Origin: Gloeocapsopsis sp. IPPAS B-1203
GTDB taxonomy: Bacteria > Cyanobacteriota > Cyanobacteriia > Cyanobacteriales > Chroococcidiopsidaceae
Direction: 5' to 3'
DNA: 64,000 nucleotides
Assembly: GCF_002749975.1 (NCBI RefSeq)
Contig: NZ_PEIG01000005.1
Coordinates: forward strand, 1 to 64,000
Part shown: positions 1-64,000 of the stretch, one piece after another
Layout: each line of letters starts with the position of its first letter
Numbering within the stretch: the stretch's first letter is position 1
Program-made: the position numbers and the translations under genes
The notes under the pieces: model-generated
Seen by the model: the letters and a program-made list of their open reading frames with translations, nothing else
The model's database searches: none
Told to the model about the DNA's origin: nothing

Positions 1-1
1 T

Positions 2-532
2 ACGCCAACTGAGCCTGTTGATAACACGCCAACTGAACCAACTGAGCCTGTTGATAATACGCCGATAGAACCACCAGTTGACAACACGCCAACTGAACCA
101 ACTGAGCCTGTTGACAATACGCCGATAGAACCACCAGTTGATAACACCCCAACTGAGCCTGTTGACAATACGCCGATAGAACCACCAGTTGATAACACCC
201 CAACTGAGCCAACTGAGCCTATCGATAACACGCCAACTGAGCCTGTTGATAACACGCCAATAGAACCACCAGTTGACAATACGCCAACTGAGCCTATCGA
301 TAACACCCCAACTGAACCAACTGAGCCTATTGACAATACGCCGATAGAACCACCAGTTGATAACACCCCAACTGAGCCTATTGACAATACGCCGATAGAA
401 CCACCAGTTGATAACACCCCAACTGAGCCTATCGACAATACGCCAACTGAGCCTGTTGATAACACGCCAATAGAACCACCAGTTGACAATACGCCATCTC
501 CGATTGAAGAGTCTACACCAGTGGAGCTATAA
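2..532 (+). CDS. C-terminal part of a Thr/Pro/Glu-rich repeat protein (5' end outside window)
   Basis: An open frame enters from the left edge and stops with TAA at 530-532. It encodes 176 residues, almost all short tandem units of the form VDNTPTEP (8 residues), VDNTPIEPP (9) and an 11-residue variant with an extra TEP, with V/I alternation. The last residues (SPIEESTPVEL) leave the repeat. The repeat is conserved at the DNA level with synonymous third-base variation, which argues for a translated stretch rather than a non-coding satellite. Such acidic Pro/Thr-rich tails are usually extracellular or linker regions; the domain in front is not visible, so no function is assigned. It converges on the broken CHASE2-kinase gene. 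Confidence 0.75.
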   Translation, partial: TPTEPVDNTPTEPTEPVDNTPIEPPVDNTPTEPTEPVDNTPIEPPVDNTPTEPVDNTPIEPPVDNTPTEPTEPIDNTPTEPVDNTPIEPPVDNTPTEPIDNTPTEPTEPIDNTPIEPPVDNTPTEPIDNTPIEPPVDNTPTEPIDNTPTEPVDNTPIEPPVDNTPSPIEESTPVEL

Positions 533-608
533 CAAGAGCTATAAAATTGTAATTAGCTGTTTTTTCACATTGCTGGCAAAGCTTCCTACTGCGGTAGCAC
601 AACAAATA

Positions 609-658
609 CCGCCACAGATAAAGCAGTATATCTGTACTACAATTAACTACTGTGGCGG
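609..658. terminator. Inverted repeat between convergent genes, possible terminator
   Basis: CCGCCACAG (609-617) pairs with CTGTGGCGG (650-658) across a 32-base loop. The right arm lies over the last codons and stop of the kinase gene. No clear T-run follows on either strand, so this is a weak terminator candidate. Confidence 0.25.
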
Positions 659-3048
659 CAAAACAATAGTAGAATTTGGATCAGCAATTTCGGTAGTTGC
701 AATACCCCAAGGTGTTGTAGGAGAATCGTAGTCATCTGTAGGTAAGTTATCGTCTATTTTTAAAGAGCTAGTATGCAAATTTACTAGTTGCTCAAAGTCA
801 GATAAAGCTTCTAACGCAGATTGATAGCGCTTGGTAAAATCATGACGCACCATTTTACACAAAAATGTAGCAAACTCATGACTAACTTGAGCTTTGTCCA
901 TCCAGAGTGTTTCTCCCGTGTTTACATCTAGCTGCAACTCATGAGGAGATAATCCAGTTAAAGCTCTAATTCCTGTCATGCCCAATGCATAAATGTCACT
1001 ACTATATCTAACACGACCTGCACATTGTTCACTGGGAGCATAGCCTTGAGTACCAATTCCGATAGTAAAGCTACTTTGCCCTTCTTGATCTAATAATTGG
1101 TTACTTACTTCTTTGACTGCACCAAAGTCAATTAGCACAAGCTTATTGTCGGAGTGTCGCCGAATGATATTACTCGGTTTGATGTCTCGATGAATGACTC
1201 CATGACTGTGAACAAATTCTAAAGTTTGTAGAAGCTCGTGTATTATTGTGACAACTGTAGATTCTGGCATTGGTCTACCTGGAGGAATTTCCTGACTGAG
1301 AGGATGACCAATAACCAACTCTTGCACAAGATAAAATTCTTCACCTTCATCAAAGTACGCCAGCAGTTGAGGAATTTGGTCATGGGTTCCCAACTTTTCT
1401 AGGGTTTCTGCCTCTAATTGAAACAAACGTCTAGCAAGTTGGAAGTGTTTGGGATTGTTACTCGCAAGTTTAAGTTGTTTAACAACACATAGTGGACTAC
1501 CTGGGCGTTGTCTGTCCTCTGCTACATAGGTTTCACTAAAGCCACCAGCACCTAATACTCTGACAATTTTATAACGCCCGCCAAGGAGCTTTCCAATCGT
1601 TGCTAGCTCACGTTGCTCAAGTAGGTATTGTAGGTCATCTTGTTGACTAATAATTTCTTGCACAATTGGAGACGATGCATAGCGTTCTAAGCTACGGTGT
1701 AAACTCCTTTTTCTCAATCTTTCACTTGCTACACCTGTACCCAAGTAGGAAAAGCTGGCAAGAGAGATCGCAACCAAAGGAACAGCAACAGGAAAATACA
1801 AACCACCATATATGAAACTGAAATAACTCAGACTGACCCAGAAAATCATAATTCCTGCGGTCGATGCACATTGAATAGCAGTGCGCTTAGATCTTCTAAT
1901 TAAAAATGCACTTCCACCAACTAAAAGTAGTACAAACAAGCTACATGTATTGGTGTTAGGAATTCCTTGTGCGATCGCACGATTATTTAGTAAAGTTGCG
2001 ATCGCATTCGCTTGAATTTCTACTCCTGACATTTGCTGTGGATACAACCAACTTCCAGCAAATGGCGCTCCATGAAAATCTTGTAGTGAAGCTGCTGTTG
2101 CCCCGACTATAACAATTTTATCTTTGAAATACCTTCCTTGCTGTAAATAGCTATTCCAGTTTTCAGGATCTAATACATGCCAAAAAGAAATCTGCTCAAA
2201 TGTCCAGCTGGACCATAAAAATTAATATACTCTGCTTGAGGTCTGACAAACGCAGGGTTAGCGGCTTTAGCCACTGCCTCTTCAAATGAAGGGAAATCTT
2301 TCAATTCTTCCAGTGTATCTTTTGGGTATTCTTCTTGTTGCGACAATAACTCTGGGAAAGTACTTGCAAACCGATGAACTTTCCCATCAGCTTCTAGCGG
2401 AAAATTAATTGTGCCAATTGAATGCGGTTTTGTCCAAAATAAGCGTTCGGGCTGGATTAATTGAATTAATCTACCTTGATAAATTTCTGCTTCTGCATAC
2501 TCGGCAGCCAATGCTACTTTACCTGGATAGCGCTGCAATACTTGAGCTAATTGTTGATCGTCAGCGGAACCGTAGCTACTAGGGTTGGTAAATAAAATAT
2601 CTAAAGCAACGACTTTTGCACCTGCTGCCATCAACTGATCGATTACTTGTGCATACGCAGCACGTTGCCATGCCCAAGCTTTCAGTGGTTCCAAATAAGC
2701 ATATTTTTGTGGATCTGCTTCCAACAATTGCTTGGGTATTGATAATGATGGCTCATCAATCGCCAAAATGACAATATCTTCTGGTGGCGCTACTGGACCA
2801 CGGAGTTCAAAAAACATTGTCTGGACATGAGATTCCCACAGCTGAACTAATCGCCAATTTCCGCCTATTGCGATCGCAGCTGCGATTGCCCAAGCTATTG
2901 TAAGAATGTGTCCGATCCAGGCAAGACGTAACGATTGACGTACCGTCAATATTGCAGTGATTTTTGTCGTTGCTTTATGCACTTTAAGCGATCGCTTACC
3001 AGCTGAGTCTTTTTTCTGGAGCTTGGATGCTGTATCGTCTTGTGTCAT
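647..3048 (-). pseudogene. CHASE2-domain serine/threonine protein kinase, split by a frameshift
   Basis: Two minus-strand frames together make one protein of about 800 residues. The upstream frame (3048 to 2170) starts ATG, has a basic N-terminus, one membrane segment (about residues 41-62) and a CHASE2 extracytoplasmic sensor domain reading to INFYGPAG. It then runs off frame to a stop. The downstream frame, open without stops from about 2203, continues the CHASE2 end (TFEQISFWHVL, FKDKIVIVGAT), then hydrophobic segments and a protein kinase: glycine loop GAGGFSETY, VVKQL lysine, HRDIKPSN catalytic loop, DFG. One missing base near 2201-2205 (GGACATTT where GGAACATTT would restore frame) explains the split. 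This is either a sequencing error or a real inactivation. CHASE2-kinases are membrane receptors that sense an unknown outside signal and phosphorylate Ser/Thr. Confidence 0.85.
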
Positions 3049-4007
3049 ATCTTGCCTGGAAGCTTGTTTTCCCTACAACAACCTGATTTTGTCTTTTCTA
3101 AGTTAATCTCTCAAAACTTCAATATCAACCGAATTTAGCTATGATATGCATATATTACTCGCAATAGCATTTATACTTAGGCAGTAAAAATCTCTGGTAC
3201 TATGTACCCTATCAACAATTTTATTCGACAATGGAAAATCTCCAAAATTAAAGAGTTGTCTCGTGCTGTCTATTTTAAGCAAAACTACTTGCTGTCATCG
3301 GCACTAGTAGGTGCCTAAGAAGTAGCGTTAGCATTAATACTATAGACTGTGCCTGTGATTATAAATTTCTCAGAGTGTAGAGACTGTTATAATTCAGCCG
3401 ACAAGCGTAAAACGACAACTCAGATTTATATTTGTGACTAAACTTATTATGTCTTATTATCAGTTTACACGCTATTTAGGAGGTATTACAAAGCTACATT
3501 AAAGCCTAAAATTAGTGACAGTAGCAGTAATTTAAACAATTTTAGCCAAATATACTGTGTGTTTTAGTAAGTACTGAAAGCAACAAGCTAGGAAAAAATT
3601 GGTAGGAGTTATTGCAAAAAAAGCATTAAACCTCAAAAAATGTTTAGATGCTCTAGGTGACAGTAGGGTAGAAACAAAAGACAATTGTGTATTATCTGAA
3701 ATAGTAAACTGAACAAAGGATTTTCTAAAAAATGCGGCATATTTTGCGGCTTCGGAAAAATATATTTTATTCAATTATTTTAAGTAATATAGTACTTTTA
3801 AATGATTTGTGAATTTGATAACGTACTAGAAGAGTGGCTAATGGCTAATGAAAGAGAAGCTAGTATGCTGCTCAAACAGTAAAAAAGTGACTCTTGAATA
3901 ATTAGCAGCCCCAAGGAGATGTTCATAAATCAAATAGAAACGCTATATAAGTTGCAATACAAATTAAAGGAAAACTAACTATTTCTAAGCTTTTAGGTTT
4001 AACTTTT
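3049..4007. other. 959-bp gap without a convincing gene
   Basis: AT-rich stretch. A 38-codon plus-strand frame (3202-3318, basic, ending in a hydrophobic LLSSALVGA) could be a gene remnant or a small peptide. An 80-codon minus-strand frame (3532-3774) lacks a ribosome site and any recognisable motif. No RNA gene was recognised. Confidence 0.5.
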
Positions 4008-4529
4008 ATGGCATGCTTAATAAACCGCACGTCTATTTTTGTAGACGGCAATAATATGTTCTATGCGCAACAAAAAAATGGTTGGTTTTTCGATCCAAGA
4101 AGAGTATTGGAATACTTTAAAACAGAGCAACCAGAGACGATATTAATCAATGCCTTTTGGTATACCGGCTTAAAAGATCCACAAGATCAGCGTGGTTTTA
4201 GAGATGCATTGATCAGCTTAGGATATACAGTACGGCATAAAATTCTTAAAGAATATTACGACGATACCTCTGGACGTTATTCGCAAAAAGCGAACCTAGA
4301 CATTGAAATTGTCGTAGATATGTTTAATACTGTAGAGCAATATAATCATGTTATTTTATTTAGTGGAGATGGAGATTTTGAACGAGCAATTGAGCTATTG
4401 CGCTCAAAAGATACTCACATTACTGTAGTGTCCACAGAAGGAATGATTGCACGAGAATTACGGAATGCTACTGATAGATATATTGATTTAAATGATATTA
4501 GAGAATACATAGAGAAAGTAGATTATTAA
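4008..4529 (+). CDS. NYN-domain (LabA/DUF88-like) protein
   Basis: 173 residues forming a single NYN/PIN-like domain. The acidic residues that bind metal in this fold are visible: FVDGNN near the N-terminus, LDIEIVVDMFN in the middle and FSGDGDFE near residue 125. NYN proteins of the LabA/DUF88 group are predicted ribonucleases. In Synechococcus the relative LabA affects clock-output feedback, but many paralogues exist in cyanobacteria and this one cannot be equated with LabA. The start ATG at 4008 lacks a strong ribosome site. It stands alone, 156 bases before leuA. Confidence 0.85.
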   Translation: MACLINRTSIFVDGNNMFYAQQKNGWFFDPRRVLEYFKTEQPETILINAFWYTGLKDPQDQRGFRDALISLGYTVRHKILKEYYDDTSGRYSQKANLDIEIVVDMFNTVEQYNHVILFSGDGDFERAIELLRSKDTHITVVSTEGMIARELRNATDRYIDLNDIREYIEKVDY

Positions 4530-4685
4530 TAATTTAGTTGAAATATAGTTGATATTTTAGACTTAAATACAAAGAACAAACGGCACATACAAAGCAATAG
4601 CATGAACGTGTTTACATATAATTTACGATCGCTGTAGTAGAAATCAAGAATAAGTTGACATAAACAACATCAAATAAGGAGTACT

Positions 4686-6275
4686 ATGCACGCACAACAA
4701 GATCGCATCATTATCTTTGATACAACATTGCGGGATGGAGAACAATGTCCTGGTGCCACATTAAATGTAGAAGAGAAGGTGATGATTGCTCGCCAACTGT
4801 CACGGTTGGGTGTAGATATCATCGAAGCTGGATTTGCATTTGCCAGTCCAGGAGACTTTAATGCAGTACAGCAAATTGCCGAAACTGTAGGTACTGAAGA
4901 CGGTCCTGTAATTTGTAGTTTGGCAAGAGCAATCAAGGATGATATTAAAGCAGCAGCAGAGGCATTAAAGCCAGCTGCTAAAGCAAGAATTCATACATTT
5001 ATTTCCACGTCAGATATTCATCTAGAGTACCAGTTGAAAAAATCCCGTTCTGAGGTGTTAGCGATCGCTGAAGAAATGGTCGCCTATGCTAAATCTTTCA
5101 TGGATGATGTGGAATTTTCTCCTATGGATGCGGTACGCACTGATCCAGAATACTTGTATCAAGTGCTAGAACGCGCGATCGCTGCTGGCGCAAAAACAAT
5201 CAATATTCCTGATACCGTAGGTTACACTACTCCTAGTGAATTTGGAGCGCTGATTCGCGGTATAAAAGAGAATGTTTCAAATATTGACCAAGCAATTATT
5301 TCGGTTCACGGTCACAATGATTTGGGTTTAGCTGTTGCTAACTTCTTAGAAGCTGTCAAAAATGGAGCGCGACAACTCGAATGTACGATTAACGGTATTG
5401 GGGAACGCGCTGGCAATGCGGCACTAGAAGAATTAGTCATGGCGCTACACGTCAGACGGCAATACTATAACCCTTATTTAGGTCGCCCAGTTGATTCTGA
5501 AGCACCTTTGACAAATATTGATACGCATCAAATTTATAAAACTTCCCGACTCGTTTCTAATTTAACAGGGATGCTGGTGCAGCCGAATAAGGCGATTGTT
5601 GGTGCAAATGCTTTTGCCCACGAATCTGGAATTCACCAAGATGGCGTGTTGAAAAATAAGCTGACCTATGAAATTATGGATGCCCAATCCATCGGCTTAA
5701 CTGATAATCAAATCGTCTTGGGCAAACATTCGGGACGCAATGCCTTCCGCACTCGTTTAAAGGAATTGGGATTTGAACTGTCGGAAACAGATTTAAATAA
5801 AGCATTTTTGCGGTTTAAAGACTTAGCAGATAAGAAAAAAGAGATTTCTGATTGGGATTTAGAAGCAATCGTCAACGATGAAATTCAACAAACACCAGAA
5901 CTATTTCGTTTAGAGTTTGTGCAGGTTTCCTGCGGCGATCGCGCGTGTCCCACTGCTACTGTGTCGATTCGTACTCCTGAAGGTGAAGAATTAACCGATG
6001 CGGCAATTGGTACCGGACCCGTTGATGCTGTCTATAAAGCCATTAACCGCGTGGTGAATGTCCCCAATCAACTGATTGAGTTTTCTGTTCAGTCAGTGAC
6101 TGCGGGGATTGATGCGATCGGTGAAGTCACAATTCGCCTACGTTATGAAGACCGCGTGTATTCTGGTCATGCAGCTAACACAGATATTATCGTTGCCTCA
6201 GCCCAAGCGTACGTTAACGCCCTGAATCGTTTGTATGCCGCCATCCAGAATAAGCAGCAACAATTAACAGTGTAA
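4686..6275 (+). CDS. leuA: 2-isopropylmalate synthase
   Basis: 529 residues, full length. It condenses acetyl-CoA with 2-oxoisovalerate, the committed step of leucine synthesis. The DRE-TIM metallolyase signature [16 protein letters not shown] lies at residues 10-26 and the [12 protein letters not shown] metal-binding motif in the TIM barrel. The C-terminal third (from about 400) is the leucine-binding regulatory domain typical of the enzyme. AAGGAG sits 6 bases before the ATG. A rho-independent terminator (6286-6310) directly follows the stop, so it is probably a single-gene transcript. Confidence 0.97.
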
Positions 6276-6285
6276 AACATGATAG

Positions 6286-6310
6286 GGTGGGCAATGCCCA
6301 CCTTTTTTAT
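6286..6310 (+). terminator. Rho-independent terminator of leuA
   Basis: GGTGGGC (6286-6292), loop AAT, GCCCACC (6296-6302), then six T. It lies 10 bases after the leuA stop. The hairpin belongs to a motif common between cyanobacterial genes. It also lies inside the 5' extension of the next open frame, which argues for that gene starting later. Confidence 0.85.
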
Positions 6311-6326
6311 TTGCAGCCAGGTCATC

Positions 6327-7127
6327 ATGCGCGATGATGTATTTGCCAAAGAACAACGATTCCATGATGAATGGGCTTCTACAATTGACGTCGAAGGAAT
6401 TCAAGTCCGAGATTACTTTGAAGCTTGTACTGCCCCCGAAAATCGCTTCATTCTGAATCATTTAGGAGATCTTAGAGGCAAGTTGTTATTAGATTTAGGT
6501 TGTGGCGCGGGTGAAAACAGCGTCTACTTTGCGAAAAAAGGGGCAAGATGTGTTGCAGCAGATTATTCGCCAGGAATGGTGGAGGTTGCATTGAAACTTG
6601 CTGAGGCAAATGGGGTAAAAGTTCAAGGACGCACAATGAATGCGATCGCACTTGATTGTCCTGATAACACCTTTGATATAGTTTATGCCTCAAATCTTTT
6701 GCATCACATTCCCAACCCCCGCGCCGCAATTCGCGAAATGCATCGCGTTCTTAAGCCTGGTGGAAAAGCTTGTTTTTGGGACCCTTTACGGCATAATCCT
6801 GTGATTAATGTGTATCGACGCATTGCCACAAAGGTACGAACCGAAGACGAAATGCCATTGGATATCAATATTGTTGATTTTGTGCGATCGCACTTCTCAA
6901 AAACAACTTACGATACCTTTTGGCTAGCGACTTTATGGATTTTCCTACGCTTTTATTTAATTGAAAAAGTAGATCCAAACAAAGAAAGATACTGGAAGAA
7001 AATCATCCTTGAACACTCCCGACTAGCACCCACATATCAAAACTTAGAAAAGTTTGATGTCCTTCTCAAAAAACTACCTCTAATGAAACGCTTCGCCTGG
7101 AATATCGCCGTTGTCGCCACAAAATAA
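6327..7127 (+). CDS. Class I SAM-dependent methyltransferase
   Basis: 266 residues from the ATG at 6327. An in-frame ATG at 6279 would have to be translated through the leuA terminator hairpin, so I prefer the later start. Rossmann-fold methyltransferase motifs are clear: LLLDLGCGAGENSVYFAKKG (motif I, SAM binding), a motif II acidic loop at DYS, LDCPDNTFDIVYASNLLHHI (motif IV) and the VLKPGGKACF post-motif. It looks like a UbiE/Methyltransf_11-type enzyme. The substrate cannot be told from sequence. It converges on the antiporter gene. Confidence 0.88.
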   Translation: MRDDVFAKEQRFHDEWASTIDVEGIQVRDYFEACTAPENRFILNHLGDLRGKLLLDLGCGAGENSVYFAKKGARCVAADYSPGMVEVALKLAEANGVKVQGRTMNAIALDCPDNTFDIVYASNLLHHIPNPRAAIREMHRVLKPGGKACFWDPLRHNPVINVYRRIATKVRTEDEMPLDINIVDFVRSHFSKTTYDTFWLATLWIFLRFYLIEKVDPNKERYWKKIILEHSRLAPTYQNLEKFDVLLKKLPLMKRFAWNIAVVATK

Positions 7128-7165
7128 GTAACAGGGAGAGGAAGAAGTGGTTAGTGACTAGTTTT

Positions 7166-7231
7166 GAATTATGAATTAACTCCATTCATAATTCACCTTC
7201 ACCCCTCGCCCCTCACTCCTCACCCCTCTCT
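7166..7231. repeat. Inverted repeat plus low-complexity 'cccctcgcccctcactcct' repeat
   Basis: GAATTATGAAT (7166-7176) and ATTCATAATTC (7184-7194) form an 11-bp hairpin between convergent genes. It is followed by CTC-rich phrase repeats up to the stop of the antiporter gene. The phrase recurs elsewhere in the window (in ldpA, in the NurA gene, and near 28030 and 56050). Confidence 0.6.
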
Positions 7232-7232
7232 T

Positions 7233-8678
7233 CTACGGTTGCCGATTTGCTGCCCGATCTAATTCAGGAACTGCTTCCGCAGATTCAACTGCTGGTTCTG
7301 AATCAGGAAATACAAACCGCAATAAAGGTGGTGCTAAAAAGGTTGTCAAAATGACCATCATAATAATCGCTGCTTCTAACGGTTTAGAAAGCGCACCACT
7401 TGCCGAACCAACTCCAGCAAAGACAAGTCCGACTTCACCACGAGGAATCATCCCCACACCGATCGCCAAACGATTGATTCCAGGTTGACCAAATACAGCT
7501 AAACCTGTGACGACTTTACCAATGATCGCGATCGCAATTAAAAAACTTGCAATCAACAAACCTTCGCGATTTGTAGGATTGGCTGGGTTCAACACTCCCA
7601 AGTCAGTTTTTGCACCTACAGTCACAAAGAAAATTGGTACTAGGATGTCAGCGATCGGAATGACTTGACGTTGCAATTCTTTGCGTTTATCGGTTTCATC
7701 TAACACTAGACCAGCTGCAAAAGCTCCTAAAATTGCCTCCAAGTGAATCACAGCTGCCAAGTATGCCATAGCGTAAGCAAAAATGATTGCCGGTATGACA
7801 ATGCCGCCGCGAGTCTTAAACAGATCCACTACTGAGACAAACGTTTTATTGAATACTTTACCCAGAAGAATAGCACCAATTAAGAAACCACTCGCACTAA
7901 GAATCAAGTAAACAACGTTGGTGACATCAATCTCACCAGTTTTTGCCAAGCTAGCAACGACCGCTAAGACAATAATGCCTAATACGTCGTCAATAACCGC
8001 AGCACCTAAAATAATTTGACCTTCTTTAGAATTGAGTCGCCCCAATTCAGACAAAACCTTCGACGTAATACCGATACTCGTTGCAGTTAAAGCTGCACCC
8101 GCAAAAATTGCTGGAACAGCCGAAATCCCAAAGAAAACCATCAATCCCGCAGTACCAGCCGCAAAAGGGACAGCAACTCCCACTATTGCAACTAATGTTG
8201 CTTGAATGCCAACTTCAAGTAATTCCTTGAGATTTGACTCTAAACCAATCTCAAACAGCAGAATCACAACACCAATTTCTGCCAAGACACTGATGACATC
8301 ATTTTGGTCGCGAAACACAGCGCCTGCTAGATCGGGAGTAAGACCTCCAGTAGATTCTAGAAATCTAATAATCAAAGAACTAGAAGGTTCTACTCCAGCT
8401 TCTGGAAATGCCAAAAGATGCAAGGCAGAAACCCCAACTAACACCCCACCAACCAATTCTCCCAAAACAGGTGGTAAACCAACGCGGTTTGAGAATTCTC
8501 CACCTACTTTACTTGCCAGATAAATGACAACCAAACTCAGCAGTACTGCTGTTAGCAACAGTGTTCCATATTCTGCTTCAGAGGAAGCTTCCGCCGCAGT
8601 TTCTGTCGCACTTGCCAGCACATACGTATTTCCCCATCCTGGGAGTTGCATCAACCAGGTTAAAATTGGCAATTGCAT
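7233..8678 (-). CDS. Cation:proton antiporter, CPA2 (KefB/NapA-like) family
   Basis: 481 residues with about 12-13 hydrophobic segments of the Na+/H+ exchanger fold (Pfam Na_H_Exchanger). Landmarks are GELVGGVLVG, ILLFEIGLESNL, ITSKVLSELG and AAVIDDVLGIIVLA, whose Asp pair is the ion-binding site of CPA2 carriers, and the helix MIPRGEVGLVFAG. The short acidic C-terminus lacks an RCK/TrkA-N domain, so it resembles NapA-type rather than Kef channels. It would exchange Na+ or K+ for protons at the plasma membrane. Transport ion not determinable. Confidence 0.9.
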   Translation of the reverse strand: MQLPILTWLMQLPGWGNTYVLASATETAAEASSEAEYGTLLLTAVLLSLVVIYLASKVGGEFSNRVGLPPVLGELVGGVLVGVSALHLLAFPEAGVEPSSSLIIRFLESTGGLTPDLAGAVFRDQNDVISVLAEIGVVILLFEIGLESNLKELLEVGIQATLVAIVGVAVPFAAGTAGLMVFFGISAVPAIFAGAALTATSIGITSKVLSELGRLNSKEGQIILGAAVIDDVLGIIVLAVVASLAKTGEIDVTNVVYLILSASGFLIGAILLGKVFNKTFVSVVDLFKTRGGIVIPAIIFAYAMAYLAAVIHLEAILGAFAAGLVLDETDKRKELQRQVIPIADILVPIFFVTVGAKTDLGVLNPANPTNREGLLIASFLIAIAIIGKVVTGLAVFGQPGINRLAIGVGMIPRGEVGLVFAGVGSASGALSKPLEAAIIMMVILTTFLAPPLLRFVFPDSEPAVESAEAVPELDRAANRQP

Positions 8679-8882
8679 TTACCTTCCAATATGTGTACAA
8701 ACATTCTTTTTACTGTACAAGTTTGCTAACTAAATTAGGAGTGGTTATTAGTAATGGTGTAAATAGGGTTTCTTTATACTTCTATTAAAATTAAACTACT
8801 CACCTGATTTCTAACTAATTTTAAGTTACAAAAACTGTAACAATTGCAACATTGTTTTTTGTTTAATGCCAGATTAGATAGC

Positions 8883-8898
8883 ACGTCATACATGACGT
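8883..8898. promoter_or_regulatory. Perfect 7+2+7 palindrome upstream of the SIMPL gene
   Basis: ACGTCAT-AC-ATGACGT is a perfect inverted repeat lying 41 bases before the chosen ATG at 8940. Size and symmetry fit a dimeric repressor or activator site. No regulator is identifiable. Confidence 0.4.
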
Positions 8899-8939
8899 CA
8901 AAATTTAATTAGCCTCTAAGTGTGAGGACAGCAAAATCA

Positions 8940-9710
8940 ATGAATCCCTCTTCTGTAGCTGAAAGTCGCCAACATAAATATTTTTCCAATTTGATGAAGC
9001 CGTTACGCGGAGTATTTGTAACAACTAGCGTATTATGTTTAGCATTCGCCGCTCCTGTTATGGCACAACAACCGCAAGTTCCAATTTCTATGCGTACTAT
9101 TACTGTAAGCGGTCGCGGTACGGAGTCAATTCCCACAACATTGACTTTAGTGCGTTTAGGAGTTGAAGTCCAAGGCAAAACTGCCGCTGAAGTTCAACAA
9201 GAGGCTGCCCGACGCTCATCAGCAGTTGTTGCTTTACTGAAAACACGTAATGTAGAAAGACTCGAAACTACTGGTATCACACTTAACCCAGTCTATAGCT
9301 ATACTGATAATACACAGCGGTTGACTGGATATTCGGCAACAAATATTGTCAGTTTTCGGATTGCGACTGAAAGAATAGGAAATTTATTAGATGAAGCAGT
9401 AAAAGCTGGGGCAACAAGAATTGATAGTGTGAGTTTTATTGCGACAGATAGCGCGATCGCCCAAGCCCAACAGCAAGCTTTACGCGAAGCAACGCAAGAT
9501 GCCCAACAACAAGCTAATGCTGTATTAAATGTCTTGAATCTCTCACCTAGTGAAGTCGTTAGTATCCAAATTAATAATGCTGGTACGACTCCGCCGCCAC
9601 CTATTCCTTTAGCGCGTCAAGCAGCTGTAGCAGATAGCGTTGAGACTACACCAGTTGTGGGTGGCGAACAGCAAGTTGAAGCGACAGTAACGTTGCAAAT
9701 TCGGTACTAG
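8940..9710 (+). CDS. Secreted SIMPL (DUF541) domain protein
   Basis: 256 residues from ATG 8940, which has GAGGA 11 bases upstream; a GTG at 8922 lies in frame without a ribosome site. An internal Met at 8994 would give a classic 24-residue signal peptide with cleavage after PVMA. The mature part begins RTITVSGRGTESIPTTLTLVRLGVE, the start of the SIMPL/YggE fold, and includes a Gln/Ala-rich helix (residues about 175-205). Family members are periplasmic or outer-membrane associated and linked to oxidative stress in E. coli, but the biochemical role is not established. No operon partner. Confidence 0.9.
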   Translation: MNPSSVAESRQHKYFSNLMKPLRGVFVTTSVLCLAFAAPVMAQQPQVPISMRTITVSGRGTESIPTTLTLVRLGVEVQGKTAAEVQQEAARRSSAVVALLKTRNVERLETTGITLNPVYSYTDNTQRLTGYSATNIVSFRIATERIGNLLDEAVKAGATRIDSVSFIATDSAIAQAQQQALREATQDAQQQANAVLNVLNLSPSEVVSIQINNAGTTPPPPIPLARQAAVADSVETTPVVGGEQQVEATVTLQIRY

Positions 9711-9724
9711 AAAGAACGCCCTTC

Positions 9725-9835
9725 GACTGAAGTCGGGGCTACAGAAACAAAGTGTGCCTCCGCACACTAAGATAAAAACTTTATTAGCGAGTCCACGAAG
9801 GTGGACTTTGTTTGTCTAGTAGCGAATTTATTCGC
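9725..9835 (+). repeat. Dispersed two-hairpin repeat, copy 1
   Basis: Contains AGTGTGC-CTCC-GCACACT and AGTCCAC-GAAG-GTGGACT hairpins, flanked by GACTGAAGTC on the left and GCGAATTTATTCGC on the right. An inverted copy lies at 35858-35971. It occupies the gap between the SIMPL gene and ssb. Confidence 0.75.
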
Positions 9836-9866
9836 ACTCGCATTCTTGCAAATGTCACATTTTCTA

Positions 9867-10226
9867 CTAAAAATTGTCATCGCCACTCGAAAAATTGGAG
9901 TTGGTATCTTGTTTGGAACCCAACAAATCTAATTTATCTACCAGGATAATGGGTGACGTGCGCGTTGCGCCTGTGTTGCGATCGCTCCAAGTATCAAACT
10001 TTAAAGATCCTTTGACTCCGATTAAACTTCCTTTGTGGACATAATTACCCGCAATTTCTGCTGTTTTGCCCCACAACTCCAGCGTAAACCAATCAGGTTC
10101 ATCACTGTTACGTGACTGACGTCTCACCGCCAACGTCAACCGACACTTGACACTGCCAGATTCAAAATACTTGATATCTGGTTCGCCACCAACACGACCT
10201 ACTAAAGTTACAACATTAAGACTCAT
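9867..10226 (-). CDS. ssb: Single-stranded DNA-binding protein
   Basis: 119 residues with one OB fold: MSLNVVTLVGRVGGEPDIKYFESG at the start, WFTLELWGKTAEIAGNYVHKG in the middle, and a short acidic tail ending SGDDNF. The DDxF end matches the partner-binding tip of bacterial SSB, though the disordered linker is very short, as in other cyanobacterial SSBs. It coats single-stranded DNA in replication, repair and recombination. The start ATG is 11 bases from a perfect LexA-type palindrome (10237-10250) that sits just after a TATAAT on the same strand. Confidence 0.95.
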   Translation of the reverse strand: MSLNVVTLVGRVGGEPDIKYFESGSVKCRLTLAVRRQSRNSDEPDWFTLELWGKTAEIAGNYVHKGSLIGVKGSLKFDTWSDRNTGATRTSPIILVDKLDLLGSKQDTNSNFSSGDDNF

Positions 10227-10236
10227 CGCTTTTTCC

Positions 10237-10258
10237 AGTACAAATGTACTCTATTATA
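10237..10258 (-). promoter_or_regulatory. ssb promoter -10 box with overlapping LexA-type operator
   Basis: On the minus strand TATAAT (10258-10253) is followed at once by the perfect palindrome AGTACA-AA-TGTACT (10250-10237). The palindrome fits the published cyanobacterial LexA box RGTACNNNDGTWCB. Its position on the likely start point is that of a repressor site. Binding is inferred, not shown. Confidence 0.75.
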
Positions 10259-10436
10259 GAGTAATCGCGAATATCCTCACTCTTACCAAACTTGGTGAGA
10301 AACAATTATGTTCCACTTTTTTAGCATATGAATTGTCACGTAGGCATTTTGCCTGCATCGAGTTACCCATCAAAAGTTTTAGATTAAATTTGACTCCCAA
10401 GCTGCTATTTTTGACGTCACACATTAGCATAGAAGT

Positions 10437-11615
10437 GTGACTGATTTGTATAAACCTTTATGCTCCTTAAAAGAAGGTCACTGGTTTAAGTTGATCTGCG
10501 GAGCTAGCTTTCAACATCTACCTGCGGTTAGAAATTTAACATTAGCTTACGCGTTAGCTGGTGCTGACTGTATTGACGTGGCGGCTGATCCTGCGGTAAT
10601 TGCAGCAGCGCAAGAAGCGTTGGAAGTGGCGAAGTTGCTGGCTGTTGATGCTCAGCAGCAGGGTTTTGCTTACCAGGGTAGCCCGTGGTTAATGGTGAGC
10701 TTAAATGATGGAGAAGACCCACATTTTCGCAAAGCAGAATTTAATCCAGAGGTATGTCCGGTAGAGTGTCCTCGACCATGTGAAAAGATTTGCCCAGCAA
10801 AAGCAATTGTATTTGACCGCAATCTCTTTTCTGGCGTAGTCCAAGATCTTTGTTATGGATGTGGGCGCTGTATACCAATTTGTCCTAACGATTTAATTTA
10901 TACTCGCTCTTATGTTGCTACACCAGGAGCGATCGCACCGTTAGTTTTATCTACTGGAGTTGATGCACTTGAAATTCACACGCAAGTAGGGCGAATAACT
11001 GAATTTAAAAGATTGTGGCAGGGAATCAAACCTTGGGTTAACAGGTTAAAGTTAATAGCAATTAGCTGTCCTGACGGAGACGGCATGATTGATTACTTGT
11101 GGAACCTGCATAGTATCATTGCACCACTACCCTGCCCGTTGATTTGGCAAACCGACGGACGACCTATGAGCGGTGATATTGGTGATGGCACAACCCTAGC
11201 TGCCGTGAAGCTCAGTCAAAAGGTACTCGCAGCCGGATTACCTGGATATGTACAGTTAGCTGGAGGAACTAATGATTATACCGTTGCAAAGTTAAGAGCG
11301 ATCGGACTGATGAAGAGGTCAGGGGATGCTGGCGCAGACCTTCGGTTTAGGGGTCAGAGGTCAGAGAAATCGAATAACTACAAACCAAAAGTAAAGTCTT
11401 GCCCCTCGCTCCACGCTCCTCGCCCCTCTATCTCCGGTATTGCTTACGGAAGTTACGCTCGCGCTTTACTTTTACCTATTTTAGAGCAATTAGATCAAAT
11501 GCCCATAAATCAAGATACTGTGGTGCCCCCACTGCGCTTAGAAGATAACCAAAAATTACTCTGGCAAGCTGTGAAGCTAGCAAATTCTTTAGTTTCTCAG
11601 CTAAAGTCAGTGTAA
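10437..11615 (+). CDS. ldpA: LdpA-like 4Fe-4S protein (light-dependent period)
   Basis: 392 residues from GTG 10437. The N-terminal part (LKEGHWFKLICGASFQHLP) is followed by two cysteine clusters, CPVECPRPCEKICP and CYGCGRCIPICP, which would hold two 4Fe-4S centres. The C-terminal LdpA domain runs from LIYTRSYVATPGAIAPL to KLANSLVSQ. In Synechococcus, LdpA senses redox state and tunes the circadian period. Residues about 293-332 are an in-frame low-complexity insertion (see repeat at 11314-11432), making the protein some 40 residues longer than I would expect for the family. Confidence 0.9.
   Translation: MTDLYKPLCSLKEGHWFKLICGASFQHLPAVRNLTLAYALAGADCIDVAADPAVIAAAQEALEVAKLLAVDAQQQGFAYQGSPWLMVSLNDGEDPHFRKAEFNPEVCPVECPRPCEKICPAKAIVFDRNLFSGVVQDLCYGCGRCIPICPNDLIYTRSYVATPGAIAPLVLSTGVDALEIHTQVGRITEFKRLWQGIKPWVNRLKLIAISCPDGDGMIDYLWNLHSIIAPLPCPLIWQTDGRPMSGDIGDGTTLAAVKLSQKVLAAGLPGYVQLAGGTNDYTVAKLRAIGLMKRSGDAGADLRFRGQRSEKSNNYKPKVKSCPSLHAPRPSISGIAYGSYARALLLPILEQLDQMPINQDTVVPPLRLEDNQKLLWQAVKLANSLVSQLKSV
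11314..11432. repeat. Low-complexity repeat cassette lodged in frame in ldpA
   Basis: Starts with 'aggtcaggggatgctggcg' and ends with CTC-rich phrases (gcccctcgctccacgctcct). The same phrase type is found between genes of this window. Here it keeps the ldpA frame open and encodes an Arg/Ser/Lys/Pro-rich stretch unlike the surrounding domain. Confidence 0.7.
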
Positions 11616-11673
11616 AAATGCTGAAATCACACGCTCATCTTACTCTCTTGTTGATAACGCCACCCTAGGAAGA

Positions 11674-13416
11674 ATGCCCAATACAGACGATCTGCAAAAA
11701 TTGCTGGATATTTTGCCGTTAGAGATTCGACAAGCTTTAGAATATCACCCTTTGAGGGATAAATTGGTTGAAGTAGTGATGGACTTGGGGCGTCTTCCCG
11801 AAGCCCGCTTCCCCAATCAAGCCGAGTACCTTTCTGATACACCTATTTCGCAGGAACAACTCAACGAGTGCATCCAGCGTGTAGGGGAATTCGGAGGAGA
11901 TAACCGAGCCGGAATTGAGAAAACTTTACACCGCATTAGTGCTATCCGTAACCGCACAGGTAAAATTATCGGCTTAACCTGTCGTGTTGGTCGCGCGGTT
12001 TACGGCACAATCGGTATGATTCGCGATTTAGTAGAAACTGGTCGCTCAATTTTAATGCTTGGTCGTCCAGGAGTCGGTAAAACAACAGCTTTACGCGAAA
12101 TTGCACGGGTACTAGCAGATGAACTTAATAAACGAGTTGTCATTATTGATACATCAAACGAAATTGCGGGAGATGGAGACGTTGCACATCCAGCAATAGG
12201 TCGCGCCCGTCGCATGCAAGTTGCACGTCCTGAATTGCAGCATCAAGTGATGATTGAGGCAGTGGAAAACCATATGCCAGAAGTCATTGTCATTGATGAA
12301 ATTGGTACTGAACTTGAAGCTATGGCAGCACGGACAATCGCTGAACGCGGTGTACAGTTAGTCGGAACAGCGCACGGTAATCAAATTGAAAACTTGATTA
12401 AAAACCCTACGCTATCAGACTTAGTTGGAGGAATTCAAGCTGTCACATTAGGCGATGACGAAGCCCGAAGGCGACGCAGCCAGAAAACTGTTTTAGAACG
12501 TAAAGCGCCACCTACGTTTGAAATTGCGGTGGAAATGCTTGAACGCCAGCGTTGGGTAGTTCATGAAAGTGTAGCAGATACTGTAGATAGTCTCTTACGC
12601 GGACATCAACCAAGCCCTCAAATGCGTACTGTAGATGATGCGGGTAAAGTGACCGTAACTCGTCAGCAACCTGTCTCAATTCGAGGCGTTACCGACGAGA
12701 AACAAGACCTCAGAATGCCTGGAAACGCATCAGCTACGCCAGTACTACAACCAAATGGATGGCGGGCATCAGGACAAATGTCACCATTGCCTCGCTACTC
12801 CAAAGAGCCAGAATCAGGAATAAGTGAATTCGAGCGATTACTCGACCAATCGCTCGATCAGAGCGATCTCTTTGGCTATGGTGCGCAAACTGCAGGGCCA
12901 AATGGAGAAGATTTACCTCTACACATCTATCCCTATGGTGTGAGTCGTCACCAGTTAGAGCAAGTGATTCAGGTGTTGAATTTACCTGTAGTCTTGACAA
13001 AAGACATTGATAGTGCAGATGCAATTTTGGCATTGCGATCGCACGTCAAAAATCACTCAAAGTTGCGTCACATCGCAAAAGTGCGTCAAGTTCCGATCCA
13101 CATGATTAAAGCCAGCACTATTCCCCAAATTACGCGGACGCTGCGCCGGATGTTGGACATGGACGAGCCACTGACAACTGATGAACGCGAACTGAGCTTA
13201 TTTACTCAAGGGGGAAGTGAAGACGAAATCGATGCCTTAGAAGAGGCGCGCCTAGCAGTAGAGCAAATTGTAATTCCCAAAGGACAACCTGTGGAGTTAT
13301 TACCGCGATCGCCTAAAGTCCGCAAAATGCAACACGAACTTGTAGAACACTATCGTCTAAAATCTAATAGCTTTGGCGAAGAACCCAACCGTCGCTTGCG
13401 GATTTACCCAGCTTGA
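11674..13416 (+). CDS. Ycf45-like AAA ATPase with C-terminal R3H domain
   Basis: 580 residues. An N-terminal helical region with the ICNRTGKIIGLTCRVG-like SpoIIIAA/Ycf45 entry (about residues 90-107) leads to Walker A GRPGVGKTT at 130-138. Walker B-like VIVIDEIG follows near 207, then VGTAHGN. A variable linker (about 305-400) and two C-terminal parts follow: an IYPYGVSRHQLEQVI domain and an R3H-like end. Cyanobacterial and plastid Ycf45 proteins share this order. The R3H domain binds single-stranded nucleic acid. Precise role unknown; the setting beside ssb and ldpA is noted. It begins 58 bases after ldpA. Confidence 0.88.
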   Translation: MPNTDDLQKLLDILPLEIRQALEYHPLRDKLVEVVMDLGRLPEARFPNQAEYLSDTPISQEQLNECIQRVGEFGGDNRAGIEKTLHRISAIRNRTGKIIGLTCRVGRAVYGTIGMIRDLVETGRSILMLGRPGVGKTTALREIARVLADELNKRVVIIDTSNEIAGDGDVAHPAIGRARRMQVARPELQHQVMIEAVENHMPEVIVIDEIGTELEAMAARTIAERGVQLVGTAHGNQIENLIKNPTLSDLVGGIQAVTLGDDEARRRRSQKTVLERKAPPTFEIAVEMLERQRWVVHESVADTVDSLLRGHQPSPQMRTVDDAGKVTVTRQQPVSIRGVTDEKQDLRMPGNASATPVLQPNGWRASGQMSPLPRYSKEPESGISEFERLLDQSLDQSDLFGYGAQTAGPNGEDLPLHIYPYGVSRHQLEQVIQVLNLPVVLTKDIDSADAILALRSHVKNHSKLRHIAKVRQVPIHMIKASTIPQITRTLRRMLDMDEPLTTDERELSLFTQGGSEDEIDALEEARLAVEQIVIPKGQPVELLPRSPKVRKMQHELVEHYRLKSNSFGEEPNRRLRIYPA

Positions 13417-13431
13417 GTGACGTAAGAAGGG

Positions 13432-13544
13432 GCAGAGGGTAGGCGAGTAGCGGGTAGGCGGGTAGTAGGGAAAAATAGCATTTTCGTCTCACACACTCCT
13501 ACTCTTGCACTAATCACTTTTTCACTCGCTCCTAACCCCTCTTA
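13432..13544. repeat. Low-complexity phrase repeats before tRNA-Gln
   Basis: G-rich phrases (gggtaggcgggtagtaggg) followed by C/T-rich phrases (cactcgctcctaacccctc). The 16-mer taggcgggtagtaggg at 13455-13470 recurs exactly at 21856-21871. Confidence 0.65.
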
Positions 13545-13551
13545 AAAAGAC

Positions 13552-13582
13552 TTGACATTTTTTCTAGATTTGCTGCTAATAT
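13552..13582 (+). promoter_or_regulatory. Promoter of tRNA-Gln
   Basis: TTGACA (13552-13557), a 19-base spacer and TAATAT (13577-13582) lie 18 bases before the mature tRNA. The consensus-like -35 supports sigma-70-type transcription. Confidence 0.55.
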
Positions 13583-13599
13583 AGTTAAGGTTGACCCAT

Positions 13600-13671
13600 T
13601 GGGGCGTAGCCAAGTGGTAAGGCAGCGGGTTTTGGTCCCGCCATTCCTAGGTTCGAATCCTAGCGCCCCAG
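13600..13671 (+). tRNA. trnQ: tRNA-Gln (anticodon UUG)
   Basis: 72-base cloverleaf. The acceptor TGGGGCG (13600-13606) pairs with CGCCCCA (13664-13670), with G as discriminator. The anticodon stem GCGGG/CCCGC encloses loop TTTTGGT with anticodon TTG (13632-13634). The T arm has GTTCGAATC. No CCA is encoded. In cyanobacteria this tRNA is charged with Glu first and amidated by GatCAB. Confidence 0.95.
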
Positions 13672-13853
13672 TTTGATAAAACTAGTAAACATTTTTAAAG
13701 CTTCTACAGCATGGTAAGAGGTAACGGGTAACTGGTAATTGGAGGTTTCGTTCTAACAGCCTTTTACTACTTAAACAAATCGACTTGAAAAATGCGGCTA
13801 AAGCAATCTTAATGGTGTAGTAAACCGTAGCTAAAAAGATTGCGTAAGCAGGC

Positions 13854-14636
13854 ATGACAGCACAACCAACGATTCTCGCACTTGATTTTGATGGCGTCAT
13901 TTGCGACGGGCTGAAAGAATATTTTGAGACAGCTTGGCGTAGCTACTGTAATATTTGGCTACAAACAGACGAAACGCCACCAGATAATTTAGCCGAAAAG
14001 TTTTATCGGTTACGACCAGTCATTGAAACAGGTTGGGAAATGCCAGTATTAATTGCCGCTTTGCTAGCAGGAGTCGCAGAAGAGCAAATTTTGCAAGATT
14101 GGAATGCGATCGCCCCCGCGATCGTGCAGGAAACTCACCTTCAATCTGCTGCTATTGCCCAGAAACTCGACTTTTTACGCGACAAATGGATTACAGATGA
14201 TTTAGCAAGTTGGCTTGGTTTACACCGCTTTTATCCTGGCGTTATCGAAAAACTCAACTCCTTAATGAATAGCCCCATCCAGGTATTTATTGTGACTACT
14301 AAAGAAGGGCGGTTTGTGCAGCAACTACTGGCACAACAAGGAATTCATTTACCAGCAAAATCAGTATTTGGCAAAGAAAATAAACGTCCCAAATATAAAA
14401 TTCTACACGAGTTAATCACTGCCGCAGAAACATTACCTGCTAGTTTATGGTTTGTCGAAGACCGCATGAAAACGCTAGAACTCGTTGCTCAACAGTCAAA
14501 TCTTGACACTGTAAAACTATATTTAGCCGATTGGGGCTATAACACAAGCGATGAACAACAAGCTGCCCAAAATCACGATCGCATCCAGCTGCTATCACTT
14601 TCTCAGTTTGCTGATGATTTTTCAACTTGGGGTTAA
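13854..14636 (+). CDS. HAD-family hydrolase
   Basis: 260 residues. HAD motif I is LALDFDGVICDG near residues 9-20, where the first Asp is the nucleophile and the second the acid/base. Motif II is the VFIVTTKEG stretch (about 143-151), motif III Lys lies in KSVFGKENKRPKY and motif IV in WFVEDRMKTLE. The helical cap between motifs I and II is of the phosphoglycolate-phosphatase type (C1 cap). It is probably a small-molecule phosphatase; substrate unknown. It lies 182 bases after tRNA-Gln and has no coding partner close by. Confidence 0.87.
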   Translation: MTAQPTILALDFDGVICDGLKEYFETAWRSYCNIWLQTDETPPDNLAEKFYRLRPVIETGWEMPVLIAALLAGVAEEQILQDWNAIAPAIVQETHLQSAAIAQKLDFLRDKWITDDLASWLGLHRFYPGVIEKLNSLMNSPIQVFIVTTKEGRFVQQLLAQQGIHLPAKSVFGKENKRPKYKILHELITAAETLPASLWFVEDRMKTLELVAQQSNLDTVKLYLADWGYNTSDEQQAAQNHDRIQLLSLSQFADDFSTWG

Positions 14637-14690
14637 ATCGTCATGGTTAATGGATATCCTTGTCAATTATCAGTTACCAGCCTTTAAGTT

Positions 14691-14745
14691 ATAGCAATGG
14701 TCAATTATAGTTAGGAAATTGTAGAAGCTCAGAACTGTTGTCTTG
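14691..14745 (+). repeat. Short dispersed repeat, copy A
   Basis: atagcaatggtcaatta is followed by 'tagaagctcagaa'. A close relative with 'tagaagatcaaaa' lies at 46626-46670, so this is probably a short dispersed or MITE-like element. Confidence 0.5.
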
Positions 14746-14931
14746 TAAAGTTTGCTCAACGGAACGCTAGTTCCTACAAAACTGACCTCTGCTATACCTT
14801 TATTTCTACTCACTTACTATACTTTGATTGAGAAATGCTTACTATTAAGCACCCTCAATAGTCTTGACTTTGATATTAAGGCAAGATCTTCCTGCTGCAA
14901 GATAACCTCCGTGACGCTATTTCTCTGTGTT

Positions 14932-15237
14932 CCGGAGTTTATCAACCAGTGTTCTCAATATCAAGAGAAGTACCCCATTCAGAAAGTATGGACGATTCCG
15001 TTGCACGAGCCTAAACGCCAAAGCAGTGAATATCGCCAGTGGTTTGACCTTCGTCCAGGGTTGTGGTTGCTAATTGATGACTACACGCTGCATGACGATC
15101 TCATTATGGAAACAGGAACGGGTGAACCCTTTGAGCCTTGGCTATGCTTTGAACTGAGTTTTATGCTTTCAGGCAACAATCGGACGGAAGAAGTGCGATC
15201 GCATGAAAATTTTTTGTCAGCTGTAATTGGACTGTAG
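14932..15237 (+). pseudogene. Truncated AraC-family regulator (N-terminal half only)
   Basis: The last 100 codons of an open frame beginning at 14752 look like the sensory half of cyanobacterial PchR/AraC-type regulators: FDLRPGLWLLIDDYTLHDDL, then EPFEPWLCFELSFMLSG and NNRTEEVRSHENFL. The frame stops at 15237 where the family would continue into its helix-turn-helix pair, and no such domain follows. The first 60 codons (14752-14931) do not resemble the family. I read it as a gene fragment without DNA-binding capacity. Confidence 0.6.
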
Positions 15238-15366
15238 TGTATCGTTAAAGTTGGGGATCGATTTAGGTGGAGTACGAGTGCGATCGCCTCACGATGCTTG
15301 TAACGACTATCCCAATTATTGAGTCGTGCCTCTAGTTAAGCTAAGTTCTGGATATTAATGTCCTAA

Positions 15367-15834
15367 CTATATTGACCATTGCGATACTTTCCACATTCGT
15401 TGGTCAAACCTAAACTGCAATGGTGGTTCAAGTGAAAGTTGCAAGTCTGGATGTTGAGGATTGAGCAGGTAGTTGAATTCAACAGGAATAATTGCCGAAG
15501 GAACTTTAAGCACAGGTGTTTGCCGCTCTTGGAGCCACCGCTTACCGATATTTTGTAACACTAGATAAGCTGCTGGTTGTTGCCAATCTTGGGGTAGGCT
15601 ACTGACATCTACTTCGCCGATCGCAATATCTTCTGGTAAAAAGGCGCGAATAGCAACGAGGGGGATGCGATCGCTCTCGGTGTGGACAAAAACTTCTAAA
15701 CTTGCAAGAGCTAGATCGGCAGTGTAGACAACTAAAAAGCCTTGAGGAGTCCAACGTCCTGGTGCATAAAGTCCACCTGTACCAGAAAAAGCACTGTCTT
15801 GATGCTTGGTTTTACAAATTCTCCAGACTTGCAC
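15367..15834 (-). CDS. RES-domain toxin of an Xre-RES toxin-antitoxin pair
   Basis: 155 residues covering one RES domain: VWRIC at the start, GGLYAPGRWTPQG, VVYTADLALASLEVFVH, and the C-terminal PQHPDLQ and FDQRMW motifs. RES toxins of the ParT/MbcT type bind NAD; some degrade it, others ADP-ribosylate targets. The Arg, Tyr and Glu of the fold's pocket are all present, so it looks active. It starts with GTG at 15834, and the upstream antitoxin stop TAG overlaps that GTG by one base, so translation is probably coupled. Confidence 0.9.
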   Translation of the reverse strand: MQVWRICKTKHQDSAFSGTGGLYAPGRWTPQGFLVVYTADLALASLEVFVHTESDRIPLVAIRAFLPEDIAIGEVDVSSLPQDWQQPAAYLVLQNIGKRWLQERQTPVLKVPSAIIPVEFNYLLNPQHPDLQLSLEPPLQFRFDQRMWKVSQWSI

Positions 15835-16169
15835 TAGCCGAATATGCCGTATTCAGCACGGTAGAGGATTTGTTCAACAAGTTTGGCTCCAGCATCAGTA
15901 GCCAATGCTTTCAAAGGAGAATTTCCTTCTAGTGCGGCTTTCGGTGTAGATAGCCAGCGCTGGGTTTCTTTCTCATCCTCAAATAGCTCCAAAGCTTGGT
16001 TGTAAATTCGACTAAAGCGCTCTAAACGGTCGGCGATCGCCGGCTTAAGAACTGAATTTTGCTTCTCGTAGCGAAACTGAGTACTCTCAGAAATCCCAAA
16101 TAGCTGCTTGACATCATTTTTGTCTAGGGAAAAACGGTTAGCTATATTTTTAATCGCTTCGTACCTCAA
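15834..16169 (-). CDS. Xre/ParS-type antitoxin (DUF2384)
   Basis: 111 residues from a TTG at 16169. The N-terminal half is the Xre-like helix-turn-helix (VKQLFGISESTQFRYEKQ). The C-terminal DUF2384 part (PKAALEGNSPLKALATDAGA, QILYRAEYGIFG) is the toxin-pocket plug of ParS/MbcA antitoxins. The frame is open a further 21 codons upstream (reading ...QTATSTQLKG) but holds no ATG or GTG, so the true start is uncertain. It lies directly before the RES toxin and would repress the operon. Confidence 0.88.
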   Translation of the reverse strand: MRYEAIKNIANRFSLDKNDVKQLFGISESTQFRYEKQNSVLKPAIADRLERFSRIYNQALELFEDEKETQRWLSTPKAALEGNSPLKALATDAGAKLVEQILYRAEYGIFG

Positions 16170-16408
16170 GCCTTTTAGCTGAGTGCTTGTAGCAGTCTGG
16201 TTTTTTACCTGATCTGAACGTACTTATTTTACAGATTGAGCCATATCGGTGTTTCAAATGACATTAAAATTATATCAATTGAAATAATAGCTGTTATTTA
16301 ATCTTATTGCTGCACCCTCCACTCAAATTGTTTCTTAGGAGAGGGATATCTTAATCGCTAAAAAAGAATATAAGCTAGAAGCTAATAGCTAAAAGCCCAT
16401 AGCTAATC

Positions 16409-17611
16409 ATGCTCGATTTAACAAAACTCGCAAAAGCGATGCAAGGCATTAGCCAGCATCTCACCTTAGAAGCTGCTGCCAGTCGTCAGCGCGTAGAATT
16501 AGCCCAAGAGTTATTTGCGGACGCATGCACGCGACAAGCCGAATTAGTGGAGAAACAGCAGCAATGGCGCGATCGCATTCTGTTCAGCATCGCTACACCT
16601 GTTGAACCTCTTGATACTGCGGTTGACATTCCTATTCCCCCAGCAGTTCACACCGTCATTGCCACTGATGGCTCGCAGATTGCCCCAAATCAGCACGAAA
16701 TTGCTTACTGCTACCTCCTCAATATCGGGCGCGTTGTCTTACACTACGGGCAAAATCGGCAACCATTATTAGATAGCTTACCCGAAGTGTTTTATCTCCC
16801 TGAAGACTTGTATGTTTCACGTCAGTGGGGAATTCGTACGGAAGAATGGATGGGATATTGCCGTACTGCGTCAGAAGCCACTGTTTTGGCGGAATTAGCA
16901 ATTGTAGGGGCGAGGGGCGTGGAGCGTGGGGCGAGGGGTGAAGTACCACTATTGGCAATGGTGGATGGTTCGCTGATTTATTGGTTTTTAGAGCAATTAC
17001 CTTTAGAAGCCCGCGATCGCATTTTACCGCCGATTTTAGATGCTTGGGATCAACTTAAAGATGCCGGAATTCCCATGATGGGATACCTCAGTGCTTCGCG
17101 TAGTGGAGAAGCTATTAACTTTTTACGCTTACAAGCGTGTCCGCACGAAAATCCTGATTGCGTGACATATTGTCCTAATCTTGTTGTCGAAAAAGCGCCG
17201 TGTCAAATGCTCGATCCCCTGCGAGATATTGCACTATGGACGTCTAGCCTCAAGCCAGGACAACGCAGTACTCTATGGCGCAGTTCGCACCGCATTCTTG
17301 ACTTGTACGGTTGCCATACTGTTTATTTTTGCTACGTTCATGTAGGAACAGAAATCGCCCGCATAGAAGTCCCAGCCTGGGTAGCAGAAAACCAAGCGTT
17401 ACTCGATCAATCCCTCAGCTTAATGTTGGCACAGGTACAAAAAGGATATGGTTATCCTGTAGCGCTTGCAGAAGCACACAATCAAGCCGTGGTTCGTGGT
17501 GGCGATCGCGCGCGTTTCTTCACCCTCCTCGAACAACAAATGATTAAAGCTGGTTTACGCAATGTCGGAATTTCCTACAAGGAAGCCCGCAAACGCGGCA
17601 GTATTGCCTAA
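16409..17611 (+). CDS. NurA-domain nuclease
   Basis: 400 residues. NurA fold: an N-terminal helix pair, then VIATDGSQIAPNQHEIAYCYLLN with the catalytic Asp (about residue 91), the VDGSLIYWFLEQ second acidic site, LSASRSGEAINFLRL, and the C-terminal AEAHNQAVVRGGDR motif. In archaea NurA trims 5' ends at double-strand breaks with HerA; the bacterial homologues are less studied, and no HerA is in this window. Residues about 166-180 (GARGVERGARGEV) come from a low-complexity repeat. It stands divergent to the Xre-RES pair. Confidence 0.9.
   Translation: MLDLTKLAKAMQGISQHLTLEAAASRQRVELAQELFADACTRQAELVEKQQQWRDRILFSIATPVEPLDTAVDIPIPPAVHTVIATDGSQIAPNQHEIAYCYLLNIGRVVLHYGQNRQPLLDSLPEVFYLPEDLYVSRQWGIRTEEWMGYCRTASEATVLAELAIVGARGVERGARGEVPLLAMVDGSLIYWFLEQLPLEARDRILPPILDAWDQLKDAGIPMMGYLSASRSGEAINFLRLQACPHENPDCVTYCPNLVVEKAPCQMLDPLRDIALWTSSLKPGQRSTLWRSSHRILDLYGCHTVYFCYVHVGTEIARIEVPAWVAENQALLDQSLSLMLAQVQKGYGYPVALAEAHNQAVVRGGDRARFFTLLEQQMIKAGLRNVGISYKEARKRGSIA
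16904..16944. repeat. Low-complexity repeat inside the NurA gene
   Basis: Phrases 'gaggggcgtggagcgtgggg' match the reverse complement of the intergenic phrase (cccctcgcccctcactcct). It adds about 13 residues in frame. Confidence 0.65.
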
Positions 17612-17696
17612 AAGGGATTAGTTTTGAGTTTTGAGTGATGAGTTTTGAATAGATAGAAAAGAGTATTCTCCTCTGCTTTTTCAATTCCCTGACTTC

Positions 17697-17951
17697 TCAT
17701 TCGGGTTCATCACTCAAAGTTTCAATTAATAAATCTACTTGCTGCTGTCTTTGCTGGAGAAAAGTTTCGCATTGACGTAAATATTCAACAGCTGCTGTAA
17801 ATTTCTCAAAGACCTCTTCTAATTCCAACTCCCCAGCTTCAATTTGCGCAATAATTCTTTCTACTTCGGCAACCTTAGCTTCATAATTCCAGTCGGGTTT
17901 GAGTGTTGCATCTACTGCGTCAGAATTGACTACCTTACTTCGTCTAGCCAT
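17697..17951 (-). CDS. xseB: Exodeoxyribonuclease VII small subunit
   Basis: 84 residues, the usual XseB size, mostly two helices ([39 protein letters not shown]). It coats the coiled coil of the large subunit in the XseA/XseB complex, which degrades single-stranded DNA from either end. It lies 96 bases downstream of xseA on the same strand, a normal operon arrangement. Confidence 0.93.
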
Positions 17952-18047
17952 AAATACCCGTTACTAAGTGCTTTTGATTTGATAAGTAGCCTACTTGGAC
18001 AGCAAAAGACGGCTATCTCACATTAAATCAAGTTCAATGACTTACTT

Positions 18048-19277
18048 TCAATTCATGATTTCTGTCACTTCGACTTTAACTTGACCTTCACTCAACTGAA
18101 TTGATAGTTTTTGTCCTATTGTTAAGTCACTAGCACTACGCGCGATCGCTCCCTGCTCTTGTCTAACTACAGCGTAACCTCGCTTTAGCACTGCTTTAGG
18201 ATCGAGACTCGCTAACTTCTGCTCTAAAAACTGGCAGCGTAAAGTTGCTTGCTGTAACTGCTGCTTTGTTCTGGTGACAAGTTGATGACGCTGCGATGCT
18301 AATAACTGTCTTTCTTGGGGAATTTTTTGATCTAAACGTAAACGTCGCAAACGAATTTTAAATTCCTGTAACTGATTTTCTGTGTTCTTTAGCTGCTGAT
18401 ACATGACTGCATGCAAAGTTGTTACTCTTTGCTGATGTTCAAAATAAAGTTCTTGTAATTCAGGGACAACCTGTACTGCTGCTGCTGTGGGAGTATGGAC
18501 GCAAACATCGGCAACTAAGTCAGCTAAAGATTCATCGCGTTGATGACCAATACCCGTAATCACGGGAATCGAGCATTGGGCGATCGCTCTCACTACGCGT
18601 TCATCATTAAAGCAAGCTAATTCTTCAACCGCACCACCACCCCGCGCCAAAATTAAGACTTCTGCTCTACCATCTTGTTCCACTCGTGCAATTGCCTTTG
18701 CGATTGAGCTTGGTGCTTGCTCACCTTGAACTAAAGCTGAAGAGAACAATATGCGCACTCCTGGATAACGACTGCGGAGTGTTTTTTGAATATCACCCCA
18801 TGCAGCACCCGCAGGAGAAGAGACAACTGCAATTGTCTGAGGATGGATCGGGAGCGATCGCTTGCGTTCAACGGCAAATAACCCTTCGGCTTCTAAGCGG
18901 TTACGTAGCTGGCGATAACGTAATGCTTGTAAGCCATCGCCTGCTGGCAAAGCTTGCCATACAGTTAACTGATACTGTCCTCTTTGAGGATATAGCCGTA
19001 AACTTCCCAAAACAATTAACTGTTCTCCGCGTTGAGGTATTTGTGTCAGTTTTTCTATTTGACTGTGCCACACCACACAGTTGATCGCGGCTTTGCCTTC
19101 GGTATCTTGTAGTGTAAAAAACAGCCCCTTAGAGTGCCCATTAGTGCTAGAAACTTCACCAATGACCCAAATGTGGTGTAACTGGGCATTTTCCTCTAAC
19201 AGCGCCTGAATGTAAGCGGTTAACCCAGCTACAGAAATTGCAGTATCCGTCACTAAATCTGCTTGATAAAAAGTCAT
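18048..19277 (-). CDS. xseA: Exodeoxyribonuclease VII large subunit
   Basis: 409 residues. An N-terminal OB fold (SVAGLTAYIQALLEENAQL, VIGEVSSTNGHSKGLFFTL) is followed by the nuclease domain with IAVVSSPAGAAWGDI, LILARGGGAVEEL, VITGIGHQRDESLAD and the HTPTAAA motif, a long coiled coil (about residues 265-350), and the C-terminal PKAVLKRGYAVV domain. Catalytic Asp, Arg and His residues of the family are present. With XseB it trims single-stranded DNA in repair. It lies divergent from recA. Confidence 0.95.
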   Translation of the reverse strand: MTFYQADLVTDTAISVAGLTAYIQALLEENAQLHHIWVIGEVSSTNGHSKGLFFTLQDTEGKAAINCVVWHSQIEKLTQIPQRGEQLIVLGSLRLYPQRGQYQLTVWQALPAGDGLQALRYRQLRNRLEAEGLFAVERKRSLPIHPQTIAVVSSPAGAAWGDIQKTLRSRYPGVRILFSSALVQGEQAPSSIAKAIARVEQDGRAEVLILARGGGAVEELACFNDERVVRAIAQCSIPVITGIGHQRDESLADLVADVCVHTPTAAAVQVVPELQELYFEHQQRVTTLHAVMYQQLKNTENQLQEFKIRLRRLRLDQKIPQERQLLASQRHQLVTRTKQQLQQATLRCQFLEQKLASLDPKAVLKRGYAVVRQEQGAIARSASDLTIGQKLSIQLSEGQVKVEVTEIMN

Positions 19278-19550
19278 TACAAAACTAAAAGAACAGTTAG
19301 TTGTCAGTGGTAAGCTTAAAACTATTATCTCTTATGTATAAGCCAAAATTTTTGGTTAAAAATCTTACTAAATTACTACGTAGGATAAACGTAGATTCAT
19401 GGTTCAGCCGTTTATTGAGGGTGACTTGTTTTACCATTAAAACTCGGCTCGAAGTTTCATGCAAAAGTTGAGAAAATCTAGCTAAAATAGTATATCTGCA
19501 CTAGTCATAACTCCCAGAATAATTTTAAACCTCCCTACTTAGAGGCAATA

Positions 19551-20618
19551 ATGGCTATTGATACAACTGATACATCCGGAAAACAAAAAGCCCTGAATTT
19601 GGTGCTAAACCAAATTGAACGCAGCTTCGGTAAAGGAGCAATTATGCGTCTTGGTGATGCCACTCGAATGCGGGTGGAAACAATTTCCACGGGCGCGTTA
19701 ACTCTAGATTTAGCTTTGGGCGGTGGTTTACCCAAAGGGCGAGTCATCGAAGTTTATGGTCCAGAAAGTTCTGGTAAAACGACAGTAGCACTGCACGCAG
19801 TTGCAGAAGTTCAGAAAAATGGTGGTGTTGCTGCATTTGTTGATGCGGAACACGCCCTCGATCCTACCTATGCTGCTGCACTGGGAGTTGATATTGCCAA
19901 TTTACTGGTTTCTCAACCCGATACAGGGGAAGCGGCTTTAGAAATTGTGGATCAGCTCGTCCGCTCGGCAGCTGTAGACATTGTCGTAGTAGACTCAGTA
20001 GCTGCACTTGTTCCCCGTGCTGAAATTGAAGGCGAAATGGGTGATACGCACGTTGGTCTTCAAGCTCGTTTAATGAGCCAAGCGTTAAGGAAAATCACAG
20101 GTAATATTGGTAAATCTGGCTGTACTGTCATATTTCTCAACCAGTTGCGCCAAAAGATCGGTGTGACTTACGGCAACCCAGAAACAACTACTGGTGGTAA
20201 CGCTCTCAAGTTTTATGCTTCAGTTCGACTCGACATTCGCCGGATTCAAACCTTGAAAAAAGGTACCGAAGAGTTTGGTAATCGTGTCAAAGTTAAAGTT
20301 GCTAAAAACAAAGTGGCACCACCTTTTCGAGTGGCAGAATTTGATATTGTTTTTGGCAAAGGTGTTTCAACTCTAGGCTGTATTGTTGACCTAGCAGAAG
20401 AAACTGGCGTTGTTGTCCGTAAGGGAGCTTGGTACAGCTACAACGGCGATAATATTGCTCAAGGTCGTGATAATGCCATCAAATATTTAGAAGAAAATCT
20501 TGAACTAGCGCAGCAAATTCAGCAGATAGTTCGAGAAAAGCTGGAAATGGGAGCAGTTGTTTCTGCTAATTCAGTTGGAGAAACTGAAGACGATGCAGAA
20601 TTAGATGCTGACGAATAA
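19551..20618 (+). CDS. recA: Recombinase RecA
   Basis: 355 residues. Walker A GPESSGKT at 70-77, L1 and L2 DNA-binding loops around [10 protein letters not shown] and [20 protein letters not shown], and an acidic C-terminal tail ([10 protein letters not shown]). It forms filaments on single-stranded DNA for homologous recombination and LexA cleavage. Notably, the 273 bases before it contain no match to the cyanobacterial LexA box, unlike ssb. A strong terminator follows at 20682-20721. Confidence 0.98.
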
Positions 20619-20681
20619 TTACAATTATTAGGAGTGGTAAGACAAGTTAAGTCTATTTCACTTCTAGTACTTTGTTAAGTT

Positions 20682-20721
20682 AAAATCCCTAGCTGTGCTG
20701 TACGAGCTAGGGATTTTATTT
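20682..20721 (+). terminator. Rho-independent terminator of recA
   Basis: AAAATCCCTAGCT (20682-20694) and AGCTAGGGATTTT (20705-20717) form a 13-bp perfect stem with a 10-base loop, then ATTT. Confidence 0.9.
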
Positions 20722-20813
20722 GGATCTGATCTTTGCGCAGTTGCGTCCTATAAACCTAAGTAGCGATCGCTTTGCCACCTGCTGAGACTAATAGATTTAG
20801 AGTGCCACAATAT

Positions 20814-21158
20814 CTAAACCTTTTTGCTCAGCAATATTGGTGATTCATTAGGGGAAACAGAATGTTTGACTAAATTAGCAAGTTCTTGTAACTGACTAAT
20901 TGCTTCAGCGCCCTCTAACTTCATAAGTTCGCGATCGTCACGCATCTCAGTCCAAGTGATGCCATAATCGGACACGAGAAACCGAATCAAATGGTTGTCT
21001 CCCAAGCTAACCATAAATGAGGCGCTGCTCATTTGCCCGCCACAGGTATAACATGATGCCAAATAACCACGTCGCTCTAACACGGTTGCCAGAGCTTGCA
21101 GGTTCATCACGAGATCCTGGACATATTGTCGGTGTTGTTCTGCTAATCTGAGAAACAC
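20814..21158 (-). CDS. DUF1815 family protein
   Basis: 114 residues, cyanobacteria-specific family. It starts GTG at 21158 with a strong GGAGGA a few bases upstream. The core contains YLASCYTCGGQM, with two cysteines spaced as in a possible redox or metal pair, and RFLVSDYGITWTEM. Function unknown. It converges on recA. Confidence 0.88.
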   Translation of the reverse strand: MFLRLAEQHRQYVQDLVMNLQALATVLERRGYLASCYTCGGQMSSASFMVSLGDNHLIRFLVSDYGITWTEMRDDRELMKLEGAEAISQLQELANLVKHSVSPNESPILLSKKV

Positions 21159-21500
21159 GGTCGTCCTCCAAACACCACACTTAATTGTAAACCTATTTTT
21201 AGATTTTCTTTATATTTACCTAAAAATATATTTATTTCAGAGGTAAATATTCTATCTAAATTCAGATAAACATTTACATAGATACAAGCTAACTGATTAT
21301 TTGCTAATTGACTGTATGCAAAAAGTCATATTTCTTGCTTAAATCTACAGACTGTCACTCTCACAGAGTGTTCCTGTCGTTAGCAGTGGCTAGAAATAAC
21401 GCAAAAGTCAAGTCTGGCTCACCTAATACTCTGCTATTTAAGAGTGACAATAGCAAACGTAAATTTTTATGACATTTATGAAAAATCAATTTAGTCAGAA
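21159..21500. other. 342-bp AT-rich gap, nothing recognised
   Basis: No gene on either strand is convincing; it holds the leader of the DUF1815 gene and the downstream region of the DUF2839 gene. Confidence 0.5.
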
Positions 21501-21713
21501 CTAGGTCACTTGCCACCAGCCAAAAGCTGGACCAATAAACCGAACAGTGATCCACCAAATAACTAGAAAGCCAATACCAAACCAAGCACCGCGATTGCTC
21601 CATTTACTAAATTGTTGGGCTTGACTTTTGGTGATAGGAAGCCAAGAAAGGATTTGAGCTTCTTTACCGTAGTTCTCCCCTAGTGCTGCTTTACGACGCT
21701 TTGCTTCGCCCAT
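21501..21713 (-). CDS. DUF2839 small membrane protein
   Basis: 70 residues from ATG 21713; a longer frame reaching 21926 reads through low-complexity repeats and is unlikely. The protein begins MGEAKRRKAALGENYG, a short basic motif shared by several small cyanobacterial proteins, and ends with one or two membrane segments (WFGIGFLVIWWITVRFIG). AGGA lies a few bases before the start. Function unknown. Confidence 0.85.
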   Translation of the reverse strand: MGEAKRRKAALGENYGKEAQILSWLPITKSQAQQFSKWSNRGAWFGIGFLVIWWITVRFIGPAFGWWQVT

Positions 21714-21848
21714 AGTCCTATTCCATTCTGAATTTTGAGATTGTAGATTGAAAAAACTGAATAAATACTCAGTAATCAGTCTCGTAGTCAATGTCAAACA
21801 TCTGCTGTGCCTTGATAATAGCGCTCCTACCAGCACGACAGCAATGGG

Positions 21849-21988
21849 CAAGAGGTAGGCGGGTAGTAGGGTAGTAGGGTATGAGGGAAATTGACAATTA
21901 TCTTTTACACTCCCACACTCCCACACTCTTACTAATCATTAGCCAAAGCGCCACTCATCACTCATCACTAATCGCTCGCTCCTAGTCC
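21849..21988. repeat. Low-complexity phrase repeats
   Basis: G-rich phrases (gaggtaggcgggtagtaggg), tandem 'actcccac', 'actcatc' and 'cgctcgctcctagtccctt'. This shares an exact 16-mer with 13455-13470. Confidence 0.6.
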
Positions 21989-21989
21989 C

Positions 21990-23561
21990 TTAATTGGCTG
22001 GAGAGAGGAAACTGGAATCTAAATAATCAATTCTAGCCATAGGACTAAGAGCAGCTAGAATTTGAGAGCCATAACTACGGTGTAAGACTCTGCTGTCGAG
22101 CAAAGCAACTACACCTTGGCGATCGCGAACTGGGGCGATCGCGCGGGCTAATTCATTCAAAGCAGCTGGCAAGAGGTAAAAACGAAACCAATCTTGATGC
22201 TTGTGCTTGTAGTAAGCAACTCGCCCCGCTACCAGGGGATTTTCTAAAGAAGGGAGAGGTAACGTGGCAATAATCAATAATTGTGGAGTTGGGAATTCAC
22301 TTTGATGCTGTCGCCAAAAGTCCCAACCAGTTACTAAGATCCCGCGATTGTCTAAAGTCGTTTTCTCAACTTGTACCCGCGAACCAAATTCTGCAGCTAA
22401 AGTTGCACCAACTTGTGCCTTGAGAGGTACATCTCCTACCAAAATGACAGTTGCTCCAGGAGATGCCACAGTTAAGCTCAGGAGCGAAAGTACTTTCTCA
22501 ATAAATGCAGTTTGAAATTCTGGTGTATTTGGTAAAGGTAAGCGATCTGGCAAATAAAGTTGAATAAGATTCTCACGGCGATCGTCAGAAAACTTTAGAC
22601 AAGTTAATTCGCCCAAACCCAAGTTTCTACGATAGATGGGAGCTTCAGCCTCTTGATCCAAAGCACTTCCAATTAAAACAACCGGTTGTCTAGACCAAAT
22701 TGGGGCAAGTGCAGATGCAACTTCCACAGGCGTAGAGTGGACGGAAAATAAGCCTTGAGAGCGCGAAATTGTTGCCCAAAGTAGTTGATTGTCGCGCGGG
22801 TGTTGCCAAAATTTACGCCAAGCATCTGGCATCCAGAGGTCATGTGAGGATGTAGCGAGTTGCTCAGTATCATCGCTGTGTCGCGCTTGATCTTTTGTGC
22901 AACTTATTTTTAGGCTTTGATAAAGACTAGCGAGAATGTCTTGTTCTTGGTGCGAGCATAGATAGCACTCGTAAGGATTAATTGGATGTTGAAAAACAGC
23001 TTTTGTCAGTTGTACTCGTGCATTGCGAATAACTTCTACCTGTTGGGGAAAAGCGAGCATCAATTCATCCCAATCACCAGTTTGAATACTTGCCGTAAGT
23101 TGAGTTCGAGTCCACATTTCCAGATCATCTACGCCATCAAGAATTGTAGGAATACTCGTAGGAAATCCTTTTCCTGCCAACTGCGCTGCTAACCAAGCTG
23201 TAGGAGAGACGATCAATAACCCTTGAAAATTATCGTAAGCCCAAGAATCACCTGTGAGAATTTTTTTATCAGTTTGCAACCACTGCTGGAGTGGCGGAAT
23301 TTCAACACGCAATAATCGCTGCTGCACTTCCTCAGGAGCAACAATAATCACAGGTTCTTGCCACATTAATGCGGGAGCAAGATAACTCAGGCGATATCGT
23401 CCTTGATAGCCACTACCAGCCCCGACTTGAATTAAAGCACTACGCTTGAGCCGCAATCCTCGTGCTACCAACCGTGCCATCGTTAAATGATGATGCCAGG
23501 AAGCTTCGCCCTGCGATCGCAGGAAGTTATGCAGTGAGTAGTGGACTTCTGCTTCAATCAC
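21990..23561 (-). CDS. DinG/XPD-like helicase relative with degenerate ATPase motifs
   Basis: 523 residues. Overall layout matches DinG-type superfamily 2 helicases: an N-terminal ATP-binding half, a C-x-x-C segment (NPYECYLCSHQEQ, where the Fe-S domain would be) and a C-terminal domain (ATVILVGDVPLKAQVG, LVTGWDFWRQH, NPLVAGRVAYYK). The Walker A position reads QVGAGSGYQGRYRLSY, lacking the GKT, and the DEAH box position reads LDGVDD. ATP hydrolysis is therefore doubtful, and it may be a structural or regulatory derivative. I infer helicase ancestry from layout, not from intact motifs. Confidence 0.65.
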   Translation of the reverse strand: MIEAEVHYSLHNFLRSQGEASWHHHLTMARLVARGLRLKRSALIQVGAGSGYQGRYRLSYLAPALMWQEPVIIVAPEEVQQRLLRVEIPPLQQWLQTDKKILTGDSWAYDNFQGLLIVSPTAWLAAQLAGKGFPTSIPTILDGVDDLEMWTRTQLTASIQTGDWDELMLAFPQQVEVIRNARVQLTKAVFQHPINPYECYLCSHQEQDILASLYQSLKISCTKDQARHSDDTEQLATSSHDLWMPDAWRKFWQHPRDNQLLWATISRSQGLFSVHSTPVEVASALAPIWSRQPVVLIGSALDQEAEAPIYRRNLGLGELTCLKFSDDRRENLIQLYLPDRLPLPNTPEFQTAFIEKVLSLLSLTVASPGATVILVGDVPLKAQVGATLAAEFGSRVQVEKTTLDNRGILVTGWDFWRQHQSEFPTPQLLIIATLPLPSLENPLVAGRVAYYKHKHQDWFRFYLLPAALNELARAIAPVRDRQGVVALLDSRVLHRSYGSQILAALSPMARIDYLDSSFLSPAN

Positions 23562-23858
23562 GTAGTTTTACTCGTACTATCAACTTAGTTTGCTCACACC
23601 TGTTTTATTATGAATGCAAACACAAGGCGACTGGAAGTAGGGTTGTGTAAACACAATAAAGTCTTCCTTGGTAACTGTTACAACCACTGAGAAGCATAGG
23701 TATAAAACCGAAATACTCACTCATCGATATCGCAGTGTAGGGAGGCTTTATGCAGTGTAGCTAAATTTAATGCGATCGCGCTTCCCTGAAGTTAAGAAGT
23801 ACATGTTTGGATACTTACATACTAGAAAACAGACATTGTAACTCTTGACAAAAGCAGA

Positions 23859-25208
23859 CTATTTCCCTGAAGCATTCAGTTCCAAAACCACTTTGATACC
23901 ATGCTCTGGTCGCAGAGTAATTGAAGGCTGCGGCACAATCGGAACAGGCAAAAGATTGAGATGAAACTTCTGAGCAACTGTTGCGAGTAATAAAATAGCT
24001 TCCATGAGTGCAAAACCTTTGCCAATACAAATGCGTGGTCCATCACCAAAAGGAATATAAACGCCTCTGGGCAGTTGTTTTTCTAAATCGTCTGCCCAGC
24101 GTTCTGGCTTAAAAATTTCGGGATCAGCAAAATACCGAGGATTACGATGCATTACCCACTGGCTAATCATAATCGTACAGCCTTTGGGTACGTTGTAGTC
24201 ACCAATTTGACAATCCACTGCAGCTTCGCGCCCAAAAATTGCAACTGGTGGATAGAGTCGCATCGATTCTTTTACAATCATATCGGTATAACGCAATTGC
24301 GGAATATCAGCGACAGTAGGAGAACGTCCATTAAGTACTTCTTGCAACTCAGTTTGGAGTTTAGCTAATACTTGAGGATGTTGAGCAAGTAGCATCCATG
24401 TCCAGGTCAACGCGTTTGCTGTTGTTTCATGCCCTGCTAACATCAAAGTTGCCACCTCATCGCGTAATTGGCGATCGCTCATTCCAGTACCATCGTCCTC
24501 ATCACGCGCCTGCATAAGCATTGAGAGTAAATCTCTAGGATCTTCACCGCTAGTGCGTCGTTGCTCAATAATGCTGTAAATCGTCGTGTCCATTTGACTA
24601 ATAGCATTGCGATAGCGAATATTTTCTGGTCGAGGAAACCATTCCCAAATCAAAAAATTCTGCTGGCGCTTACTTTCAAACCAATTCATTGCGACATCCA
24701 ACGCATGAGCGATCGCTTGTGCGTTTCCTTCATCAATGTCTTGATTAAATAGACATTTCATCACAATATTGAGAGTAAGACGCATCATATCGGCATGAAT
24801 ATTCCGCGTTTCTCCATCCTGCCAGGTAGTCAGCATTCGTTCGGCATATTCGACCATTACCGTGGCATAACTAGCAATGAGCTTTTGGTGAAACACAGGC
24901 TGCACAAGGCGGCGCTGGCGAAACCACGATTCACCCTCGCTTGTTAATAATCCTTCACCCAATAAAGTACGCAATGCCCGAAAACCACGACTTTTAATAA
25001 AAGAGTCCCTGTCTTTGAGGATTTCCTCAATTAAATCAGGATGCGTGACTAGACATGTCGGAGTTAATCCCAAGCGCATTGGCACAATATCACCATACTC
25101 CCGCGCACAATGCGTTAAAAAACCTAACGGATCTTGGCTCAAGTCGAGTAGATTCCCAACTAAAGCCTTGCCTTCTGGTCCTGGTAATTCAAAAATATCT
25201 TGTACCAT
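23859..25208 (-). CDS. Cytochrome P450
   Basis: 449 residues from Met at 25208, which has AGGGA upstream; a longer start at 25244 is possible. P450 hallmarks: the I-helix AGHETTANALTW, the K-helix ExxR in KESMRLYPP, the PERW motif and the haem-binding loop FGDGPRICIG with the thiolate Cys near residue 395. There is no membrane anchor, so it is probably soluble and uses ferredoxin partners. The sequence looks closest to the CYP102/CYP4-like fatty-acid or terpenoid hydroxylase group, but the substrate is unknown. No redox partner gene adjoins it. Confidence 0.93.
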   Translation of the reverse strand: MVQDIFELPGPEGKALVGNLLDLSQDPLGFLTHCAREYGDIVPMRLGLTPTCLVTHPDLIEEILKDRDSFIKSRGFRALRTLLGEGLLTSEGESWFRQRRLVQPVFHQKLIASYATVMVEYAERMLTTWQDGETRNIHADMMRLTLNIVMKCLFNQDIDEGNAQAIAHALDVAMNWFESKRQQNFLIWEWFPRPENIRYRNAISQMDTTIYSIIEQRRTSGEDPRDLLSMLMQARDEDDGTGMSDRQLRDEVATLMLAGHETTANALTWTWMLLAQHPQVLAKLQTELQEVLNGRSPTVADIPQLRYTDMIVKESMRLYPPVAIFGREAAVDCQIGDYNVPKGCTIMISQWVMHRNPRYFADPEIFKPERWADDLEKQLPRGVYIPFGDGPRICIGKGFALMEAILLLATVAQKFHLNLLPVPIVPQPSITLRPEHGIKVVLELNASGK

Positions 25209-25636
25209 GATGTCCCTGATGATTTCTACTACGATGCGACCCATACCCCCAATTTATCGAGGCTAACAAAAAGTGACGGGCTGATCGTTAATAGCTTTAG
25301 TTCCGCTGTGAGTGCAAAGATGTTAGCTCAAAGACAATCTTGGTTTCAGTTTTAAAGCTATGTCGTCATAGAGCAGTAGCACTGGGTTTACAATTATGGG
25401 CAAGAGTCTTTGTAAAGTAAATAGGATGTTTTGCTGCACCAGTGCACAAAGGGCATCACTAGAACGTCTTTGTGCTGAACCTGAGTCAGAATGTTTAACC
25501 AAAAAATTGCTTAGGAATTAATCCTGATGAAGCTATAAGTTGAGATAACTACACTGCGACAGGAATTGCAACGCAAGTTTATAATCGAAAGCATTGCCAG
25601 TCTGTATAGTTCCTCAGTGGCTCTTAAATAATTACC
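25209..25636. other. 428-bp divergent intergenic region before lysS
   Basis: Holds the 5' regions of the P450 gene and lysS. A 41-codon Cys-rich plus-strand frame (25396-25521) has no ribosome site and is probably chance. Confidence 0.4.
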
Positions 25637-27367
25637 ATGTCTGCCGATCACTCTTCAAATTCTCAAAGTACCTCAAGTCTAGAAGAAATCCGTGCTGCGC
25701 GTTTAGAAAAAGTTGCTCAACTTAAGCAACTAGGGATGAATCCTTACGCTTATCGCTGGGAAGTTACGCACCATACAGCACAACTCCAAGAAAAATTTGC
25801 CGATTTACCAAACGGTGAAGAGGTTGATGTCGAAGTTGCGATCGCCGGTCGTATCCTCGCACGTCGCGTTTTTGGTAAACTTGCTTTTTTCAGCTTGCAA
25901 GACGAAACTGGCACAATTCAACTATACCTGGATAAAAAAAGAATCCAGCAAGGCATGGCAAGTACCGATCCCGATGCTTTTAATCACTTGAAGCAGCTAA
26001 CGGATGTGGGAGACATTCTAGGAGCCAAAGGTACCATCAAGAAGACAGAAAAAGGTGAGTTATCGGTTAATGTCAGCGAGTACGTGATTCTGACTAAATC
26101 TTTGTTGCCTTTACCAGATAAATGGCATGGTCTCACAGACACCGAAAAGCGATATCGTCAGCGGTATGTTGATTTAATTGTGAATCCAGAAGTACAGCAA
26201 ACTTTTCGCCGCCGCGCTCGAATTACTGCTGGAATTCGTCGTTATTTAGAAACACAGGGCTTTATTGAAATTGAAACTCCTGTCCTACAAGCAGAGGCTG
26301 GAGGCGCAGATGCGCGTCCGTTTATCACCTACCACAATACGCTGGAAATGGAGTTGTATCTGCGAATTGCGACAGAACTACACCTCAAGCGGATGATTGT
26401 GGGTGGATTTGAAAAAGTATTTGAGTTAGGGCGCATTTTTCGTAATGAAGGCGTTTCGACACGCCACAACCCAGAATTTACATCAGTAGAAGTTTACCAA
26501 GCTTACGGCGACTACAATGACATGATGGCGCTGACGGAGGATTTGATTGTTACTGTGGCGCAAGAGGTATTGGGTAAGCTGCAAATTACGTACCAAGGTG
26601 AGGCCATTGATTTAACTCCTCCTTGGCGGCGCGTAACAATGCATGATTTAGTCAAGGAAGTTACAGGACTTGATTTCACAGCATTTTCTACACTTGAAGA
26701 AGCAAAAATCGCGGCAGCGAATGCAGGGATTAATGTTGAGGAATGTGATTCGATTGGTAAAGTTCTCAATGAAGCATTTGAACAAAAAGCCGAATCTCAA
26801 CTCATTCAGCCAACTTTTGTTCTCGACTATCCTGTAGAAATTTCACCTTTGGCTAAGCCGCATCGTTCCAAGCCTGGTTTGGTTGAGCGATTTGAATTGT
26901 TTATTGTGGGTAGAGAGACAGCAAATGGTTTTTCTGAGTTAACTGATCCGATCGATCAACGTCAGCGACTTGAAGCCCAAGCAGCGCGTAAAGCAGCCGG
27001 AGACCTCGAAGCACAGGGCGTTGATGAAGATTTTATCACTGCCTTAGAGTATGGAATGCCACCAACTGTAGGTTTAGGTATTGGAATTGACCGCTTGGTG
27101 ATGCTATTAACAAATTGTGCGAGTATTCGCGATGCGATCGCTTTTCCATTACTCAAATCCGCTAGCAGCTTGATCAAAAAATACGATTACGATCCCGCTC
27201 GGAAACTTCTCCAAATTGAATTCAAAAATGGCAGTATCTACAACTACCAAGATGTTCCCGCTGATATTGCGCAAGGCTTAGAACAGGAGACTTCTCAAGG
27301 ACATTATTTCAACGAATACATTCGCGGTAAATTTGCATACGACCAAGTGCGGTTGAAAAGTGATTGA
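25637..27367 (+). CDS. lysS: Lysyl-tRNA synthetase (class II) with C-terminal KTSC domain
   Basis: 576 residues, longer than the usual 500. The first 510 are a standard class II LysRS: OB fold ([19 protein letters not shown]), motif 1 around [20 protein letters not shown], motif 2 [14 protein letters not shown] and motif 3 [12 protein letters not shown]. The remaining 65 residues (from about 511, [19 protein letters not shown] through [10 protein letters not shown] to the end) form a KTSC domain, known to occur at the end of some lysyl-tRNA synthetases and in phage proteins. The catalytic part attaches lysine to tRNA; what KTSC adds is unknown. Confidence 0.96.
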
Positions 27368-27488
27368 TATAAGGGATCAGAGGTTAGGGAAGAACAGTAA
27401 TAATATTTACCTAAAACCTAATCACTATTTCTTGGCTTCTCGTTTCTAGTTAACAATCCTTTAGCCTACTTCTACAAGAAATCTAACG

Positions 27489-27959
27489 ATGCGATCGCAA
27501 CCTCTTATGGAGATGCGGAGATTACAGGAGAACGATTGTCAGCTTTTAGCTTCCGCCATTTGGTTGTTGATCCCAGAGTCAGATCGAGGCGGCAATATCG
27601 CTAGCCATGCTTATCTAAAGCAAGCCTTGGCTGATAAGAATTGCTATTTCATTTTGTGTGTAGTTGATTCAACTCCCATTGGTTATTTGAGTGCTTTTCG
27701 TTTTCCCGCTGTAGAGAGTACCAGCTTCCAAGTGTACTTGTACGATATTGTCGTTGATGAAAAGTTTAGGAGAAAAGGGATAGGAACTCGAATGATTGAA
27801 GAGCTTAAGAGGTGTTGTATAGAAGATCAAATTAGCCGCATTTGGGTCGGAACATCTTTGGATAATGAAGCTGCAAAGAGGACTTTTGAGATCACAGGTG
27901 CGCGGAAAGTTGGAGAGACATATGTTGAATACATTTACTATCTTGACGAGGGTGCATAA
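27489..27959 (+). CDS. GNAT-family N-acetyltransferase
   Basis: 156 residues. The acetyl-CoA binding site VDEKFRRKGIGTRMIEEL (R/Q-x-x-G-x-G/A pattern) lies at about residues 95-112. Fold strand 4 (QVYLYDIVVDEKF) precedes it and WVGTSLDNEAAKRTFEITGA follows. It resembles aminoglycoside 3-N-acetyltransferase-like (AAC(3)-I) GNATs, but the substrate cannot be assigned. An attC-like half-site follows its stop. Confidence 0.88.
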   Translation: MRSQPLMEMRRLQENDCQLLASAIWLLIPESDRGGNIASHAYLKQALADKNCYFILCVVDSTPIGYLSAFRFPAVESTSFQVYLYDIVVDEKFRRKGIGTRMIEELKRCCIEDQISRIWVGTSLDNEAAKRTFEITGARKVGETYVEYIYYLDEGA

Positions 27960-27980
27960 GGCAAAAGAAATGTACACACC

Positions 27981-28020
27981 GCATAACAACCGCGTGCAGC
28001 CAACCCGCCTCATCGCGTTG
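27981..28020 (+). other. attC-like half-site after a GNAT gene
   Basis: GCATAACAACCGCGTGCAGC followed by CAACCCGCC resembles the 5' half of an integron recombination site (RYYYAAC core and paired arm). The matching 3' half with GTTRRRY is not visible; low-complexity repeat follows instead. Suggestive only. Confidence 0.3.
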
Positions 28021-28051
28021 CTCTCAAGAAGCGCCCCCTCACTCCTCGCTC

Positions 28052-28618
28052 CTAGTTAGAAACTTCTGCTAACTCGATGACACGTCCTTCGAGATCTTTG
28101 ACTAAAAAGGTTAACGGTTTTTGACTGAGAATTTTGTGCTTTAACCCGCGAACTTCCACACGCATTAAGATTTGTTCTAAACAGTCGCGGTCAAAGCAAA
28201 CATGACGTTGCTGGTTCTTTCTACCCAAACCAGCACCAGAAACTACATGCAATTGAGTATTTTTCTTGAGTTGATACCACAGCCCATCAGGAGCATTCAA
28301 ACTACGAGTTGTACCAATTCCTGGACTAGCAGACATATATAATGGGTCAATTCCTGCTGCACCAATGGTTTGCTCATAGTTGTAGTAATAGTGTAATGGC
28401 ACATCAGCAGCGGGTAAATCAAGCAGTCCTTCATACAACTGTCTAGCTATTTCCATATCTGACACCATAACGGTGTGTACTTTAGGCGCGCTGGTCAGAA
28501 ATAGCCACATAGCACCTGCATAGGCGGCTAGTAGCATAACCATAATTCCTTGCGTGGAAAACAAGGTGTCGAGTCCTGGGAAAAAAGCACCTACAGTTAA
28601 AGGCGAAAGGAGAGACAT
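28052..28618 (-). CDS. Membrane-anchored glyoxalase/VOC-like protein
   Basis: 188 residues from Met at 28618; a frame reaching 28729 adds 37 residues of poor quality. It begins with one or two hydrophobic segments (STQGIMVMLLAAYAGAMWLFL), then VHTVMVSDMEIARQLYEGLLDLPAADVP, the start of a vicinal-oxygen-chelate fold, and continues to RHVCFDRDCLEQIL and LVKDLEGRVIELAE. The His/Glu spacing suggests a metal site, but the family function in cyanobacteria is unknown. Confidence 0.8.
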   Translation of the reverse strand: MSLLSPLTVGAFFPGLDTLFSTQGIMVMLLAAYAGAMWLFLTSAPKVHTVMVSDMEIARQLYEGLLDLPAADVPLHYYYNYEQTIGAAGIDPLYMSASPGIGTTRSLNAPDGLWYQLKKNTQLHVVSGAGLGRKNQQRHVCFDRDCLEQILMRVEVRGLKHKILSQKPLTFLVKDLEGRVIELAEVSN

Positions 28619-28964
28619 ATTACCAAAAACTAAAAACATTAATTTACAAGGGTTTGAGCGATAATTTGTATTAAAAACGGCAACTGCTGTCTTGCTTGAG
28701 AGTGCGATTAATTCACTTTGAGCAATCAAGTGTTGCTGAGCTAAATATTTTTATGTATACATTTCTAGTTTATCAATGACAAAAAATCTAACTTTTATAT
28801 TATGCGTTAAGCATTTATACTGGAGCAAACGAGCGAGAAGTTCCTCACTTAAGTTTTACGTAAATTTAGTAAGCGATCGCTATTTTGATAAAACAGCAAA
28901 AAAGTGAGGATAACCACTCCTCACTTTTCGGATGAAGTTTTTGAGAGTAGATGGAGGCAACTCA
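28619..28964. other. 346-bp gap holding a terminator
   Basis: Apart from the terminator at 28898-28928 no gene is seen. Confidence 0.4.
28898..28928 (-). terminator. Rho-independent terminator of the Pro-rich secreted protein gene
   Basis: On the minus strand AAAAGTGAGGA, a 7-base loop and TCCTCACTTTT, followed by further T. Confidence 0.85.
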
Positions 28965-29678
28965 CTAATTAACTAAGACAGCACCATCTTGTTGTACTCG
29001 AATTGTTGTTCGATCCTCTGCTAAATCAGTTGTGGCGTCTAATGTAACTTCCAACAATCCCATTGAAGTTGCACTCATAGTTGGTCTAAGTAATCCTCGA
29101 TCTTGTCGGGAAAATGTTAATGATACAGGTGCAGGTAGATCGCGTAGTGTCACTTCTGACTTTCCTGCAAGGCTGCGTTGTTCAGTATTACCAATGACTT
29201 GATAGAAAATCACAGCATTGGTTGTATTAGTCAATCTAATATTCACTCTCCCATCAACAGGCATTACTCTTGCAATAGGAGCTTGTTGTTGTTCTGGTAG
29301 CGGAGGCTGAGTTACAGAACTAGGTGCTGGAGTTGAACTGGGAGGAGTACCAGGTAGAGGTGTTGGTGGTGTAGTCGCGCTAGGTGCTGTAGGTGGACAA
29401 GGTGAGGGAGGCGTTGTTCCTGGAGTTGTAGGTGATACTGGGATATCAGGACTTGGAGATACTGGAGTTTGGGTACGGTTATAGGGCGCTTCGTTGAAAA
29501 TGCTTGGTTTAGGGTTAAGCGATGGACTACCAGGACTCGGTTGTAATTGAGAATATAACTGACTTTCTCTGGGGACGGCAAATGCTGCGCTTCCAGATAT
29601 TATTGGCATTATTATTACCGTACTGAATACAGTTAGAAATTGGATTTTTTTTAAATTATGTGGAGTAACGTTAAACAT
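28965..29678 (-). CDS. Secreted proline-rich protein of unknown function
   Basis: 237 residues from ATG 29678, which has GAGG 8 bases before it; a frame to 29699 is possible. The signal peptide ends near AAFA. A Pro/Thr/Ser-rich linker (residues about 45-135) is followed by a C-terminal beta-rich domain of about 100 residues (RVNIRLTNTTNAVIFYQVIG, RTTIRVQQDGAVLVN). The C-terminal part could be a surface or cell-wall binding fold. No family recognised. Confidence 0.7.
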   Translation of the reverse strand: MFNVTPHNLKKIQFLTVFSTVIIMPIISGSAAFAVPRESQLYSQLQPSPGSPSLNPKPSIFNEAPYNRTQTPVSPSPDIPVSPTTPGTTPPSPCPPTAPSATTPPTPLPGTPPSSTPAPSSVTQPPLPEQQQAPIARVMPVDGRVNIRLTNTTNAVIFYQVIGNTEQRSLAGKSEVTLRDLPAPVSLTFSRQDRGLLRPTMSATSMGLLEVTLDATTDLAEDRTTIRVQQDGAVLVN

Positions 29679-29799
29679 TTTTACCTCTTGGGCAAACATT
29701 CAACTTTGTTTAGTTTGATCGACTTATTTAAAAGTACTTTTTTCATCAAAAGCTATAAAATAGCTGCCTTCATCCTTTCTCTCGACTGGATTATATGCT

Positions 29800-29845
29800 A
29801 AAAAAAATTAAGTTATGAGTTAATTAAAGCATTGAACTCATAACT
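29800..29845 (-). terminator. Rho-independent terminator of the DUF2267 gene
   Basis: On the minus strand AGTTATGAGTT, a 13-base loop, AACTCATAACT, then a T-rich tail ending in eight T. Confidence 0.8.
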
Positions 29846-29872
29846 TAACTATACTCAACTATTTACTATGAA

Positions 29873-30769
29873 TTAAGCTTCTTCCCAGAGTTGTCGAACT
29901 TTTCCAGGTAGATATTGAGCAATTTCCTGACTTCGTTCTTCCGATAATTCCTCTTTAGTTGCAGCAAACACAGCTTTGACGGCTTGGTCGCGGTCTATAT
30001 CGTAACCTGTTGCTGCCATTGGTGATTCATTTTTAACGCGCGTTAAAAAGCGTTCGTCATTAACATTGGAAATATCAGTAGGATTGTGACGATTTGAATG
30101 ATCAAAAGGCGCGCGAATCCTGCTTAAGAAGCCAACAATAGGATTAGTATCGCGCCAAAGGTCTGCGATTTCCATTTGTAGCGCTTTATCCTCTGTGGGC
30201 AACACTTCTTTGTGTAACTCTTTTTCTACTTGGTCAGAGGTTTCTGTGGGCATCAAATCGCGCATGGCACGGTAAATTACCTCAGTGACATCCCTAGCAT
30301 CAAAAATATCCTCAAATCCCCCTTTGATCATTACCTTTTCTAGAAAAGGCATATCTTTTGTGGCAATCGGAACTGATACCCCTTCTTTGAGAGATTTAGG
30401 AGGAGTCTCCTCCATTTTTTGGAGCATTCGCTTACCTTTTTCGGTGAGTTCTGCTGATTCAAAGGTAATTAAATGCGGTAAGGGACCATCTTCTGCACCA
30501 AAAGTATTAGCAACTCTAAAATCAACTTCTTTAGATTCAACTGCACTAGGAACGTCTTCTTGGTTGGCATAGGCATTTCCTGAAAATTCTGCCTTGATAT
30601 ATTGTGTTTGATTGAGATAATCGAGATGACCTAATAATTCAGCTCTTGTTATCTGTATGCCTGGGAAGAAGTCACTTTCCTCAAAGTTAACTTCGTGCAT
30701 TCCTTGACCACTATCATTAATTTTATTGAGGATGATGTAGACAATATCTTCTCTAATGGGAATGGGCAT
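29873..30769 (-). CDS. DUF2267 domain protein
   Basis: 298 residues. The N-terminal 110 look like a winged-helix region (ITRAELLGHLDYLNQTQYI). DUF2267 follows from MPFLEKVMIKGGFEDIFDAR to IADLWRDTNPIVGFLSRI, and a second, weaker copy occupies the C-terminus (NDERFLTRVKNESP, QYLPGKVRQLWEEA). DUF2267 proteins are soluble helical proteins of unknown role. It has its own terminator. Confidence 0.85.
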   Translation of the reverse strand: MPIPIREDIVYIILNKINDSGQGMHEVNFEESDFFPGIQITRAELLGHLDYLNQTQYIKAEFSGNAYANQEDVPSAVESKEVDFRVANTFGAEDGPLPHLITFESAELTEKGKRMLQKMEETPPKSLKEGVSVPIATKDMPFLEKVMIKGGFEDIFDARDVTEVIYRAMRDLMPTETSDQVEKELHKEVLPTEDKALQMEIADLWRDTNPIVGFLSRIRAPFDHSNRHNPTDISNVNDERFLTRVKNESPMAATGYDIDRDQAVKAVFAATKEELSEERSQEIAQYLPGKVRQLWEEA

Positions 30770-31120
30770 TGCACTTTTCCTAATTCTAAATTGTTAACAG
30801 TAGTAGCACTATGAGTACAGGTATTTGATTTTCCAGTTGTGACCCTATTTTCTTACAGGAGCGGAACTGAGTAAACTGACGAGGGATCAATTGCGGCAAA
30901 GCACTACAACTGATATCAAAAAAGCAATTAGCTTTTAGTTGAAATAAACGGATAAATCCGATAGTTTGAAACCAAGATATTATCCATTGATTAAGGGAAT
31001 TAGCTAATTGCTAACCACTAGTCGCCAATTGTCATGTCACTGTAAATTATTAGGAATAATTACTTCATTGCATCTGTCACAGGAAGCATTTTGATAATTT
31101 TTTATTTTTAAGGATGAGTA
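30770..31120. other. 351-bp gap, nothing recognised
   Basis: No ORF or hairpin with support; contains the leader of the DUF2267 gene. Confidence 0.4.
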
Positions 31121-32521
31121 TTAAGACTCAGTATTTAGCGGTAAAGTAACAGTAAAAGTTGTGCCTTGATGTAAGAGACTTTCTACTTGAATTTGACCGT
31201 GGTGATTCTCGGCGATCGCGTTGGCGATCGCTAAACCAAGACCTGAACCTGTGGGAATAGCAACCGGAGTTGTTGCAGTATGAGTGCGCGCAGGGTCTAC
31301 GCGATAAAAACGATCAAACAATCGTGGTAAGGCTGTTTCAGGAATACCAATACCTGTATCACTCACCTTAACTTGCAGCAAAGCTATACGAGTCGCCAGC
31401 GGTGAAGCGATTCTCGTCAACTCAACATTGACTTTACCACCGTGTGGTGTGTAATGTACTGCGTTAACGATTAAGTTGGTAAACAAACGCACGAGTTGAT
31501 TCCAATCACCTTGAAGTGTAAACCAATCCTCAATCAGTTGCGGGTTATGCGATTCAGGCGCTTCAATTAAATGTAGCGACAGCGTAATATTCTTTTCAGT
31601 TGCGGGTAGTTGTTGTTCTTCCACCACTTCCATCAGCAAAGCATCCAAAGGACACGCAGCAAAACAGGGCTTCACAATGCCGCTATCTTGGCGTGCGAGA
31701 AAGAGTAGATCGTCTACTAAACGACCTAATCGTTGAGTCAGCCTTTCAATGACGGTTAACTGTTGGTAGTATTTAGCACCAGCACCTGAAGCTTCTAAAA
31801 GTTCAGGATCAGTCAGTGCTACTTGGACATTAGTTTGAATGAGGGCAATTGGACTTCTCAGTTCGTGGGAAGCATCAGCAGTGAATTGTTTGAGGCGTTG
31901 ATAAGATTCGCGTACGGGTTCCATTGCTTTTCCCGAAAGAAACCAACCACAAAAGGCAACAGAAAGCACCATTAACCCTGTGCCAAGACTTAAGTCAAAA
32001 ATTAATTGGCGGATTGGTTTTGTGACTTCAAACCACGGATGGCTAACGCGCAAATACCCTAACACTTGTCGTCCAACTTCAACTCTTTCGGTCACTTGTC
32101 GCAGTAAGAGTGGAGTGTAATCTTCCTGTCCTGCGACTGCATCTTGATCTCGAATAACCTTGACAGTTTCACCAGTGCGATTTGGATGAACTAGAAGACC
32201 TAATGGTTCAGATAAAGTTGACCATAGAAGTTCGCCGGTGGGGCTAAACCACTCCAAATCAATATGGTCGTCCTCGACAGCATCTGCATTATCTCGAAAA
32301 GTCGCTTCGATGTTGATGCGAAATTGGTCAGCATTCGTTGTGGTAGATTCAATCACAAGCGATCGCTCGACAACCTCGACAACGTGATTGAGAGTATCGT
32401 CAATTCGCTCGATTAATGTACTGCGAACATACAAATAAACTCCACTAGCAAACACTAATAGTAGTACAGCCGTAACTGCTGTATACCACAAAGCCAAACG
32501 GCGACGAGTAGCTTGAAACAT
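31121..32521 (-). CDS. Sensor histidine kinase
   Basis: 466 residues. Two membrane segments (about 12-32 and 177-196) bracket a periplasmic sensor of roughly 145 residues. A short HAMP-like stretch leads to the phosphorylated His219 in DASHELRSPIALI, the N box (FTNLIVNAVHYTP), the G1 box SDTGIGIPE and the G2 box GSGLGLAIANAIAE. It is a complete EnvZ/OmpR-class kinase, but no response regulator lies next to it in this window. Signal unknown. Confidence 0.95.
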   Translation of the reverse strand: MFQATRRRLALWYTAVTAVLLLVFASGVYLYVRSTLIERIDDTLNHVVEVVERSLVIESTTTNADQFRINIEATFRDNADAVEDDHIDLEWFSPTGELLWSTLSEPLGLLVHPNRTGETVKVIRDQDAVAGQEDYTPLLLRQVTERVEVGRQVLGYLRVSHPWFEVTKPIRQLIFDLSLGTGLMVLSVAFCGWFLSGKAMEPVRESYQRLKQFTADASHELRSPIALIQTNVQVALTDPELLEASGAGAKYYQQLTVIERLTQRLGRLVDDLLFLARQDSGIVKPCFAACPLDALLMEVVEEQQLPATEKNITLSLHLIEAPESHNPQLIEDWFTLQGDWNQLVRLFTNLIVNAVHYTPHGGKVNVELTRIASPLATRIALLQVKVSDTGIGIPETALPRLFDRFYRVDPARTHTATTPVAIPTGSGLGLAIANAIAENHHGQIQVESLLHQGTTFTVTLPLNTES

Positions 32522-32661
32522 TTTGAATTTTTGAGCTTAAGACTACGGTAGTACATCCGCTTCGCTCGTTGCTAGTAGTACGTGGTTAGTCCTAAACACA
32601 AGCTAATTGAACTATTGATGCCGCTATTTTAAGCGTATACAGTATCATTTTATTGCTTTGC

Positions 32662-33150
32662 TCAAGTTCCAAGTGCCAAGGTAAATGCAGCTGCTGCCAA
32701 AAATGCTGCTATTGCCCGAATATGGTTCCAAAACGTCCAGTTGGTTAGGTAACTAGCCCACAAGTTCGCACCCTCAATGGTGTCTGGCTTGACTGTCGCT
32801 AGCGCTTCATTGAGTGGCACATTAAACACGATTGTTACTAGCACTGTACCGACAAGATAGAGGAGGCTACCAATAAGCAAGTAAGCAGCGCCAGGTTGAT
32901 GCCACTTTGATAGCGAAAAAATAGCTAAAAGAAGGCAAGATAGAGATGTTCCAAATAAGGCAGCCATGAACAAGGGATTAATTGCTGTGATATTGATCGA
33001 TTGCATGGCAATGATACCTTGCGTTGATGGAAGTCGGGCAAGTGCGCTCATTACGAAAGTCGAGAAGGCAAAGAAAACTCCGGCTACCAACCCGCAGCCT
33101 AACGCTGCAAAAAGCTGCAAAACAACAGGTAAGTGGTTAACAGTTATCAT
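32662..33150 (-). CDS. DUF1772 (anthrone oxygenase-like) membrane protein
   Basis: 162 residues with four hydrophobic segments. The DUF1772 signature includes GVFFAFSTFVMSALARLPSTQG, the INITAINPLF stretch and VPLNEALATV, then WNHIRAIAA near the end. Relatives include anthrone oxygenase-like enzymes that act on polyketide aromatics, though most are uncharacterised. AGGAGG lies 6 bases before the ATG. It starts 27 bases after azoR and probably shares its transcript. Confidence 0.87.
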   Translation of the reverse strand: MITVNHLPVVLQLFAALGCGLVAGVFFAFSTFVMSALARLPSTQGIIAMQSINITAINPLFMAALFGTSLSCLLLAIFSLSKWHQPGAAYLLIGSLLYLVGTVLVTIVFNVPLNEALATVKPDTIEGANLWASYLTNWTFWNHIRAIAAFLAAAAFTLALGT

Positions 33151-33177
33151 AAAGCCTCCTAATGTTGTTGCAACGCT

Positions 33178-33807
33178 TTACGCCACTAATTGAGCAACTT
33201 GGATACGCGCAGCTGCGATTGATCGCGCTAAACTTGTGCCACCGAACTCATCATTTTCAATATGAATAAATGTGATATCGGTGATGCCAATAAATCCAAA
33301 GATTGCTCTTAAATATGGATCTTGATAATTGAGCTTCTCGTTATGCTCACCAGGTGCAAAACCAGAACTACCTCGCGCTGTAATCACAAACATTTTCTTA
33401 CCCAACACGAGTGGTTTGTAAGGATTTGCAGTATTTTCTGGTTCAAACGCGAAGGTTCGCCCCACACGCACAATCTGGTCAATATAAGCCTTAAATGTAC
33501 TGGGTACGCTGAAATTGTACATGGGTATGCCGATAACGTAGAGATCAGCTGCTAAAAACTCATCTATGAGGCGATCGCTAATAGAAATTGCCTTTGATAG
33601 TTCAGGTGTGCGTTGCTCTAGCGGTGTATAAGCTGCGGCAATCCACAGTTCATCGACATGGGGAACAGGATTACGACCAATATCCCGATAGGTGACAAGA
33701 TCAGAGGGATGAGTTTGCCTCCTCGCCTCAATGAATTCTCTTGTCATGCGACGCGAGTGCGATCTTTCTCCTCTAGGACTAGAATCAAGGTGTAGAATGC
33801 GAGCCAT
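33178..33807 (-). CDS. azoR: FMN-dependent NADH-azoreductase
   Basis: 209 residues, the usual AzoR length. The flavodoxin-like start is ARILHLDSSPRGERSHSRR, binding FMN phosphate. IGIPMYNFSVPSTFKAYID and the RGSSGF loop are also family landmarks. It reduces quinones and azo compounds with NADH. AGGAGG sits just before the ATG. It heads the azoR-DUF1772 operon and is divergent from an AraC regulator that may control it. Confidence 0.94.
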   Translation of the reverse strand: MARILHLDSSPRGERSHSRRMTREFIEARRQTHPSDLVTYRDIGRNPVPHVDELWIAAAYTPLEQRTPELSKAISISDRLIDEFLAADLYVIGIPMYNFSVPSTFKAYIDQIVRVGRTFAFEPENTANPYKPLVLGKKMFVITARGSSGFAPGEHNEKLNYQDPYLRAIFGFIGITDITFIHIENDEFGGTSLARSIAAARIQVAQLVA

Positions 33808-33965
33808 ATTTCCTCCTGATCTCTCACCATTTCAGCTTAGGCAAACGATTTAGACTCAGCTATCTGATTTTTGTGTAATTATCAAAATCTTGCGGTCTGT
33901 TTTCAGGCTACTTGGTAGAAATCACCCAAACGTGAAGACAATTGAGGACGAAGTGGGTTTGGAGC

Positions 33966-34838
33966 ATGAAGACAACAGTCCCGTATCAACAAGCAACAAC
34001 CTGTGTGCCCGTTTTGTCTAGTCAAAATCAAGATTGGGAAAATATTCTGGTTGAGCAATTTCAACATCCTGCAGGTGAGGGCTGGTGTCATTACAGCGAG
34101 GAACACGCAATTAGTTTATCACTGGCATCCCGTCCAGTTCGCTTGCTGCAAACGAGGGAAGGTAAAACCTATGTGGGGCTATACGGGAAAGGCGACATTT
34201 CTCTAACGCCTGCAAAAACCCCGTTTTTTGCCCGCTGGGATAGTGATGACCACTACTTGCAGATTCGCATTGCGGCACGTTTCCTTCAGCGCGTTGCTAG
34301 CGAAACGATTAACATCAATTCCGATCGCCTTGAATTACTTCCCGAATTTCGGACACGCGATCCGCAAATTGAGGCGATCGCTATGCTGCTGCTTGCTGAA
34401 CTCAAACAAAAACATCTAGGAGGAAGGCTCTATACTGAATCACTGGCAAATGTGTTAGCAGTGCATTTGCTCAGACAATACTCTGCGTCTGCACCTCACT
34501 TGGCAATTTATGAAGGCGGTTTAACCCAGCGCCAACTTGTGCAAGTTTTGGAATACATTAACGAACATTTGAGTCAAGACATTAAGCTTGCAGACTTAGC
34601 TCGGTTACTGGGCATGAGTCAATTTCACTTTAGCCATTTGTTCAAGCAATCACTAGGGATAGCTCCTTATCAATACCTACTTCAGCAACGCGTAGAACGG
34701 GCAAAGCAGTTGTTGAAACAAACCGATCAATCAATTATAGATATTGCCTTCTTGTGTGGATTCAACAGTCACAGTCATTTAAGCAAACAATTTCGGCAGT
34801 TGACAGGTATGACACCCACAGCCTACAGAGCGCATTAA
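33966..34838 (+). CDS. AraC-family transcriptional regulator
   Basis: 290 residues from ATG 33966 (TGGAG upstream); an upstream TTG is less likely. The N-terminal 180 residues are a sensory half with no recognised fold. The C-terminal 100 carry two helix-turn-helix units: DIKLADLARLLGMSQFHFSHLFKQSLG and IIDIAFLCGFNSHSHLSKQFRQLTG. Divergent from azoR-DUF1772 across 158 bases, it probably regulates them, possibly in response to a quinone or aromatic compound. Confidence 0.92.
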   Translation: MKTTVPYQQATTCVPVLSSQNQDWENILVEQFQHPAGEGWCHYSEEHAISLSLASRPVRLLQTREGKTYVGLYGKGDISLTPAKTPFFARWDSDDHYLQIRIAARFLQRVASETININSDRLELLPEFRTRDPQIEAIAMLLLAELKQKHLGGRLYTESLANVLAVHLLRQYSASAPHLAIYEGGLTQRQLVQVLEYINEHLSQDIKLADLARLLGMSQFHFSHLFKQSLGIAPYQYLLQQRVERAKQLLKQTDQSIIDIAFLCGFNSHSHLSKQFRQLTGMTPTAYRAH

Positions 34839-34967
34839 ATAACCGTAACTCAACAAACATGCCACTGGATTGCATTCCCTAATGACGAAGAGTACGATAA
34901 AATTTTGGCGTCTAGACAAGCCAGCCTTTTACACAATAAGCTTTAGACGTAGTGAGGAATGTAAATA

Positions 34968-35708
34968 ATGTCTGAGGCAGCACTGTTAGATTCTGTACTC
35001 GGTTTGCCAGTTCATCTCATGGATGACTATACTAGTTGGTTGCGATCGCGCCTCAAACAAGAAATTGGCACTCATGTGATCACGCTAAATGCAGAAATGA
35101 CGATGCAAGCAGAGCAGCATAATGCTTTAGCTCAAGCAATTCGACAAGCCGAGTTAGTTATTCCTGATGGTGCTGGAATTGTCTTATATATGTTACTTCG
35201 TGGCAAACGCATCCAGCGGTGTCCAGGCATTGAGCTTGCAGAGCTACTGTTAGATAGTATCGGACAAACACCAACGTCTTATCCGGTGTTTTTCTATGGA
35301 GGTTCTCCAGGAGTAGCTGTCCAAGCCGCAGAAAATTGGCAACAGCGATCGCCACATCTGCAGATAGTTGGTACAGAGCATGGCTATTTATCAGCAACTG
35401 AAGTTGAAAAATTAAAGCAAACGTTGCAGGAAATTCAACCCAAACTGATTTTGGTAGGGCTTGGAGTGCCGCGTCAAGAATTATGGATTGCCCAAAATCG
35501 TCATTTATGTCCTCAAGCAACTTGGATTGGTGTGGGAGGTAGCTTTGACATTTGGGCGGGGGTGAAGTCTAGAGCGCCAGCTTGGTTAGGAAATAATCAT
35601 TTGGAGTGGCTGTATCGCTTGTATCAGGAACCTTGGCGTTGGCGGCGGATGTCGGCTTTGCCTAAGTTTGCTGGCAAGGCTTTAGTTAGCCGATTAACAC
35701 AGGTTTAG
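34968..35708 (+). CDS. WecB/TagA/CpsF-family glycosyltransferase
   Basis: 246 residues forming the GT26 fold: VITLNAEMTMQAEQHNAL, VIPDGAGIVLYMLLRGKR, RCPGIELAELL, VGLGVPRQELWIAQN and GVGGSFDIWAGVKSRAP. These enzymes transfer a sugar or N-acetylmannosamine to a lipid-linked acceptor in wall-polymer or exopolysaccharide synthesis. The acceptor here is unknown. GAGGAATG precedes the ATG. Confidence 0.92.
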   Translation: MSEAALLDSVLGLPVHLMDDYTSWLRSRLKQEIGTHVITLNAEMTMQAEQHNALAQAIRQAELVIPDGAGIVLYMLLRGKRIQRCPGIELAELLLDSIGQTPTSYPVFFYGGSPGVAVQAAENWQQRSPHLQIVGTEHGYLSATEVEKLKQTLQEIQPKLILVGLGVPRQELWIAQNRHLCPQATWIGVGGSFDIWAGVKSRAPAWLGNNHLEWLYRLYQEPWRWRRMSALPKFAGKALVSRLTQV

Positions 35709-35857
35709 TATTGCACGCTCTCAAGTGAGTAGTAATAAACTATCATCTTCAGTTGAATAATCAGGCTGTGCTTGAGTTGCTAGTTACTAGTGACTGGACG
35801 CTAATCGCAATAACATCAAGTTTGGTTGATTCGTGGACATCCTGCGTAAATGCGCTA

Positions 35858-35971
35858 GCGAATGAATTTGCTATTTCTTGATAAGCAAAGTCCACCTCTG
35901 TGGACTTAATGCTAAAAGGTAGTTTTGAGTGTACGAAGGTACACTTTGCTTGGATAGCCTCAACTTCAGTC
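35858..35971 (-). repeat. Dispersed two-hairpin repeat, copy 2 (inverted)
   Basis: The reverse complement matches 9725-9835 along about 110 bases: AGTGTAC-CTTC-GTACACT and AGTCCAC-AGAG-GTGGACT hairpins with the same flanks. It lies between the glycosyltransferase and the PhyH gene. Confidence 0.75.
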
Positions 35972-35999
35972 GTAGGCTATCTGTGATTCATGCTCACTA

Positions 36000-36866
36000 C
36001 TAACCGCTAACAACCTCCACACTTTTTTGTAATGCACTTCTACCAAAAGAAAAACGCTGACCCTGATAGTCTTTTGCAGGGATGACATAGCAAACTAAGG
36101 CATATCTTTTACCCTTGTCTTGCTGATGCCATCCTTTATGTACTAACTGTTGATTGGATATAACCATCGTTCCTGCTTTACCAAACAGCGGAACAGCTTG
36201 TTTATCGTTATATAAAAGTTGAATATCTTCTTTATAATTGCGGCTATTTTTGGATGCATATAGTACTTGCTTGAGCCAACCATAGCAATAATTAATGAGT
36301 CTTCTGTAGGTATGGCGATGAGAGCCAGGAATCACAGTGTATGGTCCATCGCCATATTCGTTAACATCAGTGAGATAAATAAAGACTTTGTAAACTGTCT
36401 TAGTTACGCAATCAGTATGATAGCCCCGCTTTGAGATGGTATCGGGATTGTCAATCTTGATTGAGATATTTCGCAGCAAAACAGGTTCGCCAATGCGCGC
36501 TTCAAAGATATCTTCAATGACGTGTGAACTGAACAGTTGTGCAAGTTTATCGTCAATTTCTTGAGCATTCATGATCTGTTGAACGTCCAAATCTACATCA
36601 TGAATATCTTTGCGACAAAGTAAATAGCAGTCTCCAGCAATAAGATAGCTGTGATTATTGATATAAGAATCTGCAACCTTGATTAAGCGATCGCACTCTT
36701 GTTTATCCAAAAACTCAGGAATAACTTCATAGCCTTGCTGGGTGAAATGATTCTGTGGTTGACATATATACTCTTGACGATCATTAATCATTCCAGTTAT
36801 CTCTGGCTGAATGACCGACAATTCTCGCTGAAGACGTTGACTAAACTTCTTAAGGCGTCTGAGCAT
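36000..36866 (-). CDS. Phytanoyl-CoA dioxygenase-family (PhyH) protein
   Basis: 288 residues with the PhyH double-stranded beta helix. The Fe(II) site is HxD in KRGYHTDCVTKT plus the distal His in QQLVHKGWHQ; an Arg in KGKRYALVCYV would hold 2-oxoglutarate. The PGSHRHTYRRL segment is typical. It hydroxylates an unknown substrate. It stands alone after a 961-bp gap. Confidence 0.88.
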   Translation of the reverse strand: MLRRLKKFSQRLQRELSVIQPEITGMINDRQEYICQPQNHFTQQGYEVIPEFLDKQECDRLIKVADSYINNHSYLIAGDCYLLCRKDIHDVDLDVQQIMNAQEIDDKLAQLFSSHVIEDIFEARIGEPVLLRNISIKIDNPDTISKRGYHTDCVTKTVYKVFIYLTDVNEYGDGPYTVIPGSHRHTYRRLINYCYGWLKQVLYASKNSRNYKEDIQLLYNDKQAVPLFGKAGTMVISNQQLVHKGWHQQDKGKRYALVCYVIPAKDYQGQRFSFGRSALQKSVEVVSG

Positions 36867-37827
36867 TGGACAAAGAGTTGGTTATTTTTTGTAACAGTAT
36901 GCTAAATTTTATACTTATTATAAGTCTTTTTGCAATTGTAAACTCAGTATTATTGCTGAACCTAAGTCTGATGAAAAGCAGGAGGTTACTACTAGTATAT
37001 CTTTTAAAGATTTAAAATATCAAAATTAGAAGTAACAGTTTCATTAGCTTTGTTTATTTATTTTACCGAATTACAGTTATCGGTACGCGCAAAGTTTTGC
37101 TTTGTTAAGAAATCTTGCACTAGCGAGTTATTTTTATCAGATATGTTGATTTAGTAAATTCCTAGTAACTAGGAAAGAAAATTCTTGTGCTGCGCTGTTA
37201 TCAAGAGCTAGCAGGTGTTGAATAATACATTAATAGTTTGACTAGAAAGGCAGAATTTTCTTTGTAAGTGGTAGATTACAGCAAAAAGACAAAGTTCGCT
37301 GCAACAGCACGAAGTATTATAAAATTCATTAATTTACTTAGTTAAAGACAAGCCAATTATGACTTTAATGTCAGTTTGATGAAAAAGAGCTTAGTGGTTG
37401 AAATATACGCCAGTGTCTACTGGTTGGCAAGCAGCCAAGCTGTTGCTCGAATTCACGTTAATTGAATTGAATTATCAAAATAAGGTCAGAAATTTAGAGC
37501 AAAACTCTGAAAAAGTTTTACGAGTAGAGCAATACATAGTTACGTTGTTGCGGATAAGATACCCGTTGTAACAAATGGCGTCAAACCGCCGTGGAGCAGG
37601 ACAAAGGAAAATGATGATTTGTTGTAATGACGATCTCAAATGGTATGTGTATACCGTTTAAGGAATAAAAATAAATAATTTGAAACGGCGATCGCAGGCA
37701 ATAGTATCATATGTGGCGTTTTCTCTTCCTAGACAGCTCACCTTCAGCGGTACCAGATTTCAGTAAGTTTGGGTAGGATTTTTAATGGGACAATCATTAA
37801 AGATTAAAGCCAGAGAGTACCCCGAAT
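36867..37827. other. 961-bp gap before dxs
   Basis: No convincing gene. Two 28-codon plus-strand frames were seen: 37379-37465, with a basic start and some hydrophobic residues, and 37575-37661 (MASNRRGAGQRKMMICCNDD). Neither has a clear ribosome site. The imperfect palindrome GGTAT-gtgt-ATACC lies near 37642-37655. A long dxs leader is possible. Confidence 0.4.
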
Positions 37828-39735
37828 ATGCACCTGAGTGAAATCACCCATCCTAACCAGTTGCACGGCTTATCGATTCGCCAACTGCAGCAGATCGCCC
37901 GTCAAATTCGGGATAAGCATTTGCAAACCGTGGCGGCGAGTGGCGGACACCTGGGACCAGGGTTAGGTGTAGTGGAGTTAACATTAGCGCTTTACCAAAC
38001 CTTAGACCTCGACCACGATAAAGTTATTTGGGATGTAGGGCACCAAGCCTATCCTCATAAACTGATTACTGGTCGCTATAGTCGCTTTCATACATTGCGG
38101 CAAAAAGACGGTGTAGCGGGCTATTTAAAGCGCTGTGAGAACAAGTTCGACCATTTTGGCGCGGGTCATGCTTCCACAAGTATATCTGCTGCCTTGGGCA
38201 TGGCACTCGCGCGAGATTTAAAAGGCGAAAAATTTAAAGTTGTGGCAGTCATCGGTGACGGTGCCTTGACTGGTGGTATGGCGTTAGAAGCGATTAACCA
38301 TGCCGGACACTTGCCGAAAACAAACCTACTTGTGGTGTTAAACGACAATGAAATGTCGATTTCTCCCAATGTAGGTGCAATTTCGCGCCATTTAAACAAA
38401 ATGCGTTTAAGTCCGCCAGTACAGTTTTTGTCTGATAATTTAGAAGAACAAGTCAAACAAATTCCTTTTGTTGGTGATTCTTTAGAAACCGAACTTGAAC
38501 GGTTTAAAGAGGGCATGAAGCGGTTAGCAGTACCAAAAGTAGGAGCTGTCTTTGAAGAATTAGGCATTACCTACATGGGACCTGTAGATGGGCACAACTT
38601 GGAAGAACTGATTGCGACCTTCAAGCAAGCCCATAAAATTGCAGGACCAGTACTCGTACACGTTGCTACTGTTAAAGGTAAAGGATATGCGATCGCCGAA
38701 CAAGACCAAGTAGGCTATCACGCGCAGTCACCTTTTAACCTGACAACAGGTAAGGCAATTCCTTCGAGTAAACCTAAGCCTCCTGGATATTCCAAAGTTT
38801 TTGCCCACGCTTTGGTAAAACTCGCCGAAAACAATCCCAAAATTGTCGGCATTACAGCAGCAATGGCAACAGGTACAGGGCTAGACAAACTACAAGCAAA
38901 ACTGCCCCACCAGTATATTGATGTTGGGATTGCAGAACAACACGCTGTGACTTTAGCCGCAGGCTTAGCTTGTGAGGGAATGCGTCCCGTTGTCGCGATC
39001 TACTCAACTTTCTTGCAACGTGGCTACGACCAAATTGTTCACGATGTGTGCATCCAAAACCTACCTGTATTTTTCTGCATGGATCGGGCGGGAATTGTTG
39101 GTGCAGATGGTCCAACCCATCAAGGAATGTATGATGTTGCTTATTTGCGTTGCTTACCCAATATGGTGTTGATGGCACCGAAAGACGAAGCCGAGTTGCA
39201 GCGGATGGTTGTCACAGGAGTGAACCACACCGATGGTCCAATTGCGATGCGTTATCCTCGCGGGAACGGCTATGGTGTTCCTTTGATGGAAGAAGGGTGG
39301 GAACCAGTCGAGATCGGCAAAGGCGAAACTCTACGTCATGGTGACGATGTGCTGCTGCTAGGATTTGGTTCAACGGTTTACCCAGCCATGCAAATCGCTG
39401 AAATTCTCAGCGAACATGGAATTCAAGCGACAGTCGTCAACGCTCGATTTGCCAAGCCGCTTGACACCGAATTGATTCTACCATTGGCACAACGCATTGG
39501 ACGTGTTGTCACTTTAGAAGAAGGCTGTCTCATGGGTGGCTTTGGTTCGGCTGTAGCGGAGGCATTACTTGATGCCGATGTTGTTGTACCTGTCAAGCGT
39601 TTTGGCGTGCCAGATGTCTTGGTAGACCATGCTTCTCCGGAACAATCCAAAGCAGAATTGGGTTTAACCAGTCCCCAAATAGCACAAGAAGTGTTAAAAG
39701 CCTTTTTTAACAAAACACTTTCATCTGTAAGCTAA
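37828..39735 (+). CDS. dxs: 1-deoxy-D-xylulose-5-phosphate synthase
   Basis: 635 residues. The thiamine-diphosphate fold is complete: [20 protein letters not shown]-like [15 protein letters not shown], the ThDP motif [36 protein letters not shown], then the pyrimidine and transketolase C-terminal domains ([33 protein letters not shown]). It joins pyruvate and glyceraldehyde 3-phosphate to DXP, the entry to MEP isoprenoid synthesis and hence carotenoids, phytol and quinones. Confidence 0.97.
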
Positions 39736-39827
39736 ATCAGGTTTATGGGCGTACACTTGTGCGCCCGTACCCAAACTTCAAACGATCGCTTTCCATTCTT
39801 TCCCCTTGCCCCTGCGAGCCTCTAACT

Positions 39828-40892
39828 ATGTCCCCTTGCCTCTCTCAGGTTTTTCCCGTTGTTTGGTATGAAAACTCAGTGTTGCTAATCGATCAAACTC
39901 GGCTACCTCACGAGTATGCATTCGTCGAGATTCACCGCTGCGAAGATATGGTACAGGCAATTAAAACCATGATTGTACGGGGTGCACCCGCAATTGGTGT
40001 TGCTGCTGCTTATGGCATGTATCTTGGGGCGCGTGAGATTTCAACTCAAAATCGCGAAGAATTTATACATCAGCTTGAGGAAGTTGCTGTGATGCTCCGC
40101 GCGACACGCCCTACAGCTGTTAACTTGTTTTGGGCGATCGCACGGATGTTAAAAACGGCATATGAAATGCTGGGATCAGTTGAACAAATTAAACAAGCTT
40201 TACTCCATACTGCGCAAACGATCAATGCTGAAGACTTGCAAACTTGTCAAGCAATTGGCGATCGCGGTTTAGAAGTTTTACCTTCGACTCCAGAAAAACT
40301 CAATCTTCTGACACACTGCAACGCGGGTGCTTTAGCAACAGCAGGCTATGGTACAGCTTTAGGGATAGTACGTTGTGCTTGGGCAAAAGGTAGACTAGCC
40401 AGAGTTTATGCTGATGAAACCCGTCCCCGTTTACAAGGCGCAAAATTAACTGCCTGGGAATGCGTTCAAGAAGGAATTCCTGTCACCTTAATTACTGATA
40501 GTATGGCAGCACACTGTATGCAACACGGCTTAATTCATGCGGTTGTTGTCGGTGCAGATCGCATTGCGGCAAATGGAGACACTGCCAATAAAATTGGTAC
40601 ATACAGTTTAGCCATTGTTGCTCAAGCGCATAATGTTCCTTTCTTTGTTGCGGCTCCCCTCTCAACGATTGATTTTTCCTTGACAAGTGGCAGTGAAATT
40701 CCGATTGAAGAACGCCACGCCAGTGAAGTTTATGCAATTGGTGAGACTATAATTACTCCCGAAGGAGTTGAGTTTTACAATCCTGCTTTTGATGTCACTC
40801 CCGCAGATTTAATCACTGCAATTATTACTGAACACGGTGCATTTGCGCCAAATCAGTTACAGGAGAAGTTGAAAGAAAAAAATCTAGTTTGA
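39828..40892 (+). CDS. mtnA: S-methyl-5-thioribose-1-phosphate isomerase
   Basis: 354 residues from ATG 39828; a frame from 39759 adds 23 residues over a C/T-rich repeat and is probably not used. The core motifs are [27 protein letters not shown], the catalytic Cys in [18 protein letters not shown], and the Asp in [19 protein letters not shown]. It converts methylthioribose 1-phosphate to the ribulose form in methionine salvage. It lies 92 bases after dxs and is followed by a GNAT gene 23 bases later. Confidence 0.93.
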
Positions 40893-40915
40893 AGAATATG
40901 TAAGAGGCGATCGCC

Positions 40916-41380
40916 ATGCCTGCAAATTCCTTAGATTCACAACTTACTATTACTTCTTGCAATCCACAACTACATAGCGCGTTTATCCGGTCATTAACTA
41001 GAGACAATTTTTATCTAACGATAAGTCGTACCATCGGCTGGGATGAGGAACTTCACCAACAAGAACCGCGTCCAGAAAGATACACAATGGTGTATTGTAA
41101 CCATGACCTCATTGGTTTTTTCGCGATTCGAGAGGTAAGCGATTACCTATATATCCAAACTATTCAGCTTGTAGCATCATTTCGTGGTAGAGGATACGGC
41201 ACAACCTTGCTACAACACATAGAAAACATCGCTAGGATGAAGAATCTACAACGCATCTACTTGAGCGTATTCAAAGACAATCCTGCTCAAAGACTATATC
41301 AAAGACTTGGTTACAAGCCAATAGCACAGGATGAATACCTCATCCGTATGGGAAAAATTATATCAAATCCGGTTGATTAG
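40916..41380 (+). CDS. GNAT-family N-acetyltransferase
   Basis: 154 residues. The acetyl-CoA site is QLVASFRGRGYGTTLLQHIE at about 80-100, following strand YLYIQTIQL, and the YQRLGYKPIAQ turn is near the C-terminus. Substrate unknown. It starts 23 bases after mtnA, so the two are probably cotranscribed. Confidence 0.87.
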   Translation: MPANSLDSQLTITSCNPQLHSAFIRSLTRDNFYLTISRTIGWDEELHQQEPRPERYTMVYCNHDLIGFFAIREVSDYLYIQTIQLVASFRGRGYGTTLLQHIENIARMKNLQRIYLSVFKDNPAQRLYQRLGYKPIAQDEYLIRMGKIISNPVD

Positions 41381-41420
41381 TGTTAATAAAAATGGTCAGT
41401 AAAGGTGAAGGGTTGTTGGT

Positions 41421-41457
41421 AACTAGCCACAACTAGCCACTAGCCACTAGCCACTAA
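41421..41457. repeat. Tandem 'actagcc' short repeat
   Basis: Tandem copies of a 'ctagccacta' phrase in the gap between convergent genes. Confidence 0.6.
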
Positions 41458-41519
41458 TAACAGCGTAACGATACCGATATTCTGGTTATTTAACCGGAGA
41501 TGATATTACTAGAAGTAAA

Positions 41520-42614
41520 CTAACACGGATATAAGCGATCGCCTGTATTTGAATCAAAGACGAATAGCTGTTCTAAATCAAGCCCTAGTGAAATGCGATC
41601 ACCCAACTGCAAACGGATAACACCTGCCTGTTGAATATTGACTTGCACGCTCGAACTCGGTAAACCAGCACGAATTAAAGTTTCTCTGCCCAAAGGTTCT
41701 ACAAGTTTGACTTCAACTGTTAAGGCTGCAATTTCTTTGTTTTGCGATTCATCAATAAACAAATCTTCTGGGCGAATCCCTAAATCAACAATTTGTCCTT
41801 CAGCTAAATGTAATGCGTCTCTTACACGCGCCGGACAAGGAATAATCTGACTCTCTACCAAAAAGTTGCCATTTTTGTACTTTGCAGGCAAAATATTCAT
41901 TGGCGGATTGCCTAAGAAAGTTGCCACCATCCGGTTAGCAGGTTTGGCGTAAACGCTTTGTGGCTCTCCAATTTGTTGAATTCTTCCCTGATTAAGGATA
42001 ACGATACGATCTGCTAAAGTCATCGCTTCAACTTGATCGTGAGTGACATAAATTGTCGTAATGCCTAAATTGTGATGCAACTGTTTTAACTCCGCACGAG
42101 TATCGTCACGTAGCTGCGCGTCTAAGTTTGATAAAGGTTCATCTAATAAAAATACTTGTGCTTCGCGGGCGATCGCTCTTCCCAATGCGACGCGTTGTTG
42201 CTGTCCCCCAGATAATTGCTTGGGTTTGCGTTCTAAAAGATGTTCGAGTGATAGCGATCGCGCAACTGTTTCTACTCTTTGTTGAATCACTTTTGAGTCA
42301 ACTTTTCGCATCTGTAACCCAAACGCAATGTTTTCGGCAACACTCATGTGTGGATAAAGTGCATAATTTTGAAAAACCATCGCAACATCCCGCTGTCGCG
42401 CTGGAATGTTATTCACAAGAAGATCCCCGATGTATAGGTTTCCACTTGTTGCTGTTTCTAACCCTGCGATCGTTCTCAGAATTGTTGATTTACCACAACC
42501 TGATGGTCCAACAAGAACCCAAAATTGTCCATCAGGAATTTCAAAAGTAATATTTTCTACCGCAGTTACATTGTTGAACTTGCGTTTAATATTCTCTAGA
42601 CGAACTTTAGCCAT
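41520..42614 (-). CDS. MalK/UgpC-type ABC transporter ATPase
   Basis: 364 residues. Walker A VGPSGCGKST, the Q loop at VFQNYALYPHM, signature LSGGQQQRVALGRA, Walker B VFLLDEPLSNLDA and the H loop VTHDQVE are intact, followed by a TOBE/regulatory C-terminal part (residues about 240-364). It belongs to the CUT1 group energising carbohydrate or glycerol-3-phosphate import. No permease or binding-protein gene adjoins it here, so it may serve several importers, as in other bacteria. Confidence 0.92.
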   Translation of the reverse strand: MAKVRLENIKRKFNNVTAVENITFEIPDGQFWVLVGPSGCGKSTILRTIAGLETATSGNLYIGDLLVNNIPARQRDVAMVFQNYALYPHMSVAENIAFGLQMRKVDSKVIQQRVETVARSLSLEHLLERKPKQLSGGQQQRVALGRAIAREAQVFLLDEPLSNLDAQLRDDTRAELKQLHHNLGITTIYVTHDQVEAMTLADRIVILNQGRIQQIGEPQSVYAKPANRMVATFLGNPPMNILPAKYKNGNFLVESQIIPCPARVRDALHLAEGQIVDLGIRPEDLFIDESQNKEIAALTVEVKLVEPLGRETLIRAGLPSSSVQVNIQQAGVIRLQLGDRISLGLDLEQLFVFDSNTGDRLYPC

Positions 42615-43502
42615 TGCACGATTCCTGGCATCTTTGATTTAAGAATGAAACAACATAACCTGCTGATAATCAGGGAACTTTACAAAAAGTCTGATATTCT
42701 ACATACAAAATACTTCTTTTGTTGTTTCCAATACATTACTTTGGTGACTAAACTACTAGAAATATCATTATGTTAAACTCCTACTTGTCAGAATCATAGC
42801 CGCAAATCAGTTCTTATTAGTAAATTCAATTTTTAGAAATGCTTCCCCTGAAATCGGCTATTGATGTATTTGAACCACCATCTAGCTTTTGGCAGCATTC
42901 TCATTTAATGAAATATTTTTTATCGGAAAAAGTCATACTTTTTCTAGCTGTCACTCTAAAAACAGCCAAATAATTTTTGGTAAAAACATATGCAAGAGAT
43001 AGATTTTGATCGTACTTTCGACGTCTCAGTTGGTTTTAGTTTGTGTATGTACTTGCTGATGTTTACTGTGGCGTATTACTCCTGGTTAGTCTAGAGATAC
43101 TGATACACTTTGGCACTCAATTTTTAAGCTGCACAGTATATCCCATAGTAACTTTGCCAGCACAACTTCCAGCAATGCTATTTATAATACTTTGCTTTAA
43201 ATATTTGTATATTATAATACGTTGCAGCTCATATTAAACGATGATATATTGTCTGTAATTAAAAAAATGTTAAAAATAGCTATGAATAGGGTGTTTCAAG
43301 AAGTTGTTATGCCTTAGCCTCCAACCAAAGCTGCATGATGTTAACGAAAGTATTTGCTTAATTTTTTATGTAACTGCGACTTATAACAGAGAATGTAGTG
43401 TCAACAAAAAATGTTATTGTAGTGCTCACTTCTACTTACCTAGTCTGAATGGCGACTATATCTGCCATACACTTACTCATACTGCTGCAGATCTTATAAG
43501 TA
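42615..43502. other. 888-bp gap before the polysaccharide cluster
   Basis: Besides the small frame at 42990-43094 (entered separately), no gene is supported; longer frames near 43304-43513 lack motifs and ribosome sites. Confidence 0.4.
42990..43094 (+). CDS. Candidate 34-residue membrane miniprotein
   Basis: ATG at 42990, TAG at 43092-43094, too short for ordinary ORF calling. The product begins with an acidic segment (MQEIDFDRTFDVS) and then has one continuous hydrophobic stretch (VGFSLCMYLLMFTVAYYSW). The layout is like the small single-pass subunits of photosynthetic and respiratory complexes, but I recognise no known one. No good ribosome site is seen, so it may be chance. Confidence 0.3.
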   Translation: MQEIDFDRTFDVSVGFSLCMYLLMFTVAYYSWLV

Positions 43503-45353
43503 ATGAACTCTAAAATTTCGCTATCATTCCGCAATTTGTTAAGTGCTACAAAAATTTGGCAAGAGAACTACTTTCTAATTAGAGAATTTCGTAATTTTCG
43601 GGGTATTGCAATTCTAGCTATTGTCTTTACTATAATTGCTGCCATATTTGAAGGTATTGGAGTAGGATTTATTCTTTCATTTCTCCAAAATTTAACAAAT
43701 CCAGATGCCCAACCAATTCGTACTGGAATCGAGTGGTTTGACATTTGGGTTTTGGGAGTGAATGCTCCAGCATCTGAACGAATTTATCGAGTATGTACCT
43801 TAATATTATTAACAACTTTAGTGCGATCGCTCTTTACTTATTTAGGTCGCCTTTACACGCAAATTACACAATTTAAATTAGTTTATTTTCTACGAAAGCG
43901 AGTATTTGAATTATTTCAATCGTTAAGCTTGCGGTACTTTGCTAAGACAAGAGCAGGAGGATTAGTACACAGCATTACCACTGAGATCATGCAGATCATG
44001 CAGGCGTTTAATTTTGTCTCAGTCATTCTGACAAAATTTACTATATTATTCGTCTACATTATTTCTATGCTCTTGTTGTCTTGGCAACTGACAATTGTTT
44101 CTATCTTGCTCTTTAGTTTAATATCAGTAGGAATTTCATCGCTCTTAGGGCGCGTACGAGAAGCAAGTTTTGAAAAAACAAGAGCCGCAAAGTGGTATAC
44201 GACAATTTCACTTGAATATATTCATGGAGTTCGTACTGTTCAAGCTTTCGCAGCATACAACTTTGAAAGAAAAAGATTTGACGAGGCTAATTCTAACTTT
44301 CTCAAAGCCACTACTAAAGCTGTCTCAATCTCATCACTCATTGAACCACTTTCAGAAGGAGTGGCAACAGCAATTTTAGTGGGAATGCTGCTGCTAGCAT
44401 TTACAGTTTTAATTCCTAACGGACAATTACAAGTCTCCTCACTACTAACCTTTCTGTTTGTTTTACTCCGAATTATGCCTTTGCGGCGCCAAATTGATGG
44501 TGCAAGAGTACAGTTAAGCAATTGTCAAGGCTCATTCAGCAATATTCAAGAATTACTTCGCGTAGATAATAAGCCCTTATTTTATAACGGCAACAAAAAA
44601 TTTATTGGCTTGAAGCAAAAAATTGAGTTTGTTGGAGTAAATTTTGGTTATGACTCAGAGGAAATTGTCTTACACAACATTAATTTAACGATTGAAAAAG
44701 GCAAGATGACAGCATTAGTAGGAGCATCAGGTGCTGGCAAAAGTACTTTAGCCGATCTGATTCCTCGATTTTACGATCCTACTCGCGGTAAGGTGTTAAT
44801 TGATGGTGTCGATCTACGCGAATTTAATATTTACTCATTTCGTAATAAACTAGCTGTTGTCAGTCAAGACACTTATATCTTTAATACTTCTGTGCGGGAC
44901 AATATTGCTTATGCATTAGAAGATGTAGATGATGCAGTAGTTATTGAAGCAGCAAAACTTGCGAATGCGTTGGAGTTTATTCAGGATCTACCACAAGGAT
45001 TTGATACGCAGTTAGGCGATCGCGGAGTCCGTTTATCAGGAGGACAACGTCAGCGAATTGCGATCGCCCGTGCCCTGCTGCGGAACCCAGAAATTTTAAT
45101 CCTCGATGAAGCAACAAGTGCCTTAGACTCGGTATCAGAGCGCTTAATTCAACAGTCGTTAGAGAAGTTAGCTGTGGGCAGAACAGTAATTGCGATCGCA
45201 CATCGCCTATCAACAATTGTTCGTGCTGACAAAGTTGTTGTTCTACAGCAAGGTCGCATCATTGAACAGGGAGGATATCAAGAATTACTCGAGCAACGTG
45301 GCGAACTTTGGAAGTATCATCAAATGCAGCATGAATACAGTCAAGCAGGATAA
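43503..45353 (+). CDS. HepA-like ABC exporter (fused permease and ATPase)
   Basis: 616 residues. Six membrane segments in the first 330, with the intracellular coupling stretch YFAKTRAGGLVHSITTEIMQ, then an ATPase: Walker A GASGAGKST, Q loop VVSQDTYIF, signature LSGGQRQRIAIARA, Walker B ILILDEATSALD, H loop IAHRLST. Similar exporters (HepA in Anabaena) send out envelope polysaccharide. Here it heads a run of glycosyltransferases on the same strand, supporting a role in surface-polysaccharide or glycolipid export. Confidence 0.92.
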   Translation: MNSKISLSFRNLLSATKIWQENYFLIREFRNFRGIAILAIVFTIIAAIFEGIGVGFILSFLQNLTNPDAQPIRTGIEWFDIWVLGVNAPASERIYRVCTLILLTTLVRSLFTYLGRLYTQITQFKLVYFLRKRVFELFQSLSLRYFAKTRAGGLVHSITTEIMQIMQAFNFVSVILTKFTILFVYIISMLLLSWQLTIVSILLFSLISVGISSLLGRVREASFEKTRAAKWYTTISLEYIHGVRTVQAFAAYNFERKRFDEANSNFLKATTKAVSISSLIEPLSEGVATAILVGMLLLAFTVLIPNGQLQVSSLLTFLFVLLRIMPLRRQIDGARVQLSNCQGSFSNIQELLRVDNKPLFYNGNKKFIGLKQKIEFVGVNFGYDSEEIVLHNINLTIEKGKMTALVGASGAGKSTLADLIPRFYDPTRGKVLIDGVDLREFNIYSFRNKLAVVSQDTYIFNTSVRDNIAYALEDVDDAVVIEAAKLANALEFIQDLPQGFDTQLGDRGVRLSGGQRQRIAIARALLRNPEILILDEATSALDSVSERLIQQSLEKLAVGRTVIAIAHRLSTIVRADKVVVLQQGRIIEQGGYQELLEQRGELWKYHQMQHEYSQAG

Positions 45354-45432
45354 CATCATCCTCGCTGCTTAACCTATCAGCACTACTATTTAGGCTCCTA
45401 TCACTATTCACGACAAAAGAGCAACGAATCCA

Positions 45433-46515
45433 ATGAGTCTTCATGGGAACCATCCAATAGAACATAATCTCGGTTCATCCAAAGTTTCTATTGTCATCCC
45501 TACAAAAAATCGCTACTTACTATTATTAGAAACAATCAAATCTGTTCGCGAACAAACCTACGAAAACTGGGAAGTTCTTGTCGTTGACGATGGCTCAACA
45601 GACGAGACAGAAACAAAAATGTTGGCATTGTCACAAGCAGATCCGCGTATTCGTTTCATCAAACGTACTCAAGGTAATGCTGGTGCTCCTGCGTCTCGTA
45701 ATCAAGGAGTTGCTCAGGCGAGTGGTAACTATATCATTTTTCTTGATTCAGATGATTGTTTAGCACCACACTGTTTAGAAAAACGTGTTGCAACTATGCG
45801 CGATCGCCCTGATTTAGACTTTGGGGTTTTTCCTTGTCAAGTGTTCTGCGAACTACCAGGAGATGAAGCGTTGCTTTGGAATCGCGAAACCCAAGAGCAA
45901 GAAAACGATCTCGATCGATTTTTATCCTTGGATGTTCCTTGGCAAACAACTAGTCCTATTTGGAGAAAAGCGGCACTGCAAAGATTAGGATCGTGGGATG
46001 AAAGTTTGATTATTTGGCAAGACTGGGAATTTCATGTCCGAGCATTAATCAAAGGATTAAAGTATGAAAGGTTTTCTCAACCTGATTGCTTTTGGCGAAT
46101 GCCTGTAAAACATAGAGATTCTATTGGTAAAAAAGGAATTACAGCCGAATATCTGCTTTCTAACGAACAACTCATTGCAGACGTCTATACCATGCTTGCT
46201 AAAGCACAATTGCTCAATGAGCATCGCCGCTATCTAATCGCAGGACTTTATTTCTGGTTGGCAACGCAATGGTCAACATATGTCAAATCTACTGATGAAG
46301 CTGTCAGAATTTGGTCAATTTGTCGAGACAAAAATTTAGTCAATACGATGGAATACTGGGAAGGTCTAATCTATTTTAAAGTTAGAAGAACTCGTTATAT
46401 CAGACGCTTAGCAAGAGAATATCTTAGTATTCGTTGGTCTACAGAATTAATGCGGCAAAGGCATTCTATTACATTACAAAATACACCTATGTCTACTCAA
46501 TTAGCCCAATCTTGA
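45433..46515 (+). CDS. Family 2 glycosyltransferase
   Basis: 360 residues. GT-A fold start VSIVIPTKNRYLLLLETIKS, nucleotide-binding VVDDGSTD, then ASRNQGVAQASGNYIIFLDSDD, where the DxD-like site holds metal and UDP-sugar. The acceptor-side motif WQDWEFHVRAL is near residue 200. It transfers a sugar to a growing chain; substrates unknown. It follows the exporter after 79 bases. Confidence 0.92.
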   Translation: MSLHGNHPIEHNLGSSKVSIVIPTKNRYLLLLETIKSVREQTYENWEVLVVDDGSTDETETKMLALSQADPRIRFIKRTQGNAGAPASRNQGVAQASGNYIIFLDSDDCLAPHCLEKRVATMRDRPDLDFGVFPCQVFCELPGDEALLWNRETQEQENDLDRFLSLDVPWQTTSPIWRKAALQRLGSWDESLIIWQDWEFHVRALIKGLKYERFSQPDCFWRMPVKHRDSIGKKGITAEYLLSNEQLIADVYTMLAKAQLLNEHRRYLIAGLYFWLATQWSTYVKSTDEAVRIWSICRDKNLVNTMEYWEGLIYFKVRRTRYIRRLAREYLSIRWSTELMRQRHSITLQNTPMSTQLAQS

Positions 46516-46625
46516 GTAAAAGCTGATTTCTATTGCCTAATTACCAAATTCTACTACGTTTCACAATCAATTTAAACTGAAGAACTTTAAATATTCAAGT
46601 TTATTCTACTTTTTGACTTAGTAAT

Positions 46626-46670
46626 ATAGCAATGGTCAATTAGGTTGAAACATTATAGAAGATCAAAAGC
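46626..46670 (+). repeat. Short dispersed repeat, copy B
   Basis: atagcaatggtcaatta followed by 'tagaagatcaaaa'; see the related copy at 14691-14745. Confidence 0.5.
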
Positions 46671-46742
46671 ATTAATCCAACTCAATTTAATTCTGAACCG
46701 TAAGTCTGCAAAGCATCCTCTAAATTCTAAATCTTGCTAAAT

Positions 46743-47957
46743 ATGAAAATTCTGATTACCATTTCCCACTTAATGACCGGAGGTGCGCAAACTTTTGTTA
46801 TTAGGTTGGCAAGTGCTTTAGCAAAGCATCATACTGTATATGTTTATAACTGTAATTTTTTTCCAATTGCTGACAATACTTTAGTTGATAGATTTCCTGA
46901 TAATGTCAGAGTAATATCTTTCTTTCCTCCTTCCTCACCGAATTTACTAAATCAAGCTTTGACAAAATTAGAGCGTTTAACAGCGAAAGTAGGTAAAAAA
47001 GTAAAAATTAGAGAAGAATTAAGAAAGCTGTATTTTCAATTTATTCTTAAACAAATAAAAGTAGATTTAATCAATAGTCATTTATATCATGCAGATAAGT
47101 TTGTTGTAGAGAATATACAAGTATCAACTCCAGTTGTTGTGACAGATCACGGTGACTATAAATACGTGATCGAGCAACAACTCAGCGATCGCAGTAGTAC
47201 TCAAAAAATCTTCAATAGAATTAATGGAATTGTTGTTCTATCGGAAGATAATGCTACAGCAATAGCACCATATGTGACGAGTAATCTGCCTATAAAAAAG
47301 ATTTATAACGGTGTGGCGATACCTCAACCACAAAATACGATCTCTGGGCGAGAGAAACTAAAGATACCAAAAGATGCTCTCGTATTTGGTATGGTTGCTA
47401 GAGGAATTCAGGAAAAAGGTTGGGCAGAGTTAATTCAAGCATTTCAGCAGGTGCTACACGCACCTCAACGAGAAGCTCATTTAATTTTGGTTGGTGATAG
47501 CGAATATCTCAGAAATCTCAAAGCATCGCTTAATGACATGGCTGATAAAATACACTTTGTTGGCTACTCTGCTGATCCTAATTACTGGATAGAATGTTTT
47601 GATGTTGGAGTTTTGCCGACATATTTTGACGGTGAAAGTCTTCCTTATTCGATTATTGAGTATTTATCTTTCGGCAAACCAGCGATCGCAACTGAGATTG
47701 GAGGAATCCCTGAAATGATGACACATAACGCTCAAACTGCGGGTTTTACTATTAAAACTCAAGCAGGTAAAGCAGATGTGTCTTCCATCGCTCATGCCAT
47801 GCTGCAATATATAAACAATCCCGCTCTACTCAATCAGCATTCTCAAATTGCACAACAAGCTTTTGAGAAGTTTAATATAGAAAATTGTGTTAAAAGTTAT
47901 GAATTATTTTTTCAACAAGTATTAGTTCATCATAAGACTTCACCTGATCAAAAATGA
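46743..47957 (+). CDS. Family 4 glycosyltransferase
   Basis: 404 residues from ATG 46743; an upstream TTG is in frame but has no ribosome site. GT-B fold: the N-terminal LMTGGAQTFVIRLASAL, the donor-domain start LVFGMVARGIQEKGWAEL, and the nucleotide-sugar motif GESLPYSIIEYLSFGKPAIA followed by GGIPEM. Donor and acceptor unknown. It overlaps the next glycosyltransferase by 4 bases (ATGA), so the two are co-translated. Confidence 0.92.
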   Translation: MKILITISHLMTGGAQTFVIRLASALAKHHTVYVYNCNFFPIADNTLVDRFPDNVRVISFFPPSSPNLLNQALTKLERLTAKVGKKVKIREELRKLYFQFILKQIKVDLINSHLYHADKFVVENIQVSTPVVVTDHGDYKYVIEQQLSDRSSTQKIFNRINGIVVLSEDNATAIAPYVTSNLPIKKIYNGVAIPQPQNTISGREKLKIPKDALVFGMVARGIQEKGWAELIQAFQQVLHAPQREAHLILVGDSEYLRNLKASLNDMADKIHFVGYSADPNYWIECFDVGVLPTYFDGESLPYSIIEYLSFGKPAIATEIGGIPEMMTHNAQTAGFTIKTQAGKADVSSIAHAMLQYINNPALLNQHSQIAQQAFEKFNIENCVKSYELFFQQVLVHHKTSPDQK

Positions 47958-49183
47958 ATGTATTACATATTAATCAATCTGATCTTAGTGGGGGAGCCGC
48001 AATTGCAGGCTACAGACTGCACCAAGGTTTACTTGCTCAAGGAGTAGATTCACACCTGTTAGTGGGGAATGCTCAAAGTAACAGCGATCGCGTAACGACA
48101 ACTCCGGCTAAAAAGACATATATCGAAAGGCAGTTATATCTTCGTTTAACTAAGCCTTTGGGACTAAATTACTTGCATTTTTTGAATACATTTAATATTC
48201 CTAAAAAGAGTGTATACAAAAATGCTGATATTCTTAACTTCCATAACTTGCATACAGGATATTTTAACTACTTAGCAGTATCATCTTTAACAAAGGATAA
48301 ACCTGCTGTGTTTACACTCCATGATATGTGGAGTTTTACAGGACATTGTACATATAGTTACGACTGCGATCGCTGGAAAACTGGCTGCGGAAAATGCCCT
48401 TATCCTGATGTTTATCCACAAATTGAAAAAGATAACACTCGCTTAGAATGGAGATTAAAAAATTGGATTTATAGTCAGTCAAATTTAACTGTAGCTACTC
48501 CTAGCCGATGGCTATACGAGCAAGCTAAGCAAAGTATCCTCAATCGCTTTCCAATTCACCATATCCCTTATGGCATTGATACCCAAGCTTATCAACCTCT
48601 CGATCCAGAACAGTGCAGAGCGCACTTAGGTATACCAAGAGGTAAAAAAGTCCTCATGTTTGGTGCTGATAGCCTTACAGAACGTCGTAAGGGAGGAGAT
48701 TTACTAGCACAAGCATTACAAAACTTACCGAGTGGATTGAAAGCAGAAACTATGCTGTTAATCTTTGGTAATAGTGGTGCAGCAATTGCTCAAACTGTAG
48801 GAATGACAACAATCGATTTGGGTTATCTTACCAGTGACGAATCAAAAACAATCGCTTATTCTGCTGCTGATTTGTTTGTTTTTCCTACACGAGCAGATAA
48901 TTTACCCCTAACGTTACAAGAGAGTATCGCTTGTGGTACGCCGATGATTTCTTGCAAAATTGGTGGTGTTCCTGACTTGGTACGCCCAGGTATAACAGGT
49001 TACTTAGCCAAGCCAGAGAATGCCCAAGATCTCTGTGATGGTATTGTATACCTGCTAGAGGAGCAAAATCTGCGCGAACAAATGCGGCATAATTGTCGGG
49101 CGATCGCACTTTCTGAATACCCTCTAGAATTACAAGCAAAACGCTATCTTGAACTTTATAATCAATTGGTTAAAAATACATAA
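47954..49183 (+). CDS. Family 4 glycosyltransferase
   Basis: 409 residues. N-terminal LSGGAAIAGYRLHQGL and a Cys-rich region (HCTYSYDCDRWKTGCGKCPY) that is seen in one subgroup of WcaC/WbaZ-like enzymes. The donor half has FVFPTRADNLPLTLQESIAC and KIGGVPDLVRPG. Start overlaps the stop of the previous gene. Probably adds a sugar to the same polymer. Confidence 0.92.
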   Translation: MNVLHINQSDLSGGAAIAGYRLHQGLLAQGVDSHLLVGNAQSNSDRVTTTPAKKTYIERQLYLRLTKPLGLNYLHFLNTFNIPKKSVYKNADILNFHNLHTGYFNYLAVSSLTKDKPAVFTLHDMWSFTGHCTYSYDCDRWKTGCGKCPYPDVYPQIEKDNTRLEWRLKNWIYSQSNLTVATPSRWLYEQAKQSILNRFPIHHIPYGIDTQAYQPLDPEQCRAHLGIPRGKKVLMFGADSLTERRKGGDLLAQALQNLPSGLKAETMLLIFGNSGAAIAQTVGMTTIDLGYLTSDESKTIAYSAADLFVFPTRADNLPLTLQESIACGTPMISCKIGGVPDLVRPGITGYLAKPENAQDLCDGIVYLLEEQNLREQMRHNCRAIALSEYPLELQAKRYLELYNQLVKNT

Positions 49184-49198
49184 ATTTTATTCATAGAA

Positions 49199-50113
49199 AT
49201 GTTAAAAAACAGTCGTGGAAAAAAACTTTTTTTAGAGCTAAATTCAGATTACAGACAAGCAATTTTTCTAGCAGGAACTGGTAGAAGTGGCACAACCTGG
49301 GTTTCTTCTATTATCAACTATAATAATGATTATCGAGATATATTTGAGCCTTTTCATCCCTACAAAGTAGAGCTAGTTGAGCATTTTAGATATCGACAAT
49401 ATTTAAGAATAGATAACCAACACCAAGAGTTTCTTCAACCGACAAAAGCTATATTATCTGGAAAAATAAAAAATCAGTGGACGGATCAGTTTAATAAAAA
49501 AGTGTTTTGTCAAAAACGAATGATTAAAGATATTAGAGCAAATTTTTTATTGAAATGGCTAAACCACAATTTTCCAGAGGTTCCCATCATCTTATTGTTT
49601 AGGCATCCATGTGCTGTTGTCAACTCTAAACTTCACCTGGGCTGGGGTAATCATTTAGATGAACTGTTAGCACAACCAGAATTAGTCGAAGACTTTTTAC
49701 AGCCATTTAAACAAGAGATTATAGCAGCTAAAACCGATTTTGAAAAGCAGATATTTCTCTGGTGCTTAGAAAATTATGTTCCTTTAAAACAGTTTGCTCC
49801 ACAAGAGATTCATCTAGCTTTTTACGAAAATTTTTGTAAAGAGCCTAAAGCAGAAATTGAACGTTTATTTACATTTTTAGGCAAAAAATTTGATGACACA
49901 GTCTTTGCAATTCTTAATAAGCCTTCTGCGACAAGCCGGCAAGAAAGTGCGATTATTACTACAGGTAATGTAGTTGATAGTTGGAAAAAACACATTACAC
50001 ATGAGCAACTAGAAAGGGCAATAGAGATTCTGAGTCTCTTTGGACTGGACACACTATATTCGCAAGATCCTCTGCCAAATATCAGTGGTGCATATACTTT
50101 AATGAAAAACTAA
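49199..50113 (+). CDS. Sulfotransferase-domain protein
   Basis: 304 residues. The PAPS-binding loop FLAGTGRSGTTWVSSIIN is at about 20-38 and the 3'-phosphate site in ILLFRHPCAVVNSKL near 140. These are the two standard PAPS contacts of sulfotransferases. It starts 15 bases after the second GT4, at the end of the exporter-glycosyltransferase run, so it could sulfate a glycan or glycolipid made there. Confidence 0.87.
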   Translation: MLKNSRGKKLFLELNSDYRQAIFLAGTGRSGTTWVSSIINYNNDYRDIFEPFHPYKVELVEHFRYRQYLRIDNQHQEFLQPTKAILSGKIKNQWTDQFNKKVFCQKRMIKDIRANFLLKWLNHNFPEVPIILLFRHPCAVVNSKLHLGWGNHLDELLAQPELVEDFLQPFKQEIIAAKTDFEKQIFLWCLENYVPLKQFAPQEIHLAFYENFCKEPKAEIERLFTFLGKKFDDTVFAILNKPSATSRQESAIITTGNVVDSWKKHITHEQLERAIEILSLFGLDTLYSQDPLPNISGAYTLMKN

Positions 50114-50440
50114 GAAAGTCGGATTGCAAGTAAATAATATTTAGCCCTACCCGTCATTCAAAATCCTGAAATTACACAACGAGGAAGGCTAGACTTAATA
50201 TCATGCACTAATAACTGAATTTAGCAGTAGGATAATGTTTTTCCGGAAAAGCGCTAATAACTTCTGTAGAAATAACAAGTAACTTATTGCATCGGCTTTT
50301 GTCTACCTACTACAAGAAGATTATCTTCGTTTCATGATTAAGTTCTGTTAAAAAGAAAGTCCAACTTGCGAAGGAATAATTGTATATAACTAATCAGCTA
50401 TGCTTTAAGTAACGCTGGATAATGCCCCCACTTCAATCTA
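50114..50440. other. 327-bp gap, nothing recognised
   Basis: No ORF or hairpin with support. Confidence 0.4.
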
Positions 50441-51013
50441 ATGATTAATAAATTATCATCATTATGTAGTTTGTTATTACAAGTTCCACTGGCTAGTTTC
50501 CTCCTAGGAATGGGCATTTTTACGAGTGAAGTTATGCCAGGGTTAATGCCTTCTGCGATCGCCGCCTCACCAGGCAGAAATAACATCAATATTTCTGGTA
50601 AAGATACGTTTCCAGCCTTACGAGGAAAACTACCACAGCAAGACGGCGTATACTTATACGGCAGAGCACCACAACCGCAGCAAATTGGGCAAGAATACAT
50701 GGTGTTTGAATTGCATCAAGGTAAAGTAATTGGGGCATTTTACTTACCTTATTCAGAGTTTAGTTGTTTTTCTGGCAATATCAGCTCAGGTGAACTCGCT
50801 TTAATGGTTGCTAATGCGCCCTCTGCTGGCGAAGATACAGAAGCGCAACCGCAGCAAATTGCTACTGCGGGTGATAAACCAAGAATTGGAGAAGAATTTA
50901 ATGCGATCGCTTATCCTTACGCTGTTGCCTTGCAAGAATATTATCAACTGCCTGAAGTGAGTACTGGCGATCTCCAGATCCTCCAAACTTGTCAACATCA
51001 ATATTCCGAATAA
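50441..51013 (+). CDS. Secreted hypothetical protein
   Basis: 190 residues. A signal-like N-terminus has a possible cleavage after SAIA (about residue 41). The mature part reads FPALRGKLPQQDGVYLYGRAPQPQQIG then YMVFELHQGKVIGAFYLPYS, a small beta-rich fold, and ends with a helical LPEVSTGDLQILQTCQHQYSE. Conserved-looking but no family recognised. Convergent with cobO. Confidence 0.75.
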   Translation: MINKLSSLCSLLLQVPLASFLLGMGIFTSEVMPGLMPSAIAASPGRNNINISGKDTFPALRGKLPQQDGVYLYGRAPQPQQIGQEYMVFELHQGKVIGAFYLPYSEFSCFSGNISSGELALMVANAPSAGEDTEAQPQQIATAGDKPRIGEEFNAIAYPYAVALQEYYQLPEVSTGDLQILQTCQHQYSE

Positions 51014-51036
51014 CTATCACAAATACAAAGCTAATA

Positions 51037-51714
51037 TTAAAACTCAATACCTGGTTGGGCTTTGACTCCTTGTTCGCGAAAAGGATGCTTGACTAGTGTC
51101 ATTTCAGTTACCAAGTCAGCACGTTCTATTAATGCTGTAGGTGCGCCTCTCCCTGTCAAAATTATGTGGGAATCACTTGGCTTTTGCTCTAGCCCTGCTA
51201 GCACTGTATCAACACTCAAAAAACCTAATTTGAGGGCAACATTCACTTCATCTAACAGTACTAACCTAAACTCAGGATTACAAATGCAGTTTAATGCAGT
51301 TTCCCATGCTTCATTAGCTTTTTGGATATCACGTTCGCGGTTTTGAGTTTCCCAAGTAAAGCCTTCACCCATCGCATAAAATTTTAGCTGATTTGCCCAC
51401 TGACTGAGAACTGCTTTCTCTGCAGGTTCCCACGCTCCTTTAATAAATTGGATAATTGCTACTTTATAGCCATGACCAAGCGATCGCAACACCATTCCTA
51501 GTGCTGCTGTTGTTTTTCCTTTACCGTTACCAGTATTAACAATAATTAAGCCTTTTTCCTGTGATGCTTGGGCTACCCGTTTTTCTTGCACTTCTTTACG
51601 CCGCTGCATCTTACGCTGATATTGTTCTTCCGTTAGTGATGAAGCCGTTGCTTCTTGATTCAAGCGTTCCGCTTCTATGTCTGGGTTTGAGCTTTTAGAC
51701 GTATTATGTATCAT
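51037..51714 (-). CDS. cobO: Cob(I)yrinic acid a,c-diamide adenosyltransferase
   Basis: 225 residues of the CobO/BtuR family. The P-loop is GLIIVNTGNGKGKTTAALGM near residue 55, with KVAIIQFIKGAW, LVLLDEVNVALKLG, and the RGAPTALIERADLVTEM end. The N-terminal 50 residues are charged and disordered (TEEQYQRKMQRRKE). It attaches the adenosyl group to the corrin cobalt in cobalamin synthesis. No cobalamin riboswitch was seen upstream. Confidence 0.94.
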   Translation of the reverse strand: MIHNTSKSSNPDIEAERLNQEATASSLTEEQYQRKMQRRKEVQEKRVAQASQEKGLIIVNTGNGKGKTTAALGMVLRSLGHGYKVAIIQFIKGAWEPAEKAVLSQWANQLKFYAMGEGFTWETQNRERDIQKANEAWETALNCICNPEFRLVLLDEVNVALKLGFLSVDTVLAGLEQKPSDSHIILTGRGAPTALIERADLVTEMTLVKHPFREQGVKAQPGIEF

Positions 51715-51834
51715 CTACTTTTTCTAGTATGGGTTGTATTATCTAATCAGATTATTTATGTTGAGAGTTTTAGTTAAATCGCTAACTAACCATAACAGCA
51801 TAAAAAGCAAACACCAAAAAATTAAAAATAAATT

Positions 51835-52758
51835 ATGGTAAGTGTAGTAACATCTAAAAATATTAGCAATATCTTACTTTTTTTACCTTTATTTAAGGAT
51901 ATTAACAATAAACTATATCAACTAAATATCGATCAAAGTCTACTAGATCCTTATGAATACTCTAGCGATTTTGAAAGATTTGTTGCAACCTTATATGAAG
52001 AAAATTTTATTGTTACTTTTGATTGGGCAGCTTGGCAAGATGAAGCCAATAGTTATATTGATAGTTCTAAATTAATAAACTCTGCTTCAATTGTGACTTT
52101 GCAGAAATTACTAACAACTCATGTGCGCAAGAAGCGTTTTTGGAGCGGTCACTTAGCAGGGCTAATTAGGAATGGATATTTTTTAGTAATATTAGAAAGG
52201 CTGAAAAATATGGAAACGCAGAACAAAACATTAAACATAAGTCAGCGCATCAGCGTCATTATCGGAGATATTACGCAACAAAATGTCGATGCAATTGTGA
52301 ACGCTGCTAACAACTCGCTGTTGGGTGGAGGTGGTGTGGATGGAGCAATTCATCGTGCAGCAGGAACTCGGTTACTAGAGGAATGTCGCCAACTCAAAGG
52401 TTGTGCTACTGGAGAAGCAAAAATCACGGAAGGCTACAATCTTCCAGCCAAGTGGGTTATTCATACTGTAGGTCCAGTATGGCATGGTGGTCGTCAAGGC
52501 GAAGATGAGCTACTCGCTCGATGTTACCGTAGCAGTTTGGCGCTAGTAGAACAATATCAAATTCAGACAATTGCTTTTCCAGCAATTAGTACTGGTGCTT
52601 ATGGATTTCCTATTGATAGAGCAGCACAAATAGCTGTGACTGAAATTCAGCATTTTCTCAACGAGAATAATACTATCGAACACGTGATTTTGCTTTGCTT
52701 TAGTCAAAGTGCAGGCGATCGCTACCTCAGAGCATTAAAACAAATTGCCAAAACCTAG
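51835..52758 (+). CDS. DUF6508-like plus macro domain fusion
   Basis: 307 residues in two parts. Residues 1-125 look like DUF6508: [32 protein letters not shown], then [20 protein letters not shown]. From about 137 a macro domain begins: [51 protein letters not shown] and [17 protein letters not shown]. Those loops bind ADP-ribose, and such domains remove O-acetyl or protein-linked ADP-ribose. DUF6508 function unknown. It precedes the DHS-like gene by 40 bases, so the two may be cotranscribed. Confidence 0.85.
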
Positions 52759-52798
52759 CTACATTAGATCGGGGCGATCTATCAATGGGAGTGAAATC

Positions 52799-53908
52799 AT
52801 GGCAATACCTAGCAAAAAAATTGCACCAGTACCCATACCATCAGATATTGGTGTCGTGGACTTAATTGATAACTACTTTACTGCATACAACTCAGCACGG
52901 CTACGAGAAATTTGTCAACTACTTAGCCGCGAAGTGCTACAAGAAGGCGTGACAGTAGGCTTAAGTGTATCTGGCGCGATGACTCCAGCGGGATTTGGAG
53001 TTTCTGCGCTTGCACCATTAATGCGTCATGGCTTTGTAGATTGGATTATTAGTACTGGCGCTAATCTCTACCACGATCTGCACTACGGCTTAGGAATGAA
53101 GTTGTATAGTAGCAGCCCCTTCTTAGATGATGTCAAACTCCGCGAACAAGGCACAATCCGGATTTATGACATTATTTTTGATTATGACGTGCTGTTAGGA
53201 ACAGACGATTTCATCCGTAAAATTATTCAAGCCGAACCGTTTCAGAAACGCATGGGAACGGCTGAGTTTCATAACTTGCTAGGTAAGTACGTCCGAGAAG
53301 TTGAAAAACAAGTTGGTGTCGAGCATTCTTGCTTGCTAGCAACAGCCTATGAATGCGGTGTTCCTATTTATACTTCCTCTCCTGGCGACAGTTCGATTGG
53401 CATGAACGTAGCAGCAATGTCTTTGTCGGGGTCAAATATGATTATCGATCCTGCAATTGATGTCAATGAAACTGCGGCGATCGCCTACTGTGCCCGTGAG
53501 TCTGGAGATGCTGGTGTCGAAGGGAAAAGTGCTGCGGTCATTATTGGTGGTGGTAGCCCAAAAAACTTTTTATTGCAAACACAACCGCAACTGCACGAAG
53601 TTTTAGGCTTAGAAGAACGCGGTCACGACTACTTTGTGCAAGTTACCGACGCGCGACCTGATACTGGCGGGCTTTCTGGCGCAACTCCGAGTGAAGCTGT
53701 CAGCTGGGGTAAAGTAGACCCTGAAGAGTTACCCAGTACAGTTGTTTGCTATACCGACAGTACGATCGCATTACCCATCATCACAGCTTATGTCATTAAC
53801 CAGTGTAAACCTCGTTCATTAAAACGCTTATACGACCGCCGCGAGGAAATGTATAGTAAGTTGCAGCAAGACTATAGCAGAGGTCAGAAGTCAGGGATTT
53901 TAGGGTAG
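52799..53908 (+). CDS. Deoxyhypusine synthase-like protein
   Basis: 369 residues from ATG 52799, which has GGGAG 8 bases before it. The DHS fold is clear: [46 protein letters not shown], and the active-site region [17 protein letters not shown], whose Lys corresponds to the covalent Lys of eukaryotic DHS. Bacteria lack eIF5A, so it should act in other polyamine chemistry (homospermidine-type reactions are known in relatives). NAD is the likely cofactor. The last residues ([10 protein letters not shown]) come from a low-complexity repeat. Confidence 0.9.
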
Positions 53909-54030
53909 AGGGTAGAGGGTAGACTCAGAGAGTTATGAGTGTTGAGTTATGAGTTATGAGTTAAGAAAACTCAAAGTTCAAATTTCTTTTTTTAATTCAA
54001 AACTCAACACTCAAAATTCAAAACTCTATT
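53880..54030. repeat. Low-complexity repeats and inverted repeat
   Basis: 'gtagagggtagagggtag' phrases are followed by 'gttatgagtgttgagttatg' and, facing it, 'attcaaaactcaacactc', which can fold into a long imperfect hairpin between convergent genes. Confidence 0.6.
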
Positions 54031-54077
54031 ACCCACACCCTTCACGACATCATAACTTGCTCCTCACTTGTGCCTGA

Positions 54078-54704
54078 TTAACCGCTTAAATGCGCGATCG
54101 CCTGGCGAATCCATTCCTCAGCATTAGCGTTTTGCTGTAGAATCGCACTGTCACTCACCGCAGTAATTGCTTGAGAAACTTCACTAGCACTGTAACCCAA
54201 CGCGAGGAGAGTCATTTGCACATCTTCAAAAATTGCAGGTGGAGGTCCTCCAGAAGTCGCATTAGCAAAACCTGCACTCGTGCGCCAATCAGCTAGCTTC
54301 TTTTTTAACTCCAAAGAAATGCGTTCTGCTGTTCTACCTCCGACACCTGGCGCTTGAATCAGTAACTGCGTGTTGCCACTCACAATAGCTTGCACTAAGT
54401 CAGGTAGATCTAATGTATCTAGTAGCGCGATCGCAAGTTGGGCGCCAATACCACTGACACTAATTAGCTGACGAAACAAATCGCGCTGCGTGGCTGAACC
54501 AAAACCATACAGTAAAGGCTGTTCTTCTCGCATTTGCAGATGCGTAAAAACTTGTACTGTTTCCCCAATAGCAGGTAATTCCTCGACAAAACGCGCCGGA
54601 ATTTGCAAGTCATAACCTACCTGATTCACATCTAAAGTGAGAATGACACGATTGCTATTGCTTTTGTCTACACCAGCGATGACACCTTTGAGATAACTAA
54701 TCAT
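54078..54704 (-). CDS. ruvA: Holliday junction branch-migration protein RuvA
   Basis: 208 residues from ATG 54704; a frame from 54752 adds 16 residues read through the end of the upstream gene. The N-terminal OB domain ([14 protein letters not shown]), tandem helix-hairpin-helix ([29 protein letters not shown]) and a C-terminal RuvB-contact domain ([15 protein letters not shown]) are all present. It binds the junction as a tetramer and recruits RuvB. The ATG overlaps the upstream stop by 4 bases. Confidence 0.95.
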
Positions 54705-55465
54705 CCCAAGAACCCAAAATACTGTAAGCCTTCTAAAATACCACCCGCACACGCTGCTTGCGCTAGATAGCGATAGTCAACCGGATTAGCATTATGCCAC
54801 TCTAAAAGTTCTGCACTCGCGTTTCCTACAATGACTCCGCGTTCTTGTCCACTAGAAAATAAAGCAATATCATTGCCAGAGTCACCACACACAACAGTTT
54901 GTTCGGGGCACATTTCCCATTGTTGACGCAGAAATTGCACTGCTAGCCCTTTATCGCTGTTGCGCGGCAAAATATCTAAATCTTGACCTGTGCTGTAGAT
55001 CAGCTTGACATCTAACCCTCGGTTTTGCAACAAAGTTTCTAGTTGGGGAATCACTTCACCAGAAACGGATTGAGTTAAGAAAAAGCTGACTTTAAACGGA
55101 CGCTGTTCTGAATCAGGTTGCGGAACTAAATCAGCAAAATGCGCACTAGCCGCTACAATCGAATCACGATTCCAGCCTTGAGCAATTTTTGTACTCCATC
55201 CAGACTCAGGAGTGTCGCTACCGTTGAGGTATATTTCAGTTCCCACTGAAGTAATCAAAGCATCAGGTTCAAGAAGAGTCTTTTCGCTTGTCAGTAGGCG
55301 GTATAGTTCTGGCGATCGCCCTGTAGCATAAACGATCTTTGTTCCGTATTCTTGGCGATGCTGACTCAATTTATCATTAAGTGTGGATAGGGCTTCGTCA
55401 TCGCCTACGAGGGTGTTATCTAAGTCGGTTACGAATAAAAATGGTGACACAGCTTCTAGTTTCAA
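54701..55465 (-). CDS. Sucrose-phosphate phosphatase
   Basis: 254 residues, HAD type with the sucrose-6F-phosphate phosphohydrolase (S6PP) cap. Motif I is [17 protein letters not shown] with the nucleophile Asp, the motif II region is [10 protein letters not shown], the sugar-contact cap is between about 100 and 170, and motif IV is [13 protein letters not shown]. It releases sucrose from sucrose 6-phosphate, a compatible solute in cyanobacterial drying or salt stress. The synthase gene is not in the window. Overlaps ruvA by 4 bases. Confidence 0.92.
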
Positions 55466-55489
55466 AATAAAGGTACATCGCGATGGGCT

Positions 55490-55810
55490 TACGACAATAT
55501 TTGCAAATATCTAGCTGAACTTTATCCCCAAAGTTTGTAAGTTGGCTATTTTCATCTCAAGAAACTGATATCCAGGTACTCAAAACAAAATTAAGTTTAG
55601 AACCAATTCGTGCCGATTCGGTGACGTTATTGCAAACCTCCAACCACATCCTACATCTAGAATTTCAAACTTTACCCGAATCAGAGCCACCATCACCACT
55701 ACAAATGCTTGATTATTAGGTGCGGCTACATCGTCAGCTTGAATGCGGGAGAAAACCTCCCGCAACGCTGCTATGTCAATACCGTTGTCCTATCCACCAA
55801 GTCATGATTT
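55490..55810 (+). pseudogene. Decayed Rpn-family/DUF4351-type nuclease gene
   Basis: Translation in two frames gives YDNICKYLAELYPQS, then a stop, and after a one-base shift SWLFSSQETDIQVLK, LSLEPIRADSVTLLQTSNHI and LHLEFQTLPESEPP. The TAG after LDY stands where the family has TGG (Y-W-VRLHRQ). A third piece reads NTVVLSTKS. These are the landmarks of the Rpn recombination-promoting nuclease family. The gene has at least one frameshift and one nonsense change and is not functional. Confidence 0.7.
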
Positions 55811-56070
55811 TTCTAAAGTACACCAGTATCTTTTATGACTGTGGATGAGTTAGTTCAGTGGTTACAACGACAGTTAAATAGTAACGAAAGTATCGGGGAG
55901 TAGAAAACTATTGCTAAATTCCCGAATGAGCTTGGATTTAGATGAAGGCTGAGATTTTTATATCCTTAGAGTATCCTAGGAGGGATATACAGTTTATGCA
56001 ACTAGGATAATATAAGCGATCGCACATGATGTCATCATCCTATTTTCTGCTAGCCCCTCGCTCCTAGTTA

Positions 56071-57342
56071 ATGAAGTTTTTTCAGCAACAGTTATCTTCG
56101 TGGTTGCCACAACTCGATCCTCAAGTTTGGATTCTTGGTTTTGGTCGTTTTTTATCGGAAATTGGTACAGGGTTTACACTGTTTTATGCCCCCATCTTTT
56201 TTGTGAATCAGGTGGGCTTTTCGGCTACTGCGGTAGGTTTTGCTCTAGGTAGTGCTTCGATTTCTGGTATTTTTGGGCGAATTTTGGGTGGTTCCTTGTC
56301 TGATTCTCCCAAGTGGGGACGCCGTCGCACTTTACTCCTTTCTGCGGCTGTTGCGGCGATCGCTTCTTTGGTCTTGGCAACAACGGTCACTTTCCCAGTT
56401 TTAATTCTTGGTAACTTGCTTTCTGGACTTGGACAAGGATTATATTGGCCTGCAACCGAGGCGGTTGTTGCTGATTTAACAACACCTGCAAACCGACGCG
56501 AAGCTTATGCACTGACCCGACTCGCAGACAATCTTGGGTTAGGTACAGGAATTATCCTTGGTGGTGCGCTAGTGAGTACCACTGGAGCATACCGCGCGTT
56601 ATTTTTGCTCGACGCAACTTCGTTTATGGTGTTCTTTGTCGTTATTTATTTGGCCATCAAAGAAACTTATCAACCTCTAGCGAATACATCTGATTTATCT
56701 GCGAAAAGTAACTGGGCTATAGCACTTAGCGATCGCCGCCTTTTGGTTTATGTTCTGGTAAATATTATTTTCACGACTTATACGTCGCAACTCCACAGCA
56801 CGTTACCGCTGTATTTGCGAAATTTCGTATCTTCTAACTCAACTCAAGGATTCACCGAATCGACCCTCAGTGCTTTATTCGCTTGCCACATGGCAGTTGC
56901 CATCCTGTTTCAATTACCCATCGCGCGTGTTTTAAAACGCTTTACCCATCCTTATGCGCTCATTGTTTCTGCTTTGATCTGGGCAGTGGCTTTTAGCTGT
57001 GTTTGGTTTACTGGCATCACTCCTGTAAATCAACTATTCTGGGCGATCGTTGCAATGGGTATCTTTGGTCTAGCGATCGTTTCTTATACTCCCTCTGCCG
57101 CTGCTTTGGTGACAGAACTCGCGCCTGAATCTCAACGCGGAGTTTACTTTTCTATGAGTTCTCTCTGCTGGGCTGTTGGCTATTTCATCGGTCCACCATT
57201 AGGCGGCTGGGCTTTAGATCAATCGCGTGTTTTTGTCTACAGCTATTGGCTCGGTTTGGCTGCTAGTGTTTTCCTTACAATCGCCATCCTGCACTATCTC
57301 AACCAACTTGTGTATAAAAGCTCTAAGAAAAAATTATTTTAG
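56071..57342 (+). CDS. MFS transporter
   Basis: 423 residues, twelve membrane segments. The loop 2-3 signature is SDSPKWGRRRTLLLS, with GRILGGSLSD before it. Loop 8-9 and the GLYWPATEAVVADLT helix are typical of the drug/sugar-phosphate exporter group. It would move a small molecule across the plasma membrane by ion coupling. The ATG follows a CTC-rich repeat immediately, with no clear ribosome site, so the true start may differ. Confidence 0.87.
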   Translation: MKFFQQQLSSWLPQLDPQVWILGFGRFLSEIGTGFTLFYAPIFFVNQVGFSATAVGFALGSASISGIFGRILGGSLSDSPKWGRRRTLLLSAAVAAIASLVLATTVTFPVLILGNLLSGLGQGLYWPATEAVVADLTTPANRREAYALTRLADNLGLGTGIILGGALVSTTGAYRALFLLDATSFMVFFVVIYLAIKETYQPLANTSDLSAKSNWAIALSDRRLLVYVLVNIIFTTYTSQLHSTLPLYLRNFVSSNSTQGFTESTLSALFACHMAVAILFQLPIARVLKRFTHPYALIVSALIWAVAFSCVWFTGITPVNQLFWAIVAMGIFGLAIVSYTPSAAALVTELAPESQRGVYFSMSSLCWAVGYFIGPPLGGWALDQSRVFVYSYWLGLAASVFLTIAILHYLNQLVYKSSKKKLF

Positions 57343-57490
57343 AGGTCTAGCTAGACGTTAATCAATCTCTCTGATATAATTTTCTTTATAATGAAATTCT
57401 GTTATAAAATTTTGAAAAAACTCAGATTTCTATTATTCAGCAAATAAATTATAGCACATACTCAAGAACTCTTACACCCATACCATGAAA

Positions 57491-58138
57491 TTAACGACGG
57501 CGTTCTTGCAGCTTGCGATAAACGTCTTTGAGTTCAACTTTGTGATGCGCTAAAGCGACAAGCGCGTGATAAAACAAATCAGCGACTTCAGCCGCGATCG
57601 CCTCAGGGTCGTCATCTTTACAAGCCATGACAACTTCAGCGGTTTCCTCACCTAGCTTTTTCAAGATCTTGTTATCTCCGTTAGCTAAAAGCTTACAAGT
57701 ATAAGAATCTTCCGTGGGATAATCGCGGCGATCGCAAATTACAGCAAAAAGCTGCGACAAAGTATCTGCAGGAGGAGCCACAACCTGCCCATCGATACGG
57801 TGGAAACAACTGCGTTCTCCAGTGTGACAAGCAACATCGCCGATTTGTTCAACGCTAACGAGCAAGGCATCGCTATCACAGTCATAACGCAGCGATCGCA
57901 CTTTTTGAATATGACCTGAAGTTGCTCCTTTGTGCCACAGTTGACCACGAGAACGACTCCAAAACCAGGTTTCTCCAGTTTCCATCGTTCTATGTAGCGA
58001 CTCGCGATTCATCCAAGCCATCATCAATATAGTGCCATCCAAATAATCTTGGACAATTGCAGGCACTAAACCTCGGTCATCGTAGCGAATTTTTTCTACA
58101 GGTATAGCTTCATTTAATATTTCTTTATCAACAGACAT
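57491..58138 (-). CDS. hisI: Bifunctional phosphoribosyl-AMP cyclohydrolase / phosphoribosyl-ATP pyrophosphatase
   Basis: 215 residues. The N-terminal HisI half has [37 protein letters not shown] and the zinc cysteines in [11 protein letters not shown] and [10 protein letters not shown]. The C-terminal HisE half (from about 125) has [19 protein letters not shown] and [15 protein letters not shown] with the metal-binding Glu/Asp set. It carries out steps two and three of histidine synthesis as one chain (HisIE). Confidence 0.95.
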
Positions 58139-58262
58139 AAAAACTATCTTGTACAGGCAATATCTACCCGTTCAAGATATCATTTAATGTATGGGACAGG
58201 TCGGTAACATTGAATCATTAATTGCTTTCGCTAAAGCAAATAGCTTAGCCAGAAGAGGAAGC

Positions 58263-58451
58263 TTAAACAAGTACGCTCATAGTTCTAGCCGAGTGCATTC
58301 TCACAGCACTTAAAGCAACCTTATGGGCTTTTACACTATCACCATACCAATGAATCGCACAGTTATATGCAGCGCGATACAAGTCCTGAGTAGTTTCAGA
58401 AAAACCCCTACGGATTTCTAAAGGTAAGTCTTGATTTGTTTGATATAACAT
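58263..58451 (-). CDS. ChaB-like small protein
   Basis: 62 residues from ATG 58451 (GGAAA upstream); a longer frame to 58544 is less likely. It reads MLYQTNQDLPLEIRRGFSET then LYRAAYNCAIHWYGDS and HKVALSAVR, the pattern of ChaB-family proteins (YxTxxDLP... AHKVAWxAVK). It is small and partly helical; role unknown. Confidence 0.75.
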   Translation of the reverse strand: MLYQTNQDLPLEIRRGFSETTQDLYRAAYNCAIHWYGDSVKAHKVALSAVRMHSARTMSVLV

Positions 58452-58562
58452 AATTTTATTTTCCGATATTCCGGATGGGAATACTTGATAACATAGGACT
58501 TTCAAATAACACGTACCACCGTCCAAAGATAGACGTTTAGACATCTCACTAAGGAGAGAATC

Positions 58563-59861
58563 TTGGTCAAGACCACGATTAAAACAACCAAATCAGAAGA
58601 AATTTTTGCAGCAGCGCAGAACTTAATGCCTGGGGGTGTCAGTTCACCAGTTCGAGCCTTTAAATCTGTTGGAGGGCAGCCGATAGTATTTGAACGGGTT
58701 AAAGGAGCTTACATTTGGGATGTTGATGGCAACCAGTATATCGATTATGTAGGCACTTGGGGACCTGCCATCTGCGGTCATGCCCATCCAGATGTGTTAG
58801 CAGCGTTACACGATGTATTAGAAAAAGGCACCAGTTTCGGAGCGCCCTGTGCGCTGGAAAATGTACTTGCCGAAATGGTCATTGATGCAGTTCCCAGCAT
58901 TGAAATGGTAAGATTTGTTAACTCTGGCACTGAAGCCTGCATGGCAGTGCTGCGGTTAATGCGGGCTTTTACCGGACGTGACAAAGTTATCAAGTTTGAA
59001 GGCTGTTATCACGGTCACGCTGATATGTTTCTGGTCAAAGCTGGGTCTGGGGTTGCTACCTTAGGTTTACCTGATTCTCCAGGAGTGCCTAAATCAACGA
59101 CTAGCAATACTTTAACAGCTCCTTACAATGACCTAGAAGCTGTCAAAGCCTTATTTGCCGAAAACCCTGATGACATTGCTGGCATTATTTTAGAGCCTGT
59201 TGTCGGCAATGCTGGTTTTATTACCCCAGATGCAGGTTTTCTGGAGGGTTTACGCGAACTAACTCAAGAGTACGGCGCATTACTTGTATTTGATGAGGTC
59301 ATGACTGGCTTTCGGATTGCCTATGGTGGTGCCCAAGAAAGATTTAATGTGACTCCTGACTTGACGACTTTAGGTAAAATTATCGGTGGTGGTTTACCGG
59401 TAGGAGCATACGGCGGTCGTCGAGAGATTATGTCAATGATTGCGCCAGCAGGACCTGTATATCAAGCTGGAACGCTATCAGGAAATCCCCTGGCGATGAC
59501 GGCAGGAATTAAAACTCTCGAACTGTTGCAAAAACCAGGAACATATCAGTACCTAGACCAAATCACCAAAAAACTAAGTGATGGCTTACTAGAAATTGCC
59601 AAAAAAACAGGTCATGCAGCCTGTGGCGGTCAAATTAGTGGGATGTTTGGCTTGTTCTTTACTGCTGGACCTGTTCATGATTATGAAGATGCCAAGCATT
59701 CAGATCTAGATAAGTTCAGCCGTTTTCACCGAGGAATGCTCGAACATGGTATTTATTTAGCACCATCTCAATTTGAGGCAGGATTTACTTCTGTCGCCCA
59801 CACTGAAGAGGATATCAACAAGACATTGGCTGCTGCTGAAGAAGTGATGTCGAGTCTCTAA
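58563..59861 (+). CDS. hemL: Glutamate-1-semialdehyde 2,1-aminomutase
   Basis: 432 residues. The start is TTG at 58563 with AAGGAGAG 9 bases before it; no ATG in the same frame gives the complete N-terminus. PLP-binding aminotransferase motifs: [47 protein letters not shown] and the Schiff-base Lys in [18 protein letters not shown]. It makes 5-aminolevulinate from glutamate-1-semialdehyde for haem, chlorophyll and bilins. Confidence 0.97.
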
Positions 59862-59874
59862 ATACCAATAAAAA

Positions 59875-59894
59875 GGGGACTAATATTAGTCCCC
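59875..59894 (-). terminator. Terminator between convergent hemL and DUF1517 genes
   Basis: GGGGACTAAT-ATTAGTCCCC is a perfect 20-base palindrome. Five T follow it on the minus strand (AAAAA upstream on plus). It probably serves the DUF1517 gene and perhaps hemL. Confidence 0.75.
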
Positions 59895-59932
59895 TGATAA
59901 ATCTATCTACTAAAGGATTGTTGCTACACAAT

Positions 59933-60904
59933 CTAAACCATTTTCAAGTCAGCATATTTTGCTAATAGGTCGTCAGAGCTTAAGGTATCACCGGCTGCTT
60001 GGGGAGTCCACAAAACTTCAATTGCCAACAAGCGATCGCTAGGAACAGCACCAAGAACTCGTAATGCTTGACGCAGATCCTCTGCACTATTAATTTGCGG
60101 CATTTGGAAGTTACCTAAAGTTGCTGCTAGTAGCGTAACAACAATATATTCTCCAGGACCTTCGGTCATTAGACGAGTAGGGTTATCTTGATCAGCACCT
60201 GGTAAAACTCCTCTGGAATCTGTACCTCTAAGCTGATTGTTGACGTTAGAAAGTGTTTCTTCGCTAAACTTGCTTCGTTCGGCAAGAGATAGGCGATTAA
60301 ATTCAGCTTCAGCTGCATTTAACCGTGCTTGACCATTTCTACTACCAGCGTACGCCCAGTATTCGGGATGGCGTAGTAATGCCAGGCTTGCTTCTTGTAA
60401 TACTGCGGCGCGACCTGCGGGAGAATTTGTATCAGCAGTTTCTGCAATGCGGTTGAGATCTTCTTGCAACCCGCGTGCTTGGGCTAACAAGCCTACTTGT
60501 AACTCGGCAATCGAGACATTAGGATTGCTGTTGTATCCAGTATCATATCCTGACTCGCCACCACTACTAGCACGACGGAACGATTGCAGCAGGAAGTTAG
60601 CGATCGCAAAAAATATCAAGATTGAAAATATACTGCCGAAGCCGCCGATTCCAAAGAAAGGAAGTAAGAAGGGAAAACCAAATCCACCTCCTGGGTAAGG
60701 AGCATAGTATCCTCCACCACCTCCACCAGGGGGACTGTAAGGACGGCTAGGCGCTGGTCGATTGAATGAACCGCCGCCGATGCGACCTCCACTTCGTGCT
60801 GCCAAGGCTGCATCAGAGTGACCCAACGCTAAGGCTGCAACAAGCCCAAAGAGAAAAAGGGGTTTTACAAGCGGTTTCATGGCTGAAAGCAGTTTCTTGA
60901 GCAT
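59933..60904 (-). CDS. DUF1517 membrane protein
   Basis: 323 residues. A signal-anchor (LVKPLFLFGLVAALALG) ends near ALAARSGG. A glycine/proline-rich stretch (about 35-75) precedes a second hydrophobic region (FFGIGGFGSIFSILIFFAIANFLLQ). The C-terminal DUF1517 domain runs from NVSIAELQVGLLAQARGLQ to the end. The family is conserved in cyanobacteria and plastids; function not established. Confidence 0.88.
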   Translation of the reverse strand: MLKKLLSAMKPLVKPLFLFGLVAALALGHSDAALAARSGGRIGGGSFNRPAPSRPYSPPGGGGGGYYAPYPGGGFGFPFLLPFFGIGGFGSIFSILIFFAIANFLLQSFRRASSGGESGYDTGYNSNPNVSIAELQVGLLAQARGLQEDLNRIAETADTNSPAGRAAVLQEASLALLRHPEYWAYAGSRNGQARLNAAEAEFNRLSLAERSKFSEETLSNVNNQLRGTDSRGVLPGADQDNPTRLMTEGPGEYIVVTLLAATLGNFQMPQINSAEDLRQALRVLGAVPSDRLLAIEVLWTPQAAGDTLSSDDLLAKYADLKMV

Positions 60905-61200
60905 AGTATGTGCCTAAAAGACAATATCGGCTTTGCTATATCCTATAAAGATATTTTATGTTTATTCATAACACCAGCCGATAGCCTGAGACATAATCTG
61001 CAAAGTAGAGCAATGTATTCCTTCTTTGCTAAATTTATCTACACAAGCTACTCCCTTAATGTATCGCTTCTTTCATGCCTCTAGCAGCAACCTGAGGGTG
61101 GATTACCGGATATGAATACCGTACCTGCTCAAAGCAGAGGACGCAGAGGAGCAGAAGAAGAATACTGTTTTCTATATAACTCAAAACTCAAAACTCATCA
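60905..61200. other. Intergenic region, low-complexity at right end
   Basis: No gene. It holds the leader of the DUF1517 gene and 'aactcaaaactcaaaactca' phrase repeats immediately after thiS. Confidence 0.4.
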
Positions 61201-61422
61201 CTAGTCACTCCCCCCGCCACCCACAATTGTGACGACTTCTAGGCGATCGCCTCCTTTAACTTGAGTTTCTGACCAATACTGACGGTGGAGAATTTCACCA
61301 TTGTACTCTACTGCAACTAAGCGAGGGTTATAGCCTAGTTGGTGCAGGACGTCTGGAAGTTGAGAATCAGCCGCACAGGTACGCGTTTCGCCGTTGACTT
61401 CCAATGTGATGCGATCAGACAT
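61201..61422 (-). CDS. thiS: Sulfur carrier protein ThiS
   Basis: 73 residues. Ubiquitin-like fold: ITLEVNGETRTCAADSQLPDVL, LVAVEYNGEILHR, and the end LEVVTIVGGGGSD. ThiS normally ends in Gly-Gly, activated as thiocarboxylate for thiazole synthesis. Here Ser-Asp follows four glycines, so the tail would have to be trimmed or the stop has shifted into the repeat. The start overlaps the end of thiE by 8 bases. Confidence 0.9.
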   Translation of the reverse strand: MSDRITLEVNGETRTCAADSQLPDVLHQLGYNPRLVAVEYNGEILHRQYWSETQVKGGDRLEVVTIVGGGGSD

Positions 61423-62545
61423 ACGACTGACTCAATTCTGGTTTATTGTTGCGAATATGGACACGAGTAAGTTGAGATATAAAATATTGAGTAACCAAGG
61501 TGGGTTGTTCAGCTTCCACGATCGCTCTCACGACTGCCACACGTTCAGCACCGGCGGAGATGACATCATTAATATTATTTACATCGATACCGCCAATGGC
61601 GAACCAAGGAACGGAGCTATGCTGGGCTGCGTAGCGTACATACTCTAATCCGGCGGCTGGCTTATCTGCTTTGGTTGGTGTTTCATAAACAGGACCTACA
61701 CCAATATAATCAGCGCCGCCTTGAATTGCGCGTTGCATTTCTTCTGCATTTGTGGTAGAGCAACCGATGATTTTATGCGGTCCTAATAGCTGTCGCGCTA
61801 CTTTGATAGGCAAATCTTGCTGTCCGAGATGGACGCCATCAGCTTCCACTGCTAAGGCAAGGTCTATGCGATCGTTGACCAGAAATAACGCACCATATTT
61901 GTGACACAATTGACATAGTTGCTGAGCATGTGCCAGGCGATCGCCATCTTTAGCATTTTTGTCTCGATATTGTACTAAAGTCAGTCCTCCCGCTAGGGCA
62001 GCTTCTACAACTGACAACAAGTCGTTTGCTGGAGAGGTGACGAGATACAACTGCGATCGCAAAAGTTGTTGATGACGTTCGTAACCGAGAAACTGGCTTT
62101 CTAGTATATAAACACGATACCGCATGTGCTTAAATACACTACCCATCTGCGGATGATAAAGCTTGCCATATTCTTCTAAAACTCGCAAAGCTTCTTCCAC
62201 ACGACAAAAGTTTGCTTGAAGCAAAGATTTTAAATCAGTGCGTTGTTGTTCTTGTGGATGTGTCAGTTGCGTGCCAGGATCGCTAGGTGTATCTCGCGCC
62301 GCACGTAATTCTGAGTTATGCCAAGTTGCGAGTTCTTGCCGTAGTTGTTTGCATTCACCGCTCAACTGGGCATTATTCAAACCAAAGCGACACCATTCTT
62401 CAATTATGCGCAATCCTTCACGGGCGCGGTCTAAATTTGCGTCCAAGATACGGCAAACGGCTGGTTGCACTTGTCCTCTTTGGTTATGTGATTCGACCAT
62501 TGGAACAAACCCATTATTGTTTTCATCGTACCAGCCAGCATTCAT
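61415..62545 (-). CDS. thiE: Thiamine-phosphate synthase (long cyanobacterial form)
   Basis: 376 residues. The N-terminal 145 are the helical domain seen in cyanobacterial ThiE (CRILDANLDRAREGLRIIEEW, VEEALRVLEEYGKLY). The C-terminal TIM barrel has LYLVTSPANDLLSVVEAAL, VNDRIDLALAVEADGVHLG, GCSTTNAEEMQRAIQGGA and PVYETPTKADKPAAGL. It joins the thiazole and pyrimidine moieties to make thiamine phosphate. Forms a unit with thiS. Confidence 0.94.
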   Translation of the reverse strand: MNAGWYDENNNGFVPMVESHNQRGQVQPAVCRILDANLDRAREGLRIIEEWCRFGLNNAQLSGECKQLRQELATWHNSELRAARDTPSDPGTQLTHPQEQQRTDLKSLLQANFCRVEEALRVLEEYGKLYHPQMGSVFKHMRYRVYILESQFLGYERHQQLLRSQLYLVTSPANDLLSVVEAALAGGLTLVQYRDKNAKDGDRLAHAQQLCQLCHKYGALFLVNDRIDLALAVEADGVHLGQQDLPIKVARQLLGPHKIIGCSTTNAEEMQRAIQGGADYIGVGPVYETPTKADKPAAGLEYVRYAAQHSSVPWFAIGGIDVNNINDVISAGAERVAVVRAIVEAEQPTLVTQYFISQLTRVHIRNNKPELSQSYV

Positions 62546-62710
62546 ATTTCAGCAATTTGAGTGTGATTTAACTTTATTGCAAAAAGAAGTGTTTAATGCC
62601 ATTGATTTTCTGCGACATCGGCTGTATAAGAAGCAGCATAGATTAACGTCGAAGTCGCCGTTGTCATCACCCTTGACTTTGATATTCCCAAAGTGATGCG
62701 GAGGAGTGCC

Positions 62711-64000
62711 GTGAATTTAACCCACCTTGATACCTACCTTGAATTTGCTCCTTGTAGCAGTGTCAATACACTTATTTTGAGCATAGCTAATATTTCTTAC
62801 CTCAGTTCCAATACAATTGCAGTTGGTTTAGCAAGTATCACTTTACTTGTTGCCAGTGATGTTGGTTTATCGTCAGAATTGCCACTATTACACTTAGCAT
62901 CGCGTCCCAATCAGACATCGCCAGCGAAAGTGATATATGTCAACCCTAATATAGAAAATACTGCTCAAGCCGATGGTAGCGATCGCGCCCCATTTAAAAC
63001 GATTACTCAAGCACTAAAGTTAGCTCCGCCGAACAGCGTTATTATGCTAGCAAGCGGTAAATACAGCGCCGAAACTGGAGAAACTTTTCCACTCCAGCTT
63101 AAATCAGGTGTAATGATTCAAGGCGATCCGCAAACTCGTGGCAGTAATATTATTATCCAAGGTGGCGGTGTGTTCCTCAGTCCTACGTTTGCACGGCAAA
63201 ATGTGACGATTATAGGAGCAAACCAAGCTACGCTGACAGGTGTCACCATCACTAATTCTCATCCACGGGGTTATGGTTTGTGGATCGAGTCGAGTCATCC
63301 CACGATTATCAACAATACATTTACTCGTAGTACCCATGACGGTATTTCGGTAACGGGTAATAGTACACCCCTCATTCGCAGCAATTACTTTCATCAAAAT
63401 GGGGCAAACGGTATTACTATCTATGGCATCTCTCGACCAGAAATCCGCGAGAATATCTTTGAAAAAACTGGATTTGGTATCAATGTTTCACAGAAAGCCG
63501 CGCCATTATTAGTTGGTAATCGCATTACACAAAATCGTGCGGGAGTAGTGGTACAAGCTCAAGCTCAACCAATCCTCAGAAATAATACAATTGAGAGCAA
63601 CATTGAAGATGGTGTTGTAGCGATCGCTTCTAGTCAACCTGATTTGGGCACTGCTAGGCAACCAGGAGGCAACATATTTCGCCAAAATGGCGGTTACGAT
63701 ATTAATAGCAAGGCGGCGCGTCAGACAATTCCAGCGTTCGGTAATACTTTAGCTGCTAACGCTCGTACAGTTGGTAATCTTGATTTATCAGGTAAAGTTG
63801 ATTTAGCGGCAATCCCTCAGACGCCACCGCGAGTAGTACAACTGAATACAACTGCGACAACAATTGCACCAGTAGTCACAACAACTCCGACAAATTCAAT
63901 CGCGATTCCTGTACCACCAGCGAATACAAACAATCGCGCCAATCCTCCACAATTACCTCCAGCGTTAGGTTCGGATACTGCGATCGCCATTACTGTACCG
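62711..64000 (+). CDS. DUF1565 parallel beta-helix protein (3' end outside window)
   Basis: 430 codons from GTG 62711, which has GGAGGAG 5 bases upstream; the frame is still open at the window edge. A hydrophobic stretch (IAVGLASITLLVASDVGL) suggests export. DUF1565 then starts with VIYVNPNIENTAQADGSDRA and FKTITQALKLAPPNSVIML, followed by right-handed beta-helix coils (IRSNYFHQNGANGITIYG, IRENIFEKTGFGINV). A Pro/Thr-rich linker begins near residue 375. Cyanobacterial relatives are surface or secreted proteins of unknown role. Confidence 0.85.
   Translation, partial: MNLTHLDTYLEFAPCSSVNTLILSIANISYLSSNTIAVGLASITLLVASDVGLSSELPLLHLASRPNQTSPAKVIYVNPNIENTAQADGSDRAPFKTITQALKLAPPNSVIMLASGKYSAETGETFPLQLKSGVMIQGDPQTRGSNIIIQGGGVFLSPTFARQNVTIIGANQATLTGVTITNSHPRGYGLWIESSHPTIINNTFTRSTHDGISVTGNSTPLIRSNYFHQNGANGITIYGISRPEIRENIFEKTGFGINVSQKAAPLLVGNRITQNRAGVVVQAQAQPILRNNTIESNIEDGVVAIASSQPDLGTARQPGGNIFRQNGGYDINSKAARQTIPAFGNTLAANARTVGNLDLSGKVDLAAIPQTPPRVVQLNTTATTIAPVVTTTPTNSIAIPVPPANTNNRANPPQLPPALGSDTAIAITVP

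Follow-up and report, generated by a model that had tools for sequence, protein, structure and literature searches.

The 64-kb window analysed here, a stretch of 64,000 nucleotides from the cyanobacterium Gloeocapsopsis sp. IPPAS B-1203, carries two copies of a hairpin-rich dispersed repeat, each lying between a pair of convergent open reading frames (ORFs): 8922-9710 (+) and 9867-10226 (-) around copy 1, and 34968-35708 (+) and 36000-36866 (-) around copy 2 (Table 1). The initial annotation had aligned positions 9725-9835 with the reverse complement of 35858-35971 over about 110 bases and had described a repeat of two hairpins, the first changing from AGTGTGC/GCACACT to AGTGTAC/GTACACT and the second keeping AGTCCAC/GTGGACT around an altered loop. 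This alignment is real, with 73% identity over about 130 bases, and both arm pairs of the first hairpin (HP2 in our numbering) are present in the window, as is the loop change of the second (HP3; GAAG vs AGAG). The repeat has four hairpins, however, of which HP1 and HP4 had been missed, and complete copies reach further out, to terminal inverted repeats.

The left end of copy 1 is lost, and copy 2 retains remnants of both terminal repeats. Copy 1 occupies the same site in the sister genome G001 (locus L265) and copy 2 in the sister genomes G001 (L264) and G002 (L300); with these orthologous sites occupied, both window copies are old and decayed, and inserted before the sister species split. 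At the copy 1 site in G001 (L265), and likewise at locus L047 of the own genome, a 26-base insert with CTGCGGGAAGCCGCTACGCGTCTAC lies at the end of HP3, which, judged from its sequence, would be a second small dispersed repeat nested inside the MITE.

Table 1. Repeat copies, their parts and other features of the window
Feature	Position	Strand	Basis or remark
Copy 1, old left-truncated MITE	9711-9857	+	Profile and covariance-model core, 9718-9837
HP1 of copy 1, GCCC..CGACT-GA-AGTCG..GGGC	9718-9739	+	Sequence and helix 1 of the 41-copy fold
HP2 of copy 1, AGTGTGC-CTCC-GCACACT	9751-9768	+	First hairpin of the initial annotation; terminator-like on the - strand
HP3 of copy 1, AGTCCAC-GAAG-GTGGACT	9790-9807	+	Second hairpin of the initial annotation; terminator-like on the + strand
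HP4 of copy 1, GCGAAT-TT-ATTCGC	9822-9835	+	Sequence and 41-copy fold
Right terminal inverted repeat remnant of copy 1, ATTCTTGCAAATGTCA (intact, ATTCACGCAGGAGGTCT)	9842-9857	+	By-eye comparison with intact copies
Copy 2, old MITE with remnants of both terminal repeats	35836-35993	-	Sequence, profile matches
HP2 of copy 2, AGTGTAC-CTTC-GTACACT, compensated form	35928-35945	-	Sequence, 41-copy fold
HP3 of copy 2, AGTCCAC-AGAG-GTGGACT	35889-35906	-	Sequence, 41-copy fold
Left terminal-repeat remnant of copy 2, GCATGAATC	35985-35993	-	By eye against intact copies
Right terminal-repeat remnant of copy 2, ATTTACGCAGGATGTC	35836-35851	-	By eye against intact copies
Control hairpin outside the element, GCGATCGC-GTTG-GCGATCGC	31212-31231	.	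Loop reads CAAC in the sister genome G001
Exonuclease VII large subunit gene	18072-18881	-	

Intact copies are about 164 bp long, run from AGACCTCCTGCATGAAT to ATTCACGCAGGAGGTCT and consist of 17-bp terminal inverted repeats enclosing four hairpins and no gene. The terminal-repeat pattern has 78 matches in the own genome, against none for a reversed-pattern control, and both ends were recognised in 19 of the copies fetched from it, 14 of which measure 164-167 bp (range 119-199; L019, 164 bp). Same-end pairs 119-199 bp apart occur at L127, L167, L170 and L171, and the interiors of the last three match the model less well (51-67 bits); these sequences suggest size variants or other MITEs using the same ends.

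The predicted pre-insertion sites of 12 elements were searched in genomes G001, G002 and G010. A match crossing the junction was found in at least one relative for seven (L170, L036, L028, L023, L118, L014 and L044), and all of these except L170 show a clean 3-bp duplication, ATT or AAT, the empty site being uninterrupted target that is three bases shorter than predicted. The clean case for L118 comes from G010, the genome in which L023 is not clean, and one of the two target-duplication copies of L028 has a changed base. The empty site of L019 is interrupted by other sequence, L041 gave only partial matches in these three genomes, and L016, L032 and L035 no usable match. An initial guess of IS630/Tc1 termini with a TA duplication was dropped, as the empty sites show 3 bp; the IS630-type loci that were fetched hold just one site resembling the MITE end, with five mismatches (L052).

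The same or nearly the same ends (0-3 mismatches) flank elements of 948-1,076 bp with transposase similarity in five related genomes: G006 (948 and 949 bp), G002 (949 bp), G014 (962 bp), G013 (1,076 bp) and G004 (951 bp), where the left end has three mismatches. Sequences related to a transposase piece of the G013 element occur in each of the five. The transposase frames within these elements are split, so the three pieces scanned against protein families (one from G013, one from G014 and one from another locus of G006) match NF033581 (IS5 family) at 6.6e-18 to 4.5e-32 with 65-112 bits, under the 140-bit whole-protein cut-off; two C-terminal pieces pass PF13359, and the N-terminal piece passes PF13613. 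In the own genome, the terminal-repeat scan found no IS-length pair of MITE ends around a transposase, and none of its three IS5-like pieces has such a pair: one has an open 159-amino-acid frame, but its locus lacks MITE ends, and each of the other two lies beside a single decayed end. On the basis of these sequences, the MITE was most likely mobilised in trans by a transposase of the IS5 family recognising the same termini.

A mobile non-autonomous element was one of two possibilities raised by the initial annotation, which had also suggested looking for target-site duplications. That possibility is borne out by the terminal inverted repeats, by the 3-bp ATT/AAT duplications seen against empty sites, clean in six elements, and by the IS-sized elements sharing the ends in relatives. 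The ISL2 target rule is ANT, and the repeat resembles the IS5-family (ISL2-like) bacterial MITEs in being short and geneless, in having 17-bp ends common to an apparent IS5-family element and a 3-bp AWT target duplication, and in its many, mostly intergenic copies; it differs from them in a four-hairpin interior that is not recognised in the IS and in having no IS-length partner in the own genome. The repeat is a new family of MITEs, apparently IS5-linked, from a cyanobacterial lineage, and in kind it is unremarkable. A broad literature search returned, among the matches listed, nothing on a Gloeocapsopsis MITE. Nezha, reportedly the cyanobacterial MITE of Zhou in 2008, is by description like the present repeat in being a cyanobacterial MITE. 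Nezha is named as such in the cited portions of two papers (PMC3733652, PMC10969869).

A 161-base DNA query yields at least 46 match rows in the own genome of 5.9 Mb and 57 contigs (best 40 of 159 candidates), with a best non-self E of 6.8e-34, so the repeat far exceeds chance. A covariance model gives at least 150 matches there, including some fragments (the best 150 of 2,287 candidates), and a profile search of the own-genome stretches that were fetched gives 103 separate places, 90 of them near full length. For the two same-genus genomes, 107 and 85 matches were reported, some of which are one place counted twice, once per strand, as the element is almost a palindrome. Matches occur in ten genomes of a sample of 30 (the own genome, two of the same genus, 16 of the same family and 11 of the same order), with at least 28 or 29 in each of three genomes of genus g1 and three of genus g3, and one to three in each of the other four. 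A left-end scan of named genomes matched only Gloeocapsopsis crepidinum LEGE 06123 (three contigs), own-genome records possibly being excluded. The set of 195 copies used below comprises fetched copies only: 103 from the own genome (G000), 46 from G001 and 46 from G002.

Compensatory changes in base pairs are routinely cited as evidence that an RNA structure is functional, and the G-C to A-T swap in HP2 had been taken in the initial annotation to imply selection for the folded form. The swap itself is genuine and marks the split between two large subfamilies: across 41 own-genome copies, the pair is A-T in 22, G-C in 16, G-T in one and unpaired in two. Folding these copies and counting covarying pairs, as had been proposed, gives a divided outcome. 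The share of paired cells (93.9% vs 93.3% shuffled) and the covariation score (0.078 vs 0.065) are reached by none of 500 shuffles, but doubly changed pairs show no excess (2 vs 1.9), and of the 17 cells in which both sides are changed, 16 fall in the one subfamily pair.

For orthologous copies, 45 cross-genome pairs were available, 36 of them matched on both flanks, and 28 independent loci were used; eight second pairs of the same loci and nine one-flank pairs were left out, and among the 28 loci two HP1, four HP2, three HP3 and five HP4 hairpins were unusable. Of their arm pairs, 540 are unchanged, 25 became wobbles, 40 were broken, two were already unpaired, three are fully compensated and one is a double change with a wobble. 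Arm transitions produced 25 wobbles and 18 breaks (p=0.36), and 22 changes are transversions. Single arm changes thus broke pairing more often than they kept it, which is the pattern that the initial annotation had itself named as counting against selection for folding, and its claim that such selection is implied is not supported by this result. When the 195 copies are compared with their consensus, 4,254 pairs hold 414 single changes and 56 double changes, 47 of which are Watson-Crick, against roughly ten double changes expected by chance from the singles by our own rough estimate. The 47 sit at several positions, include TA to AT and AT to CG, and are in many cases common to subfamily members; their excess fits selection as well as template switching. 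Divergence between orthologs is 5.4-6.4% in the arms, a value biased downward because arms were located by similarity to the consensus, against 8.6% in the flanks and 7.3-16% in the linkers. Given the double Watson-Crick excess and the lower arm divergence, some selection on the arms, or repair of arm from arm by template switching, is possible.

The loops are 26.7% diverged between orthologs overall, in a count that gives 6.2% for the arms and 8.0% for the flanks, and those of HP2 (41.5% of bases changed) and HP3 (35.3%) are the most variable parts of the element. At the 28 loci, the loop is the reverse complement of that of its ortholog in 7 of 24 HP2 and 6 of 25 HP3 hairpins, in 1 of 23 for HP4 and in 0 of 26 for HP1. 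Eight of the 13 HP2/HP3 flips are exact and five are one base off, and just two other HP2/HP3 loops at these loci differ at three or more bases. Further flips occur among the pairs left out (HP2 of L225 against L253 and L017; HP3 of L018/L246), and minority-sense loops (purine-rich in HP2, pyrimidine-rich in HP3; not all of them exact flips) make up about one-tenth to one-quarter of the copies per genome, namely, for HP2 and HP3, 16/88 and 17/87 in G000, 9/40 and 8/45 in G001, and 4/35 and 7/40 in G002. In the ortholog pair L117/L257, a loop flip is found together with a compensated pair. The arms of flipped HP2 hairpins are worse than those of unflipped ones (mean mismatches 1.28 vs 0.52, p=0.008) and those of HP3 are alike (0.59 vs 0.78, p=0.28); flipped hairpins have no cleaner arms, so homogenisation of the arms by the same event is unsupported. 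A complex HP2 variant, AGTTGACGAGCGCACACT, recurs at L028 and L042 of the own genome, at L260 of G001 and at L297 of G002. Two of the carrying loci have orthologs of another form, and the variant may reflect either templated mutation or gene conversion.

A control alignment of own sequence against G001 (172,096 columns, 93.6% identity) places these flips in a wider setting. It contains 250 multi-base replacements with six identical bases on each side, of which six are exact reverse complements, three inside the element and three elsewhere, and all six lie between perfect stems of at least 7 bp; among the 243 blocks that lack a 6-bp stem, no exact reverse complement occurs (Fisher p=2e-11). Tetraloops on stems of at least 7 bp are flipped in 3 of 19 cases inside the element and 2 of 9 outside it. 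Outside the element, three-base loops on such stems are flipped in 1 of 26 cases, loops of 5-8 bases in 0 of 47, and tetraloops on 6-bp stems in 0 of 39; one seven-base loop on a 6-bp stem differs from a flip by one base. Outside the element, exact flips number 3 of 82 on stems of at least 7 bp vs 0 of 198 on 6-bp stems (p=0.024). The control hairpin of the window (Table 1) sits inside ORF 31121-32521 (-), a sensor-kinase-like frame, in which its flip, read by eye, changes an amino acid from N to L between the sister species.

The explanation that we favour, to which as a whole we assign a probability of about 70%, is a MITE with IS5-type termini whose hairpins flip by template switching, and whose paired changes are not proof of selection on an RNA. 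When replication leaves the DNA of the element single-stranded or extruded, a template switch of the polymerase across a hairpin could occur, and such a switch would reverse-complement the loop and could copy one arm onto the other. Frequent loop inversions in the strong hairpins HP2 and HP3 would follow, and paired changes of the G-C to A-T type could arise by a template switch in one event or as two ordinary steps; this step, from flips to compensatory change, is one that we infer. Exact reverse-complement loops between perfect stems are the footprint of template switching, a known process, and in the control alignment exact reversed loops are found between unchanged perfect arms, with none away from stems. 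For an intact copy, the DNA fold of lowest energy joins HP2 to HP3 and the two ends to one another instead of forming four separate hairpins.

In the cited portions of the literature, inversions of loops or spacers by template switching are known in rRNA genes (PMC8794818) and in yeast coding genes, there with arms longer than 9 bp (PMC8604942), small inversions are known in plastids (PMC6824564), and, in E. coli, assays quantify related events on each of the two replication strands (PMC7202029). As far as these portions describe them, the inversions in rRNA genes, yeast and plastids (PMC8794818, PMC8604942, PMC6824564) share with those reported here a reverse-complemented loop, unchanged arms and reversibility, whereas here they concern a bacterial dispersed element with 7-bp arms and affect about one-quarter of HP2/HP3 loci at 8% flank divergence. 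A broad literature search on hairpin repeats and loop inversion returned, among the matches listed, nothing on cyanobacterial hairpin loop inversion. Exonuclease I limits such template-switch events in E. coli; the model of its C-terminal domain (PF08411) has no match in the three genomes of the genus, an E. coli control does match, and we regard this absence as a factor in flipping only as a lead. Exonuclease VII, whose large subunit gene lies in the window, is a candidate modifier of hairpin mutagenesis.

Several other explanations bear on the same observations. A structured RNA or mRNA-stabilising element whose base pairing is kept by selection, as the initial annotation proposed, is in our view improbable, even with the strong folding of the sequence (z -7.7 for the DNA of an intact copy and -3.7 for copy 1 as RNA) and the paired share and covariation score above all shuffles of the 41 copies. 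In the 195 copies, single transitions in HP2 are 40 A-C vs 15 G-T, as expected if the RNA were the minus strand, but HP3 has no plus-strand wobble bias (38 G-T vs 49 A-C). Double Watson-Crick types without a possible wobble intermediate, such as TA to AT in HP3, and an arm divergence below that of the linkers would suit selection; against it, breaks between orthologs outnumber both wobbles and full compensations, wobbles are not significantly preferred among transitions, and the HP2 and HP3 loops change fastest of all parts. An Rfam scan of the 64-kb window at gathering level gives only a tRNA, with no family scoring that high within the element. The unusually clear record of loop flips undercuts the inference of selection for RNA folding, and paired changes such as G-C to A-T are not, we infer, enough by themselves to demonstrate that a folded RNA is selected for. 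Gene conversion between paralogous copies, rather than local inversion, would be another source of the flips themselves, which we consider unlikely. Over the adjacent 14+14 bases, 7 of the 13 flips have their ortholog as the closest match (28 and 26 of 28 in L010/L250, for example, vs at most 20 for a paralog), whereas a same-genome paralog with that loop beats it in four (HP3 of L226/L046, L234/L129 and L117/L257; HP2 of L241/L126) and equals it in two (HP2 of L025/L218 and L237/L011), the paralog score being a maximum over many copies and the ortholog score a single value; conversion may account for some of the flips. Recurrence of the odd variant AGTTGACGAGCGCACACT at four loci speaks for conversion, but a C-A arm mismatch in L234/L129 kept its orientation while the loop flipped, and hairpins outside the family flip as well (31212 in the window; L311:6698), so within-family conversion cannot explain those flips.

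The placement of the copies raises the further idea that the element terminates transcription in both directions, having been dispersed by transposition and retained where genes converge. Among 119 classified intergenic copies in three genomes, with gene context taken from simple open frames of at least 90 codons rather than curated genes, convergent ORFs flank 52, compared with 16 of the 98 gaps used as background (p=1.6e-5), and divergent ORFs flank 9, compared with 24 of 98; the count omits copies with flanks under 500 bases, four inside a frame and nine without a frame on one side, and the background gaps come from nine own-genome stretches chosen for holding copies. With orthologs counted once, 42 of 102 copies are convergent. 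Both window copies share this placement, and copy 1 has a terminator-like hairpin on each strand (two found vs 0.3 expected). Loss of insertions hitting promoters or genes explains the placement equally well, however; the 7-base tails are not conserved beyond the flanks (divergence 12.2% and 8.5% vs 8.6%), and young and orthologous copies are not clearly different (6 of 12 vs 7 of 15 classified copies convergent), all of which makes a terminator role doubtful. We consider it very improbable that the element is a REP/REPIN-type palindrome pair moved by a RAYT (REP-associated tyrosine transposase), an identity that was tried and rejected. HP1 and HP4 do resemble short palindromes beside TAG/GTAG in opposite orientation, and, in its cited portion, PMC3733652 reports GTAG repeats in cyanobacteria, some as dimers within long palindromes. 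The GTAG-15 dimers of Anabaena variabilis described there are similar in that a palindromic repeat pair is nested in an outer inverted repeat, their outer palindrome being TATAGGA...TCCTATA vs AGACCTCC...GGAGGTCT here. The same source gives a conserved GTAG tag in more than 90% of members in most REP families, whereas the tag at HP1 is not conserved (20 GTAG, 20 ATAG and 1 CTAG in 41 copies), and no RAYT was seen in a search of the own genome. The sole Y1_Tnp (PF01797) match in that genome is short and lies beside an opposite-strand frame that is TnpB-like by eye, an apparent IS200/IS605 arrangement, and full copies of the element have other termini and a 3-bp target duplication.

For the favoured explanation, a MITE whose hairpins flip by template switching, the flip rate is the interesting part and the element itself is ordinary in kind. 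More than 100 copies in the own genome, together with same-site copies in sister species, make hairpin evolution directly observable, and the repeat family offers a natural assay of template switching in a bacterium without a detected exonuclease I C-terminal domain, as well as a caution for interpreting covariation in bacterial repeats. Tentatively, and with the odds somewhat against so broad a statement, this lineage, and perhaps cyanobacteria generally together with their plastid descendants, may flip strong short-loop hairpins several times faster than per-site substitution. If this is true, MITEs rich in hairpins, and REP-like repeats too, would act as natural, self-spreading reporters of hairpin flipping, and much of the covariation on which claims of RNA function in these repeats are based would be a footprint of replication.
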